Source: a virus
Reading direction: 5' to 3' (one strand)
Length of the DNA stretch: 31,065 nucleotides
Virus record (IMG/VR): IMGVR_UViG_3300005753_000042
Span: 1 to 31,065 of that record
Shown: in pieces, positions 1 through 31,065 of the stretch
How positions within the stretch are numbered: position 1 is the stretch's first letter
How the letters are laid out: every line of letters starts with the position of its first letter
Translations under genes and position numbers: made by a program
The notes under the pieces: generated by a model
What the model saw: only the letters and a program-made list of their open reading frames with translations
Databases searched by the model: none
What the model was told of the DNA's origin: nothing

Positions 1-3000
1 CCATATTGTCGTCTAACCACTTGTCCAATATTAATATTGTAAGGAGTAGAATCATTACCACCATTAATAAATGTTATAAAAGATTCAGCTGCACTATAAT
101 CAGATGTTTTATTTTTAAATGTATCAATCCACTTAATAGTAATTATTCCTAAATTATTATCAGATAAATCATTATCATTAAATTGGTCCATTAAATAAAC
201 ATCAGTTTGGTCAATACCAGCATAGAAATAAGAATAACTTCCTTGTTCAGATGTACTTTCATCAGTATTTTCAAGTCTTAAAGTGTCATTTTCAAATACA
301 TCAGTTGGTTCATTTACTATTTTTAACCAAAAGTTATCATTAGTGAAATCTTCAACATTAAAAGTTATTTGACCTAAATCAGTTAATGCTTGATAATATT
401 CTGAAGGTTCAAATGTATTAGGAACAACATTCTCGTTTGGTATTCTTTTTCTAACTATTTGACCATCTAAAACATTAGCTGTAGTTGTATCACTTAAGTC
501 TTCATAAGCTATATAAGAATAATGAGCTAATTCAATATCATATTTAGTGTTACCTAAAGTAAATTCACGTGTATCAATACTCGGAATAAACTTAGCACCA
601 TCAAATGTAACTCCATTAGTTTCAAACATATCTTCAAAAGGATTAGCTAATCTACTAATAATAGCATATTGTTGTCTAATTAGTTTAAATTCATCATACC
701 CTTTATCTGGTAAAGAAATATCATTTTCTAAAGCAACTTCAACTCCTGAACTATCACCTAAAGCTTCATCAATTCTACGTTGTAAATTTGAAGCAAAATA
801 ATCAAAATCTAAAGTTTCAACATAATTTTCAAAATAGTCATTAATGACATTAAATACAATTTCATTTGTTTCTGATGCTGGTCTACTTAAATCATACTTA
901 ATAATATTAATAAGAAAATCAAAGTTACAATAAGTTGGATCTCTACTTTCGTGGTTCATTGTCATTACTTTAAACGCTTCCAAATCAGCAAAAATTGAAC
1001 CATCAACTAAGTAATCTGGAGTAGCTGGAGTAATATAAATTTCATCTCTTGTTAAGTACCAGTTAAAAACTGTATTATTAATATCATTAACTGTAGCCTC
1101 ATAAACATCTTCATCTTCTAAAAAGCTATTATATGCTTCATCAGCTGATAATTCATCAGCTGTTAAAGTATTTTTATAATTTACAGTATAAGCAAACCCT
1201 TCTGGAGTTTGTAAATATTCTTTATATGACTTAAACTCACTTAAAGCAGCTTGGTATTTATCGTAAGCTGTAAGTTTAGTTCTATAAATGTAATCAGCAA
1301 TTAACCAGTCATTATATTTAATAACTTCTGGACGAGCTAACCATTCTTTATAAAGTTTACCTGTTGCATTACCATTTCCAGTTGGTTCAGGTGGAGAAAT
1401 AATGTTATTATCTTGAGAACCACCTTTACCATTAGGAACTACATCAGTATTTAAGTTAAAACTTTTGTGCCATAAATCAATATTTTGAAAATGTCCATCA
1501 GTATCACTATACTTAAATACAGATTTACTATATTCAGCTTGTAATAAAACAAAAGTTGGACTTTGGATTTGAGAATAACCTATAACTCCACCAGAACCAT
1601 CTAATAATTTACCAGTTTCAGGATTAACTTGAGAGTTTGTAATATCATTAGTATAATCTTGTCTTGGATATTGATCCCAAGGTTGAGTTCCAGCGCTAGG
1701 ATCAGGTGGAATTTCCACCCAATCTTGAGGTAATAATAACATTGGAGAACCAGTATCATTTCCTTTTACAGAACCATCATTAAACCATTGAGTTCTTTCA
1801 ACTAGTTCAGGAACTAATGGTTTTTCACTGATAGGAGTAGGTGGCTCTAAAACAGGAGTCATACTTTCAAATGTATCATAACCTTCAGGACGTGGTAAGT
1901 AATTTACCGGTCTTTCTTGAAATTTAGGACTTAAAGGCTCAGGTCTAGCAGGTAAAACTGTGCTAGGGTCTGGAATATAGTCAACAAGTGGATGACGTGG
2001 CATAGTTTGTAAATCATATTGTAAATGTTTACTATTATCTTCACCAGCTTCATTACTATCACTAAGATATTTAGTGCTAGCAAATTGTCTTTTAGTTCTA
2101 CGAGGTAAAAAACTCATAATAACAGTTGCTAAAGAACTTTCCTCTCTGTATTCATCTTCAACTCCCCAAACTGTAGAAATATCAACAGCTTCGTGTCTTT
2201 GAGTAATTGCTTTATAATCTAAAGCTGTTACAGCTCTATTCGCTGAATTATGAAAAATTGGAGCATTTTGTTTAATACTATCAATGCTTTCAATTTCTGT
2301 ACCTTCGTGAATTAGACTATCTACTTGTAAAGATAAAGCTGATTCTAATTCTAAATCAGTTGGTAAAAATTTACCTTTAGATACTCCTTTTTCACCAGAT
2401 GAAATTAAAACATTAGCTTGAATTAATGTATTTAGTCTAACAGGATTACCGTAACCACCAATTTCAAAAAATACATTAGGCATTTGTAAGAAAATATTTT
2501 GTAAAGTAATAAATTTATTTCTATTTACACTAAAAGTACTATCAACTAAAAATTGCTTATGACGAGTCCATCTTTCACGAACAACATTAGTTCCAGCATC
2601 GTCAATGTAACTTAAAAATAGTTCAATACCATCATCTTCAACGTTTTCAAATGGAATTAAGTAATTTTGCTTAGTTTTTGTAACATTTCCATCTATTTCA
2701 ACTGTGCTTCTAAAATTTAATATTTCATTATCAGTATAACGAAGTAAATTACCTTCTTTAACATCAATAGTAAATGATTTTTCAAAACGATTTAGATTAG
2801 TAATATTTTCAATAAAAATATCCTGACCAAAATAATAATAAGTGTTTCCATCACTTTCAAATGAAGCAAAACGTGGTATTAAAATGTTAAATGTTTCAGA
2901 GTCATTCAAATCATTATTTCTATTAATAGAAACATCTAATCTATAAACATAAGATGTTCTTTGAACAGCTTCATAACCTAATTGACGGCCACCAAATAGA

Positions 3001-3233
3001 ACATTCATTCTTTTAGTTGCAAGTTGTAAAATAACTTCTTGTAAGTTAATAGCGGTATTTGTATTTAATGTAGAAGTTAAATAAACCATAATATCAGCTA
3101 ATTGACTAATATTACTTCCTGGATATTGAATATCTGTCATACCTTTACTTAATAGTATTGCATTAACTTTTGCTGATATTTCACTATATGTAAATGGTAA
3201 TATTTCTTTTACTACGTCATTATCTGTTGCCAT
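1..3233 (-). CDS. Baseplate wedge protein, T4 gp6-like (3' end outside window)
   Basis: Open for about 1077 codons from the ATG at 3233 to the left edge with no stop, so the C-terminus is missing. It begins MATDNDVVKEILPFTYSEI and continues as a mixed alpha/beta structural protein. The N-terminal third (to about residue 350), with a helix-rich start and then a segment on a baseplate-J-like scaffold, resembles gp6-type wedge proteins that form the inner baseplate ring. Position supports this: it follows gp25, its wedge partner in T4-like phages, with a 13-bp gap and an AAAGG ribosome site. T4 gp6 is about 660 aa, so this protein is much longer. Residues about 405-485 form a proline-rich linker, and the rest has no recognised fold. 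Identity rests on context and general sequence character, not on a diagnostic motif. Confidence 0.75.
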   Translation of the reverse strand, partial: MATDNDVVKEILPFTYSEISAKVNAILLSKGMTDIQYPGSNISQLADIMVYLTSTLNTNTAINLQEVILQLATKRMNVLFGGRQLGYEAVQRTSYVYRLDVSINRNNDLNDSETFNILIPRFASFESDGNTYYYFGQDIFIENITNLNRFEKSFTIDVKEGNLLRYTDNEILNFRSTVEIDGNVTKTKQNYLIPFENVEDDGIELFLSYIDDAGTNVVRERWTRHKQFLVDSTFSVNRNKFITLQNIFLQMPNVFFEIGGYGNPVRLNTLIQANVLISSGEKGVSKGKFLPTDLELESALSLQVDSLIHEGTEIESIDSIKQNAPIFHNSANRAVTALDYKAITQRHEAVDISTVWGVEDEYREESSLATVIMSFLPRRTKRQFASTKYLSDSNEAGEDNSKHLQYDLQTMPRHPLVDYIPDPSTVLPARPEPLSPKFQERPVNYLPRPEGYDTFESMTPVLEPPTPISEKPLVPELVERTQWFNDGSVKGNDTGSPMLLLPQDWVEIPPDPSAGTQPWDQYPRQDYTNDITNSQVNPETGKLLDGSGGVIGYSQIQSPTFVLLQAEYSKSVFKYSDTDGHFQNIDLWHKSFNLNTDVVPNGKGGSQDNNIISPPEPTGNGNATGKLYKEWLARPEVIKYNDWLIADYIYRTKLTAYDKYQAALSEFKSYKEYLQTPEGFAYTVNYKNTLTADELSADEAYNSFLEDEDVYEATVNDINNTVFNWYLTRDEIYITPATPDYLVDGSIFADLEAFKVMTMNHESRDPTYCNFDFLINIIKYDLSRPASETNEIVFNVINDYFENYVETLDFDYFASNLQRRIDEALGDSSGVEVALENDISLPDKGYDEFKLIRQQYAIISRLANPFEDMFETNGVTFDGAKFIPSIDTREFTLGNTKYDIELAHYSYIAYEDLSDTTTANVLDGQIVRKRIPNENVVPNTFEPSEYYQALTDLGQITFNVEDFTNDNFWLKIVNEPTDVFENDTLRLENTDESTSEQGSYSYFYAGIDQTDVYLMDQFNDNDLSDNNLGIITIKWIDTFKNKTSDYSAAESFITFINGGNDSTPYNINIGQVVRRQY

Positions 3234-3246
3234 TTTCTACCTTTTT

Positions 3247-3666
3247 TTAAAATGATGATTGTGTTCTTGTTGATATGTCTGTTAACATATTATGTGCTAC
3301 TGATAAATTAATATTTTCAAATACTTCTCTACCGCTAATGAAAGCACTATAATTTAATATTACATTTATTGAATTATATTCTTCCTGTTTTGTAATTACC
3401 AAGGAAAGTAATGTTACTCTTGGTTCATATTTTTCTAGTATATTTCTTAATGCTGATTCTATTGCTCTTTCTTGAAAAAATCCAATATTATCAAATAAAT
3501 ATAAAGAAATTGGATTACCTAACCAGGGTTTACCTGGCACTTCACCTAATTCAATAGTAAATAAATTTTTTAAGGAGTTTCTAATTGCAATTAAATCTGT
3601 TACATTATCATAACCAACAGGTTCTCTGTTTTCATACTTGGTTATAATATCATTATATACTGCCAT
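3247..3666 (-). CDS. Baseplate wedge protein, T4 gp25-like
   Basis: 139 aa, the usual size for the gp25 family (T4 gp25 is 132 aa). The family fold is lysozyme-like but not enzymatic; the protein joins the sheath-contacting wedge, bridging gp6 and gp53. Visible family features are the early IRNSLKNLFTIELGEVPG segment, the conserved LGNPISLYLFDN stretch, and the EPRVTLL segment near residue 85 (gp25/EPR motif of contractile injection systems). It sits directly before the gp6-like gene and after the gp5-like spike gene, in baseplate order. A TATAAATA late promoter lies 17 bp upstream on the minus strand. The ATG at 3666 has a GGAAAG ribosome site. Confidence 0.92.
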   Translation of the reverse strand: MAVYNDIITKYENREPVGYDNVTDLIAIRNSLKNLFTIELGEVPGKPWLGNPISLYLFDNIGFFQERAIESALRNILEKYEPRVTLLSLVITKQEEYNSINVILNYSAFISGREVFENINLSVAHNMLTDISTRTQSSF

Positions 3667-3682
3667 ACTCTTTCCTTTTGTT

Positions 3683-3690
3683 TATTTATA
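3683..3690 (-). promoter_or_regulatory. Late promoter (TATAAATA) upstream of gp25-like gene
   Basis: The minus strand reads TATAAATA, the T4 late consensus, 17 bp upstream of the gp25-like ATG. The expected start leaves a short leader that includes the ribosome site. The same box recurs before other structural genes in the window. Confidence 0.7.
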
Positions 3691-3698
3691 AAGAAAAA

Positions 3699-4619
3699 TT
3701 ATTTTGGTGTTCCTGACCAAACAAATGGACCTGTTTTTAATGGAGTGTAAGATACAGCGGGAGGAGGTGTTGATGGTGTTGAACTTGAACCACTACTAAT
3801 AGGATGACCGTGGTTAGCATATTCTAATGCTAAATCACTTAATGTATTTGACGCGTCTCCAACCTCAGCTCCGGCAGTTATATTAGCACCAGCAGAAATA
3901 TCAGCTCCACTTTCAATACTTCCAGTAACTTTCAAATCACAGTCTATAATCATATTTCCATCAGCTCCAATTGCAAATAAACCTGGTGTTTCCTGCCAAA
4001 TATTTCCACCTTTAGAAGCTTGAATAGTAATATCACCATCAACAGATATTTCAACACGAGCACCACTAGAATGTTGAACTCTAATTCTTGAATTACCTAT
4101 ACTTCCATCAATTTCAACTATATTTCCATTATGGTCTTCAAATACTTCATTATTAGGGTAAATAGCATTGGGAGATGTATCTACATCTTCCTTAAATTCT
4201 CCTACTTGAACTCTATTACGAACAGGGTTTTTATCATCAGGTTTACCATAAGTTAATAAATTATCAGATGTTGAAGTTCTAACAGGAAATCTTAAATCAG
4301 GGTCTCTGAATCCAATATTATCTCCATCTTCATCTGTAATGGGAACATCATTATAAACTCCCTTCATTGAACCTAATACTAAAAATTCAGAATAGCTATC
4401 ATTAAGAGGGGTACAATAACACCAGCTACCCATTTTCATATAAGTACTTGAGCCTAAAGTATTTCCCTGATTTAGAGGTTGTATACATTCAGTCCAAGGC
4501 AGCTGTTCAGTAGCTACATCTTTTAACTTAGCTGAATGAACTCCTAAAACGCGAATTCTAACTCTTCCTAATCTTTTAGGGTCATTATTATCTTCAACAA
4601 CCGCTTTATATAAATTCAT
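3699..4619 (-). CDS. Baseplate spike/hub protein, T4 gp5-like OB-fold, no lysozyme domain
   Basis: 306 aa. The N-terminus (MNLYKAVVEDNNDPKRLGRV) is the typical start of a gp5/gpV OB-fold, which sits on the gp27 trimer. Residues about 185-250 contain short repeating strands (GDITIQASKGG, NMIIDCDLKVTG, ADISAGANITAG), as expected of a trimeric beta-helix needle. The tail ends in a Ser/Pro-rich linker and an NHGHP segment. T4 gp5 (575 aa) carries a lysozyme domain between the OB-fold and the needle; here there is no room for one and no lysozyme motif. The gene follows the gp27-like gene, its binding partner. The peptidoglycan-cutting role may be taken by the M23 protein of the same operon (inference). 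Confidence 0.85.
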   Translation of the reverse strand: MNLYKAVVEDNNDPKRLGRVRIRVLGVHSAKLKDVATEQLPWTECIQPLNQGNTLGSSTYMKMGSWCYCTPLNDSYSEFLVLGSMKGVYNDVPITDEDGDNIGFRDPDLRFPVRTSTSDNLLTYGKPDDKNPVRNRVQVGEFKEDVDTSPNAIYPNNEVFEDHNGNIVEIDGSIGNSRIRVQHSSGARVEISVDGDITIQASKGGNIWQETPGLFAIGADGNMIIDCDLKVTGSIESGADISAGANITAGAEVGDASNTLSDLALEYANHGHPISSGSSSTPSTPPPAVSYTPLKTGPFVWSGTPK

Positions 4620-4634
4620 ACTTATCCTTTTAAG

Positions 4635-4642
4635 TATTTATA
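4635..4642 (-). promoter_or_regulatory. Late promoter (TATAAATA) upstream of gp5-like gene
   Basis: Minus-strand TATAAATA lies 15 bp upstream of the ATG at 4619, in the gap after the gp27-like stop codon. It is followed by an AAAAGGATAAG ribosome site. Confidence 0.65.
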
Positions 4643-4644
4643 AG

Positions 4645-5814
4645 TTATTGAAGGTCGTCAGGCCCTGGACCATAATCAGCTGCTTGTAAGGTTAAATATT
4701 GCAAAAAGTTTCCACTTACTATCTTATCAATTACTTGCGTAATTACATATAATCCGCCAAAAACTTCATCTCCTTGTTTACTTTGAACAGCTACTGATCT
4801 TGGTAAATCAATTCTAATTTTACTATATACTCGAAGTAAACATAGTCCTTCAACCGCTATTTTAAGATTTTGTTGATTATTAATAATGTCACGATAATCT
4901 TCATTTAATCCAGTAGTTTTATTTTTTTCTAAATGAGATATTTCTCTTGTTCCTAAATTTTCAAAAAGCTTTGGCATTTCAAGTTCATCTCCATACCCCA
5001 TATATTTATTTAGCTTTTGTGTTTTAAACTCAGTTTCTACACTTATTTTAGAAGGAAAATATCCTAAATTTAATGGATCGTGATTTACTAAATTTGCTTT
5101 AGGAGCTTTTTGTGTACTCTTATTATTAGATGTTTTACCTTGATATTCAATTATATTCCAATAAGGTAGTTCTTCATTTCTATTCAATGTAAATGGGTGC
5201 TCACTTGGTCCAACTAACTGATTATAATTCAATAAATCTTTATTAGCTAATGTTAATCCTTGTCTATCACTAAACACTTGAACATTTTGTAATTTAGCTT
5301 CTCTTTTTATCCATTCCCATAATGAAATATTGCCTGGAACTACAAAAAAATCATTTTTTATTCCATCTTTTTCAAAAATATTAATGGTTAAATTATTATC
5401 GTTGGCAATATCTTTAACTATTTCTAAAAATGTCATATTGGTATATGTTTTACTTAAATACATTGTACTTAAAGCATTACTAGTTAATTCTTCTAAATTC
5501 ATTATAACATTTATGATATTATTTTTAATTCTTAAAACTTCACTACTAGCTACAATAAAATCTAACTCTGTCTCATTATTTAAGGCATCAACAAGTCTAA
5601 TTTTAATAATGGGAAATGTAATTGGAGCAAATTCACACATATTCATTGTATCAGCAAAACTAATTTTAGCTTTAATTAATTCACCATAATTAATTTGAAC
5701 ATCAACAATGTCTTGACTTCTAAGTTCCATTCCATTTATTAATACTGTAAGAGATTTATATTGGGCTGTTTCTCCTATTAATGGATTAGTTTGTACTTCA
5801 TTACCTGCACCCAT
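4645..5814 (-). CDS. Baseplate central hub protein, T4 gp27-like
   Basis: 389 aa, almost the same length as T4 gp27 (391 aa). The family forms the trimeric hub that holds the gp5 spike below and the tube above. Features include an N-terminal beta domain with KSLTVLINGMELRSQDIVDV, a middle region with WEWIKREAKLQNVQVFSD typical of hub folds shared with phage late control protein D and VgrG, and a C-terminal strand-rich part (GGLYVITQVIDKIVSGNFL). The order gp53-gp27-gp5-gp25-gp6 in one operon makes the role clear. The start codon overlaps the last base of the gp53-like stop (TAATG), so translation is probably coupled. Confidence 0.85.
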   Translation of the reverse strand: MGAGNEVQTNPLIGETAQYKSLTVLINGMELRSQDIVDVQINYGELIKAKISFADTMNMCEFAPITFPIIKIRLVDALNNETELDFIVASSEVLRIKNNIINVIMNLEELTSNALSTMYLSKTYTNMTFLEIVKDIANDNNLTINIFEKDGIKNDFFVVPGNISLWEWIKREAKLQNVQVFSDRQGLTLANKDLLNYNQLVGPSEHPFTLNRNEELPYWNIIEYQGKTSNNKSTQKAPKANLVNHDPLNLGYFPSKISVETEFKTQKLNKYMGYGDELEMPKLFENLGTREISHLEKNKTTGLNEDYRDIINNQQNLKIAVEGLCLLRVYSKIRIDLPRSVAVQSKQGDEVFGGLYVITQVIDKIVSGNFLQYLTLQAADYGPGPDDLQ

Positions 5815-6314
5815 TATTCCTCACCTGGTTCTTCCAAAATCAAATGATTTTCAGCTCTATAATCTTTAACAATAGATAATAAAATGTTAATCTTTTTAGG
5901 GGTAGGAACAGTTATTGTTTTACGATTAGTATTTTCTAAATTTATCTTTTCTTCTATTCGTTCAATAATATCTTTAAAATTTTCATTACCTTGTAATTCA
6001 GCAAAATCCAATTCTTTAGTAATTAATCCAGTTAAAGCAACTGTTTTCTCATACATAATCTCACTATTATAAGGTGAAGACCATAAAAATACATTATTAT
6101 TTGCTGCTAATATTACATCAGCAAAATCAGTACTTCCATATAAATCGTATGAAATATTTTCAACTTTTTCATCAATGTCAACAGAATATAATGTAAAATA
6201 TGTAGGATATTGTTTAAATAAATCTAGAACCCCACCATAATAATAACTTGTATAATCAGTTACATCAAATCCACCAATTTCTCTTCTATCGTATTTGTAT
6301 ATATTATTTTTCAT
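5814..6314 (-). CDS. Baseplate wedge protein, T4 gp53-like
   Basis: 166 aa (T4 gp53 is 196 aa). The hallmark is the segment ISYDLYGSTDFADVILAANN (residues about 54-73), which matches the family motif in which a YG-containing loop precedes a helix with a WVIL/DVIL core and an Asn-rich turn. In T4, gp53 completes the wedge with gp6, gp7 and gp25, and contains a LysM-like fold. It shares a base with the stop of the gene upstream (TAATG) and with the start of the gp27-like gene downstream, so all three genes look translationally coupled. Confidence 0.85.
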   Translation of the reverse strand: MKNNIYKYDRREIGGFDVTDYTSYYYGGVLDLFKQYPTYFTLYSVDIDEKVENISYDLYGSTDFADVILAANNNVFLWSSPYNSEIMYEKTVALTGLITKELDFAELQGNENFKDIIERIEEKINLENTNRKTITVPTPKKINILLSIVKDYRAENHLILEEPGEE

Positions 6315-7327
6315 TAAAAAGCCTCAAATTCAGCTAAATCAGCATTACTAAAACCATCACTATCAATACCAGCCGCAATTTCATCATTTGTGCCTTGACC
6401 AAATAACTGTGATAAAGAATTTCCAGCAACTCTTTTTTTATCTCTAGAATCTTGTTCTTGCCAATCTTCCATAGTATTAACACGTCTTTCAACCATTTTA
6501 ATACTTAATGAAATTTGTTTTACCATTCCATCACTAAACATTTCCATATTTCCAACACCATAACCAACATCAATTCCTGTTATAACCATATCATTATATC
6601 TTGTTGTATCATCTAAATGTTTATTATTAAATGTAATAGTACAAAAATAAGGAGCTAGCAATAATGCTTTAGCTGCTTGAGTTTCAGGACTACTAAATCT
6701 TTTTAATGTTCTAATTATTTTTAGAATAGTAGCCGCTTCTTCTCTACTATTTGGAAGTAATGTCCATTCAAAATCTAAACTTCTTGGTGTAGATCCTGTA
6801 TAACTTTGAGTTTTATCAGGATTAATTAAAGAACCTCTAGTTCCTGTAAATTTTGATATTTCAGTTAATGCTTTTTGTGCTATTTCAGCACCTGGTATTA
6901 AGTTTAATAATGTAGAAACTGTTCCAGATTGTTCATCCCAATTATTTGTAATAGATTCTCCAAGACTATTAGGAACAGGTAAAAATATTGAACCTTTATA
7001 TGTTGTGAAATCTTTTTGTAAATTAGTTGTAGCTACATCTCCAGTAACTGCAATACTTCCATCTTTTTGTTTAACAACTTTAAATCTTTTTTTAGATTGT
7101 TCAAATACATTTACAAAACTATCAGCTATTTTAGTAACTGACTTAAGAGCTTTTGTTTTTGCGACATCAGTATCACCTGCTAATGCTGTTGTTCCAGCAT
7201 CAATGATACCTATAAGTCCATCAATTACATCTTTGGCAAATTCAGGTGCATAAAAATCAAAAGAAATATATCTCTTTTTACTTAAATCATCTGGATATAT
7301 TAAAATATCTTCATTTATTTTTGGCAT
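6314..7327 (-). CDS. Baseplate tube cap/initiator, T4 gp48/gp54-like
   Basis: 337 aa, between T4 gp54 (320 aa) and gp48 (364 aa). These proteins start tube assembly on the hub and carry a tube-protein fold. Visible features are an N-terminal strand (KRYISFDFYAPEF), a segment giving the hydrophobic turn IFLPVPNSLGESITNNWDEQ (residues about 114-133), then RSLDFEWTLLPNSREEAATI and IIRTLKRFSSPETQAAK. The IFLPVP...W pattern and the later strand-rich region with CTITFNN are typical of gp48-type proteins. It lies between the M23 hub protein and the gp53-like gene. Whether it equals gp48 or gp54 cannot be decided without a search. Confidence 0.75.
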   Translation of the reverse strand: MPKINEDILIYPDDLSKKRYISFDFYAPEFAKDVIDGLIGIIDAGTTALAGDTDVAKTKALKSVTKIADSFVNVFEQSKKRFKVVKQKDGSIAVTGDVATTNLQKDFTTYKGSIFLPVPNSLGESITNNWDEQSGTVSTLLNLIPGAEIAQKALTEISKFTGTRGSLINPDKTQSYTGSTPRSLDFEWTLLPNSREEAATILKIIRTLKRFSSPETQAAKALLLAPYFCTITFNNKHLDDTTRYNDMVITGIDVGYGVGNMEMFSDGMVKQISLSIKMVERRVNTMEDWQEQDSRDKKRVAGNSLSQLFGQGTNDEIAAGIDSDGFSNADLAEFEAF

Positions 7328-7336
7328 ACTTTTCCT

Positions 7337-9454
7337 TTAAACTTGTATATTACTTTCAGCTTGCATTAATGAAGAGGTAGCTGAACGTGCTTTTAATTTA
7401 TTAATCTCTATCGCCTGATTATTTATAGCTTTTGTGTGAGCATTATAAGCTCCTACACCATCATTTCCATTAGTATTTGATTTTTGAGGAGCAGCTGAAA
7501 CATTAATTGTATTATTAGCTACTTGAGTTCCTCCACTAGAATTGGCTTCTATCCCATCTGTTCCATCTGCTCCAGGTTTAGCACTACTTAAACTAGCAAT
7601 GTACCTTAAAGGATCTATGGTTTTCTTTTCTTCTTTAACAGCAAAGTGAATGTGTGGAACATAAGGTTTTCCTGATGTACCTTTACCTGAGTTACCAGAT
7701 TTAGCAATAGTTTGACCTATCTTAACAACATCACCTTTTTTAACATTAGTGGAATTCAAGTGCATAAACATTACACGTTTTCCATTATCATCTCTAATAA
7801 CTAATACTCTTCCACCTCTAGTGTTAGGTGTATTTTGAAAACCTTCAACTGTTCCATTTACTGGAGATGTAATTGATGTATTCATTGCAGCTCTAAAATC
7901 TACTCCACCGTGTTTTTGACCACCTGAAATAGCCCTAGTTTTACCATAAGGCGAAGTTATAACTTGCATAAATGGCTGAAAATTACTTCCACTATATCCA
8001 CCATAAGATGTTGGACCTGTTCCAACTGCCGCAACTGGTGCGGTTGAAACTGGTGTAATACCACCATCTCTTGAACCTGTTTTATCTAAACTATTAAATT
8101 GTGCAACGACTTCATTATTAATGGCAGCTTTTCTTTTTATGTTTCTTGTTTGATTAGCTTTTTGAGCATTTATATATTTCTCTTCAATAGCTTTTCTTTC
8201 TTCAGCTGCCGCAATTGCTTCAGCTCTTGAAATTTTTAAATTATCTTTAGCAACACTTACAGTATTTCCTCCAAGGTATAATGATTTAAGCATATCTCCT
8301 AAATTAATATCTGTACCAAATACCGAAAAGTTTAAATAATCAAAAGGTAATAAATCAATAAGATCAATCCACCATTCATTTATTTTAAGTTTTAAGTAAG
8401 GAAATATTCCACCTACTGGAGCAACTTCCTTACCCCACCATTCAACAGCCATTTCTTTGACAACTAACCAATCTTTTCCAAAAGCTTTTTCCATAATAGG
8501 ATCAACTAATTTAAAAGCTAATTCTCCTACAAATCTATGTCCTGCCGTTACAGCTTGAAATAATTTTTCAGCAATGTAAGTTCCAAATCCGACTTCATTA
8601 ACATAATTCCACCAATTTGAAATAGCTGTAGCTGTTGTTTCCCACCAATTCTTGAAAAAATCCCAATTTGATGTCCAAAATATTTGGGCTTCTTCCCATT
8701 GGTCTCCATATAAAGCTCCTAAAGCAACATCAGCTATCCACAGTGCAACGTTACCAATTCCTTTTAGACTTTCCCAAATAAATTTATCCCAGCCACCAAA
8801 TTTAGTTTGTACATATTTATCTATAGTTATCCATAGACCTTTGAAGAAACTACCTCCACCTTTCTTTTTCATATTTCTATAAAAACTTATTAATCCACCA
8901 ATTATAGGCATTAATAAGGCCATTAAACCTGGACCAGCCTCACTTTTAACAGTTTTTGATATTCCAGCAATAGCTCCACTAATAAAGCCTCCGCCAGATT
9001 CTTCTTTTTCACCAAAACCTGCAGTTTGATTTTTATCATTATTTTTATCTACATCTGTTGCAATTTTTTCAGTATTTTTAGAAATATTATCTAAACTTCC
9101 TGATATACTCTTCATAAAAGCTTCTTGCTTTATTTTAGCTTTCTTATCATCACCACCACCTAAACCTTGAAACCCAGTAGTCTTAACAGTTGTACCATTC
9201 ATCATAGCTACTAAAGTTTCCATTGTTTTAGCCGTGTCAGCAGCTTGGCTAATAGCAGCTTCTTCATTTTTAAATTGTCTTTTTCTTGTTTCAGCCGCAG
9301 CTAAATCTTTTTTTTGTTTTTTAGATAGCTTTGGAACAGCTTTTGGTAGTGAAGTTGACAGTGGGGAAGTGGTTGGACTAGGTGCTACAGAAGATTTAAC
9401 TTTTTCGGCTACAGCTTTTTTGGGCATTATCATTTTTAATAATTGTGGAAGCAT
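7337..9454 (-). CDS. Baseplate hub/tail lysin with C-terminal M23 (LytM) metallopeptidase domain
   Basis: 705 aa. The start is charged and Ala/Lys-rich, with a likely coiled coil (residues about 40-75). A hydrophobic segment of about 20 residues (about 172-192, LMALLMPIIGGLISF) and a Trp-rich region follow. The peptidase domain spans about 490-620. It carries the zinc ligands of M23 enzymes: HGGVD (His515, Asp519) and HIH (His601, His603), plus the FMHLN and GQTIAKSGNSG segments of the family. M23 enzymes cut peptide cross-links in peptidoglycan, so this is probably the tail-borne wall-cutting enzyme that acts during DNA entry. The gene is in the baseplate operon beside a gp5-like spike that lacks lysozyme, which supports that role. 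The gene start is 15 bp after the stop of the gp26-like gene. Confidence 0.88.
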   Translation of the reverse strand: MLPQLLKMIMPKKAVAEKVKSSVAPSPTTSPLSTSLPKAVPKLSKKQKKDLAAAETRKRQFKNEEAAISQAADTAKTMETLVAMMNGTTVKTTGFQGLGGGDDKKAKIKQEAFMKSISGSLDNISKNTEKIATDVDKNNDKNQTAGFGEKEESGGGFISGAIAGISKTVKSEAGPGLMALLMPIIGGLISFYRNMKKKGGGSFFKGLWITIDKYVQTKFGGWDKFIWESLKGIGNVALWIADVALGALYGDQWEEAQIFWTSNWDFFKNWWETTATAISNWWNYVNEVGFGTYIAEKLFQAVTAGHRFVGELAFKLVDPIMEKAFGKDWLVVKEMAVEWWGKEVAPVGGIFPYLKLKINEWWIDLIDLLPFDYLNFSVFGTDINLGDMLKSLYLGGNTVSVAKDNLKISRAEAIAAAEERKAIEEKYINAQKANQTRNIKRKAAINNEVVAQFNSLDKTGSRDGGITPVSTAPVAAVGTGPTSYGGYSGSNFQPFMQVITSPYGKTRAISGGQKHGGVDFRAAMNTSITSPVNGTVEGFQNTPNTRGGRVLVIRDDNGKRVMFMHLNSTNVKKGDVVKIGQTIAKSGNSGKGTSGKPYVPHIHFAVKEEKKTIDPLRYIASLSSAKPGADGTDGIEANSSGGTQVANNTINVSAAPQKSNTNGNDGVGAYNAHTKAINNQAIEINKLKARSATSSLMQAESNIQV

Positions 9455-9469
9455 TAAAACCCCTAGTTT

Positions 9470-10129
9470 TTATTTTTTTTCATCTTCTTTTACCTGAATA
9501 AGACTTAAAAATATTTCCCTTTCAAATGGAAACATATTGTCAGTATCATATTTTGTCATATTTGAAAAATGACTTATATCTAAATACTGCTCATATATAT
9601 TTGTGACAGAAAATTTAGATACAATATTAGCGTAGTCAATAGAAATTTTATCCTTACTACCGCATTTTTTACAAACAAGATCAATTGCTGGGTTAAAAAT
9701 CTTTAAATTATTAGATAAGATCTTTTCCTCAATTTCGTTAAATTGGTCTATACTTATTGTATTTATATTTTCAGTAAACTCACTATCAGGAATATCCTCA
9801 ATGTCATTAAATAGACCAATAGGTACTGACTCATCAATATTGTCTAAATCTTTAAAAAACATATTAGGAATGGAAACCACTTGTAAGTTCATATAATCAC
9901 ATTCGGGGCATACGTGATTAAGGTCAATTAAATCTGATACTGATATTTCTCTTAATTTAAATATAAAAGCTATAGCCTCAAATTCATTATTAGGATTAGA
10001 TCCCAATATTTTAGCCATTTTCATTGCTGTTTTTTCATCATCTAATGAATATAACATACCTTCCTTTTCTTGAAAGGTATTATATCTTTTTAAATTATTA
10101 AGAACTTCTTTGTAGTCCTTTAAATTCAT
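9470..10129 (-). CDS. Baseplate hub assembly protein, T4 gp26/gp51-like (copy 2)
   Basis: 219 aa. It resembles its upstream neighbour in size and design: a mostly helical acidic protein with an embedded Cys-pair finger. Cys74/Cys77 (CPEC) and Cys153/Cys156 (CKKC) could bind one zinc. In T4, gp26 and gp51 are small proteins needed to assemble the hub, and T4-like phages usually keep a gp26-type gene next to the hub lysin. The start ATG shares a base with the stop of the upstream paralogue (TAATG), which implies coupling. The family assignment comes from context and weak resemblance; a profile search against PF12322 would decide. Confidence 0.55.
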   Translation of the reverse strand: MNLKDYKEVLNNLKRYNTFQEKEGMLYSLDDEKTAMKMAKILGSNPNNEFEAIAFIFKLREISVSDLIDLNHVCPECDYMNLQVVSIPNMFFKDLDNIDESVPIGLFNDIEDIPDSEFTENINTISIDQFNEIEEKILSNNLKIFNPAIDLVCKKCGSKDKISIDYANIVSKFSVTNIYEQYLDISHFSNMTKYDTDNMFPFEREIFLSLIQVKEDEKK

Positions 10130-10797
10130 TATAAATCTTTAGGTAGAAGTGGATCGAAGAAAGTAGGAATAATATCAAATGAATATAGTTTAGTTAAATC
10201 ACAATGACTACAAGTACATTTTAATTCAATTTTTAGTTCAGCTTTGATATTATCATAATCTTCATTAAGTTTTGTAGATTCTTGTAAACTTAGTTCATCT
10301 ATAATTTCCATTATTTGGGGTATACTTGAAACAGCTGTACCTTTATAATTTTCAATGTGCATTAACAAATCTAATTCACGAGGTGGTTCTTCTGGATATT
10401 TAGCTATTACTTTTTTCAAAGCATCTTTATTATTTAAATCTCTCCAAGTAATATCATCAATTGTTTGAGGAAAAGATCCCGGTCTAAAATTTGTCATACT
10501 ATCTAAGTCAGTAAATATATCAAAATCTTTTTTACATTCTTCATTAGTACATTCCATACCAAATTCAATCTTTTTATCAATACTAATTTTTCTTAAATTA
10601 ATTAAAATGTATTGAATTTCATCACTTGAATAATAAGAAGTTTTTTCCTCAATATAAGGATAAACCAAAATTTCAAGAATATCATCTTCATTAACTTTAT
10701 CTTCTTTAAGTTTAAATACTTTAATAAATTCTTTTTTAGTTTTACTTTTCCAAGGTGTAATATTTACAACTTTATTTTCGCCTAATCTAATTTCCAT
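10129..10797 (-). CDS. Baseplate hub assembly protein, T4 gp26-like (copy 1)
   Basis: 222 aa, first gene of the long baseplate operon after the tube-like gene. The N-terminus MEIRLGENKVVNITPWKSKT and the segment KYPEEPPRELDLLMHIENYKG resemble the gp26/T4_baseplate family. Cys83 and Cys88 (CTNEEC) and Cys194/196/199 (CTCSHC) form a possible zinc knuckle. It is coupled to the next gene by a one-base overlap. Upstream lies TATAAAATA, one base different from the late box, and the ribosome site AAAGGAAT. Function in hub assembly is inferred from family and operon position. Confidence 0.6.
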   Translation of the reverse strand: MEIRLGENKVVNITPWKSKTKKEFIKVFKLKEDKVNEDDILEILVYPYIEEKTSYYSSDEIQYILINLRKISIDKKIEFGMECTNEECKKDFDIFTDLDSMTNFRPGSFPQTIDDITWRDLNNKDALKKVIAKYPEEPPRELDLLMHIENYKGTAVSSIPQIMEIIDELSLQESTKLNEDYDNIKAELKIELKCTCSHCDLTKLYSFDIIPTFFDPLLPKDL

Positions 10798-10812
10798 AGG
10801 ATTCCTTTATGT

Positions 10813-10821
10813 TATTTTATA
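10813..10821 (-). promoter_or_regulatory. Possible late promoter variant (TATAAAATA)
   Basis: Minus strand TATAAAATA, 16 bp upstream of the gp26-like ATG. It has an extra A compared with TATAAATA, so it may be a weak or non-canonical late promoter, or simply AT-rich spacer. Confidence 0.3.
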
Positions 10822-10849
10822 ATTATATAATAAATAACTTAAACTAAAA

Positions 10850-11422
10850 TTAATTATCAAAGCTAATTTCAGTATTTCCATTCTCATCTTTTGAAAATAG
10901 TTCGGAAACTTTCTCAGAACCAAATCCTGAAATTAAATCATCATTTAATCTTGTTGCTTCAAAACTAACAGCAAATTCAGCTATTTGAGTACTTAAATTA
11001 TCTAAAGTAAATTCTGAAATACTGGTGATTAATGAGTCTTCTGTATGAAATAATAATGTTCCATCATTTGTATACATTGTAATAGTACTTTTAATATCAT
11101 TAAAATATTCATATTGTTGTGATATAAAGATTGCTTCAAAATATCGTCTTAATTGACCTGAATTAAAATCTCTAAATGTTATAGTATATTTAAATGTCTC
11201 AAATATTTGTACACCTATTCTTCTTTCTCCACCTAATATAATATCTGTTGGAGCAGCATTTAAAGCGGGTACTGTAACATTAATTACACAAGTTTGTAAT
11301 GTACTACCAAAATTTTCTGTTGGATCTGGTATTTTTGGGTTATGAAAATAAACTTCAAAATTATCAGTTAAAAACCAATTTCTTTTAGTAGCTTTTTGAA
11401 CAATGTCATTTACTGATGCCAT
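10850..11422 (-). CDS. Tail-tube-fold baseplate protein (gp54/gp19-like)
   Basis: 190 aa. The layout is that of T4-type tube proteins: a helical start (NDIVQKATKRNWFLTDNFEV), then a beta sandwich with CVINVTVPALNAAPTDIILG, FETFKYTITFRDFNSGQLRR and the late strand EFTLDNLSTQIAEFAVSFEA. The pattern of strand, V-P turn, G-R strand, and F/W-rich helix is shared with the three tube-like proteins on the plus strand. It may be the adapter ring between hub and tube (gp54 role), or a minor tube subunit. It is divergently transcribed from the next tube-like gene, both from the palindromic late promoter at 11438-11449. Confidence 0.6.
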   Translation of the reverse strand: MASVNDIVQKATKRNWFLTDNFEVYFHNPKIPDPTENFGSTLQTCVINVTVPALNAAPTDIILGGERRIGVQIFETFKYTITFRDFNSGQLRRYFEAIFISQQYEYFNDIKSTITMYTNDGTLLFHTEDSLITSISEFTLDNLSTQIAEFAVSFEATRLNDDLISGFGSEKVSELFSKDENGNTEISFDN

Positions 11423-11437
11423 AAATACTCCTTTTTG

Positions 11438-11449
11438 TATTTATAAATA
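11438..11449. promoter_or_regulatory. Palindromic bidirectional late promoter
   Basis: TATTTATAAATA reads as TATAAATA on the plus strand (11442-11449) and on the minus strand (11438-11445). It lies in the 42-bp gap between the divergent tube-like genes. The plus-strand leader then holds AAAGGAAG before the ATG at 11465, and the minus-strand leader AAAAGGAG before the ATG at 11422. One element probably drives both the baseplate and tube operons late in infection. Confidence 0.75.
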
Positions 11450-11464
11450 CAATAAAGGAAGTTT

Positions 11465-12307
11465 ATGGCAAATTCAGTAAGTTCAATATTATATTTAGCT
11501 GGTGGTGATATAGCAAGACCAGCTAATTATACAACAAGATTAACATTTCCTCCTAATTTTGCTTCAAAATTGGGAGTTGGAAATAATTTTGACATATTAT
11601 GTTCATCGGTTACTATTCCAACTATTAAAAATGAAATTTTAGAATTTAAATATAAAGGTCATAATATACCTATTAAAGGAAGATCTGATTATGAAAGATC
11701 AGTTAGTGTAACCTTTATGTTAGATGCTGGTCATTTATTAAAAAATGATTTTGATACTTGGATTGCTTCAATGGATGTTACTTATGTAAATCCTTCCAAT
11801 GAAACACAACTTCTTAATAAAATTAATGCCGGTGTTCAAAATTTTGGATCAATGAAAGTTATTGGTAAAAATTTTAGTGATGTTAATGTAGTAGAATATT
11901 TATTTGAAGGATTATTTCCTTCATCGGTTTCTGGTGTTGAATTTAATGGTGAAACGGTTTCCACCACATTATCAATAACAGTGGAATTTTCATTTAGTAC
12001 ATTTTCTTCAAGAGTTATTTTAGGTGCTAATCAAGATATTTTAGATAAAATCACTAATGACCTTATTAATGGAGCAACGGACTTAGCTAAAAGTAAATTG
12101 GATACATTAGGAAATAATATTGAAGGTGCATTTTCAACCTCAATTTCTGAAATATTTGGTAAAAATGAAGATGGTAAAGAAAGTAACGAATCAAAACAAC
12201 CAGTTTCTCCTAATTTTAATGATAAATTTGCTAAATTATTAGGAATTAATAAAAATGAAAATATTTTTAATAAATTATTTGGTAAATCAACAGAAAGGAG
12301 AGTATAA
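11465..12307 (+). CDS. Tail-tube-like structural protein (280 aa)
   Basis: 280 aa. Residues about 20-190 share the tube-protein plan with its neighbours: PANYTTRLTFPP (first strand), FDILCSSVTIPTIKN (V/T-x-P turn), YKGHNIPIKGRSDYERSVSV (G-R-x strand then strand) and a helix DFDTWIASMD. The C-terminal 80 residues are charged and Asn/Lys-rich and have no counterpart in the main tube protein. Likely a tube initiator, tube terminator or baseplate-tube junction protein. It starts just after the bidirectional late promoter and ends on a TAATG overlap with the next tube-like gene. Confidence 0.6.
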   Translation: MANSVSSILYLAGGDIARPANYTTRLTFPPNFASKLGVGNNFDILCSSVTIPTIKNEILEFKYKGHNIPIKGRSDYERSVSVTFMLDAGHLLKNDFDTWIASMDVTYVNPSNETQLLNKINAGVQNFGSMKVIGKNFSDVNVVEYLFEGLFPSSVSGVEFNGETVSTTLSITVEFSFSTFSSRVILGANQDILDKITNDLINGATDLAKSKLDTLGNNIEGAFSTSISEIFGKNEDGKESNESKQPVSPNFNDKFAKLLGINKNENIFNKLFGKSTERRV

Positions 12308-13023
12308 TGGCTAATAAAATAGGTGAATTACTATCTAATATAAGATCAGGAGCTCGTAGTAATAAATATAGAGTTTTAATACCAACAAATGATAATAATT
12401 TATCCCGAAATATGGATATTTTATGTAATGCTTCTAATATTCCAGGTAGAGCAATTACACCAATTGATATTACTATTAAAGGAAAGAAAACTCAAATAGC
12501 AGGTGAAACTTCTTTAGAAGGCACTTGGTCAGCTACTTTTTATAATACTAATAGTATGGGCATAAGAATTTATTTTGATAATTGGATTCAAGATATTCAT
12601 AACTTAAATGTTCCAGAAATACAAAATAATGGTTTATTAGGATTAGAAGCATTAAATACGGCGGTAAGAGACGTAAATAGTGCTATTAATTCATTCCAAA
12701 GAAATGTTGATAGAGTGTCAGGTGTAATTAAAGATCCATTAGGAACTCTTTTTGGAAGTGGGAATGTTACTCCTTTTTATCAAAGAGATATAACAATTCA
12801 ACAATTAGGAACTTCGGATGATGATGTACCATTTGATGTTACATTACTAGGGGCATTTCCATTAAGCATTTCAAGTACAGAGGTTAGTGATAATGGCGAA
12901 GGAATTTCTGAAACAGAAGTAACTTTTGCTTATAGTGATATTATTATAAATCAACAACATCCTAGTAAAACACAAACTATTATTACAGGACTTTTTGGAG
13001 ATAATGTTGGCGACTTATTCTAA
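12307..13023 (+). CDS. Tail-tube-like structural protein (238 aa)
   Basis: 238 aa. The N-terminal 100 residues align by eye to the main tube protein encoded next: ISEL/IGELLSNIRSGARSNK against IRELSATIGAGARANK, then NKYRV, ILCNASNIPGR, IKGKKTQIAGETSLEGTWSA and the FDNWIQDI helix. An insertion at about 115-165 (Asn/Ser-rich, GLLGLEALNTAVRDVNS) makes it longer. It is probably a paralogue of the tube protein used at an end of the tube. It is coupled to the preceding gene through a one-base overlap and separated from the main tube gene by a late promoter. Confidence 0.65.
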   Translation: MANKIGELLSNIRSGARSNKYRVLIPTNDNNLSRNMDILCNASNIPGRAITPIDITIKGKKTQIAGETSLEGTWSATFYNTNSMGIRIYFDNWIQDIHNLNVPEIQNNGLLGLEALNTAVRDVNSAINSFQRNVDRVSGVIKDPLGTLFGSGNVTPFYQRDITIQQLGTSDDDVPFDVTLLGAFPLSISSTEVSDNGEGISETEVTFAYSDIIINQQHPSKTQTIITGLFGDNVGDLF

Positions 13024-13045
13024 AAGTATATTTTTAAATGAAATT

Positions 13046-13053
13046 TATAAATA
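13046..13053 (+). promoter_or_regulatory. Late promoter (TATAAATA) for the tail tube gene
   Basis: Plus-strand TATAAATA, 27 bp upstream of the tube ATG at 13081; the leader contains a purine-rich AAGGAAAT ribosome site. A dedicated strong promoter fits a protein made in many copies. Confidence 0.75.
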
Positions 13054-13080
13054 ATAAAAGAACATAAATAAGGAAATTAA

Positions 13081-13653
13081 ATGTCTACAATTAGAGAATT
13101 ATCAGCAACAATTGGTGCTGGTGCAAGAGCTAACAAATATCGTGTAACTTTCGCATATCCACCAGGAGTTACTGGAGTTACAAACCTAGATGAGGTTGAT
13201 GTTTTAGCTAAAACTGCAACAGCTCCAGGAAAAGAAATAGGTCAAATTGAATTATATAATCAAGGCCGTAAATTAATTATACCTGGTGAAACAACTTTTG
13301 ATGGTGCTTGGTCTGTTGATTTTTACTTAACTGAAAATCACGCTTTAAGATATGATATGCTAAAATGGATGGAAGCTTGTGATAGTTTTCAAAATAATAG
13401 ACATTCAGGAAATCCTGGAGCTATTTTTGCCGATTTACGTTTAGAGCAACTTGATTCAGCTGGTGAAGTTTCAGCAACATATACAATGCATAATTGTTTT
13501 CCTTCTAATGTAGGAGAAATTTCTTATGCCGATGAAACAGCTGATGCTGTGTCTGAATTTAATTGTGTATTTACTTATTCTGATTGGGTTACTGGTATTG
13601 GTGAAACTTCTTCATTTAATCCAATTACTGCAACAGAAAACGATATAGCTTAA
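13081..13653 (+). CDS. Major tail tube protein, T4 gp19-like
   Basis: 190 aa (T4 gp19 is 163 aa). Tube proteins stack as hexamers inside the sheath. The sequence has the family layout: helical start with GAGARANKYRVTFAYPPG, a strand with LAKTATAPGKEIGQIEL (T-x-x-P-G turn), GRKLIIPGETTFDGAWSVDF, and helix LRYDMLKWMEACDSF, followed by a strand-rich C-terminus with MHNCFPSNVGEISYADETAD. The CFPS..GEISY element is a hallmark of gp19-type proteins. It lies upstream of the sheath gene, as in T4-like phages where 18 and 19 are adjacent, but here a homing endonuclease separates them. Confidence 0.88.
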   Translation: MSTIRELSATIGAGARANKYRVTFAYPPGVTGVTNLDEVDVLAKTATAPGKEIGQIELYNQGRKLIIPGETTFDGAWSVDFYLTENHALRYDMLKWMEACDSFQNNRHSGNPGAIFADLRLEQLDSAGEVSATYTMHNCFPSNVGEISYADETADAVSEFNCVFTYSDWVTGIGETSSFNPITATENDIA

Positions 13654-13667
13654 TAATCTTTTTGATT

Positions 13668-13675
13668 TATAAATA
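13668..13675 (+). promoter_or_regulatory. Late promoter (TATAAATA) before homing endonuclease/sheath
   Basis: Plus-strand TATAAATA, 15 bp after the tube gene stop. The expected start is near 13682, giving an unusually long leader of about 118 nt before the endonuclease ATG. It may serve the sheath gene as well, since no other promoter box is seen before 14546. Confidence 0.7.
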
Positions 13676-13681
13676 ATATAA

Positions 13682-13788
13682 GTCAAAAGTGTAATTCTTT
13701 ATATTGGAATCGGCGATGCTACTTTAAGTGAAGAGCTTATAGTCTTAGAAAAAGTATCTATGAAACACCTCTTTGACAATAATTACAC
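13682..13788 (+). other. Structured leader with two mutually crossing stems
   Basis: Gene-free leader between the late promoter and the endonuclease. GTGTAATT (13689-13696) is the exact reverse complement of AATTACAC (13781-13788), and GTCAAA (13682-13687) of TTTGAC (13772-13777). The two pairings cross, so they form either a pseudoknot or alternative structures. The 3' arm of the longer stem ends directly before the AAGGA ribosome site (13789-13793). Not a tRNA or a known riboswitch that I can recognise. Confidence 0.4.
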
Positions 13789-13799
13789 AAGGAAAAAAT

Positions 13800-14543
13800 A
13801 TGATAACATTATATGAAGCCGAACATAATATTTCTAAATTAAAATATTTTGCTAAGACTGAATTATATCATACTGTAGAAGATCTCCAAAGATTTTACCA
13901 CGGTAGTGGTAAGTATTGGAAGAATCATTTAAAGAAACACGATGATGATGTTACTATGAAAATTTTACACTTCTCTAATGATATAAAACTAATAAACTCT
14001 TTAGCTTTAATGTATAGTAAATTCTGGAATATAGTTGAATCTAAAGATTACGCTAACTTAAAACCTGAAAATGGTTTAGATGGTTGGGTGTTGGGTCAAA
14101 CATCACCAAACTTTGGTAAAAAAACTTCACATAAAGTTAAACTCAAAATTTCTAATAGTTTAATAAATTATCATAAAAATAATATCAATGGATTTTTTGG
14201 AAAAACTCATTCTCCAGAAACTTTAGCTCTTTTATCCACAAAGAAATTAAAGTTTTTAAGTAATAATTTGCATCCTATGCTTGGAAAAACTCATTCCAAA
14301 GAATCAAAAGAAAAGATGAGAAATAAAGTATATTCAAAAGAGTCAAAAGAAAAAATGTCTCAATCTGCTATTGGAAAACATTGTTCAAGTAATAATGGAA
14401 TGTTTGGAAACATATCAGTTAGAGATTTAAGAAATGGTAACTGTTATGTTGTTACTAAGGAATTTTTTTATGAGAATAAATTTAATAAAACTAATGGCTA
14501 CTTAGTAGGTAGTCGTTCAAAAATTAATAATTTTAAGGATTAA
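13800..14543 (+). CDS. Homing endonuclease with NUMOD3 repeats (Seg-like)
   Basis: 247 aa from the ATG at 13800, chosen because AAGGA lies 6 bp upstream; an upstream TTG at 13773 is open but has no ribosome site. The N-terminal part has the degenerate GIY-YIG-associated segment FYHGSGKYWKNHLKKHDDDV, common in phage Seg-like nucleases. The C-terminal half has at least three NUMOD3 DNA-binding repeats: NFGKKTSHKVKLKISNS, GFFGKTHSPETLALL and HPMLGKTHSKESKEKM, then YSKESKEKMSQSAIGKH. Such free-standing genes spread by cutting a homologous site and being copied across. It separates the tube and sheath genes and ends 2 bp before the sheath ATG. A clear catalytic GIY is not visible, so activity is uncertain. 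Confidence 0.75.
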   Translation: MITLYEAEHNISKLKYFAKTELYHTVEDLQRFYHGSGKYWKNHLKKHDDDVTMKILHFSNDIKLINSLALMYSKFWNIVESKDYANLKPENGLDGWVLGQTSPNFGKKTSHKVKLKISNSLINYHKNNINGFFGKTHSPETLALLSTKKLKFLSNNLHPMLGKTHSKESKEKMRNKVYSKESKEKMSQSAIGKHCSSNNGMFGNISVRDLRNGNCYVVTKEFFYENKFNKTNGYLVGSRSKINNFKD

Positions 14544-14545
14544 TT

Positions 14546-16702
14546 ATGAATTATCTTTCACCCGGTGTCTATGTAAAAGAAATAGACAACTCTGCAATCG
14601 TTCCAACTGTTTCTAACTCAGTTGCTTTCTTCGGTGGAAACTTTACTAAAGGTCCAATCGAACAACCATTTGTTGTTACAAATAAAGCTGAATTAGAATT
14701 TTACTTTGGTCAACCTACTGACTTAAACTACAATGAGTGGTTTCAATGTTCAAAATTTTTAGATTATGCTAATCAACTTGTAATATCTCGTGGATTTACT
14801 CAAGATAGTGGTATATATTCTTTAACTTCTGCTACTTTACAAACAGGAAATACTGCTATTGGTAATTTTGGAACAGGTTCAACTGATTTTACAGTTAACT
14901 CAAATTCAAATTTATATGTCGGAACAGTATTTACTTTTGATAGTATTTCAGGTGGAAATCCATCTATTGTTTATGTTGTTACTAATATTGCAAAAAGTAC
15001 TTCAACTCAAGGTGCTTGGTTTATTACATTTGAGAGAAAAATCACAATAAGTAATACATCTTCTTTAGGCGGATTTTCAAGTGATGTTGAAAATGGCGAC
15101 ACATTAATGATATGGGAAGAACACCAAAATGCTGGAATTGATGCTTATCAAAATGCTCCTGCTCTTGATGCTTTAATTCCTGATACAGTTAAAGATTCTT
15201 ATAATCAAGATTTTAACTTATATAAAAACGATCAAGACTTTGATTTTAAAATTGATGCTGGAATATCATTTGATGATGGTGTAAAGCTTAAATTTATTGC
15301 TAGAACAGCGGGTCAAGTTAACAATCAAATTGAAATTTCAATTGTAAATTCTTATGACTTTATTGATTATGAAGATCCAAATTCTCCTATTTCTACAGGT
15401 ACTCGTGCTGAAGCTTTTGCTGGTGAAAGTGTTGTAAATTTCTTTGATTATACTCCAAAAGATGAAGAAATTGGTATTATTATTCGTAAAGGTGATTTAA
15501 CTGAAACTTATATTGCTTCATTTGATAAAGATGCTGTTGATGGAAATAATAAATCTATGTACGTTGAAACTATTATTAATGATAATTCTGAACTTGTTTA
15601 TGTTGTTGATAATTTATCAGTAGGAATTACAACTATTCAAGTTGCTATTGGTCTAGATGATTTAACACAACAACCTCGTATTGAAAGTTTTAATACTTAC
15701 ACAATGTCTTTTATTGATGTAGATTCTCAAGGAATTAAAAAAGATGCCTACTTAGGTGGTGGAGCAGAAAATAATCCTGTTATTGGTACTTTAGCTACTA
15801 CAGGTGGTGAGTCTCCTTTAATTTCAGTTGGTGACATTAAAGTTGCTTATTTTGAAGTTGAAGATAAAGAACTTTATGAAATTGACATTGTTATTGGAAA
15901 TGAAATTGATGAAGGTGATGCTGCTATTTCTTTAGCTATTGATAGATCTGATTGTATTGCATTCGTAGGTGGATTATATGGCGATATTGTTGGTAAAAAA
16001 GCTGCAGTTGCAACTCAAAACTTAGTTGATTATATTTTAAGAAATGCTTCTGCACCTGAAAGAACTATGTTTGCTTCATTCTTTGGAAATTACCATAGAG
16101 TATTTGATAATTTTTCTAAAAAATATAGATGGATTAACTGTGCTGGTGATATGGCTGGACTTAGAGCAAATACAAATACTAATCAAGCTTCTTGGTGGGC
16201 ATCTGCTGGTCTTAGACGTGGTGTTATTCGTAATATTGATAAGATTTCATTTTCTCCAAGTTTACCTCAAAGAGATGCTTTATATAAAAATAATATTAAC
16301 CCTATTGTACAATTTCCAGGTGAAGGAAACTTATGTTGGGGACAAAAAACATTATTAAACTTCTCAAGTTCATTTGATAGAGTTAATGTACGTGGTTTAT
16401 TTAATACAATTGAAAGAGCAATGGCTAAAGCAGCTAGAAGTTCAGTATTTGAATTCAATGACCCGTTCACAAGAAATGCTATTCTAGCAATGTTTAACCC
16501 TTATTTATCAGGTGTTAAAGCTGGACGTGGTATCAGTGACTTTTTAGTAATTTGTGATACAACTAATAATACTCCTGATGTAATCAGTAGAAATGAATTA
16601 GTAGTAGACATTTATATTAAGCCGGCGTTTTCAGCCGAATTTATTAACATCACCTTTAACAACGTGGGTACCAGATCTTTTAGCTCGGTTATCGGCGCCT
16701 GA
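14546..16702 (+). CDS. Tail sheath protein, T4 gp18-like
   Basis: 718 aa (T4 gp18 is 659 aa). It starts MNYLSPGVYVKEIDNSAIVP, the diagnostic sheath N-terminus, and ends with the conserved C-terminal domain (RNELVVDIYIKPAFSAEFIN, then FNNVGT). The middle holds the protruding domains. The segment FASFFGNYHRVFDNFSKKYR with NCAGDMAGL matches the subtilisin-like/C-terminal core of contractile sheaths. The protein polymerises around the tube and contracts at infection. DNA composition is odd at the ends: the last 82 bp (16621-16702) hold 39 G/C by my count, far above the gene body, and the first 120 bp use many C-ending codons. Both ends adjoin homing endonuclease genes. Confidence 0.95.
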   Translation: MNYLSPGVYVKEIDNSAIVPTVSNSVAFFGGNFTKGPIEQPFVVTNKAELEFYFGQPTDLNYNEWFQCSKFLDYANQLVISRGFTQDSGIYSLTSATLQTGNTAIGNFGTGSTDFTVNSNSNLYVGTVFTFDSISGGNPSIVYVVTNIAKSTSTQGAWFITFERKITISNTSSLGGFSSDVENGDTLMIWEEHQNAGIDAYQNAPALDALIPDTVKDSYNQDFNLYKNDQDFDFKIDAGISFDDGVKLKFIARTAGQVNNQIEISIVNSYDFIDYEDPNSPISTGTRAEAFAGESVVNFFDYTPKDEEIGIIIRKGDLTETYIASFDKDAVDGNNKSMYVETIINDNSELVYVVDNLSVGITTIQVAIGLDDLTQQPRIESFNTYTMSFIDVDSQGIKKDAYLGGGAENNPVIGTLATTGGESPLISVGDIKVAYFEVEDKELYEIDIVIGNEIDEGDAAISLAIDRSDCIAFVGGLYGDIVGKKAAVATQNLVDYILRNASAPERTMFASFFGNYHRVFDNFSKKYRWINCAGDMAGLRANTNTNQASWWASAGLRRGVIRNIDKISFSPSLPQRDALYKNNINPIVQFPGEGNLCWGQKTLLNFSSSFDRVNVRGLFNTIERAMAKAARSSVFEFNDPFTRNAILAMFNPYLSGVKAGRGISDFLVICDTTNNTPDVISRNELVVDIYIKPAFSAEFINITFNNVGTRSFSSVIGA

Positions 16703-16714
16703 AATTAAACGATT

Positions 16715-16746
16715 ATTAAAGATTGAGATTAGTCTCTTTCTTTAAT
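16715..16746. terminator. Bidirectional hairpin terminator between sheath gene and convergent endonuclease
   Basis: ATTAAAGA (16715-16722) pairs with TCTTTAAT (16739-16746); after a TT/TT internal loop, GAGA pairs with TCTC around a TTAG loop. It sits between the convergent sheath and endonuclease genes and overlaps the endonuclease stop codon (16742-16744). Confidence 0.55.
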
Positions 16747-17725
16747 AAATCTTTAATATAAAGTTAAATCCTTCATCTGTTACAGATTTTTCCTTTAATT
16801 GGAATACATTATTTTTTAATCCCTGATTATAAGTATATTCACTCTTCACTTCATATATAGTATTAGTACTTTTTATATAACAATCAGGAAAATATCTCCT
16901 TCTTATCCCAAATATATCAATATACCAAAAATGAGGCATATTTTTATAATCAGTTATAATATCTTCTTCTTTATACTCTTTTAATAACTCATCAAATAAT
17001 TGAGGTTCATATCCTTGACAATACCAGATATTATGTTTAGGTGTTATATACCATTTAGTTTTATATTGGGCTCTCATATTTTTACTATGTATATTTGAGT
17101 CTTGCATACAATTATTAACACCGTATCTTTCTTGATTTGTCTCTGTAATCTTTTGTTTTATAATTTTAGATTGAAATACATTTTCAACTCCATATCTTTC
17201 TAAATTAGTTTTCTTAGTTTTTTCTTTGGTCTTTTCGGTTTTTCCAATTCTTTTTTGTGTAATTTTTCTTTTTATTTTACTCGCTTCCGAATTCCAACCC
17301 TCGTTTACAGACCAATTAATAAAACACTCTTTACATCTAGTTCCTCTCAAAACTATGTCTGGCCTATTGATATATTCATTACCGCATTTACATTCAAATA
17401 GAGTTTTTTCTAATAACCCCGTGAATTTACCTATTAACTTTGTATCAGTTTCTAAAATATCTATTCTATAATTAAGTTCCTGTTGTTTAACAACTTCTAA
17501 TCTTACACATTTATTACATTTTCCAAAACTTTTACCCTTTATTCTTCTTCCCTTAGCTATAAATTGTTCTCCACACATACACTCCCATTTAGACTCCTTT
17601 TTAACTCCATTAAATACACCTATAACTTTTATTATTATATTTTTATCATTTAATTTCTGAAAGAATATTTTGTCAGTTTTAGCTCTTTTGGTTGTTGATA
17701 TTTTTTGTTTTATTTTTTCATTCAT
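16742..17725 (-). CDS. Free-standing homing endonuclease, zinc ribbons plus PD-(D/E)XK nuclease
   Basis: 327 aa. Two tandem Cys4 ribbons (Cys49/51/70/73 and Cys112/114/131/134) probably bind DNA. Two repeats of the ERYGVENVFQ/ERYGVNNCMQ type (about 176-210), often found in phage homing nucleases, follow. The C-terminal nuclease core shows Glu240 (GYEPQLFDELL), Pro280-Asp281 (YFPDCYI) and Glu292-x-Lys294 (IYEVKS), the PD-(D/E)XK pattern. It is convergent with the sheath gene, whose 3' end next to it is strikingly GC-rich. Ribosome site AAAGAG; no late box seen. Product likely cuts a site in or near gene 18 of relatives (inference). Confidence 0.8.
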   Translation of the reverse strand: MNEKIKQKISTTKRAKTDKIFFQKLNDKNIIIKVIGVFNGVKKESKWECMCGEQFIAKGRRIKGKSFGKCNKCVRLEVVKQQELNYRIDILETDTKLIGKFTGLLEKTLFECKCGNEYINRPDIVLRGTRCKECFINWSVNEGWNSEASKIKRKITQKRIGKTEKTKEKTKKTNLERYGVENVFQSKIIKQKITETNQERYGVNNCMQDSNIHSKNMRAQYKTKWYITPKHNIWYCQGYEPQLFDELLKEYKEEDIITDYKNMPHFWYIDIFGIRRRYFPDCYIKSTNTIYEVKSEYTYNQGLKNNVFQLKEKSVTDEGFNFILKIY

Positions 17726-17764
17726 CTTTAATCTCTTTTTAATTATTTTTTATTATAATATAAA

Positions 17765-17780
17765 TAGGTCGAAAGACCTA
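17765..17780 (-). terminator. Hairpin at the end of the 105-aa gene
   Basis: A perfect 6-bp stem TAGGTC/GACCTA with a 4-nt loop overlaps the TAG stop (17778-17780). On the minus strand it is followed by TTTATATT, only weakly U-rich. Likely a terminator or mRNA 3' end stabiliser. Confidence 0.45.
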
Positions 17781-18095
17781 CTTAATAAATTCGTATACTT
17801 CTACGTTTATTTTAGAATATTCAGACCAAAAGTCTTCACACTTCTGAATATTCTGTTTTTCATCTTCAGTTAAACTCCACTCATTTAATTTATTACTTAA
17901 AGCAATATTTAATGATTTTATTGGAACTCCTAACTCTCTTGCAGCTTCATCATTAGCTTTAATTCTTAATTTTAATGCTTCTTGCATTCTCATAAGCTTA
18001 ATTTTTTCATCTGCCCAAACTTTAGTATCATCTAATACATCATTGAATTCATTAGATATATTATCCAAGAATTCTGAACTCATTTCATTTTTCAT
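17778..18095 (-). CDS. Hypothetical helical protein (105 aa)
   Basis: Not recognised. 105 aa, acidic and almost wholly alpha-helical by composition, with LDNISNEFNDVLDDTKVWAD at the start and a charged middle (KLMRMQEALKLRIKANDEAA). The RELGVPIKSLNIALSNKL stretch resembles a short helix-turn-helix-like pair, but this is weak. No membrane segment and no cysteine pair. Its start overlaps the end of the zinc-finger gene upstream by 11 bp, so the two are coupled, and both probably come from the late promoter at 18493-18500. Confidence 0.6.
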   Translation of the reverse strand: MKNEMSSEFLDNISNEFNDVLDDTKVWADEKIKLMRMQEALKLRIKANDEAARELGVPIKSLNIALSNKLNEWSLTEDEKQNIQKCEDFWSEYSKINVEVYEFIK

Positions 18096-18474
18096 TACTA
18101 ACCTTTATATATTTTAATACCTCGAATATTTGCTCATTAGCTTTATCAACATCTCTAGTATAAATTTTACTATTTTCTAAAACAGTGTTGATATTATTTT
18201 TTATCATATCAAGCTGAGAAACATATTTTTCTTCAGATTTTTCAATTAAAATATTCACTTTATCTAAAGCTTTATTTAATTGAGCTCTTCTTTTTGATTT
18301 GGACTTATTCACTTCTGCCGATGCCAAATTATTACAAACTTTACAACTGGCATTTAATCCATTTTTTCTTGACTTATTACTTCCAAATTCATTTTTATTC
18401 TTATATATTTTACAACTTGAACATTTAATTTCATTATCTGAAATAACCAATTTACCATTTATAATTTGAGCCAT
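18085..18474 (-). CDS. Small zinc-finger protein (129 aa)
   Basis: 129 aa. Cys18/Cys21 (CSSC) and Cys44/Cys47 (CKVC), separated by the NEFGSNKSRKNGL loop, form a Cys4 treble-clef finger of the kind found at the start of many phage HNH-type and recombination-related proteins. No HNH residues follow; the remaining 80 residues are Lys/Glu-rich helix, probably coiled coil (ALDKVNILIEKSEEKY). Nucleic-acid binding is likely; the target is unknown. It heads a two-gene late unit with the 105-aa protein. ATG at 18474 with AAAAGGATT as ribosome site. Confidence 0.65.
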   Translation of the reverse strand: MAQIINGKLVISDNEIKCSSCKIYKNKNEFGSNKSRKNGLNASCKVCNNLASAEVNKSKSKRRAQLNKALDKVNILIEKSEEKYVSQLDMIKNNINTVLENSKIYTRDVDKANEQIFEVLKYIKVSNEK

Positions 18475-18492
18475 TTTAATCCTTTTATATTC

Positions 18493-18500
18493 TATTTATA
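18493..18500 (-). promoter_or_regulatory. Late promoter (TATAAATA) for zinc-finger unit
   Basis: Minus-strand TATAAATA, 18 bp upstream of the ATG at 18474, with an AAAAGG ribosome site in between. Confidence 0.6.
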
Positions 18501-18583
18501 TTTTTATAATATAAACTCTTTTATATTTTATTTGTAAATGGATGAAGAATATAGGAGGAATATAAAAAGAATTTCACAATTCA

Positions 18584-18591
18584 TATAAATA
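18584..18591 (+). promoter_or_regulatory. Late promoter (TATAAATA) for the 45-aa/112-aa unit
   Basis: Plus-strand TATAAATA, 24 bp upstream of the ATG at 18616. The gap contains the ribosome site AAAGGATG. Confidence 0.6.
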
Positions 18592-18615
18592 AGAAAAGAT
18601 ATTAAAGGATGTATA

Positions 18616-18753
18616 ATGGGTTATTTTGAAAAAGAAATGAGAGATATATTAGAAATATTAAAAGAAGATTTAAAAACCGCAATAGATGAAAAAGAGAAGG
18701 AAATGATAGAAGAAAAAATACTAGCTCAAGAAGCTATGTTGGAGATACTATGA
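18616..18753 (+). CDS. Small acidic helical protein (45 aa)
   Basis: 45 aa, MGYFEKEMRDILEILKEDLK and then a Glu/Lys-rich helix ending EAMLEIL. Support for a real gene: a late promoter and an AAAGGATG ribosome site directly upstream, and an ATGA overlap with the following 112-aa gene, which implies coupled translation. One long amphipathic helix is expected. No family is recognised. It may be a partner or regulator of the membrane protein encoded next. Confidence 0.6.
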   Translation: MGYFEKEMRDILEILKEDLKTAIDEKEKEMIEEKILAQEAMLEIL

Positions 18754-19088
18754 AAATTTGGCAAACAGCATTAGAAAATGCTAAGTTAATTATTAGTACA
18801 GTATTAACTGTTTCTGCTTTAGCTGCAGGTTCTTGGACAATAATTACTAATACATTTATAACGAGATCTGAAGCTGAAGCACAGATTCAAAATTTTACAG
18901 CTGAAATTGCTTATAATAAAGCATTCCGTTTAGAAACAAAAATATCAAATTTATTAGAAATAAAAAAGAGAAGAGAATTATCTAAACTGGAAGCAAAAGA
19001 GCTAATTAGATTAAGAAAATATTTAACACAAGTTGATAACCATTTAGAAAGTATAGAACTTCAAATGTTTGGAGATAAGAAAGACTAA
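18750..19088 (+). CDS. Membrane-anchored coiled-coil protein (112 aa)
   Basis: 112 aa. One hydrophobic segment (residues about 12-34, LIISTVLTVSALAAGSWTII) follows a short N-terminus; the rest is a charged helix (EIKKRRELSKLEAKELIRLR) likely to form a coiled coil. This layout fits a type II membrane protein, for example an inner-membrane spanin-like or holin-associated protein, but there is no specific motif and the assignment is open. Expressed from the late promoter at 18584 and coupled to the 45-aa gene. Its stop overlaps the stop of the opposing gene by 2 bp. Confidence 0.65.
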   Translation: MKIWQTALENAKLIISTVLTVSALAAGSWTIITNTFITRSEAEAQIQNFTAEIAYNKAFRLETKISNLLEIKKRRELSKLEAKELIRLRKYLTQVDNHLESIELQMFGDKKD

Positions 19089-19438
19089 ACTAAATATTCA
19101 GGATGGAATTTATTCATATATTTCATCATCTTTTCCACTTTATCATCTTCATTGAAAGATTTAACCTTTTTACTTAAATTTAAATAAGCACTTAACATAT
19201 CTGTATATAGCGCTTTATCTCTTACTAAAACTTTCTGTCCTTCTTATATAACATAAGTTTTTCTTAAATGGCCACCAATATTATCTTCTAAAACTTTAAC
19301 TTTTTTACAAAACGCAGTAGAACGAATTTGACCTTTTTCTTTCATATAATGAGGAAGTTTATTACCTCCACCTATAATATACATTACTGTACCAGGTTTA
19401 TGAATACTATAATTTGTTGTTTTTGGTTTACCGTACAT
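19085..19438 (-). pseudogene. Hypothetical gene interrupted by an in-frame TAA
   Basis: One continuous reading frame of 118 codons from the ATG at 19438 to the TAG at 19085-19087, broken once by TAA at 19244-19246. The upstream part is 64 aa (MYGKPKTTNYSIHKPGTVMY at the start, ending GGHLRKTYVI). Downstream the same frame continues for 52 sense codons (EGQKVLVRDKALYTDML and onward to KFHPEYLV). A single AAA-to-TAA change (Lys codon) would explain the break, and the downstream part has no own ribosome site. Either the 64-aa product is used as such, or the gene is decaying, or there is a sequence error. No family recognised. Last gene of the 20161-to-19085 operon. Confidence 0.6.
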
Positions 19439-19446
19439 ATTTTCTC

Positions 19447-19752
19447 CTATACAAAATACTCCGGTAATTTTTTCTTAGCAATATGAAAAATTTTATTATC
19501 AGATTGTTCAAGTCTTTTTAGTAAATATTCTTCTGAAATAGGTCTATCTATTGTAGGTTCATCGTTACCATTAATAATTCTATATTCATTACTTTCTGCA
19601 TCTTCTTCATAAATAGTATAAATGAAACATATAACATCTTCAAAATGAACAAATTTATCACTTAATAAATGTTGCATCGGAGTTAAAGGAACTCTAGAAA
19701 AGAACTTTTTATCTTTTTCGGCTTTCCTTTCAGCTTTCCTAGCAAAGTGCAA
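19447..19752 (-). CDS. Hypothetical protein (101 aa, TTG start)
   Basis: Not recognised. 101 aa with a basic start (ARKAERKAEKDKKFF) and an acidic middle containing the aromatic stretch FEDVICFIYTIYEEDAESNE. The chosen start is TTG at 19752, because GGAG lies 6 bp upstream and the stop of the previous gene is only 1 bp away; the first ATG would cut off 25 residues. Middle gene of a three-gene operon that lacks a late promoter and probably acts before the structural genes. Confidence 0.6.
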   Translation of the reverse strand: MHFARKAERKAEKDKKFFSRVPLTPMQHLLSDKFVHFEDVICFIYTIYEEDAESNEYRIINGNDEPTIDRPISEEYLLKRLEQSDNKIFHIAKKKLPEYFV

Positions 19753-19753
19753 A

Positions 19754-20161
19754 TTAAACTCCGTATTGACTATTAGAGGCTGAAAGGGTTTCTTTCATAT
19801 ATGAAGCCGTACATTTCATATTAGCTCCATCTTTGGTATAAATAACTGGATATTTTGAACTACGTGTTTTATATCCCATAATACGAATTTTTTCACCTGT
19901 TTTAAGTTTAATTTCTTCAAATAGTGCTTCTACTGGAATTCCGTGTTTATAAGTATATTTTCTAAAGTCATTACTTTCTTTAGTATCTGGGAATGTTCCA
20001 TCCATTGTAGTAATATTTTTAGTAAATGTTAATTTTACATCAATATCTTCTCCATATTTAGCACCACCTCGAGTAATGTTAATACCTTGAGACTTTGCAT
20101 ATTCTGTAATAACTCTATCTAAACCTGCCATATAATCTTTCGTTTCTTGTCTTGTAAACAT
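19754..20161 (-). CDS. Hypothetical protein (135 aa)
   Basis: Not recognised. 135 aa, basic, mixed alpha/beta. It starts MFTRQETKDYMAGLDRVITE. The middle carries GGAKYGEDIDVKLTFT, and the C-terminal half contains LKTGEKIRIMGYKTRSSKYP, a strand-turn-strand pattern with Gly/Lys turns, like a small SH3-type barrel, which is only a suggestion. First gene of the operon; ribosome site AAAGGAAAAG. Its promoter region shares 27 of 30 bases with that of the HD-domain gene at 27289, which suggests a common early or middle class. Confidence 0.6.
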   Translation of the reverse strand: MFTRQETKDYMAGLDRVITEYAKSQGINITRGGAKYGEDIDVKLTFTKNITTMDGTFPDTKESNDFRKYTYKHGIPVEALFEEIKLKTGEKIRIMGYKTRSSKYPVIYTKDGANMKCTASYMKETLSASNSQYGV

Positions 20162-20163
20162 TT

Positions 20164-20193
20164 CTTTTCCTTTATATACTATAATATAACATA
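20164..20193 (-). promoter_or_regulatory. Early/middle-type promoter with TGTTATATT extended -10
   Basis: The minus-strand block immediately before the 135-aa gene contains TGTTATATT, an extended -10 like sigma-70 promoters, then TATATAAAGG leading into the ribosome site. 27 of its 30 bases match the block at 27292-27321 (differences at three positions). No TATAAATA late box is present. Confidence 0.5.
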
Positions 20194-20216
20194 TTAAATA
20201 TTAAGACCTCCTTAAT

Positions 20217-20224
20217 TATAAATA
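20217..20224 (+). promoter_or_regulatory. Late promoter (TATAAATA) for the 20239-22017 unit
   Basis: Plus-strand TATAAATA, 14 bp upstream of the ATG at 20239, with the ribosome site AAAGGATT between. Only this box is seen ahead of the gp15-like gene, so it probably drives all three genes. Confidence 0.7.
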
Positions 20225-20238
20225 ACTAAAGGATTATT

Positions 20239-20556
20239 ATGGATTTCAAATCATTTAAAAAATCAGAAAGCGTTAGTGAGTTAAAAATAGAGCTTAAAGT
20301 TCTAGAAAGTTCAATAAATGAAGATATGCCTGCGGGAGATAAAAAGGTAATTGAGAAAAAAATTGCTCAATTACAAGAAAAAATTAAATTATTTGATTCT
20401 ACAGTAGCTGGAGATATTGCAATAGCTACAACAGATTTTAGTTTATGTTCAGGCGAAGATGGATGTGAGTGTGGTAAGTGTCAGATACTAAAAAGACCAG
20501 AACTTAGAGAAGCAGTAGAAAAAAATTCAGCTTTTGGCGGATTCTTCGGAGGTTAA
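20239..20556 (+). CDS. Hypothetical late protein with C-terminal Cys4 motif (105 aa)
   Basis: 105 aa. The first 55 residues form a charged helical hairpin (ELKIELKVLESSINEDM, then VIEKKIAQLQEKIKLFD). Cys70, Cys76, Cys78 and Cys81 (CSGEDGCECGKC) could bind a metal. The tail ends in a Gly/Phe-rich GGFFGG. I do not recognise the family. It is preceded by a late promoter and followed directly by a GIY-YIG endonuclease and the gp15-like gene, so it is probably a structural or assembly protein that was next to the gp15 gene before the endonuclease arrived. Confidence 0.65.
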   Translation: MDFKSFKKSESVSELKIELKVLESSINEDMPAGDKKVIEKKIAQLQEKIKLFDSTVAGDIAIATTDFSLCSGEDGCECGKCQILKRPELREAVEKNSAFGGFFGG

Positions 20557-20557
20557 T

Positions 20558-21181
20558 ATGTCTTTACATCTAATATATAAACATACTTGTTTAATATCTG
20601 GTAAGTCTTATATCGGTCAGACTAAGAGATTAATTAATATAAGATTAAATGAGCATATTCAATTGAGCAACAGGTGGAGTCAAACTCACTTCCATAGAGT
20701 TATAAGAAAATATGGAGTTGAAAATTTCACTTCTGAAATAATAGTTGAAAATGTGCCTGATTATATGATTAGTGCTTTTGAAAAATATTGGATAAATTTT
20801 TATAATACTTTTAAAAATGGGTATAATATGACAGAAGGTGGAGAAGGAACAGTTTCAAGAATAATGACAAATGAAACAAAGATAAAAATTAAAAAATCTT
20901 ATTTAATTGTTAATTCTGAGACAGGTTTAAGTATAGCACAAGAAATTGGATTAAACTTATCTAAATCTTTAATTCAAAATGGTAAGTTTTTTAATGTATT
21001 AAATAAAAATGATGAAATAATTTACAAAGAAATTCCTTTAATAGAAGTGAGAAAAATATCACAATCATTGCCAAAATCATCAAAAGAATGTAGACTTGGG
21101 AAAAATAATCAATCAATATCAGCATTAAGAAGGCAAAATAAATTGAACTTGATAGGATACTATGTAGAGGAAATAATATGA
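20558..21181 (+). CDS. GIY-YIG homing endonuclease (Seg-like)
   Basis: 207 aa from the ATG at 20558, chosen because CGGAGGTTA directly precedes it; an in-frame extension to 20534 lies inside the upstream gene and is unlikely. The catalytic GIY-YIG domain is clear: Ile6-Tyr7 (LIYKHT) and Tyr18-Ile19-Gly20 (SYIGQT), Arg29 with Glu32-His33 (RLNEH), the KYGVENFTSEII strand, a Glu in FEKYWINFY, and the closing GYNMTEGGEG. The C-terminal half is basic and probably binds DNA. It is inserted between the 105-aa gene and the gp15-like gene and overlaps the latter by ATGA. It is a free-standing mobile gene. Confidence 0.9.
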   Translation: MSLHLIYKHTCLISGKSYIGQTKRLINIRLNEHIQLSNRWSQTHFHRVIRKYGVENFTSEIIVENVPDYMISAFEKYWINFYNTFKNGYNMTEGGEGTVSRIMTNETKIKIKKSYLIVNSETGLSIAQEIGLNLSKSLIQNGKFFNVLNKNDEIIYKEIPLIEVRKISQSLPKSSKECRLGKNNQSISALRRQNKLNLIGYYVEEII

Positions 21182-22017
21182 GTAATTTAAAATGGGAAGA
21201 AGTAAACAACACATTAATTTTTAACAGCACTAGAACATATACCTTAGCTATATTAGATAGCTTAAATAATGTTAAGCATTATGTTAGAAAAGAAGATGGC
21301 ACAGCATCTGTTAAAGTTGTTCCTATCTCTTTTGGAAATTATGAAAAATCTATAGCATTGAGTGATATAGACCGAGAAACACTAGAGCAAGGAAACTGGA
21401 ATTTTGTTCCAAGGTTGGTATTAAGTTTTAATGGAATGTCTAAAGCATCCGATAGGACTACAAATAAATTTCAAAAAATTTCTAAATCAATTGAATACAA
21501 AGGTAAGAAATTATTAAATTATGGATTTAATTCGATTCCTTATGATTTCCAATTTACTTTAACACTACAAGCTCGTGGATTAAGTGAAGCATTTCAAATT
21601 ACAGAACAAATTCTTCCTATGTTTAGACCTTCATATAATATTAAAATTCAAGAATATCCAATGTTTGATGAAATGACTGAAACTCAGTTACAAATTCAGG
21701 ACCCTGAATTTGATATTATTGAAGAATTTGCAGCAGAAGATGTAAATCTTATTAATGTAACGTTCGGCTTAAACTTAAGAGGTAATTTATATATGCCGTT
21801 ACAATTAATTGCTCCAGTTGAAACAGTTAAATTATTCAATCATTTATGGGATACTCAAGAACTTAAAGAAAGTCAATTAGCTTCATATTATAAATGGAAT
21901 GTTTGTTCAGTAGATGGTAAGATATATGATACGGAAATTGAGGAACATTATGCTCCTCCAAAACTATATGATAATGATAAACAAGAGCTTCCTACTAAAG
22001 AGGAATGTTCAAAATAA
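21178..22017 (+). CDS. Tail sheath stabilizer/completion protein, T4 gp15-like
   Basis: 279 aa (T4 gp15 is 272 aa). The central region NYGFNSIPYDFQFTLTLQAR, followed by EAFQITEQILPMFRPSYNIK, lines up with the T4 gp15 region that contains IVEQILPYFQPHFN. The next part (QIQDPEFDIIEEFAAEDVNL, then the NLRGNLYMPL strand) matches the remaining fold. gp15 caps the finished tail and provides the surface that joins the head. The gene starts inside the stop of the endonuclease gene, so its translation may depend on the mobile gene. The acidic C-terminus is lineage-specific. Confidence 0.88.
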   Translation: MSNLKWEEVNNTLIFNSTRTYTLAILDSLNNVKHYVRKEDGTASVKVVPISFGNYEKSIALSDIDRETLEQGNWNFVPRLVLSFNGMSKASDRTTNKFQKISKSIEYKGKKLLNYGFNSIPYDFQFTLTLQARGLSEAFQITEQILPMFRPSYNIKIQEYPMFDEMTETQLQIQDPEFDIIEEFAAEDVNLINVTFGLNLRGNLYMPLQLIAPVETVKLFNHLWDTQELKESQLASYYKWNVCSVDGKIYDTEIEEHYAPPKLYDNDKQELPTKEECSK

Positions 22018-22025
22018 TATAAATA
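22018..22025 (+). promoter_or_regulatory. Late promoter (TATAAATA) for the fibre cluster
   Basis: Plus-strand TATAAATA begins right after the gp15-like stop and lies 49 bp upstream of the 22075 ATG. A second, imperfect box (TATAAATT, 22053-22060) sits 14 bp upstream of the ATG, at the spacing seen for other late genes; either may be the active one. Confidence 0.6.
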
Positions 22026-22074
22026 TTACAACAATATATATTAAAAATAATTTATAAATTTTAAGGATAAAAGA

Positions 22075-22425
22075 ATGGCAACAACAGGTATAATTCAAAG
22101 AAGAGACCTTAAATCAGCTCTATTAAATGGAATTCCTACAGACCCACAAGCACAATGGACAGGACCAATAGTAATTGGAGAATTTGTTTATGCTACTGAT
22201 ACAGACGAAATTGGATTTGTTGCTGATAGTAGTAACCCAACTGTAATAGCTTGGAGAAAAATGTCCGATTTAGGAACATCAATTCAAATTGTTCACAAAG
22301 GAACGGAAGATCCAAATACTTTAACAGCTTTTGGACAAACAGGAGATAATTTTATGAGACAATATCAAAAAATAGTAGTTAATGATTTTACTTTATCACT
22401 AGCAGCTGAATCAGGAGCAAACTAA
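22075..22425 (+). CDS. Small fibre-cluster protein (116 aa), possible adapter
   Basis: 116 aa. The segment GPIVIGEFVYATDTDEIGFV resembles the short N-terminal domains of phage fibre and tip proteins that begin with a flat beta strand and a GxxxYxTDTxxxGF turn. The late C-terminal stretch FMRQYQKIVVNDFTLSLAAE is strand-like. I cannot name a family. It precedes the long adhesin with a one-base TAATG overlap and shares its late promoter, so it is probably an adapter or a short head/tail fibre part. A ribosome site (AAGGATAAAAG) lies ahead of the ATG. Confidence 0.6.
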   Translation: MATTGIIQRRDLKSALLNGIPTDPQAQWTGPIVIGEFVYATDTDEIGFVADSSNPTVIAWRKMSDLGTSIQIVHKGTEDPNTLTAFGQTGDNFMRQYQKIVVNDFTLSLAAESGAN

Positions 22426-24473
22426 TGGCTGGTTCAATTACTTCTGGAAATTATCAATATAATTTAGGTACATTAGGTAGTATAGTAACAGGAACTTCTG
22501 ATATAAAAAGAATCAATCTAACTAATCCAAGTTATACTGGATCTGATGCTATAATAATTAGTTTTAATGTAGTTGGAGATAATCATCAAAATGCTACAGT
22601 ACTTGTAAATAATTTTCCTATTATCATTAGTGATGGTGTATATAATGGAGTTTCAGGTGAATATGAATTTTATTCATCACAAATTGCTAATTACTTAGAT
22701 TTATACAATTCATTAATATTAAATGACACTGGAAATTTTTCAGAAAATACATTTTCTTATTCAAATACTGATATTACTGAATTTGCTTATGAAGAATATA
22801 CTCTAAAAGCTGATACTACTTGGGTAATTGTAAATGGAAGTCCAGAAACTGTAGCTCCAGTAGCTCCTGTGGACCCATCAACTGGATTAGAACAAATTTC
22901 AGAAGGTGGAAACCTTGGTTGGAGATTAATTGGAAAAAATCCAGATAATTTTGGTGATATTGGCGATTACGCAATAGATTTTTCTAATAGTGACAGTGTT
23001 TCTAATACTTATGGGGCAACAGGATATGGCTCGGCAGCTTTTGGTTATCAAACAACAGCTTCAGGACATAATTCATTTACTTCAGGAGCTTATAATATTT
23101 CGACTGGAGAAAATAGTGCTACTTTTGGATTTCAAAATGAAGGAAGTGGTTATCACTCATTAGCAATTGGAAACCTTACAGCAGCATCAGGTAAATCTTC
23201 ATTTAGTGGTGGTCAAGGTAAGAGTATATTCAAAATAGTCTCATCAGGTCAAGGTTCTTTTGCTTTTGGTTGGACTAATAGTAATAGTTTAATTTCTAGT
23301 GGTGCAGGTTCTGTGTCAATGGGTTTTGAAACAGAAGCAACTGCTAATTCTGCTATTTCAATGGGTCATAAAACAAAATCAACTGCAAATGCTTCAATTT
23401 CTTTAGGTTATGGAACAATTGCTAATCAAATAGGTCAAGTAGCATTAGGTAAGTACAATAAGGGAACAGCTACTGACACCATTTTAGAAGTAGGAATAGG
23501 AACTGAAGTTAGTAAATTAAATGCTTTTGAGGTATTTTTAGATGGAACTGCAACTTTAGATACTGCTACAATTGCAGAAATTACAAATCGTGGAAATTCA
23601 GCGGTTACAACAGTTGAATGGGTTAATGACGCTCTTTCAGGTGTTGGCGGAGGAGATGTTTCTACAGGACTAGAAGCTTTAGATGAAGGTTCAGGAACTG
23701 GTTGGAGATTAATAGGTCAAGACCCACTTAATTTTGGGCCTATTGGTCTAGGAGCTGTAAATTTATCAAGTTCAAATAGTGCTTCAAACTCTAGAGGTGC
23801 AACTGGAGAGTATTCATTTTCAGTAGGATTAAATACTGAAGCTACAGGATTAGGTTCTATTGCTATGGGTACTTCAAGTATAGCAATTAATCCATCTTCC
23901 AATGTAACTAGTTCTATCTCTATTGGAACTAATTGTATTAGTGGTGGAATTTTTGCTACAGGTGTTTCTATTGGAACTAATTGTAATGTTACAGGAAATG
24001 ATTCTATCGCCTTCGGCTTTCATAATACTGTTCCAGGTAATTATTCTACTGCTATTGGGAGAAGCATTAATATTAGTGGAGAATACTCTATAGGGGTTGG
24101 AACTGGTTTATTAATAAGTGGAAATAATCAATTCGTTGCAGGAAATTATAATACTACTGTTACTGGAACAATTTTTGAACTTGGAAATGGAACAAATGAT
24201 GCAACTAGAAGTAATGCTTTAGAAGTCTATATAACAGGTGAAGTTGTAGCTCCAAGTTTAACAACAGCTTTAATTGATTCGGAAGCTACAGGCAAAGTTT
24301 TAGTTACTAAAGAGTATTTAGTATCAGAATCAGTAAATGATGTTCAATCGGATACAACTTTAGCTTCAACTACAAATGGAACTAAAATTAACAATATGGT
24401 AGCAATGTCACAAGTTGATTATGACGCTTTAGGTGCTAATGTCGATGCAAATACATTTTATGTTATTGTATAA
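22425..24473 (+). CDS. Tail fibre/adhesin with YadA-like head repeats in a duplicated module
   Basis: 682 aa. After an N-terminal attachment region of about 140 residues, two related modules follow. Module 1 (about residues 150-400) starts DPSTGLEQISEGGNLGWRLI; module 2 (about 411-640) starts DVSTGLEALDEGSGTGWRLI. Each contains 14-residue-type head repeats with S-x-A/S-x-G core positions (SAAFGYQTTASG, SFTSGAYNIS, SISLGYGTI; SFSVGLNTEATG), as in trimeric autotransporter YadA heads (left-handed beta-roll). Each module closes with a small domain containing ILEVGIGTE/IFELGNGTN. The last 25 residues (MSQVDYDALGAN, then TFYVIV) are a common fibre end-domain signature. Receptor binding is the likely role. 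Repeats rich in Ser/Gly/Thr/Asn. Confidence 0.85.
   Translation: MAGSITSGNYQYNLGTLGSIVTGTSDIKRINLTNPSYTGSDAIIISFNVVGDNHQNATVLVNNFPIIISDGVYNGVSGEYEFYSSQIANYLDLYNSLILNDTGNFSENTFSYSNTDITEFAYEEYTLKADTTWVIVNGSPETVAPVAPVDPSTGLEQISEGGNLGWRLIGKNPDNFGDIGDYAIDFSNSDSVSNTYGATGYGSAAFGYQTTASGHNSFTSGAYNISTGENSATFGFQNEGSGYHSLAIGNLTAASGKSSFSGGQGKSIFKIVSSGQGSFAFGWTNSNSLISSGAGSVSMGFETEATANSAISMGHKTKSTANASISLGYGTIANQIGQVALGKYNKGTATDTILEVGIGTEVSKLNAFEVFLDGTATLDTATIAEITNRGNSAVTTVEWVNDALSGVGGGDVSTGLEALDEGSGTGWRLIGQDPLNFGPIGLGAVNLSSSNSASNSRGATGEYSFSVGLNTEATGLGSIAMGTSSIAINPSSNVTSSISIGTNCISGGIFATGVSIGTNCNVTGNDSIAFGFHNTVPGNYSTAIGRSINISGEYSIGVGTGLLISGNNQFVAGNYNTTVTGTIFELGNGTNDATRSNALEVYITGEVVAPSLTTALIDSEATGKVLVTKEYLVSESVNDVQSDTTLASTTNGTKINNMVAMSQVDYDALGANVDANTFYVIV
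22872..24300 (+). repeat. Tandemly duplicated adhesin module (protein level)
   Basis: Two copies of a module of about 780 bp, starting at 22872 and 23655, each beginning with a STGLE...GWRLIG...NFG...I motif, then YadA-like head repeats and a closing small domain. Similarity is at protein level; the DNA has diverged, so the duplication is old. Confidence 0.7.
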
Positions 24474-24482
24474 AGGAAAAAT

Positions 24483-25253
24483 ATGTTTGGAAATTTAGAC
24501 ACAGTAGATTTTAAGTTTGGAAATAATCAAGTATTAAAGATATATAAAGGTACTGAGTTTTTTTGGGAGCCTATTTTAACACCAATTTATTCAAATGATA
24601 CTAATCCTTTTAATGATGGAAGTTTAATAGCTAAATATGAGTTAGAAAATAATATTTTAGATACAACAGGTAATTACAATGGAACTTCAAATACTTGTAC
24701 ATTTACAGCAGGAAATTTCGGAGATTGTGCTAATTTTAATAATTCTCAAGGCATAATATTACCTAGCTCATTTACAGTTTCTAATGTTAGAACTGTATCA
24801 GCTTGGATTTATAAAACCTCACATACTGATTATGATACTATCATTTCATTTGGTAAAGGTGGCTCATCTAATTCATATTCGTGGTTAACTTTAATAATTA
24901 CTAATACAGGTATTCTTACATTTGAATATGGTGGTGATATTGGAACACCTGCCTCAGGCATTTCAAGTAACTCAGTAATACCTTTAAATAAATGGGTTCA
25001 TATAGTGGCTATTGCTTCAGGTGATATTTCATCTAATAGTGGATTTAAATTATACATAGATAATGTTGAAGATACAGGTGTTTTAGGTACAGGAACAGGT
25101 TATAGTCCACAACAAGGCAATTCAAAAATTGGTATATATGCTGCTCAAGACATTCACGGTTTTAATGGATTAATAGATCAAGTAGAAATTTATGATAAAC
25201 CCTTAAATGATACTGAAATTTCTCAACTATTTAATATGGAAGATACAGTTTGA
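24483..25253 (+). CDS. LamG-like jelly-roll adhesin (256 aa)
   Basis: 256 aa. The first 30 residues (MFGNLDTVDFKFGNNQVLKI, then YKGTEFFW) are a fibre attachment-type start. Residues about 45-250 fit a LamG/concanavalin-like jelly roll: LIAKYELENNILDTTGNYNG, the central SAWIYKT strand, WVHIVAI, FKLYIDNVEDTG and the closing GLIDQVEIYDKPLNDTEISQ. Such domains bind sugars. It stops at TGA 25251-25253 immediately after the domain, whereas the reading frame for a discoidin-like domain continues one base out of register. Probable split adhesin; see the next feature. It has a good ribosome site (AAAGGAAAAAT). Confidence 0.85.
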   Translation: MFGNLDTVDFKFGNNQVLKIYKGTEFFWEPILTPIYSNDTNPFNDGSLIAKYELENNILDTTGNYNGTSNTCTFTAGNFGDCANFNNSQGIILPSSFTVSNVRTVSAWIYKTSHTDYDTIISFGKGGSSNSYSWLTLIITNTGILTFEYGGDIGTPASGISSNSVIPLNKWVHIVAIASGDISSNSGFKLYIDNVEDTGVLGTGTGYSPQQGNSKIGIYAAQDIHGFNGLIDQVEIYDKPLNDTEISQLFNMEDTV

Positions 25254-25722
25254 TGGTAAATATAATCCAAGCGAAGTTACTGCTACGGCTTTAATGATAT
25301 CTAACACGGCACCTAGTGGAATAGTTACTGCAAGTTCTGCAAACACTCCAGAATTTTATGCATTTGATCAAAATGAAGATGATATTTGGCAAACAACTTC
25401 TATATCAAATCAATGGATACAATATGAATTTGATAGTGGTATTTCTATTAATAAATATAGTTTTCAAAATAATCCAACAGATAACCAAGTACAAATGCCA
25501 AAAGATTGGGAATTAGTTGGCTCTAATACAGGGTTATTTAGTGGTGAAGAAGTAATATTAAATTCAGAAATAAACCAAGATAATTGGACACCACTAGAAG
25601 TTAGATATTTTACATTTATTAATTCTCAGAATTATAAATTTTATAGAATAAATATATTTAATAATAATAGTCATCCAAATAATATATTAATTGGTGAAAT
25701 AAAGTTAATAAAATCACAATAA
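25207..25722 (+). CDS. F5/8 type C (discoidin)-like domain, out of frame with the upstream LamG gene
   Basis: 171 codons open; only the part after about 25253 is meaningful. It shows the discoidin pattern: SNTAPSGIVTASSANTPEFY, AFDQNEDDIWQT, WIQYEFDSGISINKYSF, then WELVGSN and FYRINIFNNN. These domains bind carbohydrates. The nearest ATG (25207) lies inside the upstream gene with no ribosome site, so the likely source is one LamG-discoidin adhesin, joined by a +1 shift (or split by a 1-nt insertion) between 25207 and 25253, where both frames are open. Removing one T from the TTT at 25249-25251 restores a continuous reading. Alternatives are programmed frameshifting, real decay, or an assembly error. 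Confidence 0.65.
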   Translation: MILKFLNYLIWKIQFDGKYNPSEVTATALMISNTAPSGIVTASSANTPEFYAFDQNEDDIWQTTSISNQWIQYEFDSGISINKYSFQNNPTDNQVQMPKDWELVGSNTGLFSGEEVILNSEINQDNWTPLEVRYFTFINSQNYKFYRINIFNNNSHPNNILIGEIKLIKSQ

Positions 25723-25741
25723 ATACTTATTGTGATTTTTT
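25710..25741. terminator. Strong bidirectional terminator
   Basis: A perfect 13-bp stem AAAATCACAATAA/TTATTGTGATTTT around the ATAC loop (25723-25726), with T-run at 25736-25741. It sits between the convergent adhesin and sulfotransferase-like genes and overlaps the stop codon of each. Confidence 0.85.
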
Positions 25742-26453
25742 AAGATAATTCTTCAAACATCTTATAATACTTAGAATCTACATCTTGAATAAGTTGTAAC
25801 ATCTCTGAATTAATATCAGCTTTTGTTACAGGAACATATTCAGGATGTTTTTCAGTCTCATTTTTATGCTCCATTTTCATCTTGAATTCTTTTTCTAACT
25901 CTTTAATTCCCTTTTTATTCATCGGAAACACTTTAGCATTTTCACCGCCAGTGCCTCTCCAAAACCAATCAAAAATACTAAAATTATAATTTTTATAACT
26001 TATATCATCTATCTGTTCATCAAAGAAAGTAAACATAAAGTGAGCAGTTTCTTGTTCATTCAAAATACTATTTAATATTGCTGTCTTAAATTTATGAGAA
26101 CTAAAGAAGTTTTTCATATTTAATGCTCTAAAAATAAACTCATTAATATCAACTGGAAGTCCTTCATCATTTCTTAACATAAAACTGAAAAAACCTTCAA
26201 CAGGTAAGAAAAAGTTATAAAAAGAAATATACCAATCTTCAGGTTTTCTCAAAATAATATAACGCGGAAGTTGTTGATATTTTTGAGGTAAAGTAGAAAT
26301 ATGGGAATGTCTTTGATTGTATTGTAAAGTATGACCCGCTTTTACACATCCGTGATGGACTGAAATTCCCGCAGTTTTTATCATATGCAAGAACACTTTC
26401 CTTTCTGTGTATTTTTCACCTTTTAAAGTTTTATTTACATCTATAACGTACAT
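25740..26453 (-). CDS. Sulfotransferase-like protein
   Basis: 237 aa. Residues 21-32 (FLHMIKTAGISV) correspond to the 5'-phosphosulfate-binding loop of sulfotransferases, usually FxHxPKTAGTS. Arg69 (RKPEDWYISFYNF) and Ser77, exactly eight residues apart, match the 3'-phosphate-binding R...S pair. Such enzymes move sulfate from PAPS to an acceptor, often a sugar. The Met in place of the usual Pro of the first motif (HMIKTAG for HIPKTAG) is a minor deviation. It could modify a glycan or a virion protein; the acceptor is unknown. It directly follows a 28-aa gene (TGA then ATG) in a four-gene minus-strand unit, with ribosome site GGAG, and ends in the terminator. Confidence 0.7.
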   Translation of the reverse strand: MYVIDVNKTLKGEKYTERKVFLHMIKTAGISVHHGCVKAGHTLQYNQRHSHISTLPQKYQQLPRYIILRKPEDWYISFYNFFLPVEGFFSFMLRNDEGLPVDINEFIFRALNMKNFFSSHKFKTAILNSILNEQETAHFMFTFFDEQIDDISYKNYNFSIFDWFWRGTGGENAKVFPMNKKGIKELEKEFKMKMEHKNETEKHPEYVPVTKADINSEMLQLIQDVDSKYYKMFEELS

Positions 26454-26540
26454 TCAATCTCCTAGTGAGTTCCAGTCTTTATTTTCATCTGAGTCTTCAA
26501 GACCTTCATTTTCTCCGTAATTTAATTCAAATTCTATCAT
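26454..26540 (-). CDS. Small acidic protein (28 aa)
   Basis: MIEFELNYGENEGLEDSDEN and then KDWNSLGD. Support: AGGAAG ribosome site upstream, position between two genes with TGA directly followed by the next ATG, and strongly acidic composition. No family is recognised; it could be noise, since it is so short. Confidence 0.4.
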   Translation of the reverse strand: MIEFELNYGENEGLEDSDENKDWNSLGD

Positions 26541-26549
26541 TTCATCTTC

Positions 26550-26771
26550 CTATTTCATTTTCCTGTACTTGTATTTAAGTTTATAATGTTCAATTTTATC
26601 TTCAAATTTACTCCAAGCTTTATCAAAAAAGTAATAATAAATTGTTGCAACAACTGCATCTATTAGTGAAATACTTAAAGCTGTTGTTATATTACCTAAA
26701 ACAAAATATGAAACAATTAATAACAATAAAATTCTTATAATTCTATAAATTATTGATTTTAATATGAGCAT
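26550..26771 (-). CDS. DUF2061-like small membrane protein (73 aa)
   Basis: 73 aa with a hydrophobic core. It starts with LKSIIYRIIRILLLLIVSYF (first helix), then a second helix through SLIDAVVATIYYYFFDKAWS. The sequence of an SIxYRI start, an ITTALSISLIDAV helix and a YYYFFDKAW end matches the DUF2061 family (two-helix membrane proteins of unknown function). The basic C-terminus (EHYKLKYKYRKMK) points into the cytoplasm. It lies in the same operon as the HD protein (35 bp gap). Confidence 0.75.
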   Translation of the reverse strand: MLILKSIIYRIIRILLLLIVSYFVLGNITTALSISLIDAVVATIYYYFFDKAWSKFEDKIEHYKLKYKYRKMK

Positions 26772-26806
26772 AATTTTCCTTTATGGTTTTGATAATATTT
26801 TCAAAT

Positions 26807-27289
26807 TTAAATGCTCTTTGCCATATCTTTGTTTTTCTCAGTAGTACCTTTACCTAAATCATCATATCTTAAAAAAGTATGTAAATCAGCTTTCATCTCT
26901 TTACTTAAAGAATTATAAATCTTAGCCTTTGGCTCAAATCTTCCATTATTTTTAATGTACCCAAGTGCCATATCTCTTATAAGATAATGGTAACGAACTA
27001 AATCTTTTGTGTAATCACTAATAAAAGGAATGTTTTTAATCATTTGATATGAAGCTTCTTCGTGGTCTGTAAATGAATATTCACCACGTTTAATATCTTG
27101 AGGTTTTTGAAATGCTGCAGGAATTTTTCCAATATCGTGAAGAAGTCCAGCAGCAATCATTTTATAATCACCACCTTTAATAACATTATATGTAACTCTT
27201 AATGTATGAACTAAAACACCATGTTGATGCCATCCATTTTGTTTATAAAATGTAACCATTATCATTGTTTTTAATTTATTTAAACTCAT
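26807..27289 (-). CDS. HD-domain phosphohydrolase
   Basis: 160 aa. HD-family metal ligands are in order: His28 (VHTL), His51-Asp52 (LLHDIGKIP), His76 (FTDHEEAS) and His101 (RYHYL). The LLHDIGK signature is strong, and the spacing fits a small single-domain HD phosphohydrolase, of the kind that often hydrolyses nucleotides or cyclic nucleotides. Substrate not predictable from sequence. First gene of the 27289-to-25740 minus-strand unit, behind an early/middle-type promoter, consistent with nucleotide or signalling work before virion assembly. C-terminus carries a DDLGKGTTEK segment. Confidence 0.85.
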   Translation of the reverse strand: MSLNKLKTMIMVTFYKQNGWHQHGVLVHTLRVTYNVIKGGDYKMIAAGLLHDIGKIPAAFQKPQDIKRGEYSFTDHEEASYQMIKNIPFISDYTKDLVRYHYLIRDMALGYIKNNGRFEPKAKIYNSLSKEMKADLHTFLRYDDLGKGTTEKNKDMAKSI

Positions 27290-27291
27290 AT

Positions 27292-27321
27292 CTTATCCTT
27301 TATATATTATATTATAACATA
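27292..27321 (-). promoter_or_regulatory. Early/middle-type promoter with TGTTATAAT extended -10
   Basis: Minus-strand TGTTATAAT is a near-ideal extended -10, then TATATAAAGG and the ribosome site GGATAAG before the HD gene ATG. 27 of 30 bases match the block before the 135-aa gene at 20164-20193. Confidence 0.55.
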
Positions 27322-27414
27322 ACTTACATTAAAAGAAGATTAAAATAATCTCGAATTTAGTTATTTATAATTTGAACTGCGAATTTCCTCTTATAATTTA
27401 AATTAGGAATTATA

Positions 27415-28107
27415 ATGAAACTACATTATACATATAGAATATCAAATATAATAAAAAATAAACATTATTATGGCATTAGAACAGCTGTAAATCCTCATAA
27501 AGATTTAGGTATAAAATATTTTTCTTCATCTTCAGATAAAGAATTTATTAAAGATCAAAAAAATAACCCAGAAAATTACAAATATAAAATAATTTTTATA
27601 TTTAATAATAGAATTGACGCTATTAAAATGGAAATAAAACTTCATAATAAAATGGATGTAGGAATAAATGAGAACTTTTATAATAAAGTAAAGCAGACAT
27701 CAATAGGATTTGATACTTCTGGATTAACAGGTAAAAAATGTCATAGAACTGGCACTAAAATGTCAAATGAAACTAAAGAAAAATTAAGAAATATAAATTT
27801 AGGTAAAATACGTTCTGAAGAGTCAAAACTTAAGCAACGAGGATATAAGCACACAAATGAAGCTAAATATAATATTTCAAAAAATCATAGAGGTATATCT
27901 GCCAAGGATAATCCTAGCGCAAAAAAATTTAAATTTATTTCACCTCAAGGCATAGAATATATTATAGAAGGAGGTGGTAAAAAATTCTGTGAAAGAATGG
28001 AATTAAGCTGGAATATGTTTATGAAATACCCAAATGAAGTGATAGTAGATAGAAAAATCCAGCAAACAATTATAAAACAAGAAATACTTTTGGGTGGATT
28101 AGATTAG
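27415..28107 (+). CDS. GIY-YIG homing endonuclease with NUMOD3 motif
   Basis: 230 aa. The N-terminus (YTYRISNIIKNKHYYGIRTA) is a GIY-YIG-like catalytic start, of the divergent kind in which Y-x-Y and Y-Y-G replace GIY and YIG. The YFSSSSDKEFIKD loop and later IDAIKMEIKLHNKM helix also fit phage Seg-like nucleases. NUMOD3-type repeats (GKKCHRTGTKMSNETKEKLR, then KIRSEESKLK) give DNA binding. It is divergent from the HD gene and convergent with the IntC-C-extein gene. It has two TATAATTT boxes at about 27365 and 27390 and a GGAAT ribosome site. Likely mobile. Confidence 0.8.
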   Translation: MKLHYTYRISNIIKNKHYYGIRTAVNPHKDLGIKYFSSSSDKEFIKDQKNNPENYKYKIIFIFNNRIDAIKMEIKLHNKMDVGINENFYNKVKQTSIGFDTSGLTGKKCHRTGTKMSNETKEKLRNINLGKIRSEESKLKQRGYKHTNEAKYNISKNHRGISAKDNPSAKKFKFISPQGIEYIIEGGGKKFCERMELSWNMFMKYPNEVIVDRKIQQTIIKQEILLGGLD

Positions 28108-28115
28108 AAATCTAG
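28100..28115. terminator. Weak hairpin between convergent genes
   Basis: TAGATT/AATCTA around an AGA loop, followed by GTTT, overlapping the stop of the endonuclease (28105-28107). It is short and AT-rich, so only a possible terminator. Confidence 0.3.
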
Positions 28116-28116
28116 T

Positions 28117-28950
28117 TTAAGCCCATTTATTAGGAACTGGAGTATAACCAACAATTTTAGAAACTACATCTTTAGTAAGTTTAGCAGAATCTATTTTCTT
28201 ACCTTTTTCTTTAACAGTAATATAATCAGCTTGAACAACATACATTCCACCTTTACCAGATGAAGCAAGCTCAGAATCTACATACTGCTTATTAAAAGCA
28301 AATACAATAACTCCATCCATATATTTTTTAACATCTGAGCCAAAAGATGTAACTTTCTTTAAAGTTAAAGCTGCACCTTCGTGAGTTCCAATAAGAATAT
28401 CTTCAGGAACTACACGTTCTCTTCCTTTATTCTGTTCTATAGCAACTTTGAAGTCATTAACAACCCATACAATATGAATATTTTCTTTTTTATAACCTAA
28501 GGCTGATACATCTTGAGAAATTTCAGAAAGTTTAGAAACACTATCCATAGTTACATCAAAAATAATATTAGGTCTACGTTCAGGATTTCCTGCTAATATT
28601 GAAGCATATAAAGATGCTTTACGATTTTTATCTAAACCTAAATCTTTTATGATTTTATGTAAACGTGAAACATTTTCTGGGTCCTTTAATGACATTGTTT
28701 TAATATCAATTCCCATTGTTTCTTTAACTTTTTTTATAATTCCTGACGATTTTTTAGCCATTACTTTTAAGGCATCAACATCTAAAATTTTACCTTCTAA
28801 ACCTAAAAGATTTTGGGTTACAAATCCTTTACCTGAATTATGCACATTTATATTATTTTTAGTAACTGTATATGTATGATTATTTTCTACTTCAATATCA
28901 TATACAACTTGTTTTTCTATTTTTCTAATACTTTTAACTTTTAATTTCAT
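28117..28950 (-). CDS. Split intein C-half (IntC) fused to C-extein of a P-loop kinase-like protein
   Basis: 277 aa. Residues 1-38 are an intein C-terminal half: a short strand (VKSIRKIEKQ), block F (VVYDIEVENNHTYTV) and block G ending INVHN (His37-Asn38), then Ser39 as the +1 nucleophile. The C-extein (39-277) begins SGKGFVTQNLL, the second half of a Walker A loop, and continues with LDVDALKVMAK, RRPNIIFDVTMDS, IHIVWVVNDF and NKGRERVVP, a P-loop kinase layout resembling zeta-toxin-like kinases (tentative). The partner is the gene at 30091-30480. The ATG at 28950 has only a distant AAGG (13 bp), and the frame overlaps the end of the endonuclease gene by 17 bp, suggesting coupled translation. 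Confidence 0.92.
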   Translation of the reverse strand: MKLKVKSIRKIEKQVVYDIEVENNHTYTVTKNNINVHNSGKGFVTQNLLGLEGKILDVDALKVMAKKSSGIIKKVKETMGIDIKTMSLKDPENVSRLHKIIKDLGLDKNRKASLYASILAGNPERRPNIIFDVTMDSVSKLSEISQDVSALGYKKENIHIVWVVNDFKVAIEQNKGRERVVPEDILIGTHEGAALTLKKVTSFGSDVKKYMDGVIVFAFNKQYVDSELASSGKGGMYVVQADYITVKEKGKKIDSAKLTKDVVSKIVGYTPVPNKWA

Positions 28951-29523
28951 AATTTTTTAAAAACCTTTTTAATTTACCTTTATCTATAATAACATCTTTT
29001 AATATATAATCATCCCATATATTATATATATCGACCATTTCTTCTGTATATATGAGAAATGAGTCAAATTTACTATCTTTTACAAAATTTTCAGCTGCTG
29101 AGAATTTTTCATTATTATATTTAATTAAACTTTTAGGTTTAATCTCTATAATATTATTACCTATCAAAAAATCGGGTATATAATTTTTCTGTTTTCCCTC
29201 TATAATATATGGTATAACTATTTTAGTAGACTTATGCTTATTAATATTTATATCATTAGAAATATATTTAATAGCATTCTCCTCAAAAAATTTTAAATAT
29301 CTATATTCTAATGTTGATCTAAAATATTCATTTTTATAATATCCACTAATACCATTACCAGACCCAAGAGGTGAGGGTTTACCATACATACCATTTAGTT
29401 TACCTGGACGAGACTTTAATTTATTGGTCTTTATATATTCCTCTTCCCAAACTGCGCCATATTTAGCCTTATAAAATTTTTTAGACCCAGTATCACATTT
29501 AATACAATTTTTTATATACTTTT

Positions 29524-29642
29524 TTCCCAACCATTCCCATATTTACTCTTATAAAAATTTTTAGATGAGCTATCTTTTAGTTTTTTATCTTTTTCATATT
29601 TTTCTTCCCAACCATTCCCATATTTACTCTTATAAAAATTTT
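29524..29642 (-). repeat. Exact 38-bp direct repeat with 81-bp period in the endonuclease gene
   Basis: The 38 bases at 29524-29561 and 29605-29642 are identical. The offset is 81 bp, 27 codons, so the protein repeat (NFYKSKYGNGWE) is in register. A third, diverged copy follows (KKFYKAKYGAVWE). The DNA identity points to a recent duplication. Confidence 0.85.
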
Positions 29643-29969
29643 CACCTCTACTTTGAATTTTAGATACCTTTAAAATAGAATCATTAATAGAATATCCTTT
29701 TTTCATCCAATATTCTTTACATCGGTTACTTCTTGTCTTTTGTTCATATATTATTTTTAGTTTTGCATCTACTTCTAAATATCCTCTAGAAGTCCAATAT
29801 TTAATATTTAATATTGTTTTACTCCAAAATAATTTATTTAATAATTTATTAAAATTTGATACACTTATAACTGGGGTATTTTCTATTATTAACTTTAGAC
29901 CAATAATTTGATTATTAGATAGGTTAAATATTTCAGTGTTTTTTATATTATCCCTAATATATTCTTTAA

Positions 29970-29989
29970 TATATTCTATATTCTATATT
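29970..29989 (-). repeat. 7-bp tandem duplication causing a frameshift
   Basis: The 20 bases have period 7 (TATAGAA read on the minus strand, twice, plus flanking matches). Deleting one copy restores the endonuclease reading frame. Confidence 0.8.
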
Positions 29990-30049
29990 TATATTATTAT
30001 AGATAATTTTATTCTTATTTTTAATAAGTTTCATGCTATCTCCTTATAT

Positions 30050-30057
30050 TATTTATA
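30050..30057 (-). promoter_or_regulatory. Late promoter (TATAAATA) for the split-intein endonuclease
   Basis: Minus-strand TATAAATA, 15 bp upstream of the ATG at 30034, with an AAGGAG ribosome site between. Because TATTTATAAATA is palindromic, a plus-strand box (30054-30061) also exists, but no gene follows it on that strand. Confidence 0.65.
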
Positions 30058-30090
30058 AATAGCAGGAGGCAGTGGGACTGTTATTATAAA

Positions 30091-30480
30091 TTAGACAATA
30101 ACATATTCTAAATCTTTAGCTTCTACCCATTTATCACCAACTAAAAATTTGTGATCTGATGTACATTTTACTTTTGACTCTTCGCCATTTTCATCTTCAA
30201 ATATAATCTCAATCATCTTTTTCTCAGGTTTATATATAAAGGTATTCGTTACTTTTTGATACTCTTGTACTTTCGTATCTTCATTTATGGATAATACTTT
30301 ATCATTAATCTTTATATCTGATATATTTTTATATCCTTCGGATGTATTTATAACTGTATCACCATCAAAACAGCCAGCTCCGCCCGCTAAAATCACAATA
30401 TTTCCAAATTTTGGATATGCTTTTTTACCTAAAGTAATTAACACTTCATTCATTGGGTTTGTAAACATTTCTTTGAACAT
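30091..30480 (-). CDS. Split intein N-half (IntN) fused to N-extein of a P-loop kinase-like protein
   Basis: 129 aa. Residues 1-36 are the N-extein, ending VILAGGAG, the first half of a Walker A loop. Residues 37-129 are IntN, 93 aa: block A starts with the Cys nucleophile (CFDGDTVINTSEGYKNISDI), then DKVLSI, and block B carries T-x-x-H (KCTSDHKFLV, Thr107 and His110). It ends KDLEYVIV then stop, with no endonuclease domain and no block F/G, so it needs the 38-aa IntC at 28950. Trans-splicing would give AGGAG-SGKG, a Walker A loop, in a 275-aa protein. A late promoter (30499-30506) precedes it, with ribosome site AAAGG. Confidence 0.93.
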   Translation of the reverse strand: MFKEMFTNPMNEVLITLGKKAYPKFGNIVILAGGAGCFDGDTVINTSEGYKNISDIKINDKVLSINEDTKVQEYQKVTNTFIYKPEKKMIEIIFEDENGEESKVKCTSDHKFLVGDKWVEAKDLEYVIV

Positions 30481-30498
30481 ATTAGACCTTTGTTTATT

Positions 30499-30506
30499 TA
30501 TTTATA
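30499..30506 (-). promoter_or_regulatory. Late promoter (TATAAATA) for the N-extein/IntN gene
   Basis: Minus-strand TATAAATA, 18 bp upstream of the ATG at 30480, with an AAAGG ribosome site between. It implies that the P-loop protein is made late. Confidence 0.7.
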
Positions 30507-30514
30507 AACTAACC

Positions 30515-30631
30515 TTAGCTAATACTTTCCTGAATTAAATCAGCTACATCATTATCAACATTATTTAATACATCTGTCCCATTTAATACATTTTCAAAAA
30601 ATGTTTCAGTAAATCCATTTTTTAATATCAT
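30515..30631 (-). CDS. Possible small protein (38 aa)
   Basis: ATG at 30631 gives MILKNGFTETFFENVLNGTD and then VLNNVDNDVADLIQESIS, an acidic helical peptide. It starts 15 bp after the nucleotidyltransferase stop, with only a weak AAAAAG before it. Its codon use is like its neighbours', and there is no other feature in this gap. It could instead be the out-of-frame end of the gene upstream. Confidence 0.35.
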   Translation of the reverse strand: MILKNGFTETFFENVLNGTDVLNNVDNDVADLIQESIS

Positions 30632-30645
30632 ATCTTTTTCATAAT

Positions 30646-31065
30646 TTAAATTATATTTTCTTTTACCAAATTATATGTATTTAAGTCTATTTTATTACTT
30701 ACATCTTCACCATTTTTAATATTTTCTCTAATGGATGTTCCACTAACACTCCCATACCTAGGAATAAAAAAATTTTCACAATTTGAATTTTTCATTTTAT
30801 CTATGATGACAGGATTACCTTGAACAAAAATATCAAAATCATTTCCAAAATCTGTCCAATCATCTTGAAGATTTGGAGACTTAATTACATTATATCCATA
30901 ACTCTTAAGTAATTTAATATTATCTTCTAATGGGATAATGTCATCTTTATCTTCTCTTAGAGCTACCGTTACATTAGGTGAGAGTCTTTTAGCTTCTTCT
31001 AATACAACCTTGTGACCAGAATGAAACCCCATAAATCGCGCTATAACCAAAACCTTCGGGAAAAA
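30646..31065 (-). CDS. Nucleotidyltransferase-like protein (5' end outside window)
   Basis: Open from the right edge to TAA 30646-30648 (at least 139 residues); no ATG or ribosome site is seen at the only in-window candidate, a TTG at 31050, so it probably starts upstream. The sequence FPKVLVIARFMGFHSGHKVV contains the nucleotidylyltransferase signature GFHSGH (HxGH), and the C-terminal SGTSIREN matches the second motif (ISSTxIR). This fold includes NMN adenylyltransferase and phosphopantetheine adenylyltransferase, enzymes that make NAD or CoA. In phages such genes often serve NAD supply. The substrate cannot be fixed from the part visible here. Confidence 0.85.
   Translation of the reverse strand, partial: FFPKVLVIARFMGFHSGHKVVLEEAKRLSPNVTVALREDKDDIIPLEDNIKLLKSYGYNVIKSPNLQDDWTDFGNDFDIFVQGNPVIIDKMKNSNCENFFIPRYGSVSGTSIRENIKNGEDVSNKIDLNTYNLVKENII

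What the first reader, a model, noticed from the sequence alone, without database searches (positions are those of the whole stretch)
28117..30480. Naturally split intein inserted in the Walker A loop of a phage P-loop kinase
Seen: the 30480 gene ends in a full intein N-half (Cys after AGGAG, T-x-x-H block B) and stops; the 28950 gene starts with an intein C-half ending VHN followed by Ser-Gly-Lys. Joining the exteins gives AGGAGSGKGF, a Walker A loop, so the gene is fractured exactly in the nucleotide-binding site. Known: fractured genes with split inteins and a free-standing homing endonuclease between the halves have been described from environmental phage-like DNA (for example gp41-1-type inteins, with similar 88/37 residue halves). 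Inference: without trans-splicing neither half can bind nucleotide. I know of no example at this host gene, so the insertion point may be new.
Basis: partly seen in the sequence, partly recalled or inferred. Interest (0 to 1): 0.93.

Follow-up and report, generated by a model that had tools for sequence, protein, structure and literature searches.

The report
Split intein in phage kinase Walker loop
A T4-like phage makes one nucleotide-binding enzyme as two separate proteins that almost certainly splice themselves together through a split intein placed inside the ATP-binding loop, and related phages carry two other, very different inteins at exactly the same spot.

Summary
On the minus strand, 30480-30091 encodes N-extein (36 aa) plus an intein N-half (93 aa), and 28950-28117 encodes an intein C-half (38 aa) plus C-extein (239 aa). 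Both exteins match one family, phrog_5268. Joined, they are collinear over 99% with uninterrupted proteins of about 200 T4-like phage records, and all 32 family-invariant residues are kept. The cut lies in the Walker A loop (AGGAG|SGKG). A second natural split intein sits at the identical site in a divergent phage, held as two matching contigs. Contiguous inteins of two other types (DOD/Hom_end and LAGLIDADG_3) occupy the same site in further phages, including the isolate Tenacibaculum PTm5. In the host-gene tree the window and its two closest relatives carry one of each type, so this site was probably invaded at least three times. The host is a PNK/zeta-fold P-loop kinase family. The gene between the halves is a PD-(D/E)XK (TnsA-like) homing endonuclease, broken by two frame changes and probably decaying. 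The best reading is a fractured gene repaired by protein trans-splicing: a new member of a known kind, at an apparently undescribed host gene and site. Splicing itself is not shown.

The parts
30091..30480 (-). N-half gene: N-extein + intein N-half, stop
   Evidence: ORF of 129 aa; AAAGG 6 bases before the ATG
30373..30480 (-). N-extein, 36 aa, ends AGGAG (first part of the Walker A loop)
   Evidence: phrog_5268 positions 5-43; uninterrupted relatives read AGGAG|SGKGF in 101 of 102 loci of the motif class counted
30094..30372 (-). intein N-half, 93 aa: Cys1, block B TSDH at residue 71
   Evidence: Pfam PT-HINT 7.8e-12, Intein_splicing 1.4e-7; motif positions
28934..30034 (-). homing endonuclease gene between the halves, PD-(D/E)XK (TnsA-like); starts AAGGAGATAGCATG at 30034, changes frame near 29970-29995 and near 29525, ends 28934; probably decaying
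   Evidence: three-frame translation; the last 198 aa match TnsA-like_N E 3.7e-6 and phrog_15427 endonuclease E 4e-7
29440..29642 (-). three copies of a (K/N)FYK(S/A)KYG..WE repeat that continue across the second frame change, indicating that the segments are one gene
   Evidence: direct repeats of 42 nt, 74-98% alike; translations
28117..28950 (-). C-half gene: intein C-half + C-extein; its ATG overlaps the endonuclease end by 17 nt
   Evidence: ORF of 277 aa
28837..28950 (-). intein C-half, 38 aa: block F YDIEVENNHTY, block G NVHN
   Evidence: Pfam Intein_splicing positions 122-155; full-length match of joined halves to solved inteins
28120..28836 (-). C-extein, 239 aa, starts SGKG (second part of the Walker A loop)
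   Evidence: phrog_5268 positions 38-278, E 8.9e-87
30499..30506 (-). TATAAATA, T4-type late-promoter-like box before the N-half gene (suggestive only)
   Evidence: 21 such boxes in the window against 12.5 expected, sd 3.6
30050..30057 (-). TATAAATA box before the endonuclease gene (suggestive only)

Best explanation
A phage P-loop kinase gene (phrog_5268; polynucleotide-kinase/zeta-like fold) is fractured in its Walker A loop by a naturally split intein. The two genes are translated separately. The acidic 93-aa N-half and the mildly basic 38-aa C-half associate and fold into one Hint domain. Cys1, the block B Thr/His, block F, the penultimate His, the terminal Asn and the +1 Ser then carry out standard protein splicing. 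This joins ...GGAG to SGKG... and restores an uninterrupted 275-aa kinase. A PD-(D/E)XK homing endonuclease gene lies where contiguous inteins carry their endonuclease domain; it is the likely former driver of spread and now looks broken. Shown: the parts, shared family, exact site, retained residues, and same-site alleles elsewhere. Inferred: association, splicing, kinase activity, past homing.
For: Both halves hit one host family at adjoining positions. The joined protein is collinear with uninterrupted phage homologues, 52-54% identity over 99% for the best rows. All 32 invariant and 32 of 36 near-invariant host residues are kept, and a second split-intein phage also keeps all 32 invariant ones. 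The joined intein matches Spl DnaX and gp41-1 inteins end to end. All catalytic motif residues are present. A second split intein lies at the same site in L068 and L254, whose 8,495 shared bases are identical. Contiguous inteins at the identical site: L005, L187 (Hom_end_hint/Hom_end) and L008, L071, L073 = PTm5 (LAGLIDADG_3). Net charge of the halves is -7/+3 here and -18/+2 in L068, while contiguous same-site inteins lack this pattern. A parallel architecture occurs in an isolate: Salmonella phage STP4-a uvsW is split, with a NUMOD3 + TnsA-like endonuclease between the halves that shares phrog_15427 similarity with the window's endonuclease.
Against: No splicing was observed. The endonuclease gene is frame-broken, so present mobility is doubtful. 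The C-half start has only a weak ribosome-binding site (AAAAAGG 13 bases upstream). The window allele is known from a single viral record of 31,065 bases. The C-half alone scores below Pfam's cut-off.
Confidence: 0.9

Rival explanations
1. Broken gene: the intein was split by insertion of the endonuclease gene and can no longer splice; both halves are decaying remnants.
For: The endonuclease gene between the halves has two frame changes and the region is very A+T-rich, 22% G+C.
Against: Both intein halves and both exteins are open, in frame and keep every motif residue and all 32 invariant host residues. A divergent phage keeps the same split arrangement. Decay would be expected to hit the 239-aa C-extein as well as the endonuclease, and it has not.
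Confidence: 0.06
2. Assembly artefact: the gene is contiguous in the real phage, or two phages were joined.
For: One contig only for the window; the endonuclease frame changes lie at a short tandem repeat and an A-run.
Against: The N-half stop is followed by a ribosome-binding site and a new start, and the intervening gene is in another frame. The same split organisation occurs in L068/L254, contigs of two metagenome records, and in the uvsW gene of an isolated phage.
Confidence: 0.03
3. Regulated fracture (an addition to the best explanation, not an alternative to splicing): the split is kept because trans-splicing delays or conditions activity of a kinase that could be harmful if made early.
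For: Fold neighbours include zeta/PezT kinases and polynucleotide kinases. The cut divides the Walker A loop until splicing. TATAAATA boxes precede the N-half and the endonuclease.
Against: About 100 viral-contig relatives and about 200 phage records carry the uninterrupted gene, so the fracture is not generally needed. P-loop insertion is the usual habit of inteins (PMC5050341, PMC5874633). The promoter boxes are only mildly enriched.
Confidence: 0.08

Closest known systems
Fractured genes with split inteins and a free-standing endonuclease between the halves (Dassa et al. 2009, PMC2677866; gp41-1, NrdA, IMPDH types)
   Same: Two genes on one strand, intein N-half and C-half of similar size, endonuclease gene between; joined halves match solved gp41-1 over full length
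   Different: Host gene is a phrog_5268 kinase. The endonuclease is PD-(D/E)XK/TnsA-like; the family in that paper is, from memory, Vsr-like (paper not held). The endonuclease gene here is frame-broken. Halves are 93/38 aa.
Split uvsW of Salmonella phage STP4-a (KJ000058; phage S16 and others match alike)
   Same: Split intein (N-half 40.7% identical to the window's) with a NUMOD3 + TnsA-like endonuclease of phrog_15427 kin between the halves
   Different: Helicase host gene; intact endonuclease; +1 residue Cys instead of Ser
Split nrdA of Campylobacter phages (e.g. F379), and split PolB inteins of T4-like Campylobacter phages (PMC12707363)
   Same: Split intein in a T4-like phage; of the inteins compared, the window's is most like the F379 one, 45%
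   Different: Other host genes; the proteins between the nrdA halves match no endonuclease family here
Contiguous inteins at the same site of the same kinase (Tenacibaculum phage PTm5 BBI90887.1; contigs L005, L187, L008, L071)
   Same: Identical insertion point AGGAG|...|SGKG
   Different: One polypeptide with a built-in LAGLIDADG-type domain; intein sequences form separate, well-supported groups
P-loop inteins of mycobacteriophage TerL (PMC5050341)
   Same: Insertion in Walker A
   Different: TerL-a lies between Lys and Thr; here the cut is before Ser-Gly-Lys

Membership tests
Intein (Hint splicing domain) | N-terminal nucleophile Cys/Ser, block B TxxH, block F, C-terminal His-Asn, +1 Cys/Ser/Thr | tested here: met
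   Cys1, TSDH at 71, YDIEVENNHTY, VHN|S
Intein (Hint splicing domain) | Profile or sequence match over the whole splicing domain | tested here: met
   PT-HINT 7.8e-12 (above cut-off), Intein_splicing for both halves; joined halves match solved inteins over residues 3-131 of 131
Naturally split intein | Halves encoded by separate genes, each fused to one part of the same host protein | tested here: met
   Separate ORFs; both exteins in phrog_5268, collinear with uninterrupted proteins
Naturally split intein | Protein trans-splicing activity | not testable with these tools
   needs co-expression and mass spectrometry
Fractured gene (split intein with free-standing homing endonuclease) | Endonuclease gene between the halves | tested here: met
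   TnsA-like_N 3.7e-6, phrog_15427 4e-7
Fractured gene (split intein with free-standing homing endonuclease) | Endonuclease gene intact (usual, not required: L068 has none) | tested here: not met
   two frame changes between the ATG at 30034 and the stop at 28934
PD-(D/E)XK homing endonuclease, TnsA-like | Catalytic PD...(D/E)xK motif | tested here: met
   E75...PDFLIGNNIIEIKP, aligned with the STP4-a enzyme (SDF...EIRP)
PD-(D/E)XK homing endonuclease, TnsA-like | Fold | tested here: inconclusive
   single-sequence model failed, pLDDT 33
PNK/zeta-type P-loop kinase (host protein) | Fold of the kinase class | tested here: met
   model of an uninterrupted relative, pLDDT 87.6; Z 13.8-10.8 (rmsd 2.9-3.8, 147-207 aligned) to AvrRxo1, zeta, PezT, C. 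thermocellum polynucleotide kinase and T4 Pnk; Zeta_toxin 1.8e-5 for L184
PNK/zeta-type P-loop kinase (host protein) | Walker A GxxxxGK[ST] | tested here: inconclusive
   GGAGSGKG: GK is invariant but the S/T position is Gly in all 34 relatives
PNK/zeta-type P-loop kinase (host protein) | Kinase activity and substrate | not testable with these tools
   substrate unknown

The most novel reading that the evidence does not exclude
A single peptide bond in a phage kinase Walker A loop has been invaded at least three times by very different inteins, one of which is a trans-splicing pair. The split is kept as a post-translational switch that holds a zeta/PNK-like kinase inactive until both halves are made.
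Probability: 0.1. Interest if true: 0.75.

Novelty: new member of a known kind. Interest (0 to 1): 0.55.

Why it matters
It adds a new host gene and an apparently undescribed Walker A insertion point to phage split inteins, with two divergent natural pairs as fresh candidates for protein ligation. The host-gene clade that carries split, DOD and LAGLIDADG_3 inteins at one bond is a natural test of how inteins replace each other at a site and how split forms arise. Because the cut divides the nucleotide-binding loop, kinase activity of the joined protein would be a direct readout of splicing.

Tried and rejected
Single-sequence structure prediction of the endonuclease ORF gave pLDDT 33 and was discarded. 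Scans for endonuclease relatives gave only NUMOD-like linker matches and one weak locus. The intein tree does not resolve whether the window and L068 split inteins share a same-site ancestor; the window intein is no closer to L068's than to the Campylobacter phage NrdA intein, so 'one ancient split allele' was neither accepted nor rejected. A structure of the joined intein could not be requested because the joined sequence is not a translation of any one stretch. Readthrough between the halves was rejected: the N-half stops at 30091 and stops occur in all frames before 28950. The Dassa 2009 and Carvajal-Vallejos 2012 papers are not in the library. Paper searches for an intein in this kinase family found none.

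Full report
OBSERVATION. The sequence at 28117-30480 is as described. On the minus strand the first gene (30480-30091) encodes MFKE...VILAGGAG followed by CFDGDTVINTSEGYKNISDIKINDKV...KCTSDHKF...AKDLEYVIV and a stop. The second (28950-28117) encodes MKLKVKSIRKIEKQVVYDIEVENNHTYTVTKNNINVHN followed by SGKGFVTQ.... The halves are 93 and 38 residues; the joined exteins are 275 residues.

IT IS AN INTEIN. The N-half matches PT-HINT (7.8e-12, above the curated cut-off) and Intein_splicing (1.4e-7); the C-half matches the end of Intein_splicing weakly. The two halves end to end match solved mini-inteins over residues 3-131 of 131: Spl DnaX 1.4e-7 and gp41-1 6.6e-6. Cys1, TSDH, the block F motif, His-Asn and +1 Ser are present. 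The N-half is acidic (-7) and the C-half mildly basic (+3). The other split intein at this site shows the same sign pattern; the contiguous ones do not. That fits association by opposite charge, but it is weak evidence.

THE EXTEINS BELONG TOGETHER. Both hit phrog_5268 at adjoining model positions. The joined protein aligns over 99% of its length, in one piece across the junction, with proteins of T4-like phages of Klebsiella, Enterobacter, Cronobacter, Citrobacter, Morganella and others at up to 53.8% identity. In the viral contigs fetched, 101 of 102 loci in the counted motif class read AGGAG|SGKGF with nothing between; a few more read AGGAA|SGKG and similar. In an alignment of 34 relatives, 32 columns are invariant and the window keeps all 32 after joining.

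THE SITE IS OCCUPIED ELSEWHERE. A pattern scan for ILAGGAG followed by Cys, the relative scans and the phage search found other inteins at exactly this bond. (a) A second split intein: L068 (and L254, L255; two contigs from different metagenome records, 8,495 shared bases identical). Its N-half gene is 1228-1608 with an 88-aa intein part, then 320 bases without a forward-strand ORF of 40 aa or more, then a C-half gene 1929-2861 with a 36-aa intein part ending LVHN|SGKGF. Its C-extein is 38% identical to the window's and it too keeps all 32 invariant residues. (b) Contiguous 340-aa and 339-aa inteins with Hom_end_hint/Hom_end domains in L005 and L187. (c) Contiguous 317-321-aa inteins with a LAGLIDADG_3-like domain in L008, L071 and Tenacibaculum phage PTm5 (ORF-187, BBI90887.1, annotated only as hypothetical), ending SGN|SGKG. 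Groups (b) and (c) are each well supported and very distant from the split inteins (long branches, so their mutual placement is unsure). In the host-protein tree the window, L005 and L008 form one clade (99/96) and carry three different intein types. The simplest reading is at least three invasions of this bond. Whether the two split inteins share a same-site ancestor is not resolved.

THE HOST PROTEIN. A model of an uninterrupted relative (pLDDT 87.6) has the fold of polynucleotide-kinase/zeta-type P-loop kinases: best matches AvrRxo1, epsilon/zeta, C. thermocellum polynucleotide kinase, PezT and T4 Pnk, Z 13.8 to 10.8. Zeta_toxin matches some members above its cut-off (L184). The Walker A is GGAGSGKG, with Gly where most kinases have Ser/Thr, invariant across the 34 aligned members. 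In Straboviridae the gene sits next to a 5'(3')-deoxyribonucleotidase-like gene; near the window's gene there is an HD-domain gene also found beside it in L005. The substrate is unknown; a nucleotide or nucleic-acid end is my inference.

THE GENE BETWEEN THE HALVES. An ATG with AAGGAG lies at 30034. The reading frame leaves it near a short tandem repeat (29970-29995), continues in a second frame, and returns near an A-run at about 29525 to the ORF that ends at 28934. An FYK.KYG..WE repeat occurs three times across the second break, so the segments look like one gene. Its last part matches TnsA-like_N (3.7e-6) and phrog_15427 endonuclease (4e-7) and shows E...PDF...EIKP. A protein with NUMOD3, TnsA-like_N and phrog_15427 matches lies between the split uvsW halves of Salmonella phage STP4-a (pairwise 39% over 51 residues). 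I conclude that the endonuclease is a PD-(D/E)XK homing enzyme that probably spread the element, and that it is either decaying or carries assembly errors. I lean to decay because there are two separate breaks; read mapping would decide.

MECHANISM. Shown: parts, family, site, conservation, same-site alleles. From established chemistry of class 1 inteins: N-S acyl shift at Cys1, transfer to Ser+1, Asn cyclisation, O-N shift. Inferred: the halves meet and splice in the infected cell, giving a 275-aa kinase; without it neither half holds a complete Walker A loop. Confidence 0.9.

KNOWN OR NEW. Fractured genes with split inteins are known (Dassa 2009, cited in PMC7090010 and PMC10448857; the paper itself is not held). 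Insertion in P-loops is a usual habit of inteins (PMC5050341: TerL-a between Lys and Thr and TerL-b one residue away; PMC5874633), and split inteins are known from T4-like phages (PMC12707363). New here, as far as I can tell, are the host gene, the position before Ser-Gly-Lys, and three intein types at one bond in one host-gene clade. No paper found by my searches describes an intein in this family, within a library that lacks many journals. Verdict: real, well supported, a new member of a known kind.

CONTEXT. The window is a whole viral record of 31,065 bases, a fragment with T4-like tail genes; its tail sheath is 42% identical to that of Vibrio phage Va1 and 34% to those of Campylobacter phages. 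It carries several other endonuclease-like genes (see noticed items).

Noticed in passing
L006:5359-7702: UvsX (RecA-like) gene carrying a split intein (5359-6270 / 6728-7702) and, in the C-half, a further contiguous 134-aa mini-intein: two inteins in one phage recombinase.
   Followed up: partly
L007:5269-7580: Another uvsX gene split by an intein, N-half 5269-6282 and C-half 7041-7580.
   Followed up: partly
L258 (Salmonella phage STP4-a) 1814-4540: uvsW annotated as two helicase genes is a split-intein gene with a NUMOD3/TnsA-like endonuclease between the halves; the annotation misses the intein.
   Followed up: yes
L257 (Campylobacter phage F379) 1187-4817: nrdA is split by an intein with two proteins of unknown family between the halves; annotated as two reductase genes.
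   Followed up: partly
window 27415-28107 (+), 20534-21181 (+), 13773-14543 (+), 16742-17725 (-): Four further endonuclease-like genes: NUMOD3/phrog_314 homing endonuclease, GIY-YIG, a gene with three NUMOD3 motifs, and a DUF7487 gene with a possible PD-(D/E)XK motif.
   Followed up: no
window 30646-31065 (-): Nucleotidyltransferase-like gene (CTP_transf_like, weak) directly upstream of the kinase; RB43 has a Pre-B cell enhancing factor (nicotinamide-phosphoribosyltransferase)-like gene about 6 kb from its kinase, and the top fold match of the kinase is AvrRxo1. A link to NAD metabolism is possible.
   Followed up: no
window 29440-29642: FYK.KYG..WE repeats in the endonuclease gene, about 80-nt spacing, perhaps DNA-binding modules.
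   Followed up: no
L068:1609-1928: The gap between the second pair of split halves holds no forward-strand ORF of 40 aa or more; possibly the scar of a lost endonuclease gene.
   Followed up: partly
phrog_5268 family, alignment A3 (L184 residues 36-38): The Walker A loop has Gly in place of the usual Ser/Thr after GK in all 34 aligned members.
   Followed up: no
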